A program made the position numbers and the translations under genes. Source: Tubulanus polymorphus (taxonomy: Eukaryota > Nemertea > Palaeonemertea > Tubulaniformes > Tubulanidae). Taken from it: 64,000 bases of DNA. The stretch is taken from assembly GCF_964204645.1 (NCBI RefSeq), contig NC_134028.1:24650153-24714152 (forward strand), read 5' to 3'. Positions 1-64,000 of the stretch are shown in pieces. Position 1 is the stretch's first letter. The number at the start of each line of letters is the position of its first letter. A model generated the notes under the pieces. The model was not told the DNA's origin, searched no databases, and saw only the letters and a list, made by a program, of their open reading frames with translations.

Positions 1-3000
1 AAAGTCATCGGATCCATCAATATTGTATTTTACAAGTGGAACGACTGGTGCTCCGAAGATGGCTCAACACACGCATGCTAGTTTAGGAATTGGACACCAG
101 GCGACAGCTAGGTATAGAGAATCTTGTAGAAAATTCAGTGCTACCTTCGTATGACACACGTGTGTTGGTATGACATCCTGAGTGTTTTTGGCCCGTCACT
201 TCACACGGGTGCCAAAGGGCCTGTATCCATTTTGCCAAATTTGGCCCAACCGAAAAAACGTCAGACCAGGCCTGAGCCAAATCTTATGATGGGTCAAATT
301 ATTGTGTGACTGTAAATTGCAACTGGTGACTCATTTTGCTCTGTTTGAGCATTGTTTAGTGCCGAGTGAGGGGTTTACATGTGAGCGCACGGTCTTATTA
401 GGCACAGGCTAAATTTCAATCCATAAAAAATGAATGCTATTCTGATGTTTGTGATTTGCAGGTTTATATACGATGCGCATCAGTCTGATGTAGTGTGGGG
501 AATATCTGATCCAGGTTGGGCTAAAACTGCTTTCTCCGCACTGTTCGGAACTTGGGTCTCCGGCTGTTGTAGTTTTATCTACTCAACTGAAAAGTTCGAC
601 TCGAAAAAATGTCTACAGGTACGTTATCAATCTCGAGTTAAAATCTGGTTATTTGAAGTAATCAAGTTCTGGGCTCACTTGTATAACCATGGCTTAGATA
701 TAAGTCCAGTCTAATCCTTTTTGTGAAACTGAATCCTGAGACCTGCTATCAAATCGTAGTTCATTGCACTTGGTTTTATTAGATTCATAAATGACACATA
801 TTTGGTGTGAAATACTCTTTAAGGAAATCCAATGATCTTATTTGTTTTAGGTTTTATGCAAATATCCGGTGACCGTATTCTGTGCGCCGCCTACTGGCTA
901 CCGGTCGTTTGTGAAGGAGGATTTAAAATCGTATGATTTTAAAGCGTTGAGGCATTGTGTGAGCGCCGGGGAACCGCTGGTGAGATTATCTACACAATCG
1001 ATATGGTTATTCCGTTAAAATTTCACGAAGTTACAAACGCATTCAATGCCTCGAGGGTGGCCACTTATCTGGAAATCAGTAGCGAGACGAGTAGTACTGT
1101 TTAGGTTAACTATTTATTTGAGGCACGAGCTTTCGCTTCTAATGAATAGAAGCTTCATCAGGTGAATGAGTCATGGAAATAAGGGAAAAGTCAGTGAATT
1201 TTGTAAAAAGCTTAAGATCAAGGAAAAGTCAGGGAAATTGTTGAGATTGCGTAATTCAAACAGTTTCCCTCTAGTATTATGTTTTAGACTGTGTTTAATT
1301 GATTGGATTCTTAGCGGATCAAATCAGGGAAATTAACGCGTATATCGGGGGACAGTCAGGGAAAGCGAGTCAAACAAAGGTGACTACCCTGCAAAATGAT
1401 GATGAATTTTTCTTGCAGAATCCAGAGGTGGTAGAGAGTTGGGTAGGTGAAACTGGTCTGCCTATATACGAGGGTTATGGACAAACTGAAACAGTAAGTA
1501 AGCACTAGTAGAACGACACGCGCGTCGTTAAAATCATAATTGTATCGTATCCAAATGAATATTATTATTCAGGGTGCTATAGCCAGTACAATGAGATGTA
1601 TGGAACTAAGGCCTGGATCATTCGGTAAAGCTGTTCCTGGTGTCGATATGGCTGTGAGTTGGAAAACATATTTCATCATTTTCATTCGTGAAAATATTTA
1701 GCGAATTTCTTTTCAATATTGTCATTCTGTGTGTAGATTATAGATGAAAATGGAAATGAATTGCCTATAGAAACAGAAGGTGATATCGGGTTGAAATACA
1801 AACCGGAACGGCCAGTCCAACTGTTCGAACATTATTTAGTAAGTTGTGCTACGTAAAATGTTCTCCAGTCTTACTCTTGATACCTAGCAAAAAGTGTCTA
1901 ACCTCTTGAAGGTTTCCATTTTCCCAGAGTTTCATTAATTGCACAAAATTCACGATTTTACGCTTGAAAGAATTCCGCCTTACGCTGAGCGGTGATTGGT
2001 GATGATATCTGAAACCCTAAGTGGCCGTATTGGATGGAAACTACGCCTAAAACCTTTCAGAGGTTTAAGTGCTTACTTTTGCCTTACAAAAGTACCGAGT
2101 GCTTACTTTTGCCCCAGCCTTACTATTACGAACCGTATAGATGGACTGAAAATGAAATTCAGATTAGATCAAAATGCCGATTCGACTAATCTGGATTATA
2201 CGCGTAATTTCACTGGACATTGTGAATATTTTATAGAATGACGATGCGTTGAATGAGAGATCTTACCGCGGTGATTATTTCCTGCTCGGAGATCGCGGAA
2301 AGATCGATAAAGATGGATATATTTGGTTCATCGGACGTGCGGATGACGTGATGATTTCATCAGGGTACGTATACTCATAGAAAATCATTTCTCTTTTAGA
2401 CCCCGATGACATCACTTATTGCGCATTGCGATCTATTCATTGATTAGATTTTATTTTCTGAGTTGGTGAAAGTTAGAGGGATCGTTCTTAAGCCAGCCAC
2501 ACACTACAAGTACGCCAGCCGCAAAATCACCTATCATATATTGCCGGGGCATAGTTGTTGTGGAGGCATCAACACTGGCACGCTGGTTGTGGCTGCTTTA
2601 ATGCCGGCTTTGAAATCATGTATACAAAATTTTCATGGTTCAGATTTAGGTTAAGATTTCCAATCCCTCTTGTATACAATTTAAGCACTACTCCAGTAAG
2701 CACATCGGGATGGGAGAAACAGTTAATTATGACTTCTCCACATGGATTCCAATGTAGTTGATGAATATAGACCCTTATAACATATGATGTCGTCATTGGG
2801 GAATTTATGGAACCAACATCTCCTGTTCGTGGACACGAGATTGAAATATTCTTCTTTGCTGCAGATATCGTATCGGACCATTTGAAGTGGAAAGTGCCCT
2901 GATTGAACACGATGCAGTATTGGAATCTGCTGTAGTGAGCAGCCCTGACCCTGATAGAGGAGAGGTTTGTACTCGTCGACTGTATATTTACACTGTAAAT

Positions 3001-3858
3001 TCTGTTGCCCTTTGAAAGATGTTTATTAGATATTTCTCCCCTCTGAAATATAGGTGGTGAAAGCTTTCATCGTTTTGACGCCGCAATACGAAAAATACGA
3101 GGATAAAGAAGGCCTGAAAAAAGACATTCAAAATCACGTAAAGCAAGTCGCTGCCCCCTATAAATACCCTCGTAAGGTTAGTCCATCCATACTATCGATG
3201 AAACACTGGTGTGTTAGAAATTACATAAAATCACACACAAATATTAAAATGTGTCTGGAATTTTTCCTTGAGCTAATATTTATTCGACATTTCGACTAAA
3301 TCTCAATGGTCATCTTCAGGAATACTGATACCAGAAGATGAAGGAATACGTACTAAGTATTCCTGAAGATGATTCTTTTATACCATTGGATATAAAATAT
3401 TTCTCCAACTGATAAAATCCGGCTAAGAGAGAGATTTTGATAGGAAAAAAACTGGAAAAATTCCAGACCTAGAACTGGGGGGCAGATCCAGTAGCCAATT
3501 TTGCCAAGTCTCAAAAGGGCATGCGATGTCCATAAAGGCAATATCAAGCGTACACCTGCACTGAAATGCACCAATTGTCTTTTGTTGACAAAATGAAAAA
3601 GGTCACCCAAAAATTTGAGAAAAGTCAAAAAGGTCACCCTGCAAACTAGTCCAATTTTCCAACTGACAGCAATCTGACTTACGCAACAAGTTTTACTATA
3701 TTTTGCGTACCAGTTACATTTCTGAGGACATCAATAATAATAAATGATACCTATTGCAGATTGAATTCGTAGCCGATCTTCCGAAAACAATCAGTGGTAA
3801 AATTCGACGCATTGAACTGAGGAAGAAGGAATGGGAAAAGAAGACGCCTCAAAATTGA
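1..3858 (+). CDS. ACSM: Medium-chain acyl-CoA synthetase (ACSM type), 5' truncated by the window edge
   Basis: Activates medium-chain fatty acids to acyl-CoA with ATP, normally in the mitochondrial matrix. Ten exons are visible: 1-111, 462-618, 851-979, 1419-1493, 1573-1653, 1737-1838, 2237-2364, 2865-2964, 3054-3176 and 3760-3858 (stop TGA). All are bounded by AG and GT and join in frame. Motifs in order: the AMP-binding P-loop [11 protein letters not shown] in the first exon, the YEGYGQTE adenylate motif (exon 1419), [10 protein letters not shown] followed by [20 protein letters not shown] (exons 2237 and 2865), [25 protein letters not shown], and the C-terminal catalytic-lysine motif [11 protein letters not shown]. 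Similarity to vertebrate ACSM1-5 runs through to the C-terminus. The N-terminal half, including any mitochondrial targeting peptide, lies left of the window. The exact paralogue cannot be assigned. Confidence 0.93.
1056..1375 (+). repeat. Dispersed repeat, 'GTGGCCAC...CAGGGAAA' family, ACSM intron
   Basis: Begins GGGTGGCCACTTATCTGGAA, contains repeated GTCAGGGAAA words and TTGAGATTGYGTAATT, then TTGATTGGATTCTTAGC. It is interrupted by other sequence at about 1085-1165. Shared with 20725, 36080 and 44028. Confidence 0.6.
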
Positions 3859-3922
3859 TTCTTTGATAATGAATTTAGGCAGAAATTTTATCATTACCAA
3901 CTTATCCAAGAGTTAGTAGTCG

Positions 3923-3928
3923 AATAAA
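3923..3928 (+). promoter_or_regulatory. Poly(A) signal AATAAA of the ACSM gene
   Basis: A canonical AATAAA lies about 65 bases after the ACSM stop codon, in AT-rich sequence. It is the first such hexamer downstream and is the likely 3' end signal. Confidence 0.6.
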
Positions 3929-5220
3929 CCTCTATCCAAGTAAACTGTGTGTAAATGATAAATTCCAACAAATTCCTATAAATAGATTTTTCTCTTATCG
4001 GGGAAATGTGTGGGAATTCATTGTACATGTACTTCACATAGTTATCAGGTATTGGAGGCCTCACTTCCATTTGGGAAAAATTTAAAAATCACTCATGAAA
4101 TACTTGAGAATTTTGAATGTTAATGTGGTAACAATGATGCCTGTACTTAAAGATATGCGACCATGACAAACAGTTATGTAATCATGAATTGATTTACCTG
4201 AAAATATTCAACGATTTTATTAACTTTCAGATACATTTAGCATAATATGTATTTCATTATCTATTGAATTATCATTATTACTATTTAATCATCTTATCTT
4301 TTACAAAAATACAATTTACAGTGGACTTATTGTCTTCTCAAATTAAGCTGCTGATTATGAAAAGTGCTAAAATGGTAAATAATTTACAAAAGATCAAATA
4401 ATGTTCTAAATGCAAAACCTTGCCTAAACTTGGACATGGCGAACTTTTAACCATATCTTCGAAAAAAAATCAAAATCCTCTGATCTTGATAAATCCTTTT
4501 TCCAATTAAGGTCAGGTTTACAATTAGGGGCATTTTTATGGTCTGTACAATGTGCTAAGGATATTAATTAAAAGTGCTGCAGATTTAATTTAAACTACCT
4601 TTGATTATGATAATGATAAGAATATTATGTATTTTGAAGTATTTTTGTACCAATATTTCATATTCTATCATTTAATGATTAATAAATCATATTATATTAT
4701 TTGGAATCATTTGTTTTTGATTAATTTTGGTTTTTCGAGGAATTATTGGTAGTGTGGAATCCAAGGAGGAATTGAACAATTTGAAGCCTTTGCAATGAAT
4801 TTATTCCCTGTGTCTCTACTGGAAATTATGTCAGCTGACTGATGGTCTAGAGGCCTTATGGTCACTTTTGGGCAAATGCCGTAATAGATTGATTATTTTC
4901 ATTTTCACGGGAAATCTAGCGTGAATTCAACTTTCGAACTGAGAAAATATCATTCTGACAGAAAATCCAATTTCGAGTGATTAATATCGGAATGGATCGA
5001 TTTCAGAGATCGATAATTAGAAATTGGCAAATTGATTTAGGGTTGATAGGCGAACCCTTTGATTCTGACACTGGATATCTTTTTCAGTTTATCCGGATAT
5101 TCGGTCTCCGGACAAAAATCCATCCCTAAATCATATGAATTACGTCAGCCGATAATGAATGGATGAATTGAATGGAAAATGGATTGAACTCGTGCTGGGG
5201 TAAAATACGCCATGCACATC
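3929..5220. other. Intergenic spacer between ACSM and ANKHD1
   Basis: AT-rich spacer, densest in A and T at about 4180-4720. No open frame with gene-like codon use or recognisable product was seen on either strand, and no repeat was recognised. It ends in the CpG-richer ANKHD1 promoter. Confidence 0.6.
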
Positions 5221-5378
5221 CGGGAACTGTGCACATTATATCTGTAATGGCGGCGTAGACTAACTCGAGTCGCAGTTGAGAAAATTCACCCGAAATTCGC
5301 CCGTTTTCGATACGTTACACGCGTCGTATCGACTCGCAAATGCTACCGAATTATCGCACGAACGTTCGGAATTAGAAA
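5221..5378 (+). promoter_or_regulatory. Probable ANKHD1/mask promoter and 5' UTR
   Basis: The 160 bases before the ANKHD1 start codon are markedly richer in CpG than the spacer on their left. They contain AATGGCGGCG at 5246-5255, matching the YY1-type core ATGGCGGC often found at start sites of TATA-less housekeeping genes. No TATA box is evident. The transcription start itself was not determined. Confidence 0.45.
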
Positions 5379-8300
5379 ATGCAGAATGAAGCGACTAAAT
5401 CTGCTCCGGACGACGCTGACAAGCGCAAAATAGCGGCGCTACCGGAGTCTGAGTCGGCTGGTAGTCAGGAGACTGCACCATCCTCTTCTTTACATAATCA
5501 GCTTGTTATGGACTGTGCGCGGCCTTTTACCGGCGTCGAATCTGATCATTTTATAGCCGATCTTTCTTACACCGACGAGGACGTCGAAGTCTCCGATGTA
5601 AGTATAAAACTGCCGTTTTCGCAGAGACATTCTTGCACACATAAATTAGGATCGGTAATTTTTGCCTAAAGAAAATGGCTGACTGATAGTGAATGTTAAA
5701 GGTTCACGATTTATGGATTTATTCTGGGTATTTAGGGTCTATTCAGTGGTGGTTATTTGTTGTATTTCAGTTAAGAATCCCAGCCCGGGTAAGTTTTTAT
5801 GAATGCATAGTTTTGAGTTAAATATTATATATTCAATATATGTCAATAAATAGGCCTATCTATAGCCTAAGCTTTGTATCTCAGAATAGGCCTATTGATA
5901 GGTAGCCCCTATAGGTAGGTAGGCCCTATAGCCTATCATCAGGGTCGGATCCGGATTGTGACTGCGGCTTAAGAGTATTTTTCCTAATAACAGGGGCATT
6001 GGACTCAAATATGGCATTTATATACGTGACAAGGTGAAAACTGGAGACTCAACGAAAGAGCAGGCGGTGCTAGTCCTGCTCCATAATCTTACTCATATTC
6101 GTTTTAGGATTTCTTGATTTTTGGATTCGGTTTGATCAAATTTATAGCGGTACATTTTACTCGAAGATCTAAATCGTAGCCTATATCACCCACGGGTCTG
6201 GATCCACCGATGAGCCTATTAGGTCCTATGCTAGAGCACATGGTCTTGCAAACCACTATCAAACTACTTAAATATTGATATCATTATATCATTCTGATTA
6301 GGGGTCAAAATGCTTTCTATTCAAGTTGCTTAGCTACTCGCAGTGGTTGTATCTGTGATAACTGCTATGTGGGTTATTTCATTTTGCCAGGTCACATTAA
6401 AATTGCTATCCAAAGTTTTAGCTAAGTTTGACTAGGGCCCATGCACGTTGCGGGGACAATAATAACCGAGCCATATTGAATAGAGACCATTATTAGCGTA
6501 TGCAGTGTTGATGATATTCTCAGGAAAAATTTCATTGCTTCTTGTATCTTTTTGTCAACTGAAGAATGAGTTTTCATTTTCACTCTGTAGTCATAAAAAT
6601 CTATTTTTGAAGAAATTAGGCCTACGTCAAAATCTTGTCACATTTAGACCCAGAAAATATGCCCTTATGATTGCAGAACTAGTCAGTTCCAGGAGACTCC
6701 TGGTTTATAAAGCCTTTAAAATTCCTTCAATTTTGAGAAATAAGATATAAGAAATGTTGAAAGTTGTACAGAAAATCGAGTACCAGGGTTTGTAACCCAA
6801 TTAGGCAGTTAATGAATTAGAAAGGATAAGAATTAGTTTACAGAATTACTGAATCAAAGATTTACTGAGAGAAACAGCACTGATTTAGTAGGAGTCTACT
6901 GTAATCGGGATATTGAAAGTAATGCAGACACTTCTTCGAAATATGAAATTTTCTCCTTTAAAACTCCTTGAATATTCCTTATATCCGGGAACGACTGATC
7001 CGTAGGGATCCTGATAGAAGGAGCCTATTGATATTAAATCAGTAATTAACCTAGCTACTACGCTAGGGGTTCAGTCCACATGGGCTCCATGATTTCGTAG
7101 TTAATAACTCTGTAAACTTTATATGATTCATGACTGCTGATTTTTTAACGCCTTTCTAAAACTATCCATCACTGATATTCACACGCTGTTTCTTACTGCT
7201 GCTCTGAAAACGGTTTATAATGTCAAATTTTTAAACCGTTACCTGGCTGCTCTTCGAGCGTGTATGTCTATGCGGTTAAGAGAGGTACCGGTGCATCAGG
7301 TGGGAACGTTTTGATTTTTGGAATAAGCTCAGACAGTTGATATTCAGCGGAACCTCGTTACTACGAATATCTAGACCCAGTTCCGCAGTTGTGAATTAAA
7401 ATTTGACTCATCGAGATATGAGATTCGACCCATCAAAAATGAACTGATATAAATACGCGAGTTAACTCATCTCACAACTGTAGAGCTGGAACTCGGAGAT
7501 CAGAGACTGATAGTTGAGTTCAATGTTGTATCCACTCTATGGAATTACTGTGGAACCTCGTAATGAGAAGCTTCAGGAGACCGCAGAATCAGTTCGTTAT
7601 AACCGATAATTCACTGTTATATCAGGTATGAAATGAATTATAAGATGAATTGTTATCTGAATTCGTTGAAATGAGATTCTACTGTAGTAACTGATTTTAT
7701 AGCCCATTCACGATGCCCTAAAAGCGATTTTAAGAAAGGTTGATGTTCTTGAATAGATGGGGAGTTACTGCGTGGGTGTAGTATAATCAAATTAACCGAA
7801 AATGTTCCGAGCTCTCTTCCTTAATTCGGAGAATTAATCATTTTCATTTACCAGATGAATTAATTAATTCGTCTTCTTTGAGTCTTCGAGAATCTTTAGC
7901 AAATCGGCTCCCGACACTCGACCGCAGACATATACCATCAAAATTAATTCATTTTTGAATTAACTTTCATCTCGAAATCATGTATCTCTAGAGATAAACT
8001 CGGATTAAGAGCTCATGTGCGGCACGGTTTTTGTACTGTACATCGTAAATAGAATATTGAGAAAATTTTGTTACTTACATTTCAATTTAGTTTATTTTAG
8101 CCCGGGTTTTTCCATTTATAGTTTGTTTATCTATCCTCAGCGATTAGGCCTATACGACAAGCAATCTGATCGGTGCTGCAAGTTTTCTAGCAGGAAACCT
8201 GCACACCCGGTCTAGTGTGGCAGGGTTTTGCGCCATGACTGAGTCTCGCGAGGCGGCATCAGGTTCGAATCCCTGCCGAGGGACGATGTCGGAACGTATT

Positions 8301-11300
8301 CCGTCGATAAAACATTTGTGACGATATTTTTCTTCTTTTTTTTTTTGATCTGCAGGTCGAATCGTTCACGTTGGATCAGGACGATTTAGAAGATGTCGAA
8401 CCTCGGTTGGACACGTCACGATTCCTGTTGTCGTCGGATACAATGGAAAACAATGAGCTACGCGGAGTTGATCCGGAAACACAGGCGCGATTAGAGGCGT
8501 TATTGGAAGCCGCCGGTAAGAGAGGTCCACGAACCCTGTATCCGTACTAAAACCCCGATTAGGGCCAGTAATCTACAGTTAGTCCGTACTGGAACGGACC
8601 AATTCAATCTATCACACACATTTTTGAAATCAGGTTTTATCACCGGTTCTGGTTAGACGCAACAATCTCTTTAAAGCCTAGCGCACATCGACACAGCGAT
8701 TGGAGACAACTAGTTGCAACCGAACGATTACCCCGCGCACATCGAAATCTAGTTACAACCGGTCAGTTGCAGCAACTGCATGGCGCGTGTCAATCGTCAA
8801 GATCCAGAGCGCGCACATCGACGGATACGACTGCGATTACAACCAGTTGCTCAAAAGTAGAACATGGGCAACTGGCTGGAACTGGAGATAGATCGACGCT
8901 TACCAATTGTAAGCTCGCTCACATCGACACATTCAAGCAACTGATCGTATCCAGCCAGTTCCTCGCATGCGCCGAAAACTGCCTTGCAACTAGTTGTCTC
9001 CAATCGCAGTGTCGATGTGCGCTAGGCTTAAAAGGCGATCGGAGCAAAGTTTCGGTCCACACAATAGACAAAATGGTCCGTTCTAAAATTTAGAATGTAC
9101 CTTGATCAGTATTTTTGGTTGGTCTTACTCTAACTTGGTCTGTTTTTCAAATGGAATGGACCAAACATAGTTTCATCGAGTGTATGATGTGTGTATTTTG
9201 AATGTATATGTTATGTTAATGTTGTTACACTCATCGCCCTCCGGTTTCTCTCTCTTCGTTGTTATTGTATTATAAACATGACCGCCCCTGAGAACGAATA
9301 TTTACAAGCGAAATTGAATGTGAATTTTTTTTGCAACTAATTGAAACCAAAAACAGTTGGAACCGTTGAGTGTTTAACTAAATTCATCCCCCATTGAGTG
9401 TTTAACTAAATTCATCCCCCATTGAGTGTTTAACTAAATTCATCCCCCATTGAGTGTTTAACTAAATTCATCCCCCATTGAGTGTTTAACTAAATTCATC
9501 CCCCATTGAGTGTTTAACTAAATTCATCCCCCATTGAGTGTTTAACTAAATTCATCCCCCATTGAGTGTTTAACTAAATTCATCCCCCATTGAGTGTTTA
9601 ACTAAATTCATCCCCCATTGAGTGTTTAACTAAATTCATCCCCCATTGAGTGTTTAACTCAATTCATCCCCCATTGAGTGTTTAACTCAATTCATCCCCC
9701 ATTGAGTGTTTAACTCAATTCATCCCCCATTGAGTTTTTAACTCATTTCATCCTCAACTAATATCAAAATTCATCCCCAATAATTCAGGAATATTTGTTG
9801 AGATTGCTAGATCACTTGTAATATCAAACAGTTTCCATCTATGTTTCGCATATTTGACTTTGTTGATTCAAGTCAGAGAAAACTATGTGCATGTCAGGGA
9901 AAAGTCAGCAAGTCGAATGTAAGTGGCCCCCCTGATAAAGCCAGCCCCTAAATCTATATTCTTCATATATCATCTGATCGCCGGATCGGGAGTTTGTGGT
10001 AACGGTGTGATCACAGAAATCACTGGCGATTCATAAAAGGAGTTTTTTCTACGAGGACGGACTGAATTTGATGTGATTATTTCATACTGTTTCGAGGCAG
10101 TGTACAGTGTACACAGTGATCACGAATCTACCACGTCAGTCACAGTCACATCTGTCCAACCTTTATACAGTATAACATTTCACATTCGCACTCCATACAT
10201 AATATGTAAAAATGTGAATAAATCTAAAATGACGACGAATTTATTAGTTTTCATATTTCGACGCTGAATACATTCGAAACCCTGACTACGACTACTATTG
10301 ATTTGTAGTTTCTACTGTTAGTATTAATGGTATTGATACAGGTATTTCATTAGGTTTCGCTATAACCACTAGAAATGTAATTACTCCAGAGTTTATCAAA
10401 ATACTCTCAAAATCAGAATTATTTCTAGTTCATTTACAATTTCTATTTATGAACCCTTGAAAAAATGAATAGAGATCATAGGTAGCCCGGTCTGCATATT
10501 AGAAAGCCGATTAGATGATCGAAATTCAATTTCAAAAGTCGGCAGGTCCTGACATTTCAATATTAAGACTGCTGAGATTTGTTTGTCTGATGATGTAGGA
10601 GTCTGATGAAAGTTCTATATTAAGCTATTAAGCTATTGCGTGTTCAGTCGCGGAATCAGCTGTTGTTGTATGTGGTGACCTTTCTCTGTCGCATCCATTC
10701 TAATGTGCACCACGCGTACATATTATATCCATTTATGTACGCGGTGGACACTCACTGTGATGTATACCGGGGTGACTAAGCTCTGATTATACACTACTAC
10801 CGGTATCTGTAGAAGTATTGATCGGAGATCTGACCATACATTGTAATATTAACTGAATTAATAGGTTTTCATTCATTCAAATGATTTAATAGTACTGGTG
10901 TTGTACTTTGAATACTTACATTAAGGTAGCGCAGGGATGGTTTCATCAGACTTGCTCAATAAAATATTGTGGTAGCAATGTAGTTATAATTGTCACTGTG
11001 TCCGTAATTACTGGGGCCAGTAGCACAGTCATGGCTTAGACCTAAGACCTGCCTTAGACCATCTTAGTTCTACTCTACCACAAAAACTTAACTAGTACTA
11101 GTAAAACTGAAGTTCCACTTTAACCAGGTTGACGTACCGGTTTCAAAAGCATATATCACCTTTCATCCTAAAGAACGTCTTTAGCCATCAGTGTCGTTTT
11201 GATTATGATTTCAATGTTGTTTTGTTTGTTGTTTCAGGTATCGGTAAGCTATCTACGGCTGATGGTAAAGCACTAGCGGATCCTGAGGTATTGCGTAAAC

Positions 11301-14300
11301 TAACGTCATCAGTGAGTTGTGCATTAGACGAAGCAGCCGCGGCGTTAACGAGAATGAGAGCTGAACAACAGGGCAAAACAGCACCGGACGGGTCAGTGCC
11401 ATTTATTAGATTCATTACTGTAAAACTTCTAATAAATCGAATTGATCTCCTACGAGAAAATGTCTCATATCACATGAACAAATTGTAGTTCAACCTTAAC
11501 CCTTTCAGTGCTCACTAATTATACCCGAAAGTACTAGTATGAACAAACAAAAAAACTAGTAATGAATTATAGTTGAATCTGCTCAATTCGGATCATTTAT
11601 TGGGACTGACAAGAATTTATCTGGTTTATGAGAAATCCGGATTAAACATAATTTTTTAATTGCTTATATGTTCGACCATCGATGATATCCTGATTAGATC
11701 AAAATTTGTAATAAACTGATACAAATTAAGCGGGTTTTACTGAATATCAACGCTTTATTAATGAATGTTGCGACTGACTCATTACAGGAGAACGTTAGCT
11801 GAAGCTTGTAGCGATGGTGATATAAACGCAGTTCGAAAATTACTCGACGAAGGACGCAGCGTCCATGAGACGACCGAGGAAGGAGATAGCTTGTTATCAT
11901 TGGCCTGTTCAGCTGGATATTACGAACTAGCCCAGGTATAACGGTTTATGATTATCCTGGTAGTCAGTTTTCGGTACGGGGCTCTTCATGAAGCAAAACA
12001 TTTACAGCAGTCTCAACGCTACCGAGTTCCCTGATTCTGAATTCAGTGAAATATTTACAGCAGTCCTATCTCAACCGAGTCTCGCATAGTTTACTGTACT
12101 TACCCATTGCCAGCTTTTGGATATCACAAATTCCAGTGGGTAAAAACATGGAAAATAACCTAAATATCATAGGTTCGAAACGTAAGCGGGTCACGAGAAC
12201 ACGAGCGTCTGTTCGTTTCCATGGAAACGTGGCGGCTGATTTAAAGTAAAACACGTCTTGTTGTCATTTGTTTCTGGATTCATTCGGGAAATCATCAAAT
12301 ATTGATTTTCGTCGAAAAATACATCTACCGAATCTACGCAACAATATCAAGAACAAGTCTAACGACGATATCGCGATATCGGTGCTTCTATTGTGGAAAT
12401 TTCTTCTACATTGCCAATCATAATCAAACCAACTTCAGTTCTCCCACGAGATATCAATTTTTCTGTGAGAACTACTATACCAAAAACCACGAGTCCAAAA
12501 TTCAATCTTATACATATTTGGAGAGTGGCTTTTTTGATGATAATATGAATCCAGTTTGTAGTTGAAAATGAACCAATTTTGACTACATAGATAAGATGAG
12601 ATGAGATAAGATCAGATAATTTATTACTCTCGACTCCTACCATTTCCATGGTATGCGGTGAAGGGAAAATATTCAGTTCATAGATATTTACTAAAGAGAA
12701 AAAATGAAGATTTTAGAAAAAAACATTACAAGGTTATTTACAATATGTATATACATTTACTATTTACAATCACACACTATAGGAGGGATCTGTACAAATC
12801 TTAACTGTTTTTGATAAATTTTGCGAAATGGAAATTGGAGTTTTTGATATATCAAAGTTTCGAAATGTGTCGAGTGAGTTCAGCAAGTCAAGATACAATA
12901 AAAAAGAATCAACTGACTCGCAGTCACGCCATCTGTTGGTGTGTGCCGGTACCTCCTATTCGTCGAATAATGAGAATGATTTTTTTCGATGATTGTTTTT
13001 CAGGTGTTGTTAGCGATGAGAGCTAACGTTGAAGATCGCGGTATTAAAGGCGACTGTACGCCTTTAATGGAAGCTGCCAGCGGCGGATACGTAGATATAG
13101 TCACTTTACTCATCGCTCACGGAGCTGATATCAACGCTCAGTCATCTGCCGGTAAATTCATTTCATTCAATATTCAGTTTCGGTTTAGTTTGTCCTATTA
13201 ATTTCAGGAAGTTACACTCGATATCGGTACTTTATCATTAAATTCAGTTTTCTCGATATTCAGATTCAGCTTTTCATTAAATTCCCCCAACCCTATAACC
13301 ATGATCTGTCATCTCTCCCTGGGGGAATGTAACATGCTATTCATCAAGAAATAGTATAAAATATTTACACTTGCTCCACCAAACTTATCACGACTGACTT
13401 TTAATTCTCTGGTCTTCTCCTTCCTCCAGTTATTGTTTGTTTCATGACTCGATGCTTTAAGGATTATTCTGATATCGCGGTGTTTTAGGTAATACGCCGC
13501 TTCACTACGCGGCGTGTGGCGGTTTCGAGGACGTCGTACGTGTTTTAATCAACGCCACCGGAGATGTGGAAGAGCACAACGAAAACGGACACACTCCGCT
13601 GATGGAAGCCGCTAGCGCCGGACACGTAGGTGTCGCTAAAGCGTTACTCGAGGCCGGAGCCGGTATCAACACTCACTCTAATGAATTTAAAGAGAGCGCC
13701 TTAACGTTAGCCTGCTATAAAGGTAGATATGTCCTAAGAGTAAACAAATTCGTTGAAAATAAACCAATTTTCATCGAGTGTATTTTTGTGCCATCTGGTG
13801 TGTGCCGTCAGTACCACATTGAATGTCTGTTGTTAATGCGTAAATTGTTTTTTAGGCCATTTGGAGATGGTGAAATTTTTATTAGAAGCCGGCGCCGATC
13901 AGGAACATAAAACCGATGAAATGCACACGGCGTTGATGGAAGCGTCGATGGACGGCCACGTCGAGGTCGCTCGGTTACTGCTCGATAGCGGCGCGCAGGT
14001 CAACATGCCGGCCGATAGCTTCGAGTCACCGTTGACCTTAGCGGCGTGCGGAGGTCACGTGGAGTTGGCGAATCTGTTGATCGAGCGAGGCGCTCACCTC
14101 GAGGAGGTGAACGACGAGGGATACACGCCGCTGATGGAAGCGTCGCGCGAGGGTCACGAGGAGATGGTCGCATTGCTTCTCGCTCACGGTAAGATTTTAT
14201 ATTTATACCATAACTTCTGCGAAACTTCACTTAGTTAAATTAGAAGTTAGAGGGTAGTGAAAACTAACGTAAGCGCAAGGTTGATGTAGAAATTGTGAAA

Positions 14301-17300
14301 ACTAAGCACTGTTTTGCCATTGGTTGAGGCAAGGTAGTTTTAGGTCTGTTTCTCATAATGTTCATATAATGAAAACATTTTATGTGAAAAAAAATGTGAT
14401 AATTCCACTTAACAACGATCTCACCTCTTCTAGAGCTGTACAAACCAATTTTATGTAGGGTTTCTGTCATGTTTTTGGCGAAATTTTCAGAAAAACTTTT
14501 ATTCAGTCAATGCTCGTATCTGTGCGCCATCTATCCGGTATGGGGTAACTAATTATTTGCTGATTATCACTAGGTGCTGATATAAATGCGCGCACCGATG
14601 AGACGCAGGAAACCGCGTTGACGTTAGCTTGTTGCGGTGGTTTCCTCGAAGTGGCTGAATTCCTGATCAAAGCCGGAGCCGATATCGAACTAGGCTGCAG
14701 CACGCCTCTGATGGAAGCGGCTCAAGAGGGTCATATAGAACTGGTTAAACATCTACTGAAGTCTGGTGAGTAAAAATTGTTGTATTTAAGGCTTGTTCAG
14801 CAACCTAGTCATGCTTAACACGTAACTTACTACAAAGCAATAAAGATTTGGAAAGAAGTTTATTATGATAACTTTAAATTCATGACTATCTTATAGTTTT
14901 AGTAGAGGGTTTTGGTCGAGAGTCTGCAAAATGTGGGTGAATTTCAGATACCTCGATCTGTAAGAACTCGGGAACAAACTCCATTAGCCTTTTTCATTTA
15001 AAGTTGAAATTTGACATGTTGCTGTTTTCAGGTGCGAATGTACACGCACAAACAGGTACCGGTGATACAGCTCTGACTTACGCTTGTGAGAATGGACATA
15101 CCTACGTAGCTGAGGTTTTACTTGAACACGGCGCTGATTTGGTAATTATATCATATTGAAATTGTTAGAAATCAATGATCTTCATGAGAGGTTTTAAAAG
15201 GGTCGGTCACTCGTGTTTCATGACACGTTGCTTCGTTGGCAGCACGATGTTAAGCAATGAATGCAGTGTTACTAAAATCCTGGCCTATGATTGGAGGAAA
15301 CTGGAAATGGTTGGCACATGTTGCTGATATTTAGAGACGTTTCATATTTGTAGGAACATGAATCGGAAGGTGGTCGTACTCCGCTGATGAAAGCTGCGAG
15401 AGCTGGTCATCTCTGTACTGTTCAGTTCCTCATCAGTAAAGGTCAGTTGTGCAAGTTTATATATGGTCAATTCTACTTATTACTACTAATTCTTCGTATT
15501 AAAGATTTAAGAAATCATGAAAATGAGTGGAAAATTGGAAAATTGTCTTGTCACAATATTTCGATCCCCTTTTTATGCCATGTACCATTAGTCCAGAATT
15601 TTTGCATAAGCTAAATGAAAGTTTTATTTTGATCATTTCAGATTGTTATCATGAAATGCTTATGTTATTATATCTTGACATGAGAAAATCTAGATAAATC
15701 ATGTGTGCAAAAATGTGAAAAATCCTGGTATTTTCTGAATTATTTCAAAAAGTCAATGACGAAAAAGATGTGAAAATTGCCAAGTTCTCCAATAATCTGG
15801 CCCCTGAAATAGAGAACAATTCAACAAAATGTTAATAAACAATAATGAATGTTGTTGTGTTTTGTTACAGGTGCCGATGTGAACCGTCAAACCTCCACTA
15901 ATGACCATACGGTGTTATCTCTAGCCTGCGCCGGCGGACATTTACCAGTAGTTGAACTCTTACTCAGTAATGGGGGCAATCCTTCTCATAAACTCAAGGT
16001 TTGTTCGAAATACTGTCTAGGATCCGGTTCCGCAGTTCTCCGGTGAAAATCTTTCTTCACGGCTGAAAACTCTGTAAGACGAACTGTGGAACTGTGTCCA
16101 AATCTGATAACCTACAAATTTTATGAACATCATTAACCGAAGAGATATTTTCAATAGACTTGCGTTAACTCAATTCATAGCAATGCTCATAAATTTAAGC
16201 CTTAACTATCCAACTAGCCGCGGTTTGCGAAAGCGACCCTCTTCAATGTTTGTTTGTTTTTATTCCTAGGATGGATCGACGATGTTGATAGAAGCTGCTA
16301 AAGGAGGTCACACGACCGTAGTCAATCTATTACTAGATTACCCGAATAACGTGTTGAACACGACACCAACTGATTTAACTGCGTATACAACACCTTCTGA
16401 TGCTTCCATTACTGAGGTAAATACCTGATAGTAATATCAGCGAAACTCACATTCGATGATTAAACCATTTATTTTCTGACAGTTTCATATCAGGGGTTTT
16501 TATCGTTCCTTCAAATTCCTTCTCCGTCTTTTTCGAACAAGTTTGGACAAATGTAATGTTCCTTTTGACGAGAAATTATCGTAAGATTTAAATTGCGAGT
16601 TAAAGGAGAGATTTAGTGTTGTACTGTGCACTGGTGAAAACCTGGTAGATTTTCGCTTGCAATGCTGGTAACCAATTAACTCGTAGATCGGTATTACGAG
16701 TGAATTTTTGTGAATTCACTGAATTTCCATGTTATTGTCTTTACAGTTGCCTAGAGTTCCGATGCAAGGTTTGAACAATGTAGTTCCACCTCAGGATCCG
16801 AACGCCGTCACCGTCACTGCCAACTATCCTCCAAATATACAACAACCTAATCCAGGTCAGTTATCGAAATTCATTCGTTCTTTATATGAGGGGCCATCAA
16901 CAGTTGATCAAGAAGTCATAGGGAGTAGTAGTATCCAGTTCAGCAGTTATAACAAAATTTAAAATTAATTTTAATTTAAACTTGCAAACTGAACTGAAAA
17001 TAATGAAGCCGAGTGCGGTGACCCCTTGCGCTTTGCGCTTGATCAAAAGGTGCTTTGAGTAAACCAGTGGACAGTTGAAATAGTAACAATTGAAAGTCCA
17101 GTATTTATGCAACTTTTCAGCCCTATTTTAATTGGTGTAAAAGGCTTTCATTCCATAACTCTTGTGTTGTTCTCAAATTACAGCTGCCCTGCCGCAGCCG
17201 GGTCAGGTGAATTTGAAAAATTTAAACATACCAGTTCGAACGCAAGAGCAGTTTCGACTGAACGTACAGAAGTCGTTGAAACGAAGTCAACCGGGCCAGC

Positions 17301-20300
17301 CGAGTAGTCAATCAGGCCAGCCGAATAGTCAACAACCGGTGAATCTACTGCCACAACCGATGGCGTTACCTCCGGCGCAGCAACCGCTGAATATGTTACA
17401 ACCTCCTCCGTTACCGATACAATCCGATCAACTGCCGACAGTGATGACCGACTTACAACCGGACGACCTCGAGCACGGACTCGCGTTGGAGTTGGATAAA
17501 ACCGACCTCGACGAGAACATGAAAGCCAGCGAACGCCTGGAGCACTTCATCGATAAGATGATGAAGAAAGCCGAGCTGTTGAACACGACTCGCGAGGAAC
17601 AAATACTGAAAAAACAACAAATCCTCGAAGAGCTGCAGAAAGTCGAACGCGAACTGAAAGAGAAAGCGCAAGCGCAGCTGTTACTGAGCGCCGCCGAGAA
17701 AGGGAATAAAACCGGCGGAAACACATCGGTCGACGGTCAACCGGTCGATGTAGGCGGAGTCCAGGTCAATGGTCAACTGGTTGATCTCGGAGCGGTCCTG
17801 GTCGACAGCCAGTCGAATGATATTAATAACGACGACGGGATGACGCCCGGTGGCGACTCGGACCGACCGTTACAGGCTGTCGACGACGACGACGAATATC
17901 TAGACGAAGAGGAGGAAAATGACGAGGAAGGCGATGATGAAATGAGCATCGAAGACGAAGAGGATATACGTGAAACGACGCGAACGGAAGGCGACGGAGT
18001 CGAAGACGATTTAGACGAAGACGACGATTATGACGACGATGAAATTTTAGACGAAGATGACGATGAGGATGATGTTGATGATGATGACGATGATCTCGAT
18101 GAAGAAGACGAAGACGACGATTTAGACGCGTGTTTAGACGATGAAGACGACGATGATCTCGATGATGATGATCGTATACCGATGAGCGAACATATCGAAG
18201 CGGCCGTTCTCGACTGGAGGAATTTAGGTCTGAAAATGACCGATTTGCCGATGTTTACGACCGGTCAAATAGACGCGTCGACCGGTTTGATGGTTGCCAC
18301 TCCTGCCGTTACACTCCATGAAACATTGGGTAATTTACACTTTTAAACCATTCTCACCTTCCTGATAGTAAAATAAAGCGGAGAATAGAAAATTAGATTA
18401 GAAACTATTATTTACAAATTAACAAGATTTAATACGAATTATAGTAGAAAAATTAAGGCGGGTTTCAATTGGTCTCCACTGATTCTGGTAACGTCTTGAA
18501 TCTTATGACTTGTCTTGTAAGTTTGTAAGTTCTGTGGCTGGGTCCCTAAAACTTGACTCCTTGAAAAGTCTTTCTAAACAGAAAATGCTTTCAAAGATGC
18601 TTCATGATTTGAGCGAGTGATGTGTTGGAATGGACTGGGCAGCAATTTACGTTGTACTCTTTCTGACTGTTTTTGGGTTTGAATTTTTTCGTATCTATTT
18701 TTCAGGAATGGCTCAACAATCGTTAGTGACGTCATCTGATTCAACGAATACCGAGTTCACGACGCAGTTATTACCGGGTCAGTCGCTCGTCGCTAGTCTG
18801 CCGGTCGTACCGCAAACGAGCGGCGTATCGGTAATACCACCACCGGCGAGCACGATGGCTGTAATACCGCCGTCGAGTACGGTGACCGTATTACCGCAAG
18901 GCGTCGCTGTATTACCGCAAACGACGACGATCTCGCTACAGCAGACGACTATTACAACCGCGCCGTTCAACACGCAGCAGATCAATTTCACCGTTCCGCA
19001 GACAAACTTCGTCAATCTGGCGGCGGTCGGGAATCCGGGCGCGTTGTCGCAGGGCGCGTTCCCGTTCCAGGCGGCGAATTTGAACCTGCAACAGTTGAAT
19101 CTGGTGACATCAAGTAGTGTATCGTCGAGCGGGGTCGGCGTACAGCAGCCGCTGGTCACCGCGGCGCAATTCACGACCGCCGTTAATATGCAGCAGCAAG
19201 CCGTACAGGTCGCCGGGCAACAACAACAATCGCAGCAACAACAGGGTTCGATCGTTCAGTTGACGCAGCAACAAGCGGTACAGGTCGCGCAACAGCAGGC
19301 CGTACACGTTGCGCAGCAGAACTACCTGAACATGCAGCAGCAGTTGAAGACGCAGCAACAAGCGCAGGAGATACTGCAACAACAATTACAACAGTTAAAA
19401 CTACAACAAGAGCAACAACAACGAGCTCAACAAAGACCACAGGTAACGTTCAATTCATACTGGACTCTACCGGTTAATATGACATTTTGATTTCAATTCA
19501 TTACGTTTATATTTAAGGTGACTTCATCGAGTCCTACGACAACGTGTTTGCAGCCATTGTGTACAACTCAACAGGTCGTACAGAAAAAGAAACAAAAACT
19601 AAAACAGAAACAGCTTGCAGTGCCACAACAACAATCACCACAACTTGGGGATGCTGTATTGCAACAACAACAACTTGGTGTTCAAACACAGCAGCTTGGT
19701 GTTCAACAACAGCAACTCAGTGTTCAACAACAGCAACTCGGCGTTCAACAACAACAGCAACTCGGTGTTCAACAACAACAACAACTTGGCGTTCAACAAC
19801 AACAGCAACTCGGTGTTCAACAACAACAACAACAACAACTCGGTGTTCAATCGCAACAACTTGGCGTTCAACAACAGCAACTCGGTGTTCAACCACAACA
19901 GCTTGGTGTTCAAACTCAGCAACTCGGAGTTCAACAACAGTTGCAGCAACAGCAACAATACCATAACTTCCAGCAGTCTATCCCGACCTCGGCACAACTA
20001 CCGGCTTTTACTGGTAACTACTAGAATTTTCAAAAATCAATCTCGAAAATACATTTTCTTCCATATTGCAATGAAATGTTTGAAAAGAATTCAATTTGTT
20101 ACGGATAGCACTTTTCAGAGGTTGGCAGCCCTGACCAGTTAAACCCCCTCAATTCAGATCAATTGAATTCATACTTTAATATAAACCGGATTAATTTCAT
20201 CTGTCCCAACTGATTGTGATTAAGCGGAATCTACTCTGTAGAATTGAAGTTTCCATTGATATTTTAAAAAGATTTGAAATTTGTCTAGTTTAATCTTGGA

Positions 20301-23300
20301 TTTATTGAGACAAATGGTACGATGTGTTTATGTACTATAGGAACGCCTATTATAGACGGAGTACCGATGTTAACGAACCAACAGATGTTGAACCTACCCG
20401 GTACACCTGTGATCGAACTGGACGCTGAAACCGAGAGTAATCACGATACAGCTTTAACGCTCGCCTGCGCCGGCGGACACGCCGATCTAGTTCAGTTGTT
20501 ACTGTCACGAGGAGCCGATATTGAACATCGCGATAAGAAAGGTAATTCGTGAGTCCCAAATATCATAAGTGTCTATAATCAATCAGTTCCCATCTTTCTC
20601 TTAAATACTCTTATTACACTGACTGGGGTGGATCCAAGAATTTTGCTAGGGGATGGGTGTATTCTGCCATATTGTGGCTTCGCAGTAAAGAGAAATGATC
20701 CATTCGAATTTGTTGATTTATTAGGGTGACCACTTATCTGGAAATGGGAAAAAGTAAGGGAATTTTCATTTCTTTAAAAAGGTCGGGGAATAGTCAGAAG
20801 AATGGAATAGTCGGGGAAACAAGTTGAGATTGTATAATCTAACAGTTTCCTGGGTATTTGACTGTATTCATTGATCAGATTCATAGTAGATCAAGTCAGG
20901 GATAAAGCAATGCATGCGTATAATTTGTAGGTTTTACTCCGTTGATCCTGGCTGCGACTGCCGGTCACACCGACGTCGTCGAGATACTACTCGATCAAGG
21001 AGCCGATATCGAAGCTCAATCGGAACGCACGAAGGACACGCCGTTATCGCTCGCCTGTTCGGGAGGTCGTTACGAGGTCAGTTCAGTCGTCACGGTTAAC
21101 GCGATAACGTTCATTCAGGGTCCCTACAATTCCTTGATTTCTTTAAAACTCTTTTCTAACAGAAATTGCTTTTAAAGATGCTTGAAACTTCTTTAATTTG
21201 AGCAAAATACCCAAATACCAGACACAGCGTTCTTTATAGGCTGAGACTTAAGAGGTGCTGTTTTCATTGTTCAGTGTAGTGTTTTGAACAGACCTCTGAC
21301 TATGAAGAGAGTTGTTTCTACTCTTCCCAAGAGCTCAACTACTCCCAAAAGTATCAAAAGATATTCTCAAAATCGGACTTATTTCTCGTCCATTTTGAAT
21401 CAAACTCCTATTTTTTATGTCAAATTACTTTTTCAGTTTTTTGTGAAATCTACCACGGATAATTTAGAGATATATTCTGGACCCCTTGTCCCTTCTTCAT
21501 TTGTAGGTGGTTGAATTATTATTGGGTAAAGGAGCGTGTAAGGAACATCGTAATGTGTCGGACTACACCCCTCTGAGTCTGGCCGCGTCCGGTGGATACG
21601 TGAATATTATCAAATTGTTGTTGACCCACAATGCAGAAATTAATTCACGGTAAGAATAGAAGGTTCGATGAAACAAGACTTGTTTCGCAACATCTTTTTG
21701 AGTACAACCGTTCGAGATTTAACTATATATAATCAAAATCAGGTGATTTTCAATTATTTCTAAGAGTCACATTTCAATTTCAAAGACAGTTCGGAGTTAA
21801 ATCATCCGAAATGAACACGATTGATAGAACACTATATCCGTGTTGACGCGATGTAGAAAGAATCCCACAATTATAACGAAAAAGTCCAAAAATGTAACTT
21901 CGAGACAGTAGTTTTGTAGTATCTCATTATTCCTGAAGATGACTATTAGGATATAGTCAAAACGTTGAAATAAACTACTATCTCGAAGTTACATGTTTTG
22001 GTTTTTTTCGTTATAATTGTGGGATTCTCTCTACATCCGAAATGAACCAGTTTCAACTGAAAGTGTCAAATTTATTTAAAACTTTCAGCTGAATGCCGAT
22101 CGTATTGAGAATGTTATGTGTTTTTGTTTTTTAGAACCGGTAGTAAACTGGGTATATCACCGTTGATGTTAGCGGCGATGAACGGACACACGGCCGCCGT
22201 GAAACTGTTATTAGATATGGGCAGCGATATCAACGCTCAGATCGAGACTAACCGCAACACGGCGTTGACGTTGGCGTGTTTCCAGGGACGACACGAAGTC
22301 GTCAGTCTGTTGGTCGATAGGAAAGCTAATATCGAGCACCGAGCGAAGGTCAGTGTTTGTTGTACGTCCGGTGCTGGTTGCATTGTCCTGGCTAGGACCG
22401 GTCTAAGACCGACTTAGTTCTATAGCCTATCGGATTACCTGTTTTGTAATATAACGGGGTGGCCATGATCCTGGAAAACCTGGAAACGACTAGGAACTGA
22501 TTTCTCTCAGGGAAAAAAAAACACTAGGAATTCGATTAAATTTGGTAAATATCTGCAAAACACAGGGAAATGGAGTTTATGTTGCACGCGTGTTTTCCCT
22601 CAGAATTGTGTTTCACTCCAGAGTTATGTTCCCCAGTCTCTGGTCATCAGAACAACTTTAATATCTTTGTTTCATGTGGTTGCTCTTAAATTCCTATGAA
22701 AATAATTCAGCTGAAAGTTTCAATATTTACTGGGCTAGCTTACTACTGGATCTGTCAAGATAACTATGTGGTCTTTCCTACCGATGTTCATCAGAACACA
22801 GGGAAAGTTCAGTTTTTACTGGGGAAAACCCAGCGAAAACCCAGGGAATTTGGAGGTGGACAGATTGTGGTCACCCGGTGTAATTACTCAGTAAAATTCA
22901 TGGATAGCTATATATAGAATAACAGAATCTCAGGAATCCGGGCCGGAGAAGAACAGACCCAGAACTGTGAAACTGTTCCAGAGTTGAGGAAGGAGTCAAC
23001 CATTTCAAAGTCTCTCATCTGTAATTGAACACAAGACTTGTAGAACTGGGTCCTGCAATTAACTGATCTGTATTCTCTTAATGCTGGGATTTTATTCATT
23101 CCTCATTGTATACATTGTGGATGCTAAATGTAAAACTTTTTGTAGTGAGATTTGGGGTTTCCCCAACAATATATTGAGAATTTAGGTTCGAATTATGTTG
23201 CAATCTGCTGCTATTGTTCACATTATTTCATATGAAAACATAGCAATTCACTGTGTAAGCATTGATAGAGAATGCAGTATAGACATCAACTCTTGAGTTG

Positions 23301-26300
23301 TTGAGAAATTTCAACCGGGGGTTGGCTGATTTTCAGAAGTGCCAGCTGGAGAACGCTGCTGATGAATGTGTTTATTTTATAGACCGGTTTGACGCCGTTG
23401 ATGGAAGCCGCGTCCGGCGGTTACGTAGAAGTAGGTCGTGTATTGTTAGATAAGAACGCCGATGTGAACGCCGCTCCGGTGCCGTCGTCACGAGATACAG
23501 CTCTTACGATCGCCGCCGATAAGGGTCATTACCGATTCGTCGAGTTACTACTTCAAAGGTACATTTCACAACGTACTCATCATCGTTTGGATGTTTCTGA
23601 TGATAATTAGAATTGATTTGATCATAAATACTTACAATTTTATTGTCCACCGCCCTCGGTTTTACGCCGAAATTTTGACTCCCAGATTACAATGATTTAG
23701 TTAATTGTCAAATATAATGATATTCGGAATCCACCATTGGTCCCAAATTGGTGGATTATACAGTGGACCGCGCTCAAGCCGGATCTTTTCGGGATGCGAA
23801 ACTTTAGAGCATAATCTGAATCGGAATAAATGCAATTCATAATTAGGGACAGAAATATATTTTTAAAATGAGTTGATCAGATCCAAATTGAGCAGAGTTT
23901 AATGCATTTATGGTAGTTCTTTGTTACGACGTATCAATAGTTTGTTACTCGACCCCTCTGTTGAAATTAGTGGTTCGTTTTAGCGGTTTCTGTCCTAATT
24001 TCTAGATCAATGATAAAATATGAAGAATTGCCCATTTCTGTTAAGATGACTGAATGTTGACTAATGTTTAGTTGTTCGTGTTTCAGGGGCGCGGCTGTCG
24101 ATGTGAAGAATAAGAAAGGCAATTCACCGCTGTGGTTAGCGTGTAATGGTAAATATCAGTTTCAAATAACATAAAAGTATATATACTTAGGTGAAATCTG
24201 GGAAATTATAACTCATTAAATTAACAATATTGGGTTTAATCTTAGAAAAAAACTTGTCTCAGGCCAAGGTGTTTTTATTTTGATTCGGGTCAGGCCATAT
24301 TTGGCCCGGGTCAACCATACATGCACATGTGCAATTTGAGCATCAGCTCGATGTGATCACAGCCGATCTCTCTGTGACAGTAATGGTTGCGTAATATTGT
24401 CTAACTTTTCTCTCGTGTCGCAGGTGGTCATCTGGACGTCGTACAGCTACTGGTAAGCTGGAAAGCTGACATCGACAGTCAGGACAACCGTAAAGTGTCG
24501 TGTCTGATGTCGTCGTTCCGTAAAGGTCACGTGAAGGTCGTTAAATGGCTCGTCAAACACGTCATGCAGTTTCCGTCGGATCAAGAATGCATGCGTTACA
24601 TCGCCACGGTAACCGATAAGGTACGTCTGCTTGTGTTGATTGTTGTTAATCTAGTAATAGATTCTGGGGATATGAAATTTACACCTTTAATATACTTCTC
24701 TCCGATCCGGAAAGGATTTTAAAAGGCACGCGTAAAACCTTGTTAGTGCCTTGAACATGTGTTCAATGTGGCTGTAAACAGCTCTGACAAACTCATGGAA
24801 TCAACAAAATCAGGGAAATTGACAGATTTTACCAAAAACCTCCTAGAAAACTCAGGGAATCGGGTGATGCTATTATTGAACGCGCGTGTTTTATCAATAT
24901 GTGATTCAGTGAAAAATCAAATGAATTGTAATATTTCAAACCCTTTCTCTGATTCATGCAGGGAATATTCTGTAATTGCATGCAAAAATCTGACAATCCA
25001 TCGTATTTAAATCGTTTTTATGCTTGCCAGTTCTAGATGTTTTCGATACTGAAAGTTTTTCTGTCGTGAAATTTTTTAAATAAAATGATCGTTTGTGCGG
25101 ATCTTCAGCGGAGATATTTTGAGATAGATATTTCTTTTGTTATCGAAAAAAAACGATTGCATTTTCTATTACGTCACAAGTAATAGATATTATGTAGTAC
25201 TTTCTAAAGCCACGGGTTTTGAGATAACAGTGTTTGTATTTGAGTTCATTGTATTGTGTGAAGTGTTTGGTGGCACTTCAGTGTATCACAGCTTTTGATA
25301 TACTGCCTATATCTATCGTATGTACTATGTGAGAACTATCATGTCTTAAATACATTCTATGTGACACACAGAATGTTCTCTTATCAACTGATTCATTTAA
25401 AAGCGTGCATTTTATCTGTTGTTTGGATAGACGGCCTTGAATTGTAAGCTATCTTTGCGAGTGTCAGACCGATGTGAAAAATCGTGAAAAATAACGAAAA
25501 TGTGTGGAAAATTCATGAAACCCCTTTTTTATGCCGTAATCTGTAGATGTGTAGTTCAGAATTTATGCGTAAAGCTGTGTTAAAGATTCATGAAAATGCA
25601 GATTGTGATTAGTAACTGCTTATGTCATAGTACAAATTGTACTGTGACATGAAAAATGATTTCGTTTTTGTGCGAGTTAGTCGAAAGTTAAAAGACGTCT
25701 GAGTAAGGCAAGGTTTACTATATTTCTGAAAGCTTTCCGGCACTATTCGAAATTACGGCACTTTACCAAAAATCTAAAAACATGAAGAGCATTTACAATA
25801 TACCATAAAACATTGAGATGTTAAGTAGATGAAAAAGATAATTGCACGTTTAGTGTTCTTCTAAGAAACGTTAGTTTTCTGCGAGAACTCCTTCAATTTT
25901 GAGAAATAGGCAATTAGGTACTTTAGAAATTATTCATCAGACTTTGCCTTAATCAGTTCAGTTGGACCAGGATCTATTTGTTACCCAATTAGGCGGTTAT
26001 CAAATTAGAAACGAGTTTATTGTAACGAGTAATAATTTGCCTATGAATCTGTTGAATTAACAGTTTACTGAGAATTATCGGTGTGTTCACGAAATCACTG
26101 AGAAAAGGGTTGAAAAATCAGATAAATCTTATCAAAAAAAGGATTTTTTTGGCAGCTATTTGTATACTACATCGTAGTTAGAGCTGGTATCTGTTACGGG
26201 CGACAAGATTGCAACTGTCCGCCTACCGTAGGCCGGAGTAGAACATGGGCAGCCGTCGGGTTGCTGTTGCGAGCCGGCTTATGTCGAACCGATAGAGCAA

Positions 26301-27087
26301 CAACTGGCGGCCTCTCGTAGGCGGCTAGTTGCCGCTAATCGGCAATAAACCCAGTTGCGTCGCGTTGCTTGTCGACATAAGCCAGCCTTAAAACATGAGA
26401 ATAGGCTGGTACGTTTAGTGAGCAACAGTCGGAAAGTGGAAATCGGTTTCCTGGCAACGAACACGCCAGTAATTAACACTTATTCTACGACATACATAAT
26501 GTTAAAACGGAGGAGGCAGCAGCGTCGTGTTGGTTGCTATTCGCACGCGCCGCGCTGCCATCAACTTATTACTGAACGTTATTATCGGTCTTACAATTAT
26601 CACATTGTTTCACCGAGTTCTATACAGTATAGCAGGTACACTTCGCAGAAAAACTCCACGCGGTTAAAACCCGATCACAATAGTGGAGGCAGGCGCGCTG
26701 CCTGAATTATTCGCTACGCATTTATTTCGCTTCGATTATCCCGCCTGGTAGTTCGTTGGCGGATCGAACTGTGACGGACAGATCGCGACGAGTATATCTA
26801 CGAGAAGAAGAAATTGATGTAGGCCGTTTTAGAAGCACGGCGTCTTTTTAAACACGACGTTTCGACGCTGCCGGTGCCGCGCGAACTGAACCGAGTATAT
26901 CTACGAGAAGAAGAAATTGATGTAGGCCGTTTTAGAAGCACGGCGTCTTTTTAAACACGACGTTTCGATGCTGCCGGTGCCGCGCGAACTGAACCGAGTT
27001 TATTTCTTTGTCACAAGCCGTGTGTCTTTGTTTCTGTACGCACACGTAGAACACAGCTCACTACGTTCGCTGTCGCCACCACTGCTG

Positions 27088-27120
<33 letters not shown>

Positions 27121-30100
27121 ATACTGTCTGTCTTCCCGGCTCTATTACTCTCCACTGCTGACTACAAAAACACACTATTCGATATTTCTTTATTCTACGC
27201 GATGATTACGAATCGGTTTATGGTAACGTATTTGTCCGTTTGTCCCGTTCGTCGTCATCGTTGTGGTCACCTTTTCGAAACAAAAATCATTAACCACCTT
27301 TATTATATGATACTGTCATCGACGTCGAAAATTTGCCTGGAATTGATCTGTTTCAATTCATACATTTTCAATTTCAGTTAAAATGTATTGTATCGTCTTT
27401 CTTTTAGAAATGGTTCGGCGTTTGTTATATAGCATCGCTTACGTTGAAAAATTTGCTAAGATTGGTTTCGATTCCTGTGTTGTCTTGATTTTTAAATGCC
27501 TGGGATTTTTTGTTTTGTTCGGAAAACAAAGAGATACTAAAATAGATCAAATCGGAAATGATTCAACTACGACGACTGTAATCACTGATTACTCATTTAT
27601 GTTATGACGCTGATAACCGTTTCCGACACAGCCACATTTTCGTGCATTCATATCCTCGAGTTACTTAAATACAATAATTTTGCTGAAGTCGGTCGCCCGG
27701 TCGCTTGGATTATATATATATATATTATCATTGAAACAGGCGTCAGACTGACACCTTCATCACTCTGCAGCTAACATGAGTTCTGCATCAGACGACGACG
27801 ACGACATCCAAAAATGATCCATCAATTGATAATAATTCTATACATAGAGAGATTGTTCGTGCCTTCTTTAATATTCGTTGTATCTTGAAGAAGCATCCTC
27901 GTCGTCAGGACGATATATTATCATCGTTGTAGTATTCGATTATGACTTTCATATTTTATTACGTAACAGAGAAATAGACGCGATGAAAACAGTGAGATCG
28001 ATACGTTTTATTATAAGCCTGAATTATTTGAGATATTCGGAGTAAGATTTTATCGCAGCATTCACAGAAAAAGTGTGAAACTGGTGCCTGATTACAATCA
28101 TATGAAGCAATGAATCTAAAATTCCACAATTGCTGAGTGACTTTAAAAGCTTGACTTAAAAATGTTTAAAAAAAATGTAAAAAATACTTCTTTAGTCTTT
28201 AATATCTAATTGAGGGATTCAAGCGATTTTTAGACTGAAGAATGGTCGACGAACCACCTGCTACATTTCTAGTATTTTTTATGAAGATTTTAAAGTCGCT
28301 GATTGTGAGATTTTATGTTAATTGTTTCGCCGCGATCTTCGTAAATCTATTGAAATTTTCTGATAATAGAAACTGATAGCAATATCTTGCGTGATGACCA
28401 TCAAGAGGAATCCACACGACCTTGCAATTCCGTGAATAACTAATCTGGATGATTGTGGATCGGATATTTGTTTGCCATGTTCGAGGTAGTTTCGGCTGTC
28501 TTCATCGGTGACTGTTGTAGATATGTTGTTTATTAGTTATGACGACATGGTCTAATCGTAATAAAGTCAGGGTCAAGTCAGGGTTTGTTCACAATTAAGT
28601 AAGTGGCGTTGAATTTTCACCATGTAATAACGCTGTACACGTCAGTTTACTAGTATTCTCTAGACATTCAATGTCGAATTTCTTATGAAATGCGGATTTT
28701 CGTTGCTTTCAATGAAGTATTTAATTGGGTAAGTACGCCACGACTTCATTCATGTAGATTTAGGCTAAAATAAAATTTTAAGTTTCTTCTAATCGGGTCG
28801 GTTCATTTTGTAAACTACAATTAAATTTGTCAGCCGCTGGGTCTGTTATTGCTAGCTTGATCATGATTTTTAAAAAAAGGCGGCCGTGTCAACTTTAAAG
28901 CTCAACAGAAATGAGAAACAAGGTATCAATTTTTTAGCCTTCCGAAGTTCGGAATGTCGAACTCGTTTGTCAAAGAAGGGAAGGTTTTTCGCGTTGATGA
29001 ATCATAGTCGTCAGTTCGGGCCAATCACTATGTGTTCATTAATTGTTTATTCGTTTATTTACGTGGAGACTCCGATGAAGGGTCTATTGAAATCGGCAAT
29101 AGTTTTTTGTCAAGTCGGTTTTGACAACGGTAGTGAATCAACACTCTCTTGGAACTAAATATTTGAAATGAAATTCAAGATCTGTTCCAGATAGATTTGT
29201 GCCAGGTTTATGGAAGTGTTTGTATTATGTTATAATGTAAATTGGTGCGACATACCTTTGTGTTTATCAAAGGCATACAACCTAGAGGTATAGGAACTCT
29301 AGTACGAAGATCATAGAAATATAGATATTTACACAAAAAAGATTTGCTCTAACTGAAAAATTTCATAAAAATTAATGCCTCACGATATCAATGTTAGTGT
29401 TAGAAGTAACAATTCAACCGATACCAAAAGCGATTAACAATTGTATGATCCAACACTAGGTATGAAAAAATTCAACTCTTTAATAATAATAGTAATAAAC
29501 TATCGATGATAAACTGTTAACTGGAGTAAAAATTTCAGACCGTATTTTTTCATTACCGGGATTTATTTAACTATCGTCACAGGTCAAACAGAGAGCTTTC
29601 AACAATATTCACTAATATACGTTAGTCTATGGTTTTGGTATATGATTTAAGGTGTCCGCCTAGCTATGGGGTCAGGTATTTTTAATACGGTAACATGCCT
29701 GAGCTGAAGTTGTTTATGAAACCGTGGACGTATATAAATCATGAAACCTATTGCAGTTGATGGTTTTATTCTGTGTTACTCGATCACCACAGGTATCCAT
29801 TTACACTTGAGGAGAATCAGTGTTAACACACTACCTCTTAGATAATCAGGTGCTAACAAACTGACCAAGCAGTGGGCTTCCCGCTAACATCCTCCTGGAA
29901 AATGTTAATAATGGTTTTAATGAGCCATGAGCCATGTTATGGTAGTATAGGATAGTCTATTGATGAAGAGGTGTGCCTGAAGTTGTAATGGCCTCTCAGT
30001 TATCACATCGGTCACACCTTGTCCAGCTGCAAATGACCCACAGATCATGTGAGTACATCTACCATGTAGCTAATCTCCGCTCAGAAATATCCTGACATTT

Positions 30101-33100
30101 TCAGGTTTATTGTCTAATTTTGTTTATCATTAGGGGAATATCGTACTTCCTAGGAAAGATGTGGTATCTATTGGCTTTGCAGGCAGAGTAAGGAACAATG
30201 TTTTACTGTAATTATTTGATTTGGCCGTTCCAAGCTTTAGAATTTACTGCTGACCCTGAATCTGAACAGATGAAAGCGTGCCTTGTCACAGTGTCTGTAC
30301 ATTTATTACCGGTATTCATATGGTTTTCGGTCAGGTGTTGAAAGAATGATCTCGGAAATCCTCCTATTCCAAAAATGTGCTTCGTGATTCATGAATTATA
30401 GTCTGTGCATAATTCAAGGCCAATGCCTACACGGGATTTACATAGAAACCATAGTAAAACTGGTGTATGCGTTAAAGAACAGTGGCGCATGTTAACAGGA
30501 TGAATAGGGGCGTTAAAATATTTGAGTTACTTGACAAAAGACGTTTTTATTTTGATTTAATAGTGAAAGTTGTGTACTCGGTACTGGTGTGATTAAACTG
30601 TGACCCAGATATTTATATTCAACGATAGGCTTCCTTATTCGGTGAAATCATGAAATATGCCGGTCGTTTTCCTGAAGCCTTTCATGACCCAGCTCTGTAA
30701 TTGTCTGTTAGGTCAAAATTGTTGAAAGGGAACTATTAATTTAACTGGAGTGAAATTAAATGAGAGTCCATTATGGGGCTGGGTGGTATAGGTGTGGTGT
30801 TTAGTGTTTGTCAACCGCGGATTAATTTCGATGCCTTTGTGACGTGCTTAACTCGGTGGATAATGTATTATTCCTCTATATCCATCTGGTCTTCATCATC
30901 GCCATCACTGACCGGGGTGTGTGTCAGTTACCGGCTGTGTGTTAGTTACCGGCTGTAATCGTTTTAAGTGTATAAGAAGAGATGATCATCGCTAATAATA
31001 GGATGCATCCGACCCCGATATGAGATTAATTGACAATCTATGTCGCGTTGATTCATGAAAGGCGCGCACTGCGCTGATTTTTTTGACCTCGAAATGCGTG
31101 AGGCCTACTTCTGCTTTAGAGGATTTTATTTTTTTTTCTCGGGGGCGATTATTTGTAGGTCGGTGTCACTCCGAAGTTCTATCGACATCAGTTTCAACAT
31201 TTCAATTTGATGATCAATCTGACCCTCAATTGCTTCATTTGTGAAATAAAAACTATGATATAATTTCGCGATGTTATCTCTGGGTCGGTATTTTATAGGT
31301 CACTGTCACTCTGACGGTTTCGTTTCTGTCAAACCAGCTGCCTGCCTACCCTCTGACGAGCGAGTGTGAAATGAACCGGTCCGTTGAGTTTGAATACACT
31401 GCTGTGTACAGCGATGAATGGCGTTCTGTGATTGGCCGAAATAGCGGTTTTGACAGGCCGGGTTTTATGCTAATGAGGCTGATTCATCACTGACGCTGCT
31501 GTGTGTGAAGCTATAGCCGTGCTTGTAAACATTACCGCGGCTTATAGCAGTTCAACTCATACGCCTTTTAACCGAAGAGATTTTAAAACCGCTGTCGGTT
31601 CTTCTTAAAAAAAAAAAAACAATGGCTTACCGGCTTTTATGTTCGAATGTCCGTCAACCGACGACTGTTTCGACGGCTCAGGATTTTAAACTGATCACGC
31701 ATAGAGTGAATGAAGTTATACAGAGTCTCAACTCCGACGTGAGTATATCATCATCAGAGCGCTGCTGGATATATAGGTGTCAGAGATAGAGAATTGGGGC
31801 GCGGTGGTTCCAGGCGTTCTATCCACGTCCACCGCCCCGGTTTTCATCGCCGAACGGATTAAGTCGGCATTTTTTACGGATTTCCATTTCGAAAATTGTT
31901 CGGTAATGTTCGGATTTCCATTTCAAGGTGGTTGACCCAGATTTATTTCTATCTATGTGTGTATGTGTGGATGGATAATATAATCCAAGATGGAGGCAAG
32001 TGCAGCATCGATTATTAAAAGCTGACAGCTGTCAGTGGAGGCGCGCGAGAGGGAGAGACCACATCGCTTTGTTGTTATCGGACTATTCAAATTCTTTCGC
32101 AGTCGGTAATTACATTGTTTGTTAGCCTAGTAGAATTTTCACGTAGGATATATTTTCAACAAACAATTTTTTTCACCCTCTGCCTTCTATTTTAATTTTG
32201 ATAGCGAAAATTAGTTTCGAGTGAAAATTTGAAAATTAATTTTATCAGCTTTTCATTACTAATTAGTTAACGTGAAACCCGTCGTAGGTTTAGATGGGGT
32301 TTTTGTTTAGACCGGGAGTGTGGTTGTTTGATAGTTTTTTTAGAGCTTGGTTTGTATTATTTCACAATCTCGACCACGGTCGATTGCCAGGGCTAGTTGT
32401 TGTCAAACAATACTCGACAATGAGGCAGCCTTCATGTATTATGATAATGAGCGTCATAAAATTTGCTGTTTCAATTTCGCTTTTAACCCAGAGAAGAAAT
32501 GCATCGAATTCAGAGAAATAATTTTGCCTTAGTTCCGTTTCACTGCTCGCTTTAACAGGTGAGGTAGTTTTCAGAACGCGGCAGTCAGAATTTCCAGGAA
32601 GCATTGTGAACCTGTTCTATTGGTGGTGCTGTTTCTGTCTATTGCGTCATAGAAAGAAATGTCGAAAAAATTGATTGAACTGCTGCCAAACGTGTTGTTC
32701 ATTGTAGTAATCACGTACGCACTCTTGCGTGCCGGGCGGGGATCCAGGAATTCTTTACCGCTGACTAGGTCGAAGTATTGATTGCTGAATAAATCGTGAT
32801 TGGTAATTGCTTTATGAAACTATGAGTAATCAAAATCGAAAATGTGTGACCTAATACGAGATGACGCCACTCACCCAGAAAACCTTGACAAATCTGAGTG
32901 AATTGGGAAAAATCCTTAAAAAACTTGAGATATTTGATGGATTTTTTTTTTAAACCTGGAAAACTAATTTTGGTTATTTCGGAGTAGTTTCTATATCATC
33001 GCGCAGTTATTATGAATTTCGAATCATCAAATCAGATGGGATGAATGATTTCAATTTGTCATCACATTTCCTAGTGAATAGAAAAAAGTCTCTGCATTTA

Positions 33101-36100
33101 TATCAACTTGGGGAATATAGCCCTGGACAAATCCGGGAATATTAAGGGATTGAAAAAAGCTGTCCACCTGCTTGGAAAATAAACTTTCACTATTTCATTG
33201 CGATCATTAGAGTAGTGACCACCCACCTGCCTTGTTTGCGGGTTATTGTTGACAATAGGAATTCTATGAATAGGCCAGTGCTGTAATGTCACAGCTGTGA
33301 ATTTCAGTATCACACGAGACAAAGAAATTATCGTAAACATTTCGATTTGAATTCAATCCTGCTTTTAGCTTTGACGATAAGAGACTTTCCGTAAGGAAAT
33401 GTTACGCGTTGTTTTTAAAGCCATCAACTATGCCAAATGTTTGTAACAGTTATTAGGGTTATTAGTACTTGCTATGAAAACAATGCATTCAGATGCTTTA
33501 CATATGGTAGGTACACAGATCGTTTAGCTCAATACTGCCTGCTTTCACGGATTTATGCGGAATGAATTGAAATTCAGTACTAGATCTCTAATTCGTATTC
33601 ATAATACTTAACAATACAATTCATCATGAAATTATGAGGACTTATCGACAAAACACAGCTGTTAGTGACATGACATATGTAGGAGGCTATGCGCAGGCTT
33701 AAGAAACCCGATTAAAATGGATAGATCTATTGTTGAAGTATTGCCGCAATAATAGTTAAGAGGTGAATAGGTTAAAAATGAAGCCACATATATTGTCTGC
33801 AGTGTATAGGGTTACATTATTTATATGAAATCTGTATAGTGATATTTATATACAGACAGTGCAGTGTGTTGTGTGTGTATGAATGTGAGTGCTACAGCGC
33901 TGCCTACAACCAGTAACTAGGCCGGAATCTCTATCTATCTCCTAGTACTACTCAGTGTGTGAATTTGCTAGTCTGACATTTTATACAACAATACATTCAT
34001 GCCCGTCATTATTTATTGATGGGTCATTTATTTTATATTTATCTGGTCGGATTGGCCTATTTATGTTGATGAATTTATGATGAGAGATCCCTCCAGCCGC
34101 GTGGGGCGCGGCGGGCAGGTTGGCCGGTTGTACAAAACAAGGCTAGAGTATGATATAATTAGACTGTTAATACCGATATATGCCGATTCATCATTTTATC
34201 AATGACATTTCCGATAAGCTCCTGAGAACTGTGTGAATTATTGGCTAACTAAGAACAATGAGAATTTGTGAATGACTTAAATTGTGGGCACTCAAGAGTG
34301 AAATATTAACATTATTCCAGGGTTGGATCCAGGGGTATTGTGTGGATCCAGGGACATGTCACATTAGTCATGAAATTCGAAAAAATGGCACCTGCGAATA
34401 AACAATTGATTGGCAGGTGCTGATAATATAGCTGGTCTGTGGTGCAGAATATCCAACAGTACTTCATTTCTGGATGGATGCATGTGTGTCCCTGGATCTA
34501 CATCCAGCTTTCAATGAAATACAATTTTAATCGCATGATATTCAGTTTCCGCCCTTTTAGATTCAGAATACATGTATTATAGACATTTGGTATGACTGGA
34601 CTCTGAAATAATAGAAGGTTCAGCTATTTATTTATTCATTCTCCTATTATATTACAATGATATATAGGTCATTATATCGAAGTAGGAGTGCTGATACATT
34701 ACAAGTTCTGTTGCCCATCCAACAACTTTGTGGTCCTAAATCATAAAAGCAGTCTTAAGATTTAAGGCTACTTTCCGACCTTTAGCTATGACTGCCTGTT
34801 GGGGCTTTATTTTTAGTCGAGGCTGAAGTGTAAGTCCATCTTGGTTCCACGAGTCCTAAGTAAATAGGCCGAAGTCTCGACTGGAACTGGGCCGAGGGCT
34901 TGGTTAATTGGCTGGTTAATTACAATACGTCATCTGTTTCTAACGTAGATTTCTTCTGTATATGTGTTGTAGGACTTATTAAAGAAATGTCATCAATGCA
35001 TGGACATCATCGTGAGCGCGAAGGATCGCCAGGCGGCCGAGGCCAACAAAAACGCGTCGATCCTACTCGAAGAGATCGACATGGAGAAAAGCCGCGAGGA
35101 GAGCAAGAAAGCGGCTCTCGCTCGTAAACGAGAAAAACGCAAGAAGAAACGCAAAGAAAAACAAAAAGAGAAGGAAGAAAAAGAAAAAGAGCAAAACAGG
35201 TGAATAAAGAGGATGGGATCTGATTCAATATTTGCTATATGTGTAGGACATAGGCTTATCTAGGTCAAGGTTATTGGTATTGCGACGTGACGTGCTATTG
35301 TTTTTAGCCGATATTTATAACCTGCCACCCCTTGAATAACATGATAAATCATTCCAATCTGTGTGAAAGAATGCGACGGTCGTTTGTTGAAATAATGTCG
35401 AACCTGATTTGATATTTTCAGTAAAAATTCTTCACCGGAACCCGAAAAAGAGGACAAACCGGAAAAGGATGAAGACGACGAGGAAGATGAAGAGGATGAT
35501 GAACCTCCTCCAGACGCGCCGCTGCATCTCGTGCTCGAGCCGCCGGCTGCGACTGTAACCGCTACGACCGGTACGACGCTAGTCACCGAGTCTACTCGTA
35601 ATATCAGAAACAAGAAATCACAACAATCGGCGATACAAGTTACCGCGGTCACGACATCGTCCGTCGCCGCCGCGTCCCCGAGAATCGCTTCGTCTCAACA
35701 ATCGGTTAAAGAGGTCGTCGCCGTGACGACCAACAACAACAATAACAAATCGCGTAATAAAAATCGGCAGCGCCGCGGCGACAAGGCGGAGCGCGCGGCA
35801 GCGGCCGCTCGAGAGAAACAACATCCGCCTGCAGCGGAGGTGTCGGTGAGCATGACGAGTTGCAGCGACCGCGTACCGACGTTAACAACCGTTACGACAA
35901 CCCGATCAGCAGGTGGCGCCAGTGGTAAAACTAACACCAGCACCGTTCACTCGACGAAATCACAGAAAAAAGGCAACAATAATAACGCGAACTCGGTGTG
36001 CACTAGTACTACCGGTAAGTGTATATCTTACTGTATAAACAGGGCGCGGCTTATTACCTGCAAATCAGGCAATTTTGTTAAAATAAAAAGAAGAAAAGAA

Positions 36101-39100
36101 AGAAAAATAAGAATCAGGGAAAGTCAGAGAAATTTGTGAAGATAGTTTGATTGTGTATTTAATGGAACAGTTTTGGTTTTATGTACTTGGCTCTTTCAAC
36201 TGATTGGATTCTTGGCAGATCAATTCAGGGAACGAAAAACAACTTGTATGTCAGGGAAAGGTGAGGGCAAAAAGCAAATCAAATGTATCCGCTATTAGAA
36301 GGAAATCCACTGCCTGGTGGATGTTAGGGGTTCGGTACCTGTGAGATTACTTTCACGGGAATAAATGTAGGAGTTGCTTATGACAACCTTTTCAATGAAG
36401 CAATGCTTGAGACTAATGATAATCAGATTTAATTATGAAACCATGAAAGCGGGGTCTCTTGAGTATCAATCATTATCGAGGTATATTTAGCGATGAAGAT
36501 AATTAAATCTCACTTGTTGTGGTTATTATTTACAGGTATCGGTGATCTGGATGATTTCGGTACTCTGCCTGCCAAATATAAACTGTTACCCAAAGAAGAA
36601 AAACTCGTTAAAAACGCTAGCGATCGTAAATTAAAAGTGAATTCGGTGTAAGTATTATTGGTATGATTCGGTGTTAATTCTACGTGTTATCGAATGAACG
36701 CTAACCCGACCGATTTCATGCATGAATTATCACGATGTTGAATTGATTTTCAGAGATAATTTCGAAGGTCTAGCGCCTTTATCATCACCAGGAAAGCCGG
36801 GTAGCCATAAGGGTAAAAATTCGATATCTAGTCCTAGTCGCGCTGGTCAAAAAACGAAAGAAGACGGCTGGAAAGAAGTGATTCGAAAGTAAGTAAACAT
36901 TCATTGGAGGTTAGGTTATCAGGGATGAGAATTCAAAGGCTTCAGATCGTGATTCATTAAGAAACACTTTCACTAACGCCGGAATGTTTTTGCAGGTCAA
37001 AGAAAGTAGCGGTTCCAGCGACTGCTATAAGCCGTGTGATTGGTCGAGCCGGAGCTAATATAAACGCTATACGGGAGGTTACCGGAGCTCATATAGAGGT
37101 CGATAAACAGAAAGGAGGAGGTGATCGCACTATTACTATCAAGTAAGTGTGAAAAATTCAATTGATTTTACAAATTATCGGTTATAACTAACTGATTACC
37201 GGTACAGTTGTTTGAACATGGACCCAGTTCCACTGTTGTGAGTTAGAGTTAACTCTAGTTGGGGTTGGGGTCCCTTGAAAATTAGTAAGAATTGGATCCC
37301 TTTCTGAGCATCTAGCGACTCCAAATCTAAATGATCAGCTATTGTTAGCCAGTACTGTAGCAGTTTTTACAAGTGATGAGAATTCGAAAGGTTAAGACTG
37401 ACGCATGTTGATCATTCTTGTGGCTTTATTGGAGGACTTTGACGTCATTGAAGGAAATTGAAAAAAAATTCTAACTAAAGATCCGAACGCTTCTACTGAT
37501 TCAGACACACGTGGAGCGTCGACCTTATTTTGTATTTGGGTTCGCCTTCTGCCTCCGCTTACAAATTGAATATTTGCTGTTGTTTTGTGGATATTTATAG
37601 AAATCTGATAAATTACTTCAATGGCTTCAGCTGTGTCTCGATAATCATATGATAGTGACGATAAGAATCTGGGCTTATATAGACCTGAATTCAGCCAGGC
37701 TTCTCAGAGCTGATCCAACCATATTTCAGATACTGCCTGATCAGATACTGTACTATCACACTAGCTACTCCTGGGTGGAAAGAGGTTATGAGGGTGAAGC
37801 CTGCCCGAGGACACTCCGGTTATGAGTGGAATTCAAACCCACGACCTGATTTTAAGTGGGAATGGTTGGCACTGAAAATTTGTTGGACTTATCTGAGAGT
37901 CGCAAAAATAATTCGGCAAACATCCGAGTTAAACGGTTATCTGGTTGAGTTTATAGGATCTGACTTCAGCACAGTTTGATGAATGTGCTATAAACGATTG
38001 TTTATTTTGCAGGGGTTCGGCGGAATCAACACGTCAGGCGCATACACTGATAACAACATTAATCAAAGAACCTGATCGCGATCTTATCGAAATACTACCA
38101 AAAAAAGCGAAGATTTCTCAACAACAACAACAGCAGCAGCAGCAGCCGGTTATCAATGTGTTCACCGTACCGACGACTGTTCAACAAAATGGCGGTCAAA
38201 CGAGTCCACAGGTCGGTCAGAAATCGATGAAATCCGCATCGGGTGGAACCGGGTCGTCGGATAGCGGTCAGAAACTGGCTCGTCGCACGAGTAACCCGTC
38301 ATCCACGCAGGTCTGGTCGATTCCGACATCGACGCCAGCCGCCGCCACCGCGTCTCACAATAAACGCGGTAAACCGGTGAACACGGTGATACCGTCGTGT
38401 GGCACAAAGAGTCCCGGAGTCGTATCGCGTCAACTATTCACCGCCGATAAACTGACGACGTCGTCGACGATGATAACGACATCGGCGAAGACGACGATCA
38501 CGTTTACCGCGTCGTCGGGAGTCTCGAGTCCTCATCTCGTTACTACGTCCGCCGGTATCGGTATGATCACCAGTAAACCGACCGGATTTGCGACGAAAAT
38601 CCAACCGGTGATGTCATCATCGGCGACGCGTTGCGATCATACCGCGATTAAAACACCCGGTCAGCCGATAATACACGCAGCGGTGCACCAGCGTAATACA
38701 TCGTCACCGGCGCCGGGAGAATACTCGCCGTTTAATAATCTATTCAGTCCCGTCGCTGATCAGGTGCTCGGTAAAAAAGATGGCGACATCGGCGAAAATC
38801 GGATGAATTTCGCGAGCGTCGCCGCGGCCGGTGTCGTTTCGACGACTTCCTGTTTGACGCCGACGCCGTCTTTATCACCGCGCGATCTCGACGTCGATCC
38901 GATACTGCAGGCGAAGGCGCCCGGTTATAAACCGTGCCCGCAGCAGCGCGCCGCGTCGCCCATGTTCCACGACGCGAACATGGCGAAAGCGCCCGGTTAC
39001 AAACCGCACGGTCTTCATCACCCGGGCGCGCCGCCGATGTCCAACATGTCGAATCTATCTCAACAATCGTTAGCCAATCAGCTTCAGACGTTGCAGCTAT

Positions 39101-41616
39101 CGATGGCGCAATTACAACTAGCGGCGGCGAATATGAACATGCTCGAGGCGCAGAAAGCGCCCGGATATCATCGCGGAATGTCGTCCGGTTCGGCGCACGG
39201 GTTCCTCGGCGAGTTCTCTTCGCACACGGGTCTCGGCACGACGATCGTACCGACTCGTGACGAGTACACCACCCCCGATCAGCCCATGACGCTGCCCAAA
39301 ATCGAGAGCACGTTGAACCCGAACGCGCCTGATTTCACGTCGCGTATGAACATGACGAATTTCCAGCAGAACCCGGCCGCGTTTTACAAACAGAACCTTC
39401 TGTCGTTTAACAATGGTTCGTCGCCACGGCAGCAGCAGCAGCAGCAGCAGTCGGGGGCGTCGGGATTCCCTCAACATCGGTCGGGATTCCCTCAACACTT
39501 CGGCTCATCGTCGCAGAATGAATTCGCGAACAGTTTGAGCGTAGCGCCGGGACCGAGACCCAGTCAGTTCTCTCCGTTACCGCCAGGGGGCGGTGGCCGA
39601 TCGAGTAGTAACAACAATTCGTCTCTCGGTTCGTCTTTAGGTAAGTTACATAGAAACTCATGAGGTCAGGTTCAGCCCGACCGGGGTCGAAATTCGGAAA
39701 ATCTTGGAAATTTCAACAACAAAATTTTTGAAATACATTTTAAACTTCACGTACCGTGGTTCTGGGATGTCAACTGCTCGCCCGTGATCTTTCTTGAAAA
39801 ATAATTTGTATGATATCAATTAGTGAATGATATTGATTGTTTGTTTCTAGAAGAACCACACGCCGTGAATTCACACCTTACCGAATCAGTTCCTAGTCCG
39901 AGTCGATCTCCAACTGAAATAGACGATCGAAGGTTCCCTCGTCCGATCGGTAACGAGCGCGCTCATAAAAAACCGGTTTCTAATCAGTTCGGTTCGGCGA
40001 TGGGTGATGTGCCTCTGTGGATGTTTGGTCCAGGTATGTGTCGGGGTTACTGCGATCTGGGTTTAAACGATCTGGGTTTTCACTTGAATTAAACTTCACG
40101 ATTTTCAAATCATTAAAAATGTTGAATCAAATCGGTTAAACCCCTGAAATATTTCAAGTTCAATATCCCAGGGTTTCCGTTAATTGCGATAAGGGATCAT
40201 TTCATTTATTAGGTACGCATAACATTTGAATTTTTCAACCCCTCCACGCAAAATCGGCCATTTTTTCATACACATTAAGCATCACAGTACGCAATTGCAC
40301 TGACTCTTCCCCCTCCCCTAATGCGTACGTAATAAATGAATGACCCCCTAAATTCATGGTTTTCACTATTAAACATTCCACCTTCCACGGTGCTGCTTTG
40401 TTTGGTTTGAATTAAGAGTAGCGCCATCTATCAGATGTCTATCAAATGAAATAATGGCGAGGACGTATAAATATGTGCGACACGCTCGGGTGAACGTTGT
40501 TACGTTGACATAAATAGATGCCCTAAACCTTTACTACAGATTAGTCGGGGACCCACGAAACCTCTAAAATGTTGATCTCATCGGAAGAAAGTCTTCTTGC
40601 GTTTTGTTAAAAAATTGCGTTGTGAAAAACGAAACGACGTTTAATGCGTTTATTTCTTGTTAGTAGATGTGACGTCTGATTGGTTAACGAATACATCGTC
40701 GGGTATATCTACCGATGCGGGCTCGAGCGGAGTTTTATCATCGCTCGGTTCATCGGCCGACGATCGACCTCATAGTGCACCCGGTAATCCTGCTGTTATG
40801 TCTAGTTTTCTCAATCCGACCGGTTTATCGGAACAAGCGTTAGAACAGGCTTTACAGGTAAAACACGCATCGAATCGTGGGCACAATTTTCTAAAAGAAA
40901 AGTGATCTTTTGGTGTAAAAAAATTAGCATGGACCATGCTTTGTAAGGCTTTCTGATCTTTTGGTGTAAAAAAATTAGCAGAAAGCCTTACAAACCATGG
41001 TCCATGCTGGATTACAAGATATAGTTTGAATAGTCAACTATTTTTCAATATTTTCATTGCAGGCGCCGGCTTTGATGATGGCAAATTTTGCGAATTCAAA
41101 CGGTGGGGTAGGGTCTATATTTCCTGGTACGGGGACGTCGTCCGACGCCAATGAATCGTCTTCTTTATGGGAACCGCAGGTAAATTATACAATAATTCAC
41201 TGAATTGACTCGTGGCAAGTGAGGATTGCGACATGTTCCGTTAGTTTTACGCGTAGTTAACTCAGTTGGCGCTTCACTTTCAATCAAAATTTAATCAAAA
41301 TTTTCTCATTAGTTAAAAATCAATTTTCAGTGAAATTTGTACCATACACCGAGTAAGAATGAAAGTTAAACCTATGATGAATCGTTTGATATTATTCGGT
41401 TTCAAGAACCTAAAAAATCCAGTTCAAAGTTCATTGAAAATGATCTAATTGTCGCTACCTTAACAAGATTAAATATGCTTGTAGCGCCATCTGGTGTTTT
41501 CAGTCGGTACTACATTCAAGCCGAAATTTATAATCTTTATTGATAGTGTAAATCATTGATTGTTGTAGATGTGGAACTCGACGAGTAACTGGAGTGAACA
41601 ACCACCTGCGATGTAG
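5379..41616 (+). CDS. ANKHD1: ANKHD1/ANKRD17 (mask) orthologue, multiple ankyrin repeats and one KH domain
   Basis: Large cytoplasmic/nuclear scaffold, known elsewhere as a Yorkie/YAP cofactor and receptor tyrosine kinase modulator. Exons: 5379-5597, 8356-8515, 11238-11391, 11788-11935, 13004-13151, 13489-13722, 13856-14188, 14574-14765, 15032-15141, 15354-15441, 15871-15998, 16270-16416, 16747-16855, 17184-18329, 18706-19442, 19518-20013, 20341-20541, 20931-21076, 21507-21649, 22135-22348, 23383-23558, 24087-24148, 24424-24620, 34973-35199, 35422-36014, 36536-36647, 36754-36888, 36996-37142, 38013-39640, 39851-40033, 40664-40857, 41063-41179, 41569-41616. They total 9072 nt in one frame (3023 residues), longer than the human proteins (about 2540-2600) and shorter than Drosophila Mask (about 4000). 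The order of domains is as in vertebrates. The start is the first ATG of an open exon in the CpG-rich promoter. Exon limits are by eye; weakly conserved exons (13-16, 25, 30-33) are least certain. Confidence 0.93.
7373..7496. mobile_element. Short inverted-repeat element, 'CCAGTTCCACAGTT' family
   Basis: AGACCCAGTTCCGCAGTTGT paired with ACAACTGTAGAGCTGGAACT; inner GAGTTAACTC palindrome. Intron 1 of ANKHD1. Confidence 0.5.
8199..8285 (+). repeat. tRNA-related (SINE-like) fragment in ANKHD1 intron 1
   Basis: Contains a pol III B-box word GGTTCGAATCC (8262-8272) and CCCTGCC that could pair with GGCAGGG upstream, plus a CCTGCACAC/GTGTGGCAGG hairpin. The arms do not form a proper cloverleaf, so a tRNA-derived repeat is likelier than a tRNA. 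A second B-box-like word (minus strand) is at 37829-37840. Confidence 0.3.
8674..9029. mobile_element. MITE-like element, family A, in ANKHD1 intron 2
   Basis: 356 bp with 46-base terminal inverted repeats (AAGCCTAGCGCACATCGACA start) differing at one position. The word GCGCACATCGA recurs inside as subterminal repeats at about 8732 and 8811. No clear target duplication and no coding capacity; short open frames inside are chance. Confidence 0.8.
9365..9756. repeat. 28-bp minisatellite in ANKHD1 intron 2
   Basis: About 14 copies of a 28-base unit (ATTGAGTGTTTAACTAAATT then CATCCCCC). The first ten carry AACTAAATTC, the next three AACTCAATTC, and the last is more diverged (AACTCATTTC). There are no unique spacers, so it is not a CRISPR-like array. 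Confidence 0.95.
11788..16416 (+). other. ANKHD1 exons 4-12: first ankyrin-repeat block
   Basis: Encodes about residues 178-687, roughly fifteen ankyrin repeats running from RTLAEACSDGDINAVRKLL to the LLLDYPNN end motif. Repeat signatures such as TPLMEAASAGHVGVAKALL, TALMEASMDGHVEVARLLL and TPLMEAAQEGHIELVKHLL are clear. Many exon junctions fall within the conserved glycine at the start of each repeat (phase 1, G split as G|GN), giving near-modular exons. Conservation with vertebrates is very high, as expected for a protein-protein interaction surface. Confidence 0.92.
16020..16100. mobile_element. Short inverted-repeat element, 'CCAGTTCCACAGTT' family
   Basis: GGATCCGGTTCCGCAGTTC at one end and GAACTGTGGAACTGTGTCC at the other form terminal inverted repeats of an 81-base element in ANKHD1 intron 11. 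Relatives are at 7373-7496, 22956-23063, 37216-37275, 45383-45475 and 47185-47395. Confidence 0.6.
16747..18329 (+). other. ANKHD1 exons 13-14: linker, coiled coil and acidic run
   Basis: Proline- and glutamine-rich linker (PRVPMQGLNNVVPPQDP), then a coiled coil at about residues 835-895 containing LNTTREEQILKKQQILEELQ and KVEREL, matching the vertebrate coiled coil. It is followed by an acidic segment encoded at 17881-18174 (about residues 956-1054), almost entirely Asp and Glu. The exon closes with TGLMVATPAVTLHETL, aligning to a conserved vertebrate motif before the second ankyrin block. The acidic run is absent from the vertebrate proteins as I recall them. Confidence 0.85.
18706..20013 (+). 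other. ANKHD1 exons 15-16: glutamine-rich low-complexity region
   Basis: Exon 15 is rich in Ser, Thr, Val and Pro and then becomes Gln-rich (QQQAVQVAQQQAVHVAQQ). Exon 16 contains about a dozen imperfect copies of a QQLGVQQQ unit at about 19666-19940, on CAA/CAG codons with GGTGTTCAA cores. Both exons fit the frame of their neighbours. The region is low-complexity and probably disordered; its length is likely to vary between alleles. Confidence 0.8.
20725..20912 (+). repeat. Dispersed repeat, 'GTGGCCAC...CAGGGAAA' family, ANKHD1 intron 17
   Basis: GGGTGACCACTTATCTGGAA, then GGAAAC...TTGAGATTGTATAATCTAAC, ending GATCAAGTCAGGGATAAAGC. Same order of blocks as the copy at 1056. Confidence 0.6.
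21853..22034. mobile_element. Long inverted-repeat element in ANKHD1 intron 19
   Basis: Arms of about 62 bases (GTAGAAAGAATCCCACAATT start) flank a central CCTGAAGATGACTATTAGGA sequence. The arms differ at a few positions and by short indels. The centre resembles a hammerhead core (see findings). Confidence 0.75.
26206..26390. mobile_element. GC-rich inverted-repeat element, possibly related to family A
   Basis: A GC-rich island in AT-rich intron 23 with inverted pieces (GGCTTATGTCGA at about 26276 against TCGACATAAGCC at about 26371). It shares the 15-mer AGTAGAACATGGGCA (26237-26251) with the middle of the family A element (8856-8870). Ends are not sharply defined. Confidence 0.4.
26789..26994. 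repeat. 103-bp tandem duplication, two copies
   Basis: Two nearly identical 103-base units starting CGAGTATATCTACGAGAAGA, with a CpG-rich end (GCTGCCGGTGCCGCGCGAAC). They differ at about one base. A third start (CGAGTTTA) follows at 26995. Confidence 0.9.
27082..27120. repeat. CTG trinucleotide run
   Basis: About twelve CTG units with a CTA interruption, in intron 23 of ANKHD1. It creates a spurious leucine-rich open frame. Confidence 0.9.
28762..28940. mobile_element. Degraded MITE-like element, family B, in ANKHD1 intron 23
   Basis: The right end GAGAAACAAGGTATCAATTT followed by TTTAGCCT matches the family B ends near 50.5 and 58.5 kb. The left end AGGCTAAAATAAAATTTT is diverged. An internal GGCGGCCGTGTC resembles the GACCCGGCCGC interior words in reverse. 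Confidence 0.5.
31622..31738 (+). CDS. Candidate alternative first coding exon of ANKHD1 (short C-terminal isoform)
   Basis: A 39-codon open exon starts with ATG in a strong context (AAACAATGG) and ends at a consensus donor, GAC|GTGAGT. Its phase (0) matches the acceptor of ANKHD1 exon 24 at 34973, so splicing would fuse MAYRLLCSNVRQPTTVSTAQ and the remaining 19 residues to DLLKKCHQCMDIIVSAKDR. Codon choice (TCG, GTC, CCG, ACG) resembles the real ANKHD1 exons, unlike the surrounding intron. The sequence before it (31300-31610) contains several CpGs. The product would lack both ankyrin blocks but keep the KH domain. It could alternatively be the first exon of an unrelated nested transcript; no family match for the 39 residues is known to me. 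Confidence 0.45.
34341..34502. mobile_element. Small inverted-repeat element in ANKHD1 intron 23
   Basis: TGTGGATCCAGGGACA at 34341 is mirrored by TGTCCCTGGATCTACA ending at 34502. An inner hairpin pairs GCACCTGC with GCAGGTGC. Likely non-autonomous. Confidence 0.5.
34973..36014 (+). other. ANKHD1 exons 24-25: charged helix and Ser/Thr-rich region
   Basis: Exon 24 begins with the conserved KKCHQCMDIIVSAKDRQAAE, then a long Lys/Glu/Arg helix (KREKRKKKRKEKQKEKEEKE). Exon 25 adds an acidic patch (EDDEEDEEDDEPPP) and Ser/Thr/Asn-rich sequence with basic patches (NKSRNKNRQRRGDKAERAAA). The corresponding human segment has the same character. Joined in frame through AG|T at 35199/35422. Confidence 0.82.
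36080..36290 (+). repeat. Dispersed repeat, 'CAGGGAAA' family, ANKHD1 intron 25
   Basis: Carries AATCAGGGAAAGTCAGAGAA, TTGATTGTGTATTTAATGGA, TTGGATTCTTGGCAGATCAA and TATGTCAGGGAAAGGTGAGG in the family order. The left GGCCAC end is not seen. Confidence 0.55.
36536..38070 (+). other. ANKHD1 exons 26-29 (start): KH RNA-binding domain
   Basis: The KH domain spans exons 28 and early 29, about residues 2252-2325. Exons 26-27 provide the linker ending KEDGWKEVIRK. The GxxG loop is present as VIGRAGANINAIRE (human GRGG), followed by VTGAHIEVDKQKGGGDRTIT and the second helix SAESTRQAHTLITTLIKEP. This domain binds single-stranded nucleic acid in relatives. A nine-glutamine run on CAA/CAG codons follows at about 38120-38146. 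Confidence 0.9.
40903..41008. repeat. Fold-back with nested direct repeats in ANKHD1 intron 31
   Basis: A 27-base direct repeat (TGATCTTTTGGTGTAAAAAA start) at 40903-40929 and 40954-40980 interleaves with 30-base inverted arms at 40926-40955 and 40979-41008 that differ at one base. Confidence 0.9.
41290..41520 (+). repeat. Dispersed repeat shared by ANKHD1 intron 32 and a USP39 intron
   Basis: Shares TTTTCAGTGAAAT, CACCGAGT, GTTTGATATTATTCGG and a final GCGCCATCTGG segment with 46080-46335 in the same order. Truncated relatives with CCATCTGGTGTGTGCCG occur near 12930 and 13790. Confidence 0.55.
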
Positions 41617-42598
41617 TTTCAACTCCTCAACAATTATATACAGACAGACATTCATCCTAAATTAATGACTATTGATAATAATAATAATAATGATAATAAA
41701 TACTGTGTTTTCTCAATGTGCTAAAACTATGGATAATTTAATCACACACGTGCAATTTAGAAATTGGTTTATCAGTGCATTATACCTTACACCAGCTACT
41801 AGACAGGGCATACTGCTTAACTGCGGACAGCTTACCGGTAGTAGACAGCGATGTTGGTCTAGCAGACAGCATTGTTTGGTCTAGTAGTTAGTGATATTGC
41901 GTCTTTATAGACAGTGATGTTGGTCTAGCAGACAGTCTAGTTGACAGCAATGTTTCAAACAGTAGACAGCGCTGTTGGTCTAAGGAACCGTCTGGTAAGA
42001 CAACGATATCATTGGTCTTCATAAAAGACTGATGTTGGTCTAGCAGTCAGTCTAGACAGTGATTTCGTCTAGTGGACTGGCGTTGCGTCTTATTAGACAG
42101 CGATATCGCTAATAGTTGTGTATGGAATATAATTGAGTATAAACACTGCTCATGTTTGATCGTAATTATTCAACATTGTTGTCGTATTCAGTCCTCTCGA
42201 TTATTGAGACTTCCGTGTGTAATGAAAAAAAAAACGAGACTCGTATATTTTGGTCCGGATGATAAGATTCTTCTGCGTGTTGAATTTTAATTAACAATCT
42301 TTATCTCGTAAAAATAGGTATAATAATAATAATTATGATAATAATAATGATGATGATGATTTATGTGTACGGTAGGACGAATTATTCTTTTTATTTCATG
42401 GACGAAAAAATTTGACGTCGGATCTTTCGAGAAGGAAGTTCTCTGCGGCGATCATTCGAAAATTTCTTTCGGCAATCACGAGATACAAATCGTAAAAAAA
42501 AAAATTTATGTGGTTAAGTGATTGTTGAGACTTATTTTCTTGCTTTTGTTACCATGGCGATGGTGACGTTAATGTAAAACTGCATATACTACAATAAA
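41617..42598 (+). promoter_or_regulatory. ANKHD1 3' UTR with poly(A) signals
   Basis: Sequence after the stop is AT-rich with ATA/ATG microsatellite stretches (41674-41700, 42320-42360). AATAAA occurs at 41695-41700 and again at 42593-42598, so both short and long 3' UTRs are possible. A degenerate repeat cluster sits at about 41841-42105. The actual 3' end is not determined. Confidence 0.5.
41841..42105 (+). repeat. Degenerate tandem repeat in the ANKHD1 3' UTR
   Basis: About six imperfect copies of a word like TAGACAGTGATGTTGGTCTA, followed by GCAGACAG, at 41841, 41908, 41962, 42026 and weaker positions to 42105, with irregular spacing of about 50-70 bases. It is probably within the transcript. 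Confidence 0.65.
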
Positions 42599-43401
42599 GA
42601 TAAATTAGCCTCAAACTAAAAAACAGTGAAAAAGTATCGAGTTTTGTTGAATGATAGTGAGAAAACATCTTTGATTTGGTTAGTGATACCCATACAGTTA
42701 CTGCGTGAGAAATGCTGAACCAAATCTGGTTTAACTGCAGTTCAGATTGGCTACCATCAAGAAGAGCAGTTACTCTGTAAACTGAACATATGACCAAGAG
42801 AGGAGAGTAATATGGACCACTGTACTTTGAGGCCCCCACTGTACTTTGAGTCATTCTCTGCTGCATCGTAGCTGCATAATATCGATGGGAGACTGGCTGG
42901 TATTCATTTTCTGGCAGTAAATTGGAATAAAAGTGGCATGTTCAAGATTGAATTGCAGATAGTTTACTGGTGAAAGTCGCTTACAGTGTGTCACATCTTG
43001 ACAGTTATAAGTGCAGCCATTGGAGGTGAATCTGTGAGCTGTACAATACTCTTATTGTTTATAAAGTAAGTGAGCGGATGAACACACTGAATCTCCCAGT
43101 AATAAGTTAGTTCACGTATTCACCGCAATAATTGGGGCAGCACCTGACGGTTAGGATTTACTGCAAACAGTAGTGTCTAAAAAATCTACTGTGGCAGGCT
43201 AGTAATAGGTTAGTTCACGTTTTTGCCGTTGATATGTATAGGGGCAGCACTTGACGGTTGGAACCTTACACCGACTGCGGCATGCGAGTTATGTGGATTT
43301 TGTCCTCAAGAGGAAAAACACATCAAAACTACATCGTTTTACTTAAACGAGATTTCCATAAGATAATTTACAACTGAAGCAATTTTCAACAATATCAAAT
43401 C
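42599..43401. other. Spacer between the convergent ANKHD1 and USP39 genes
   Basis: No coding exon was recognised. It holds a two-copy imperfect direct repeat (43098-43161 and 43201-43269) sharing TTAGTTCACGT and GGGGCAGCAC, separated by about 40 bases. The minus-strand open frame at 42549-42866 has no recognisable features. Confidence 0.6.
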
Positions 43402-43407
43402 TTTATT
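43402..43407 (-). promoter_or_regulatory. Poly(A) signal of USP39
   Basis: AATAAA on the minus strand (TTTATT on plus), about 86 bases downstream of the USP39 stop codon, in AT-rich sequence. Confidence 0.6.
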
Positions 43408-43492
43408 TTCGTAAATTTTCTAAAATTCACATTTTTTCTGTATAAAGTTGGCAGTGTTTTTGTGTTGCGGTGATATATCATCGTCATCGAGT

Positions 43493-46400
43493 TCAACTAG
43501 TTGTTGTTGTTGTTGTTGTTGGTTTAGTCATAGAACTAGTCTCAGAAGTAGTTGATGGCTTAGATGAGCCGGTCTCAGTTGGAGGTTTAGAGCCGTTACT
43601 ACTGCTGCTGCTGCCACTGTTAGCGTCAGCCGCATCAACTGTAATATTACTGCTACTGTTGTTCAATGTGGATGAGGAAGACACCTCTTTTTTTAATTCA
43701 TAGATCTGAAAAATCATAAAATCATACGTGCAAAACAGTGCCAGATAGAAAAGTTCAGGTCAACTTGAAGTAAGATTTCGTAGATGGTAACCTAGGAAAG
43801 GGATGATTACCTGTATATATGATTCAGACAATGTAATCATTTGGGGTAAAACATCGATTACATGTAAATCTTGTATTTCATGCCATTTTCCACTTCCCTA
43901 AAAATATACAAATGCATGTAAATAATATTCCTTAGATTATATTGCCAGCAGTTGATATCAAGAGTGAAATACACCAAGGAAAGAAGATTTACTTGGAAGC
44001 ATTTTCAAAACGATCTTACTATTTCACAGGGTGGCCACTTTAGAGTTGCTTTTCCCTGACTATTCCCTCCCTGACTCGAAGAATCAAGTAGCACAGTTAA
44101 ATACATAAGACATAGACCGAAGACTGTTTTATTTTACGTGCGATCCAGCAATCTCTAGACTTTCCCTGATTTCCAGGACAGTGGCCACCCTTGATTTGAT
44201 TTAACGATCTACCTTGTGTAGTATATGTACTCTGTAAGTTCCTTTACCGGGCTCCGGTTCACCATCATGTACGATATTACACAATAAATCATACGCTGTG
44301 TGAGGATGACGCGATTTCACTTCAGGCGATAATAAATCACCGAAATCTATACCCCTGAAAACACGCAATCAAAACATATTCCATGAAGATTAGCATTTAT
44401 TTTTGGAATCTAGAATGTTGTAAGGAAGCCACTTAATTTGGACCAATGATTGTGAGAAATCCTGATCAATATTTCACATATATTTATTCATAATTAGACC
44501 CTAAACAATATCTGGTTTAGAACCTGAACGTAACCAAGTGAAGACTTATGGAAATAGGAATCTGGACTAAAAAATAAAGACAACCAAAAGTACCAGTAAT
44601 GTTGATGACTTAACCGAATGATGCCTTACACTTCATAAATTGAATTGGTAATACTAATTGGGATTAAAAAATAGGGACGAGTAAAAGTAATGTGACGACC
44701 TAACGGTGTTTCGATAGTCTGTCTGCCTGTCTGTACTCACTTGACGGGGAAATTCACGATCGTGTTATTTTTCTCAATCGTGTATCGATTTTTTGTGAAA
44801 CGCTGAAAAAAGAACAACGTGAAGATATAACATTTATTTTCTCATCGACCCAAAGAAAACCGGCAGTTCCAGTTACAATAGATACCACTTCTTAGTATCA
44901 AATTTGCTCATTTCTCAAAACTGAAGGAGTTTTATAAAGAAAGTGTTTCAGGTATTTTCCTCAAATTAAAGGAGTATCAAGCACCTTTAAATGCATTTTC
45001 CGTTAAGAAGAAGTTTTTAAGGAATGAAGGAGTCATAGAGAACTAACTCCTGATCTACCACAGTGAATTAATTACCTTTATATATAGAATCAAATACGGC
45101 GGTAATTTCGTGATTTCGAATCGTTTCATCGTTGAATCTCTGAATGTTTTATACTCTTTCTCGTTGACGCCGTTGAATTTCGCGAGAATCGTAGCTAACG
45201 GAACTTGAGGAATGATATTCTCCTGTAGTTCATCCGGGTACAAACGAGCCGATGGCAGATCACACGTCAAAAACAGGAACGGTGATTCGATCATTTGTTC
45301 TACAATTAAAATGAATTAAGACATCAATACGACTAATTCATCAGTATTCGATAGCGTGCTGATAAAATGTCTAATGTCTGGGTCCAGTTCCACAGTTCCG
45401 AGATTCGACTCTGAGTTAATTAATTGAAAATGAACTCACTTTAACTGAGAGTTAACTCTTAACTCTTGGTCCTGGTGTTTGTAGTTTATTTTCAATTAAA
45501 AATGTCTCATGTGAAATACTGAACACATGTAAAGCGCAAACCAGATTTGAGTATTCAGAATTCAGTGGTTTTCCGATTGATAACTACAGTAATGACTGAC
45601 TTTTAGCTACTTTCAGTCATTTGCATCGAAAATATCATAGATATATCGCAATGATCAACATACCTTTATATTCATCTGTTTGTAACAGTTTTGCTTTTTC
45701 TTCCTCTTTCTAAAGAATTATACAAAAAGAAATAGTAAACAGAAATCATAATCAAACAAAAACTAACAAAACATTAGAATTCAGAAGAGAACTTACTAAA
45801 TCAATGGCCGGCACTTTTCTGTAGAAAACTTTCATTTTTCCACGGAATGTTTTGTTGATGATGCTGCTGTTGATTTTCTTATTTCCATTCAACGCCGAAT
45901 GCAGGGCGTTTAAAAACCACGATAGGAACTCGATTGGGTCGCCTGAAAAAAATGAATCATCAAAAACATTGTTGCATCTAAATCTTGGGACGAGGTTTTT
46001 GGTTTTTTATTTTACGTGTATCTGCTAAATGAGGTACTGGCATTGATATTGCAACAAGTGAGGATACACCATTAGTCGCTTGTATTTCATCTACATTTCC
46101 ATTAAATTCAAATCAACTTTTCCAATAAGTAAATTTTCAGTGAAATCTTTACCGGTACCAAACACCGAGTTAGAAAGTCAATTTAGCAATCAATATCTAT
46201 TTAATGAGACTTGTTTGATAATATTCGGATTTGAAAGCCTAAAATTTCAGTTCAAATTTCATTCAGATATAAACTTATTTTTACTACAAATTACCGAGTG
46301 TATAGTTGCCCCATCTAGCAATCTGCCAGAACCCCAATACTTTCCAAATTTTTGTAATAAAATTCAGACATTCTACTGTATGTCAATAAAGGAAAGATCA

Positions 46401-48506
46401 ATATTATGTACAGGTTATTTCTTCACAAACCTTGTTGCGTGATCTGATATTTCTTTTGACTGCACAGTACAACAGATTGTAACATTTCGTGCGGACTGAC
46501 GTGAGCTTTGAAATTCTTCGGGTTCCACAGTTTACGGATCAGTTCTCCGAGCCTCTGCACGAGTAAGAACATCTGATCGCCCGGTGGACGTTTTATTGAC
46601 TTGTAATTGTCTTCGTTCAGGAAATAGTTCCTCAGCGGCGCGACGTGAGACAATGACTGAAAGTGCGCGATATTCGATTAAAATCTGATCGTGGCAAAAG
46701 TGATAATATTCTTTGGAGAAATTCTCGGAATACAAACCTGTAAAATTACATTACAATAATCGTTGAATTTGATATTGTTTAAACCAACAATGCCTAAAAA
46801 TATGGAAAAAATATTTTTAACGTGCAATAATCACCGGAAAGGCGGTCGATTTTAAAATATTCATTCATTAAGTCTGACGTCTTGAGTTGAACCTTGATAC
46901 TCTTTTGGGTTTCACAAAATTTCGAACAAAGTTTCAAACTAACTCGGTGAAAATTCTGACACGTCGTCGGTATTTACCTGGTAGGTAGGTAGTGCCGTCG
47001 TAAGCGCGAGATGCTTTAGAGCTCGTTTCGAAAGCACGAATTTCAGCATGTCTGAACGTAGGATTTAACACATACTAAAACATGGATGAATATAAATACC
47101 ATGATTTTTGATTAGAAAATCCTACATAGAAATATAAAATAAAACATTGAAAAGCATTTACATCCACTTCTTTTTAAAATTTGAAGCTGGTCCCAGTTCC
47201 ACAGTCCTTGGTTCAATCTGACTCCTGAGCGAAGTTCATTTTCAACTATAAACCCACAACAGTGGAACTGTTTCAACAACCGTGGAACTGGCTCCAAAAC
47301 CATGGATCTGGCTCCACAACGGTGGAACTGACTCCATAATTCAGAAAACGATTCCACAACTGACACTCCATAACTCTGGAACTGCGCTTTACTTAAAGAT
47401 GACTTAGAAAACATGACTAAGAAATAAGTTGAATTCAATGGCAAAAATATTTCAATACTTACAGTAATATCCTCTAAGGAAGAATCAATGATTTCATAAT
47501 TATCCGGTAAACAATAGAATTTACGCGAGTCTAAATTCAGGAATACGTGATGACTGTCCTGAACGCTGTGAGTGTACGCGTGAGATTTAAACCCTCGTCC
47601 TAAAATTAATCATAAAACAGATAGCATTCGTTAAGAGCTTGATGAAATTTCAACGAGAAATCTTTCATTTTTCGCCAAATCAGATTAACATAAAATTCGA
47701 TAGGTCAAATTATCATATAAAATTTTTTTCGATGAAAATATAATAGTTTTCATTTACCTTGAAAATATTTTCCACAAACTAAACAGGCGTAGACGTTTAG
47801 ATGTGACAGAGAAACTGAGCACAACTTCTCGAAATCGAAGTCTAACAATGACCTGTAATTAAGTGTTATACATCATCGATAATCGCACTAAGGTTATCTG
47901 CGAATTTAACATGGAAAATTGGAAAAACGTCAGAGGCTGCAGTTGCCTAAAAGTAGGTCAACCAGGGGATCATTCATTTATTACATACGCATGAAATTTG
48001 ACTAATTTCAAGTAAGTTTCAAAAACTAGTTTCAAAAAAACTTTAGAGCAACTGGCCCCTCAGTTCTATCGAGTCAAACTTGGTCCTCTGTATCTGTTGT
48101 GGTATCCGGATACTGACCTGTTGATTGTATCTAGATACGGACAGTGTCGACTTCTTTTATCTTCTACGTTTCCTTTTCTACTGATTTTCACTGAAATGTT
48201 TTAAAACAGGTTGAAATGATTAGCTGTCAAAGAGTTATAGTCTTTAATTTCTATACGTTTATGGTCCGTTTAATGAAATGACCACATTCTGAGGTCACTT
48301 AGAATCTCATATGTAAGACTGGTGTGTTACTACTTAAAATGATGTGTTCTATACAGGCATCGTACATCAGTGAAAATATTAAAATATCATATGATAGATT
48401 AATATACAAAAAACCTGGTACGAAGTGAAAATAATTTGAACATGCTCAAAATATAATTAGACATCGATATGCATGGAAACATGAAACCAAAAATGCTACC
48501 TGTCAT
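43493..48506 (-). CDS. USP39: USP39, U4/U6.U5 tri-snRNP-associated ubiquitin-specific-protease homologue
   Basis: Pre-mRNA splicing factor (yeast Sad1 orthologue). Exons in transcript order on the minus strand: 48506-48500, 48190-48118, 47852-47758, 47599-47463, 47074-46978, 46793-46738, 46656-46431, 45942-45797, 45709-45664, 45299-45076, 44802-44741, 44354-44213, 43897-43811, 43705-43493. Total 1611 nt, 536 residues (human 565). Seen: UBP zinc finger (RSRHCPYLDTINR, YACLVCGKYFQGRGFKSHAY, LPDNYEIIDSSLEDIT) and a USP fold (YDGTTYLPGIVGLNNIKFND, RPPGDQMFLLVQRLGELIRK, HVSPHEMLQSVVLCSQK, DPIEFLSWFLNALHSAL, NIIPQVPLATILAKFNG, LSESYIQIYELKK). The nucleophile position holds Asp (NNIKFNDYCN), as in other USP39, so it should be catalytically dead. 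The N-terminal RS-rich tail of mammals is missing, and the C-terminus gains a Ser/Thr tail. The seven-base first exon is the weakest part. Confidence 0.92.
44028..44192 (-). repeat. Dispersed repeat, 'GTGGCCAC...CAGGGAAA' family, USP39 intron
   Basis: CAGGGTGGCCACTTTAGAGT at one end and GGACAGTGGCCACCCTTGA at the other, with TTCCCTGAC words between, so this copy has both GGCCAC ends in inverted orientation. Confidence 0.6.
44888..45050 (-). repeat. Dispersed repeat with 'ACTCCTT...TTTAAAGATGCTT' words
   Basis: Plus strand reads CTCAAAACTGAAGGAGTTTT, then AAATTAAAGGAGTATCAAGC and GAATGAAGGAGTCATAGAG. Fragments of the same sequence lie at about 18540-18615 and 21118-21205 (plus) and 55566-55630 (minus). 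Confidence 0.5.
46080..46335 (+). repeat. Second copy of the 41290 dispersed repeat
   Basis: Same block order as 41290-41520, ending GTTGCCCCATCTAGCAATCT. Lies in the USP39 intron between exons 46431 and 45942; the long plus-strand open frame here is part of this repeat. Confidence 0.55.
47185..47395. repeat. Locally expanded 'CCAGTTCCACAGTT' element in a USP39 intron
   Basis: Begins GGTCCCAGTTCCACAGTCC and continues into about five imperfect copies of a 24-base word containing CCGTGGAACTGGCTCC, ending TCTGGAACTGCG. This produced a spurious minus-strand open frame. Confidence 0.6.
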
Positions 48507-48740
48507 GTAGCTGTAGATGGTAATTACTGCAGGGAAGCTTGTTATTTTCGAAATCGAAAATTCTAATGACTGCCGGTAATCAGATATTACTTTGCAACTG
48601 CTGAGGGAAGCAATTAATTCAAATCATATGTTAGTTTATTCAGTTAACATTAGTGGAGGCCGGACTTATGCCTGGTGTCGACAACCGAGCAGTGAATTTG
48701 AATAGTGAAGGAATTTCGTACATTGTTGAAGTTGCTTGTT
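48507..48740. promoter_or_regulatory. Short head-to-head promoter between USP39 and receptor copy 1
   Basis: Only 234 bases separate the proposed USP39 start codon (minus) from the receptor start codon at 48741 (plus), so the two should share a bidirectional promoter region. The whole segment recurs upstream of receptor copy 2 (about 56497-56749), with an 11-base loss that removes the USP39 start codon there. An upstream ATG at 48668 opens a 43-codon frame overlapping the receptor start out of frame. Confidence 0.45.
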
Positions 48741-51700
48741 ATGGAGCACCGACTGAGAGCGCGGCTTATAGCGTCGCTGATCATCTGGATCATCTGTCAA
48801 GTTCTCATCACACACGCTGATCATGCAGACTCTATCAAGGAAATGTCTGTGACGGTCAGTTCGTCTTGTAACAACACGTGGTACCAAGTCGATTCTACGT
48901 CAGGTTACATCGTTTCACCGAATTATCCGTCATTAACGCGCGGTGTTGAATGTCACTGGTTCGTCAACAGCTCTTTATCGGGAACTTTTCACGTTCAAGT
49001 TCATCACGATATCGAGCCGTCGATATTCTGTAGTGATAGCTACCTTCTCGTCTATGAGTCTGATAACCTATTGTGCGGTGAAGGAAAACGTGAAATCCTC
49101 CAGAACAATTCCATTTCGTTTATGTTTAAAAGCAACGTCAATGGTGCGCAGGGTAGTTGGGTTTATATTATATATCGTTATGAACACAGCCATTTGCAAA
49201 TTAGTCATAACTGCAGAACACATAATCTCAGATTGAAGGAATTACTAACATCGAAGGGATACAAATACAGTATAAACAGGCTACATATTTGTCAGTTGTT
49301 TCTAGAATGGATCGGGATGCCTGATGGTTTTGCTATGAACTTGACATTGAGTGGGATAACTATAAAATCAATTCCATCTGCTGATCCAGCGACTTCTATT
49401 GTTAAAATCCACGATGGATGGAACAGCAGCAGTGAACCAATAGCTCTTATACAGCATCAAATCGGACATCCACCTTCATCCTTTCATACTAAAACTAATA
49501 AAGCCATCATCTCTAAGCTTGATTATCAAGTGGTTTTCAGGTCACAACTATCAGTTCAGATGTATAAAATATCAGATTGGAACGTCTTTAATCCATTGAT
49601 TCAGATTTCTAATAACGAGTCTGGAGCGCTCATTCCTGATGACAACAGTTTACATGTAATAACTCGATCAAAACATTTACACTGCTGGTCTATCACAGTG
49701 CAGGTGTTACAGTACGTAGTCTTCAACTGGACACATGCACTCAACACATCCAATGACGTCATTGGTGTATATAAACTAGAAGGGTTACGCGTTGTTGGAA
49801 CTGATATTTTACTCGGTTACAACTACCTGGAATCACTGAGTGTTAAATCTGATGGCTTTCTTGTGATATTGTGCATTCTTACCAGACCGAACATCAAACC
49901 ATCAATCTTGAGAATAGATTTCAGGATGACACCAATGTCGATATCAAATCTACCCGTCACCAAGTACACGGTAAGTGCATATATAATTATGGGGAAAATA
50001 GTTGTTTCAGATTTTACCCAGTGATAACCTTTTTTTTTAAATTTCCTCAACCAACTTAGCACCACACAGTACATAATTAGCAGGTTCGATTTTTCCTTTC
50101 CCAATGGGGAGAGAGACCAGAGAAGAACCATCGACCTCTCTGTCGCTGCCAGTATTCCAACCGATAAACTGTGGACTGTGACCGTACGCGGCCACTTCAC
50201 CTCACCCAGCGATTATTCATTATAGTTATATTACATTTATTATATTACATATATGTCCGTTTAGCCAAGTAAAGCGCATCTAACTCATCCATACTCTACC
50301 GTATCTTCCTCCACACTACGAACAAAATTGTCATCTAAGGCTAAAAAAAATTGATACCTTGTTTCTCCGCTCTGCTGAGCTTAAATGTCTATCTACCCTA
50401 TACATTACTTGTTTTAAAATCGTGATCAATTTTACCATAACAGACCCGGCCGCTATAGAAATGAACTGTTTATAAATTTTATCATATTTTACAAAAATGA
50501 CCCGGCCGCTGCGGAGAAACAAGGTATCATTTTTGTTTAGCCTAAACATCAAATACAATAATATTATTTCTGTATTCATTGTAGATTCGTAGCCTCAATC
50601 CGCTATTCATACGTTTCTCGCTGCCTGCACGGCCGAAACGGACTCTAGAATATAGCATCAAAGCATATGATTCGAAATGGAAAATGGAAATCCATGATAG
50701 TGAACTGAAATTACCAATGCTATCTGCGAACTGTGAGCGAGCTGGATTTTACATATATGATGGTGGAAATTTCACAGCTAGACGCTATGGTCCGTATTGT
50801 CCCAACTTATCATTACTCGATTATCGACGAAGTCTGGTTAATATGATTACATCAGGCAGCTCAGTTATCATAGTAGGATATATTCAAGGGCGCCAAAGCC
50901 ACGACTTCGGCACGGGCAGGTTGGTGATACGTGCGTCACCTAACTGTGACGGCTACACTCTGCGGGAAGGAGAACACAAGGTGACAGTGACATCAAACTG
51001 TATCAGGCTAACACCCGAAAACCGCGGCGTTCCATTACATGCAATTCATGTATTATCAGCGTATGAATATGAATTCAACACGTGTTGGCCTGATCACTTA
51101 TACGAATATTCCATGTGTAGAGTTAATATGCTTGTACGTGCCCAGCGTCTCAACAACAGTCTCGTACTAACCACAGTGTCATTCTCGGATGTCCATTTGT
51201 TCGTAAGACGCGCGTACATTGTTGATTTGAGACGTACTTGTCAAACATTGAGGAGACATAACACACCAATTGACCGGTGGAAGATTAGTAAAAATGACTG
51301 CGGAATCGTACAGTCACCAAACTATCCAAGATCAGTTAGAATTCCACAAGTTATTATCACCTACAGCATCAAGTTCATATGGAACACAGGCCTGATCCAA
51401 TATTACCGATTTATTATAAAAAATATGAGCACGACGGCATGCATCAAGCCACATTCAGGGTCAATGGACTCTGTTATATATTTAGAGACAATATCGGAAG
51501 CAAGTAAAAGCTCTGCGCAGCACGAAAGAAAACTATGCGATACATATAGACAAGGAGTTATATTTCACAGCTTGGGGGAAACATCGCTGTTTTTCGAGGT
51601 GAAAGAGGAAATACCCATATTCCGCATACAATACATTTTAGAGAAACAGTCACCGAAGAAACAGCATGATAATGTCTGTAAAATAGGATTTCTAGATTCG

Positions 51701-54700
51701 GGAATTTCATGCGTCAAATACATCAGAGATGAACGTCTGAATTGGGAGAATGCTGAATTGTACTGTAGGCAGAACTACGCGGGACATCTACTCAGTATCA
51801 ACTCAGAACAGGAAATGATTTCTATTAAAACATTGTTAGCTACAAAACCTTTGCTCAATCAGGCGTATTCAAGAAAAGCGTTCGTAATGATGATTGGATT
51901 GAAATTAAAGGTAAGATGCCATATTCTAAGTCATAAGTGTATAACAATATTAATGTGGAAAATGTGGTTTAATCTAATCCTCATATTTTTTTCTAGCTCG
52001 ATACTGGTTATTACACGTGGACTGATGGGAAACCACTGAGCTACACAGAGTGGTTTAAACCTACAAATAATGAAACAATACCAGACGTTATTCAAGGATT
52101 GATATCTCCTCTTAGAAAACAACCGATAAATGACGTCAATATGCCGTGTACGGCGATGATACTGAATAATCCACGAGGATCGGCGAACTGGGTTCGATTC
52201 CCCTGCAAGATTGAAGAAGTTCATGCAAGTTTTTTCTGTGAATTGGAAAGAATTGATCTCGAGAATTCAACAGTAGTAAATGAAAAAGTAACAGACAAAA
52301 TATCAATTTCAGGAAACAATGTCACTATTTCGATAGATGAAAATATATTGCGAGTCGCTGGTTTCAGTGATTCAAGATGTACGATTGGTTGGACAAGCAT
52401 AAATAAAAGGTGCTATCAAATACTGACAAACTGGAACAAACATCGAGGTTTAGATTTAAAAACTGCCACAGAGATGTGTCATGGCGTCAATGGTGAAATT
52501 GGTTTTGCAATAACCAGTAACATAGAAACGGAAACTATGAATCTTATAAGCTCATTTCACTATCAATATCAATATAGCTCTTTACTTATGATGACTAATG
52601 ACAGTTTGCAAGTAGTAAAACCAGTAATCACTAGACATGAAATCACTTATATCCAATCAGTTAAATGGATGATGAAACAGTTTGATAATGCGAAAGATTC
52701 AGCGCATTCTGTTTTGTGTTCGTACAATGTAACTGACGAAGAGTTAACTTCTATAAGCGGTTGTAAATCCTGGCAGTTTGAATGTAACGATCAAAGATGT
52801 ATCAGCGACCATCGCGTATGTGATACCAGACACGACTGTCAACACGGTGAAGATGAACTCAATTGTACGGATATAAATCTACGTAATCACTTCCGTTGTA
52901 ACGATGGTCAGGTCGTATCAATAAGTGGTTTCTGCGATTTCATACAGGATTGTGTTGATGGTTCCGATGAGAACTTGTGTTTTCATCCCCCGTGTTTGTC
53001 CCAACAATTCCGCTGTGCTAGCGGTCAATGTATCAGTAGTTCGAACAGATGTGACGGGGAAACTAACTGTAAAGACGGTTCTGATGAAATAGGATGCTCC
53101 GCTCAACTGTGTCAGGGATTCCTATGTAACAGTGGAGATTGTATCAGTTCTCAGTTGTATCAGGATGGTGTTGTGGATTGCACTGGAAGCCTTGAAGAAG
53201 ATGAATTATTAACAACTACTAATGTTATAATGAATCCTACGATTCAGTGCAATAATGAGAACCGATGTACGGCTAACTTCACAAATCTCTGTACAGAATC
53301 TGATGAACAAAGGTGCTCTTTTAATTCTCCACATTGCTATTCTAGACGCCACAGATGTATATTAGAAAGATTAACAAATGGTTACCCAGTTTGTAGGAAT
53401 CTTGAGCATATATTGAGATGTGGAGAATTTGAATGTCCAGCTGGAACTGTTAAATGTCCAGCATCGTACTGTATACCAATAAGACAGGTGTGCGATGGTC
53501 GATCGGATTGCCCGAATTCAGAAGATGAGCAAAATTGTGAGACACTTTTATGTCCAGGAATGTTTACATGCGGTCAGGAAAATCGATGTATTCCGCAATC
53601 TAACGTTTGTGATGGTGTTGTGCATTGTAAACATACAACTGATGACGAGGCTTTCTGTAATGTCACATGTCCGAGAGGCTGTAAATGTCAAGGTCAATTG
53701 GTTGATTGTGAACATATTGGCTTATCAAATATTAATCATCTTTTTTCAGCATCAATTCGAATTCTCATGTTAGCAAATAACAAAATTATCTTGGACAAGT
53801 ATACATTTGTTTCATATGTTTATCTTCATATACTCAACATCTCATTCAATGAATTGTCTTACATTTTACCAAACTCATTCCTAAACCTGCATAATCTTCA
53901 TTCATTAGATCTTACACACAACAACATAACAGCATTGTCCACAAACACATTCAAGGGTTTGTATAATCTGAAAAAGTTACTGATAACTGAAAATCCATTA
54001 AGCCATTTACAAGATGACACTTTTCAAGATTTAAAGTCATTAACAATTCTTGATCTCCAAGGCCTTTTCTTATTGGAGCTTGGTAGAAATGTATTTAGAG
54101 GTTTATCTACACTGCAGACGCTAAATATCAGCAGTAACAGAATCCATCGTATTTCGCTTTATGCCTTTGCTGAATTAACTTCACTTGAAACCCTTGATAT
54201 AACCAACAACTACAAGGTTATTTCTGTCGATAGAAAGGTCTTTGACAACCTGACATCATTAGCATTTCTGATGTCTGATGCTTACAAATTTTGCTGCATG
54301 GCTTCGAATGTAGACCAGTGCCTTCCTGAAGCCGATCAATTTTCAACCTGTTCTGATCTGATGGGTAACACAGTCCTAAGAGTTATCATATGGGTCATTG
54401 CTTCATTCAGTTTTTTCGCTAACCTAATAGTCATTTCCCTTCGTGTTCAAGCAATTCGATCCTCCCCCTTAAATCCATCATCAGACATCATCATCATTAA
54501 TGTTGGAGTATGTGATTTTATGATGTCTGTATATTTGTTTTTGATCGCTGGAGCCGATTACGTTTATAAAGGTAGCTACTTTCTGAAATCAGAATCATGG
54601 ACGGGTAGTTCGTTGTGTAGTCTCGCCGGAGTCGTGGTCTCCATTTCTTGTGAAGGATCACTGACATTTTTGCTCATCATGACACGTCATAGATTCTCAA

Positions 54701-55272
54701 ATATTGTTAATCCATTTTCTGGAAGCCTGATTGCATCTCCGAGATATGTATCCATCATTTGCTGTATATGTTGGATTGTCTTGTTCATTATTGCATTACT
54801 ACCATTTTTGCCACTACCTTACTTTGGAAGCAACTTCTATGGTACCACGGGAGTATGTTTACCTATGAATTTAATTTCAATTGATGTCAACGCCTGGCAA
54901 TATTCATTTGCTATCTTTTCCTTGTCGAACGCTACAATACTTGCAACAATAATGGCGACATACGCGCAAATGTACAGACTTGTATCTGGAAGCAGGTCTG
55001 GTTCGGGTAGAGCTGATCCTACCGAACTGATTTTGGCACGCAGGAGTTTGGTGATTAATCTGTGTAATTTATTTTGCTGGCTGCCGTTAATAATCGTTCA
55101 GTTTTGCGCGGTTTTTCGGGTAGAAATACCGAATCAGGTGGCGGCTTGGCTGGCAGTACTTTTCTTACCAATTAACTCATCCCTAAATCCTATTCTTTAC
55201 ACCATACTGACTATTGATATGAAATCCATACGAGCAAAAACTAAACGCCGATTACATCAACTGAACAAATAA
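48741..55272 (+). CDS. CUB / C-type lectin / LDLa / LRR seven-helix receptor, copy 1 (GRL101/LGR-like)
   Basis: Exons 48741-49970, 50585-51910 and 51997-55272, plus a probable 38-codon exon 50070-50183. About 1943 residues (1981 with that exon). Order seen: signal peptide (LIASLIIWIICQVLITHADH), CUB (GYIVSPNYPSLTRGVECHW) and CUB-like segments, a typical CUB (CGIVQSPNYPRS), C-type lectin about 774-934 (WENAELYCRQNYAGHLLS, WTDGKPLSYTEW), a second lectin-like stretch about 980-1094, six LDLa repeats about 1107-1406 (SDE/EDE signatures), LRRNT (CPRGCKCQGQLVDC), about six LRRs, a Cys-rich hinge, and seven helices about 1646-1917. The core has N in helix 1, CDFMM in helix 2, FCWLPL in helix 6 and NPILY in helix 7, but TRH replaces the usual DRY/ERW. 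LDLa+LRR+7TM is the GRL101/type-C LGR plan; the lectin and CUB additions suggest carbohydrate or microbial ligands (inference). The start is the first ATG, not the upstream GTG frame. Confidence 0.88.
50070..50183 (+). CDS. Probable additional or cassette exon of receptor copy 1
   Basis: A 114-base open segment (38 codons, YIISRFDFSFPNGERDQRRT onward to LWTVT) is flanked by CACACAG| and |GTACGC. Both ends are phase 0, matching exons 49970 and 50585, so it can be included or skipped without a frame change. Copy 2 has the same segment with one amino-acid change while the adjacent intron has indels, which suggests coding constraint. It may be constitutive. Confidence 0.5.
50338..50543. mobile_element. 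MITE-like inverted-repeat element, family B, in receptor copy 1 intron
   Basis: Terminal inverted repeats of about 33 bases start AGGCTAAA and contain GATACCTTGTTTCTCCGC; the interior holds GACCCGGCCGC words. Present at the same place in copy 2, so insertion predates the duplication. A degraded relative is at 28762-28940. No coding capacity. Confidence 0.7.
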
Positions 55273-56147
55273 ACTGGTATCTAAGCATTATAGAGATGTA
55301 AATACTCCCAGTAAATCACGTTTCAATTTTATTTTGTTGCGAGGATACGACAGTCGTTATCAATATCTAGATCACAGACATTTCATATTCCTCATTCAGA
55401 ATATCCACTAAAAGTAATACATGAAATCTCATTATACGTATATTGATGATACAAAGTGATAAACAATATAAAGAGAATGCAGAATAATAATGAATACTGA
55501 AATTAGCTGAAGGCAATAATTTCGTTATTTAAGCTACGATCACACAAGCTTTTTTGGCCCGGGCCAAAGCAACCTCTAAAAGCATTTTCCATTGAGAGTT
55601 TTAAGAAATCAAGGAGTCATAGGGACTCTGGTCAATCAACAACATCAATATTGACACAAAAGTTGACTTTTTTTCTGCACACCCATTCGAAAAAATTGCC
55701 TCTGGATAATGAAGCAGGATAAAGTCACTAAAAATCAATTGTATGACGTTGAGATTTGAAATGAAATTTCATTATGTTCAAATTCAAGAATTCACAAAAT
55801 GGTGGTTTTTCTCTCTTAAAATTCACCTCGACTAAAGGAGACTCTTTGCCAATCCCTTTTATTGGAACAGAATTGGAATAATATCGAATATTCAGTTGTT
55901 GTCCACGATATTCATTGTCATGTTAAGAGCTAAATGAGTAATGAACCCCAAAAAGCAAAATATCCCAGAAAAACTGGTCTCATCATGATCAATTAAGCTT
56001 ACACATGGAATAGGCCTACACCAATTTGAAATTATAAATAAATCTCTTTTGTAATATGCCCACAATGGGGGACCTGAACACCAATATCAGTTTCACCCAG
56101 TTATTGAATCCAAAATCTAATAGCCTTTCAGCAGTTTTATTTGAACT
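55273..56147 (+). other. 3' flank of receptor copy 1
   Basis: Includes the likely 3' UTR; AATAAA is at 56037-56042. A 111-base segment at 55528-55638 is missing from copy 2. It contains the palindrome TTGGCCCGGGCCAA and a fragment of a dispersed repeat also seen near 18540, 21120 and 44990. No open frame of interest. Confidence 0.6.
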
Positions 56148-56206
56148 GGTTGAAATGATTAGCTGTCAAAAAGTTATAGTTTTTAATTTCTATATGTTTA
56201 TGGTCC

Positions 56207-56256
56207 ATTCAATCGTGGACTCTAAAACGATTTTCGTTTTAGAGTCCATGATTCAA
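56207..56256. repeat. Hairpin insertion specific to receptor copy 2
   Basis: Arms TCGTGGACTCTAAAACGA (56213-56230) and TCGTTTTAGAGTCCATGA (56234-56251) with a three-base loop, flanked by direct repeats ATTCAAT. The corresponding place in copy 1 (about 48267) lacks it. Confidence 0.8.
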
Positions 56257-56489
56257 TGCAATGACCACATTCTGAGGTCACTTAGAATCTCATATGTAAG
56301 ACTGGTGTGTTACTACTTAAAATGATGTGTTCTATACAGGCATCGTACATCAGTGAAAATATTAAAATATCATATGATAGATTAATATACAAAAAACCTG
56401 GAACGAAGTGAAAATAATTTGAACATCCTTAAAATATAATTAGACATCGATATTACTGCGATGCATGGAAACATGAAAACAAAAATGCT

Positions 56490-56497
56490 ACCTGTAG
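56490..56497 (-). pseudogene. Orphan USP39 exon 1 remnant in the duplicated promoter
   Basis: At the site corresponding to 48500-48506 the minus strand keeps the donor (CTACAG|GTAGCA) but has lost 11 bases containing ATG. No USP39 exon 2 lies downstream in that orientation, because the duplication stops short of it. It depends on the exon 1 model being right. Confidence 0.35.
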
Positions 56498-56749
56498 ATG
56501 GTAATTACTGCAGGGAAGCTTGTTATTTTCGAAATCGAAAATTCTAATGACTACCAGTAATCAGATGTTACTTTTCGCAAAGACCAGTTAATGTTGGATT
56601 TTGCAACTGCTGAGGGAAGCAAATAATTCAAATCAAATGTTAGTTTATCCAGTTAACATTAGTGGAGGCAGGACTTATGCCTGGTGTCACCAACCGAGCA
56701 GTGAATTTGAATAGTGAAGGAATTTCGTACATTGTTGAAGTTGCTTGTT

Positions 56750-59700
56750 ATGGAGCACCGACTGAGAGCGTCGCTTATAGCGTCACTGATCGTCTGTCAA
56801 GTTCTCATCACACACGCTGATCATGCAGACTCTATCAACGAAATGTCTGTGACAGTCAGTTCCTCTTGTAACAACACGTGGTACCAAGTCGATTCTACGT
56901 CCGGTTACATCGTTTCACCGAATTATCCGTCATTAACGCGCGGTGTTGAATGTCACTGGTTCGTCAACAGCTCTTTATCGGGAACTTTTCACGTTCAAGT
57001 TCATCACGATATCGAGCCGTCGATATTCTGTAGTGATAGCTACCTTCTCGTCTATGAGTCTGATAACCTATTGTGCGGTGAAGGAAAACGTGAAATCCTC
57101 CAGAACAATTCCATTTCGTTTATGTTTAAAAGCAACGTCAATGGTGCGCAGGGTAGTTGGGTTTATATTATATATCATTATGAACACAGCCATTTGCAAA
57201 TTAGTCATAACTGCAGAACACATAATCTCAGATTGAAGGAATTACTAACATCGAAGGGATACAAATACAGTATAAACAGGCTACATATTTGTCAGTTGTT
57301 TCTAGAATGGATCGGGATGCCTGATGGTTTTGCTATGAACTTGACATTGAGTGGGATAACTATAAAATCAATTCCATCTGCTGATCCAGCGACTACTATT
57401 GTTAAAATCCACGATGGATGGAACAGCAGCAGTGAACCAATAGCTCTTATACAGCATCAAATCGGACATCCACCTTCATCCTTTCATACTAAAACTAATA
57501 AAGCCATCATCTCTAAGCTTGATTATCAAGTGGTTTTCAGGTCACAACTATCAGTTCAGATGTATAAAATATCAGATTGGAACGTCTCTAATCCGTTGAT
57601 TCAGATTTCTAATAACGAGTCTGGAGCGCTCATTCCTGATGACAACAGTTTACACGTAATAACTCGATCAAAACATTTACACTGCTGGTCTATCACAGTG
57701 CAGGTGTTACAGTACGTAGTCTTCAACTGGACACATGCACTCAACACATCCAATGGCGTCATTGGTGTATATAAACTAGAAGGGTTACGCGTTGTTGGAA
57801 CTGATATTTTACTCGGTTACAACTACCTGGAATCACTGAGTGTTAAATCTGATGGCTTTCTTGTGATATTGTGCATTCTTACCAAACCGAACATCAAACC
57901 ATCAATCTTGAGAATAGATTTCAGGATGACACCAATGTCGATATCAAATCTACCCGTCACTAAGTACACAGTAAGTGCATATATAATTATGGGGAATATA
58001 TGTTTCAGATTTTACCCAGTGATTATCTTTTTTTTAATTTCTCAACACACTTAGCACCACACAGTACATAATTAGCAGGTTCGATTTTTCCTTTCCCAGT
58101 GGGGAGAGAGACCAGAGAAGAACCATCGACCTCTCTGTCGCTGCCAGTATTCCAACCGATAAACTGTGGACTGTGACCGTTGGCTTAAACCACGCGGCCA
58201 CTTCACCTCACCCAGTGATTATTCATTTTAGTTATTAAGTAAAGCGCATCTAACTCATCCGTACTCTACCGTAACTTCCTCCACACTACGAACAAAATTG
58301 TCATCTAAGGCTAAAAAAAATTGATACCTTGTTTCTCCGCTCTGCTGAGCTTAAATGTTGACCCGGCCGGCCGCCTATCTACCCTATACATTACTTTTAT
58401 TTAAATCGTGATCAATTTTACCATAAAAGACCCGGCCGCTATAGAAATGAACTGTTTATAAATTTTATCATATTTTACAAAAATGACCCGTCCGCTGCGG
58501 AGAAACAAGGTATCATTTTTGTTTAGCCTAAACATCAAATACAATGATATTATTTCTGTATTCATTGTAGATTCGTAGCCTCAATCCGCTATTCATACAT
58601 TTCTCGCTGCCTGCACGGCCGAAACGGACTCTAAAATATAGCATCAAAGCATATGATTCGAAATGGAAAATGGAAATCCATGATAGTGAATTGAAATTAT
58701 CAATGCTATCTGCGAACTGTGAGCGAGCTGGATTTTACATATATGATGGTGGAAATTTCACAGCTAGACGCTATGGTCCGTATTGTCCCAACTTATCATT
58801 ACTTGATTATCGACGAAGTCTGGTAAATATGATTACATCAGGCAGCTCAGTTATCATAGTAGGATATATTCAAGGGCGCCACTTCGGCACGGGCAGGTTG
58901 GTGATACGTGCGTCACCTAACTGTGACGGCTACACTCTGCGGGAAGGAGAACACAAGGTGACAGTGACATCAAACTGTATCAGGCTAACACCCGAAAACC
59001 GTGGCCTTCCATTACATGCAATTCATGTATTATCAGCGTATGAATATGAATTCAACACGTGTTGGCCTGATCACTTATACGAATATTCCATGTGTAGAGT
59101 TCATATGCTTGTACGTGCCCAGCGTCTCAACAACAGTCTCGTACTAACCACTGTGACATTCTCGCATGTCCATTTGTTCGTAAGACGCGCGTACATTGTT
59201 GATTTGAGACCTACTTGTCAAACATTGAGGAGACATGACACACCAATTGACCGGTGGAAGAATAGTAGAAATGACTGCGGAATCGTTCAGTCACCAAACT
59301 ATCCAAGATCAGTTAAAATTCCACGCATTATCCTCTACAGCATCGACATCAGATGGAACACAGGCCTGATCCAATATTACCGATTTATTATAAGAGATAT
59401 GAGCATGACGGCATGCATCAAGCCACATTCAGATTCAATGGACTCCGTTATATTTTTAGAGACAATATCAAGTAAAAGCTCTGCGCAGCACGAAAGAAAA
59501 TTATGTGATACATATAGACAAGGAGTTATATTTCACAGCTTGGGGGAAACATTTCTGAAGTTCGAGGTGAAAGACAGAATACCAAAATTCCGCATACAAT
59601 ACATTTTAGAGAAACAGTCACCGAAGAAACAGCGTGATAATGTCTGTAAAAGAGGATTTCTAGATTCGGGAATTTCATGCGTCAAATACATCAGAGATGA

Positions 59701-62700
59701 ACGTCTGAATTGGGAGAATGCTGAATTGTACTGTAGGCAGAACTACGCGGGACATCTACTCAGTATCAACTCAGAACAGGAAATGATTTCTATTAAAACA
59801 TTGTTAGCTACAAAACCTTTGCTCAATCAGGCGTATTCAAGAAAAGCGTTCGTAATGATGATTGGATTGAAATTAGAGGCAAGATGCCATATTCTAAGTC
59901 TTAAGTGTATAACAATATTAATGTGGAAAATGTGGTTTAATCTAATCCCGATATTTTTTTCTAGCTCGATACTGGTTATTACACGTGGACTGATGGGAAA
60001 CCACTGAGCTACAGTGAGTGGTTTAAACCTACAAATAATGAAACAATACCAGACGTTATTCAAGGATTGATATCTCCTCTTAGAAAACAACCGATAAATG
60101 ACGTCAATATGCCGTGTACGGCGATGATACTGAATAATCCACGAGGATCGGCGAACTGGGTTCGATTCCCCTGCAAGATTGAAGAAGTTCATGCAAGTTT
60201 TTTCTGTGAATTGGAAAGAATTGATCTCGAGAATTCAACAGCAGTAAATGAAAAAGAAACAGACAAAAAATCTATTTCAGGAAACAACGTCACTATTTCG
60301 ATAGATGAAAATATATTGCGAGTCGCTGGTTTCAGTGATTCAAGATGTACGATTGGTTGGACAAGCATAAATAAAAGGTGCTATCAAATACTGACAAACT
60401 GGAACAAACATCGAGGTTTAGATTTAAAAACTGCCACAGAGATGTGTCATGGCGTCAATGGTGAAATTGGTTTTGCAATAACCAGTAACATAGAAACGGA
60501 AACTATGAATCTTATAAGCTCATTTCACTATCAATATCAATATAGCTCTTTACTTATGATGACTAATGACAGTTTGCAAGAAGTAAAACCAGTAATCACT
60601 AGACATGAAATCACTTATATCCAATCAGTTAAATGGATGATGAAACAGTTTGATAATGCGAAAGATTCAGCGCATTCTGTTTTGTGTTCGTACAATGTAA
60701 CTGACGAAGAGTTAGCTTCTATAAGCGGTTGTAAATCCTTGCAGTTTGAATGTAACGATCAAAGATGTATCAGCGACCATCGCGTATGTGATACCAGACA
60801 CGACTGTCAACACGGTGAAGATGAACTCAATTGTACAGATATAAATCTACGTAATCACTTCCGTTGTAACGATGGTCAGGTTGTATCAATAAGTGGTTTC
60901 TGCGATTTCATACAGGATTGTGTTGATGGTTCCGATGAGAACTTGTGTTTTCATCCCCCGTGTTTGTCCCAACAATTCTGCTGTGCTAGCGGTCAATGTA
61001 TCAGTAGTTCGAACAGATGTGACGGGGAAACTAACTGTAAAGACGGTTCTGATGAAATAGGATGCTCCGCTCAACTGTGTCAGGGATTCCTATGTAACAG
61101 TGGAGATTGTATCAGTTCTCAGTTGTATCAGGATGGTGTTGTGGATTGCACTGGAAGCCTTGAAGAAGATGAATTATTAACAACTACTAATGTTATAATG
61201 AATCCTACGATTCAGTGCAATAATGAGAACCGATGTACGGCTAACTTCACAAATCTCTGTACAGAATCTGATGAACAAAGGTGCTCTTTTAATTCTCCAC
61301 ATTGCTATTCTAGACGCCACAGATGTATATTAGAAAGATTAACAAATGGTTACCCAGTTTGTAGGAATCTTGAGCATATATTGAGATGTGGAGAATTTGA
61401 ATGTCCAGCTGGTACTGTTAAATGTCCAGCATCGTACTGTATACCAATAAGACAGGTGTGCGATGGTCAATCGGATTGCCCGAATTCAGAAGATGAGCAA
61501 AATTGTGAGACACTTTTATGTCCAGGAATGTTTACATGCGGTCAGGAAAATCGATGTATTCCGCAATCTAACGTTTGTGATGGTGTTGTGCATTGTAAAC
61601 ATACAAGTGATGACGAGGCTTTCTGTAATGTCACATGTCCGAGAGGCTGTAAATGTCAAGGTCAATTGGTTGATTGTGAACATATTGGCTTATCAAATAT
61701 TAATCATCTTTTTTCAGCATCAATTCGAATTCTCATGTTCGCAAATAACAAAATTATCTTGGACAAGTATACATTTGTTTCATATGTTTACCTTCATATA
61801 CTCAACATCTCATTCAATGAATTGTCTTACATTTTACCAAACTCATTCCTAAACCTGCATAATCTTCATACATTAGATCTTACACACAACAACATAACAG
61901 CATTGTCCACAAACACATTCAAGGGTTTGTATAATCTGAAAAAGTTACTGATAACTGAAAATCCATTAAGCCACTTACAAGATGACACTTTTCAAGATTT
62001 AAAGTCACTAACAATTCTTGATCTCCAAGGCCTTTTCTTATTGGAGCTTGGTAGAAATGTATTTAGAGGTTTATCTTCACTGCAGACGCTAAATATCAGC
62101 AGTAACAGAATCCATCATATTTCGCTTTATGCCTTTGCTGAATTAACTCCACTTGAAACCCTTGATATAACCAACAACTACAAGGTTATTTCTGTCGACA
62201 GAAAGGTCTTTGACAACCTGACATCATTAGCCTTTCTGATGTCTGATGCTTACAAATTTTGCTGCATGGCTTCGAATGTAGACCAGTGCCTTCCTGAAGC
62301 CAATCAATTTTCAACCTGTTCTGATCTGATGGGTAACACAGTCCTAAGAGTTATCATATGGGTCATTGCTTCATTCAGTTTTTTTGCTAACCTAATAGTC
62401 ATTTCCCTTCGTGTTCAAGCAATTCGATCCTCCCCCTTAAATCCATCATCAGACATCATCATCATTAATGTTGCAGTATGTGATTTTATGATGTCTGTAT
62501 ATTTGTTTTTGATCGCTGGAGCCGATTACGTTTATAAAGGTAGCTACTTTCTGAAATCAGAATCATGGACGGGTAGTTCGTTGTGTAGTCTCGCCGGAGT
62601 CGTGGTCTCCATTTCTTGTGAAGGATCACTGACATTTTTGCTCATCATGACACGTCATAGATTCTCAAATATTGTTAATCCATTTTCTAGAAGCCTGATT

Positions 62701-63240
62701 GCATCTCCGAGATATGTATCCATCATTTGCTGTATATGTTGGATTGTCTTGTTCATTATTGCATTACTACCATTTTTGCCACTACCTTACTTTGGAAGCA
62801 ACTTCTATGGTACTACGGGAGTATGTTTACCTATGAATTTAATTTCAATTGATGTCAACGCCTGGCAATATTCATTTGCTATCTTTTCCTTGTCGAACGC
62901 TACAATACTTGCAACAATAATGGCGACATATGCGCAAATGTACAGACTTGTATCCGGAAGCAGGTCTGGTTCGGGTAGAGCTGATCCTACCGAACTGATT
63001 TTGGCACGCAGGAGTTTGGTGATAAATCTGTGTAATTTATTTTGCTGGCTGCCGTTAATAATCGTTCAGTTTTGCGCGGTATTTCGGGTAAAAATACCGA
63101 ATCAGGTGGCGGCTTGGCTGGCAGTACTTTTCTTACCAATTAACTCATCCCTAAATCCTATTCTTTACACCATACTGACTATTGATATGAAATCCATACG
63201 AGCAAAAACTAAACGCCGATTACATCAACTGAACAAATAA
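56750..63240 (+). CDS. CUB / C-type lectin / LDLa / LRR seven-helix receptor, copy 2
   Basis: Exons 56750-57970, 58571-59878 and 59965-63240, plus the probable cassette exon 58065-58178; about 1934 residues (1972 with it). Same domain order as copy 1. The first and third coding exons differ from copy 1 at only about 2% of residues, whereas about 145 residues around the typical CUB domain (59250-59660) differ at about 21 positions plus two indels. The signal peptide is three residues shorter. The third LDLa repeat has FCCASGQC instead of FRCASGQC. The donor after 59878 is GC (GAG|GCAAGA) where copy 1 has GT. No frameshift or stop is present, so the copy looks functional if the GC donor is used. 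Confidence 0.87.
58065..58178 (+). CDS. Probable additional or cassette exon of receptor copy 2
   Basis: Counterpart of 50070-50183: 114 bases, phase 0 at both ends, acceptor CACACAG|, donor ACC|GTTGGC (weaker than the GTACGC of copy 1). One residue differs (Asn to Ser). Confidence 0.45.
58308..58529. mobile_element. MITE-like element, family B, in receptor copy 2 intron
   Basis: Same element and position as 50338-50543 but with an extra GACCCGGCCGGCCGC stretch in its left interior. Inverted ends are intact. Confidence 0.65.
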
Positions 63241-64000
63241 ACTGGTATCTAAGCATTATAGAGATGTAAATACTCCCAGTAAATCACGTTTCAATTTTAT
63301 TTTGTTGTGAGGATACGACAGTCGTTATCAATATCTAGATCACAGACATTTCATATTCCTCATTCAGAATATCCACTAAAAGTAATACATGAAATCTCAT
63401 TATACGTATATTGATGATACAAAGTGATAAACAATATAAAGAGAATGCAGAATAATAATGAATACTGAAATTAGCTGAAGGCAATAATTTCGTTAACAAC
63501 ATCAATATTGACACAAAAGTTGACTTTTTTCTGCACACCCATTTCGAAAAAATCGCCTCTGGATAATGAAGCAGGATAAAGTCACTAAAAATCAATTGTA
63601 TGACGTTGAGATTTGAAATGAAATTTCATGATGTTCAAATTCAAGAATTCACAAAATGGTGGTTTTCTCTCTTAAAATTCACCTCGACTAAAGGAGACTC
63701 TTTGCCAATCCCTTTTATTGGAACAGAATTGGAATAATATCGAATATTCAGTTGTTGTCCACGATATTCATTGTCATGTTAAGAGCTAAATGAGTAATGA
63801 ACCCCAAAAAGCAAAATATCCCAGAAAAACAGGTCTCATCATGATCAATTAAGCTTACAAATAAATGGAATAGGCCTACATCAATTTGAAATTATAAATA
63901 AATCTTTTTTGTAATATGCCCACAATGGGGGACCTAAACATCAATATCAGTTTCACCCAGTTATTGAAACCAAAATCTAATAGCCTTTCAGCAGTTTTAT
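63241..64000 (+). other. 3' flank of receptor copy 2
   Basis: Matches 55273-56140 except for the missing 111-base segment and small indels. The minus-strand open frame at 63335-63595 has no supporting features. Confidence 0.6.

Follow-up and report, generated by a model that had tools for sequence, protein, structure and literature searches.

Does the gene model at positions 48741-55272 (+ strand) of a Tubulanus polymorphus window, a stretch of 64,000 nucleotides from contig NC_134028.1 in which all positions below are counted, describe one receptor with a CUB and C-type lectin head on an LDLa-LRR-7TM core, and would such a receptor serve recognition or the sensing of hormones or chemicals? 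The predicted product of 1,943 amino acids contains, in this order, a signal peptide, a CUB domain, CUB-like blocks, a C-type lectin domain, six LDLa modules, ca. 7 LRRs and a 7TM core. Its three exons are predicted to join in frame at GT-AG sites, as the preliminary description of this DNA had claimed, with zero internal stops. The features are as follows.

48741-49970, + strand: exon 1, residues 1-410 (signal-peptide-like stretch, CUB1, B2, B3)
exon 1 residues 4-29, + strand: signal-peptide-like hydrophobic stretch (hydrophobic peak 4-29)
48885-49160, + strand: CUB1, residues 49-140 (Pfam CUB, E 2e-5)
49191-49580, + strand: block B2, in exon 1
49581-49955, + strand: block B3, conserved, in exon 1
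49971-50584, + strand: intron 1, phase 0 (ACG/GTAAGT...TTGTAG/ATT)
50585-51910, + strand: exon 2, residues 411-852 (B4, B5, B6, first half of CTLD1)
50585-50944, + strand: block B4, in exon 2
50945-51274, + strand: block B5, in exon 2
51275-51670, + strand: block B6, probable second CUB (small PDB CUB profile)
51671-51910, + strand: first half of CTLD1, in exon 2 (weak Lectin_C start in the family)
51911-51996, + strand: intron 2, phase 0, GT donor, splitting the lectin domain
51997-55272, + strand: exon 3, residues 853-1943 and stop, a single open frame from the second half of CTLD1 through B8, LDLa and LRR to 7TM
51997-52254, + strand: second half of CTLD1 (Lectin_C on the joined domain)
52165-52191, + strand: NNPRGSANW tract, identical in 18/18 family members
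52333-52734, + strand: block B8, highly variable, possible degenerate second C-type-lectin-like domain (profile against PDB)
52735-53685, + strand: LDLa array, six Pfam stretches (Pfam and Cys motifs)
53686-54360, + strand: LRR domain and hinge (Pfam; about seven repeats by motif)
54361-55269, + strand: rhodopsin-type 7TM core (Pfam 7tm_1), nearest solved relative relaxin receptor 1
54688-54696, + strand: DRY position, H-R-F (register from RXFP1 and LHCGR alignments)

A Pfam search with the whole protein retrieved LDLa (E 8e-34, six stretches), LRR_8 (8e-29) and 7tm_1 (5e-18; residues 1661-1920, covering profile positions 2-260 of 260). The GRL101-like or type C LGR-like core proposed earlier is indeed found in one gene model with the head. 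The best GPCR match of exon 3 was RXFP1 (3.6e-78), the rows above it being LRP2 and coming from the LDLa part. Among solved structures, the 7TM part matched relaxin receptor 1 (7tmw) at E 9e-43 and then LHCGR at 3e-17; human relaxin receptor 1, which has one LDLa and is not known to carry a CUB or lectin domain, was also the best solved GPCR match over the LRR and 7TM parts together. The predicted receptor would thereby carry the features of a type C LGR: multiple LDLa, adjoining LRRs and a 7TM that is placed in the LGR/relaxin-receptor branch by best match.

The DRY/ERW position had been read as TRH. This is ruled out by the register of the RXFP1 and LHCGR alignments, which put E/D-R-Y on H-R-F, two residues after TRH; Arg3.50 is thus kept. 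Human relaxin receptor 1 has E-K-Y here, in contrast to the H-R-F of the Tubulanus receptor. Of 18 family members, 12 carry H at residue 3.49, four Q, one Y and one N; position 3.50 is R in all, and 3.51 is F or Y. N1.50, D2.50 and R3.50 are conserved in 18/18 members, as are CWxP and NPxxY. The class A GPCR marks Arg3.50, CWxP and NPxxY are present, and G-protein coupling is putative.

The head modules were seen on shorter pieces only, as neither CUB nor Lectin_C was reported in the Pfam scan of all 1,943 residues at E ≤ 1. On exon 1, CUB1 scored 25.3 bits against a cut-off of 21.4; a Pfam CUB1 match at E ≤ 0.01 was obtained in 15 of the 18 members, and the CUB1 profile matched cubilin in PDB at 2e-12. 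Out of the "several CUB modules" described initially, this one passes Pfam and B6 is probably a second. With a small PDB CUB profile B6 was matched in 8/18 members at E ≤ 0.01 (shuffles, 0/90), and hhalign paired CUB1 with B6 at 54%, over 21 columns only, and nothing else among the head blocks; B6 gave zero PDB matches at E ≤ 1 and zero Pfam CUB matches in the 18 members. B2 and B4 gave a CUB hint with the small PDB profile alone, which was gone with a second CUB profile, and B3 and B5 had no CUB support with either. AlphaFold modeling of exon 1 from the single sequence gave a pLDDT of 34.5.

At least one C-type lectin domain, also expected from the outset, was recovered: Lectin_C matched CTLD1 joined across intron 2 at E 3e-8 and matched the joined domain in all five further paralogs tested (out of 16 fetched), while its start was weakly detected in 17/18 exon-2 members at E ≤ 0.1. 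Calcium-dependent sugar-binding C-type lectins are marked by EPN or QPD motifs together with WND. These three motifs occur in CTLD1 of 0/18 members, which rules out a canonical lectin of this kind and weakens the carbohydrate-sensing role suggested for the domain; a microbe- or self-sensing role is one that we infer. The B8 profile matched the IgY receptor and LY75 in PDB at E 9e-4, with no single stretch significant and no Pfam match for B8 of copy 1; it is possibly a degenerate second C-type-lectin-like domain.

The window houses a tandem copy at 56750-63240, overlooked in the preliminary description, with the following gene model.

56750-57970, + strand: copy 2, exon 1
58571-59878, + strand: copy 2, exon 2, with a GC donor after it (GAG/GCAAGA)
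59965-63240, + strand: copy 2, exon 3

Copy 2 encodes 1,934 amino acids and is identical to copy 1 in 1,875 of 1,943 aligned columns; the DNA at 56144-63495 is 95.6% identical to that at 48205-55527. The intron 2 donor is GT in copy 1 and GC in copy 2. In B6, copy 2 has a diverged patch for which a donor is not supported: with 40/55 candidates scored, the best match elsewhere than in the window reached 77% across 174 bases.

Genome-wide, an exon-1 motif was found at 172 places and an exon-3 motif at 289 (reversed-pattern controls, 0). Scoring covered 131 of 556 candidate 7TM matches and 102 of 369 candidate exon-1 matches. Of the 131 7TM matches that were scored, 21 fall within frames below 1,000 amino acids, so some copies are decaying. 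The family comprises roughly a few hundred copies over many contigs. Relatives were sought in viral contigs and in bacterial and archaeal genome contigs, and none was confirmed there. As to marker genes in the assembly, an exon-by-exon nuclear search found no COX1, although the assembly may lack the mitochondrion; molluscan haemocyanin gave no match either, as did its control everywhere, and hemerythrin gave none while its controls matched in 7 of 14, with split exons able to conceal it.

Open three-exon models, with exon order kept, were obtained at 16/16 paralogous loci fetched as full-length candidates, all of which accommodate a phase-0 intron at the junction of exons 1 and 2 (the search was restricted to phase 0). 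In three divergent members chosen as lacking the exon-1 motif (L023, L024 and L026), all blocks are present and in order. The exon-1 motif is followed just downstream by the exon-3 motif at 66 of 69 examined places (controls, 0 and 1). At the other three no exon-3 motif lies 1.5-5 kb downstream; at two of these (C6:18751330 and C8:1216770), a 7TM match follows on the same strand after 4-5 kb.

Exon 2 diverges fastest, with 42-58% identity to copy 1 among paralogs. Mean pairwise identity in 40-residue windows over 17 members was 0.34-0.47 at residues 601-760 and 0.42-0.48 at 921-1040, compared with 0.69-0.86 in the LDLa windows (1161-1440) and 0.63-0.95 in the 7TM windows (1641-1920). Overall, the variable outer blocks are ~34-50% identical and LDLa and 7TM 63-95%. 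CUB1 and B3 are conserved, so variation is not spread over the whole head; divergence forms a patchwork that is present at synonymous sites too. Summed pN/pS was 0.22 for 7TM, 0.26 for LDLa and 0.57-0.59 for B5, B6 and linker plus B8, and exceeded 1 in no block. Single close pairs exceeded 1 in single blocks (for example, 2.14 for B4 in L016/L020; 1.84 for CTLD1 between the two window copies, from 4 changes). Such pairs are too few to claim positive selection, and the variability of the head could be due to relaxed constraint.

Judging from sequence, we put at about one in two the probability that the gene belongs to a lineage-expanded, type-C2-like (GRL101-like, relaxin-receptor-like) family of LRR GPCRs with a CUB and C-type-lectin-like head and acts as a diversified recognition receptor. 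The most likely extracellular ligands of the variable outer blocks B2, B4-B6 and B8 would be diverse proteins or glycoproteins, and the conserved LDLa-LRR-7TM part would most likely signal their binding through a G protein, in the manner of relaxin receptors. We infer that the protein is made and that LDLa and LRR relay the signal, as well as the choice of G protein. Its job would be to recognise non-self, be it microbes, parasites or other individuals, and not to sense a hormone.

The core resembles a peptide-hormone receptor, an observation that speaks against a recognition reading.

Large tandem GPCR gene arrays are the usual picture of chemoreceptors, and a conserved 7TM with a varied outer part would also suit receptors for environmental cues or pheromones that have expanded in the manner of olfactory GPCRs and whose head binds proteins or peptides carried in the water. 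A GRL101-like gene is reportedly expressed more highly in starfish sensory tentacles than in tube feet, not exclusively in tentacles (PMC6267866). The low pN/pS places the 7TM among the most conserved parts here and it is the soluble head that varies. Chemosensory GPCRs mostly vary in the 7TM pocket instead, and we regard a chemosensory role as unlikely.

More doubtful still are relaxin/IGF-like peptide receptors whose head tunes transport or clustering only and whose expansion is mostly redundant or decaying. The 7TM and LRR are nearest RXFP1 and the truncated frames would fit decay, but hormone receptors are normally few, and one or a few peptides would not account for several hundred copies whose heads diverge. 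GRL101 has been put forward as an IGF receptor (PMC8286064); in the same paper, each ambulacrarian examined has a single GRL101.

That the CUB/lectin exons are a gene separate from the LDLa-LRR-7TM exon, which the preliminary description had named as its refutation and for which only the three unlinked motif places could be cited, is very unlikely and is rejected, because the CUB-bearing exon is found a short way upstream of exon 3 in 66/69 places, exon order is kept, and intron 2 splits CTLD1 so that the domain is whole only when exons 2 and 3 are joined, exon 3 alone being half a lectin domain plus LDLa-LRR-7TM.

The recognition reading finds its closest parallel in the schistosome-resistance region SudRes2 of Biomphalaria sudanica, where GRL101-like genes are described whose products combine LRR, LDL and lectin domains, ten plus two incomplete in 440 kb and six more elsewhere, with haplotypes differing in gene content (PMC12297450). 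Like the Tubulanus receptors, they are clustered and combine a rhodopsin-type GPCR, LRR and LDL-A with a C-type lectin-like domain N-terminal of the core. The 12 cluster genes contrast with 172-289 motif places over many contigs in Tubulanus, and the word CUB is absent from that paper's main text. The resistance link is a feature of the SudRes2 region; as it is a Zn-RING-IAP gene next door, and not a GRL101-like gene, that contains the validated and top variants, even the published immune link is by location (PMC12297450). Lymnaea GRL101, a type C2 LGR, shares several LDLa, LRR and a relaxin-receptor-like 7TM, but is reported to have twelve LDLa, six LRR and no CUB/lectin head, compared with six LDLa, about seven LRR, CUB and lectin in Tubulanus (PMC8286064, PMC4079206). 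The Ciona LDLRR-GPCRs are likewise a lineage-specific expansion of RXFP-like 7TM proteins with LDL-A repeats (a cluster of 32, 14 of whose members are confirmed; EST hits mostly from blood and haemocytes); unlike the Tubulanus family, they are described as having no LRR, and CUB is absent from the text (PMC2396169).

Since GRL101-like receptors with a lectin domain have already been published (PMC12297450), only the CUB part and the family scale look new. Tentatively, and with less weight than the reading above, the genes may represent an innate recognition (immune or allorecognition) system not described before. It would comprise a few hundred GPCR genes with a diversified CUB/lectin head, in which variable blocks alternate with tracts that gene conversion keeps similar across chromosomes, synonymous sites included, and every head would feed the same conserved relaxin-receptor-like signalling core. 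The lectin-bearing GRL101-like cluster in a snail parasite-resistance region gives context for this CUB-headed, few-hundred-copy core (PMC12297450). The family offers a natural experiment in coupling a relaxin-receptor-type core to new sensing domains; it hints that GPCRs may serve some animals as a diversified repertoire for recognition, and the gene set for testing this is given.

Three open frames with GT-AG junctions make up a predicted gene, copy 1, which is followed by a tandem copy, copy 2:

48741-49970, + strand, predicted exon 1 of copy 1 (CUB1 and blocks B2 and B3)
50585-51910, + strand, predicted exon 2 of copy 1 (blocks B4, B5 and B6 and the first half of the lectin domain CTLD1)
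51997-55272, + strand, predicted exon 3 of copy 1 (the rest of CTLD1, block B8, LDLa, LRR and 7TM)
56750-63240, + strand, copy 2

As the preliminary description had proposed, the exons join in frame through consensus splice sites; splicing in silico yields a predicted protein of 1,943 residues with zero internal stops. A simple hydropathy scan gave one peak at residues 4-29, which fits a signal peptide, and five others, all within the 7TM region. Judged from sequence, copy 1 is a real-looking gene in which a CUB/lectin head is attached to a type-C2-like LGR core. Elsewhere in the window, ankyrin-repeat exons together with long Q-rich and acidic exons (ORFs at ~11100-39700, + strand) look by eye like an ANKHD1/MASK-type gene, and an ORF at 47112-47609 (- strand) resembles, also by eye, a ubiquitin hydrolase zinc-finger region.

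The whole protein was matched by Pfam LDLa (8e-34, six stretches), LRR_8 (8e-29) and 7tm_1 (5e-18), but not by CUB or Lectin_C at E<=1, so that the last two of the domains proposed earlier are recovered only from shorter pieces. Scanned alone, exon 1 gave a CUB match at 2e-5, which exceeds the cut-off; CUB1 was detected in 15 of 18 family members (both window copies and 16 fetched paralogs) at E<=0.01, and an exon-1 family profile matched the solved structures of cubilin (2e-12) and MASP1 (1e-7). The remaining head blocks were searched with a profile built from seven PDB CUB stretches and with a second one to which the CUB1 members were added, using shuffled sequences as a control; since the 18 members are mutually related, counts across them are not independent. 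With the PDB profile, B6 was matched in 18/18 members at E<=1 and in 8/18 at E<=0.01 (shuffles, 3/90 and 0/90), and 10/18 were retained at E<=0.01 with the second profile (shuffles, 0/90). B6 had no PDB match at E<=1 and no Pfam CUB match in any of the 18 members, and the hhalign alignment of CUB1 with B6 spans just 21 columns. Under the PDB-derived profile B6 probably acts like a second CUB. There are hints of CUB for B2 (10/18 at E<=1, 2/18 at E<=0.01; shuffles, 3/90) and B4 (9/18 at E<=1; shuffles, 0/90), which fade with the second profile (0/18 and 1/18, respectively), where one of 90 B8 shuffles reached 0.005. B3 (1/18) and B5 (2/18) were unsupported as CUB by the PDB profile. Of the several CUB modules initially described, therefore, CUB1 stands, B6 is probable and the others are hints or unsupported.

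The C-type lectin domain was borne out: Lectin_C matched CTLD1 at 3e-8 when both halves were joined across intron 2 (0.007 from exon 2 alone) and was present in 5/5 other paralogs given from among the 16 fetched. Since the EPN, QPD and WND motifs are missing from this domain in all 18 members, textbook Ca-dependent sugar binding is unlikely, and binding of a protein or glycoprotein appears more likely. A B8 profile matched the IgY receptor (multi-lectin) and LY75 in PDB at 9e-4, with no individual stretch significant; Pfam gave zero matches on copy 1 B8, which is possibly a degenerate lectin-like domain.

Across LRR and 7TM, the top solved GPCR match was relaxin receptor 1; with 7TM alone, RXFP1 scored 9e-43 and the runner-up, LHCGR, 3e-17. 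TRH had been read at the DRY/ERW position, but ERW of LHCGR and EKY of RXFP1 both align with H-R-F, which places the true register two residues later. Arg3.50 is present in 18/18 members, residue 3.49 is H in 12 members, Q in four, and Y and N in one each, and residue 3.51 is F or Y. From what is generally known of GPCRs, loss of the acidic 3.49 with retention of the Arg could raise basal activity. N1.50, D2.50, W4.50, CWxP and NPxxY are conserved in all 18 members.

The assembly (267.8 Mb, 77 contigs, with the window at C4:24650153-24714152) contains a large family. Exon 1 gave at least 102 scored matches (of 369 candidates), those outside the window lying on contigs C12, C6, C9, C10 and C8 with 66-75% identity. 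The 7TM part gave at least 131 (of 556 candidates), with 76-86% identity outside the window; a count by eye puts 21 of the 131 in frames <1,000 aa, as probably frayed copies, and finds one stop within the matched stretch in 20, at least one such stop being a natural end (locus L019). Two motifs identical in the 18 aligned members were back-translated: NNPRGSANW, at the start of exon 3, occurs at 289 genome places and SKHLHCWSI, in exon 1, at 172, while either reversed pattern occurs at 0; such exact patterns undercount the family and do not tell intact copies from broken ones. Linkage was analyzed over the stretch shared by the first 100 exon-1 and the first 100 exon-3 places (69 and 96 places, respectively, leaving out four exon-3 places on C3 without a listed exon-1 place). 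For 66 of 69 exon-1 places, both window copies included, a same-strand exon-3 place lies 1.5-5 kb downstream, at a median distance of 2,462 bp, compared to 0 upstream and 1 on the opposite strand. For two of the three partnerless places (C6:18751330 and C8:1216770), a 7TM match lies on the same strand 4-5 kb downstream, and C8:3568201, outside the sample, would pair too. In reverse, 66 of 96 exon-3 places are linked and 30 have no exact exon-1 motif. At three loci picked for missing this motif (L023, L024 and L026), tblastn found every block in order; it follows that there the motif has diverged, not the exon. A fourth, L025 (C3:20858000-20867900), holds partial copies only, and thus frayed family copies exist; its pieces are CUB1-B2-B3 on the minus strand and, on the plus strand, B6-CTLD1 and a CUB1-to-B8 run that extends to the edge of the extracted sequence.

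At C10:2517900-2531300 (L021 and L022), three near-identical exon 1 plus exon 2 units spaced by 3,303 bp precede one exon 3; these may serve a single core as alternative heads, may have been duplicated very recently or may reflect a mistake in the assembly. On C6, four exon-1 matches at ~19.82-19.85 Mb are repeated at 20.05-20.08 Mb (offset ~232.3 kb, three with the same score), which suggests that a large segment was duplicated recently or that the assembly contains it twice in error.

The 16 paralog loci were fetched because both ends were among the listed matches and are thus not a random sample. In each, exons 1 to 3 follow one another in order, with identity to copy 1 of 65-74% in exon 1, 42-58% in exon 2 and 68-78% in exon 3, and all yield open predicted three-exon models of 1,906-1,942 aa. 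Splice sites were chosen by a simple score and only phase-0 introns were permitted, so the shared phase 0 is a workable assumption, not an independent result.

Mean pairwise identity in 40-residue windows (17 members, copy 2 excluded) was 0.34-0.47 over 601-760 and 0.42-0.48 over 921-1040, 0.91-0.93 over 281-360 and 0.89 over 881-920 in conserved parts of the head, and, in the core, 0.69-0.86 in LDLa (1161-1440) and 0.63-0.95 in 7TM (1641-1920). Summed pN/pS (all pairs minus copy 2) was 0.22 in 7TM, 0.26 in LDLa, 0.32 in the lectin domain, 0.36 in LRR, 0.44-0.55 in CUB1, B2, B3 and B4, and 0.57-0.59 in B5, B6 and linker+B8; no block exceeded 1. Single close pairs exceed 1 in a few blocks (B4, 2.14 for L016/L020; CTLD1, 1.84 for the window copies), and since these values rest on few changes, positive selection is not claimed.

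Divergence at fourfold sites (100 interchromosomal pairs) was patchy: 0.12-0.23 in windows 1-160, 281-360 and 881-920, 0.45-0.49 in 161-280, 0.53-0.70 in 601-760, 0.43-0.55 in 921-1080 and 0.30-0.58 in 7TM windows. The variance of window means was 0.0186 versus at most 0.0086 across 2,000 column shuffles and, with conserved-residue columns only, 0.0142 versus at most 0.0117. The simplest reading of these sequence comparisons is gene conversion limited to some tracts; constraint on the DNA itself is a possible cause.

In the window, the duplicated unit is 95.6% identical across 7.4 kb. Copy 2 is also open (1,934 aa; 1,875 of 1,943 aligned columns match copy 1), and its intron 2 donor is GC (GAG|GCAAGA, 59879-59880) versus GT in copy 1, a candidate either for a GC-AG intron that works or for a defect in splicing. 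Nonsynonymous changes between the copies are concentrated in B6 (25.5 of 66), where dS is 0.118 versus 0.031 overall; no close donor for this patch was found elsewhere among 40 scored of 55 candidates.

The nearest published receptors are those of Biomphalaria sudanica, where ten LRR, LDL and C-type lectin genes plus two incomplete ones lie in a schistosome-resistance region and the lectin domain is described as unique to them (PMC12297450); unlike the head found here, they are presented without the word CUB in the available main text. An adjoining Zn-RING-IAP gene holds the validated and top variants, so these receptors are linked to resistance by location. In Ciona, RXFP-like receptors that carry LDL-A repeats but lack LRR have expanded, and their EST hits come mainly from blood/haemocytes (PMC2396169). 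A single GRL101, with IGF proposed as ligand, is reported per ambulacrarian studied (PMC8286064); types C1 and C2 are named in PMC4079206 and PMC11863921, and GRL101 also appears in PMC6267866 and PMC11521371. No GRL101 with a CUB domain was found in the open-access text searched, where "CUB" is journal DOI text and, in the sole other mention beside GRL101, an unrelated Kremen row (PMC7217437). Nor, among the open-access matches listed for CUB or lectin alongside LGR, LDLa or rhodopsin-type receptors, does any title or opening of an abstract describe the architecture seen here. Relatives may already be annotated as predicted proteins in sequence databases. What looks new is the CUB part of the head, carried with the lectin domain on a type-C2-like LGR core that is itself of a known kind.

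Most likely, the variable head would bind diverse outside ligands and the binding event would be relayed via LDLa-LRR to 7TM. Such a relay is plausible by analogy: according to work cited in PMC2396169, relaxin receptors that have bound their ligand need the LDLa module to signal through cAMP. The family's size and the pattern of a variable head on a conserved core make a larger finding than the single gene.
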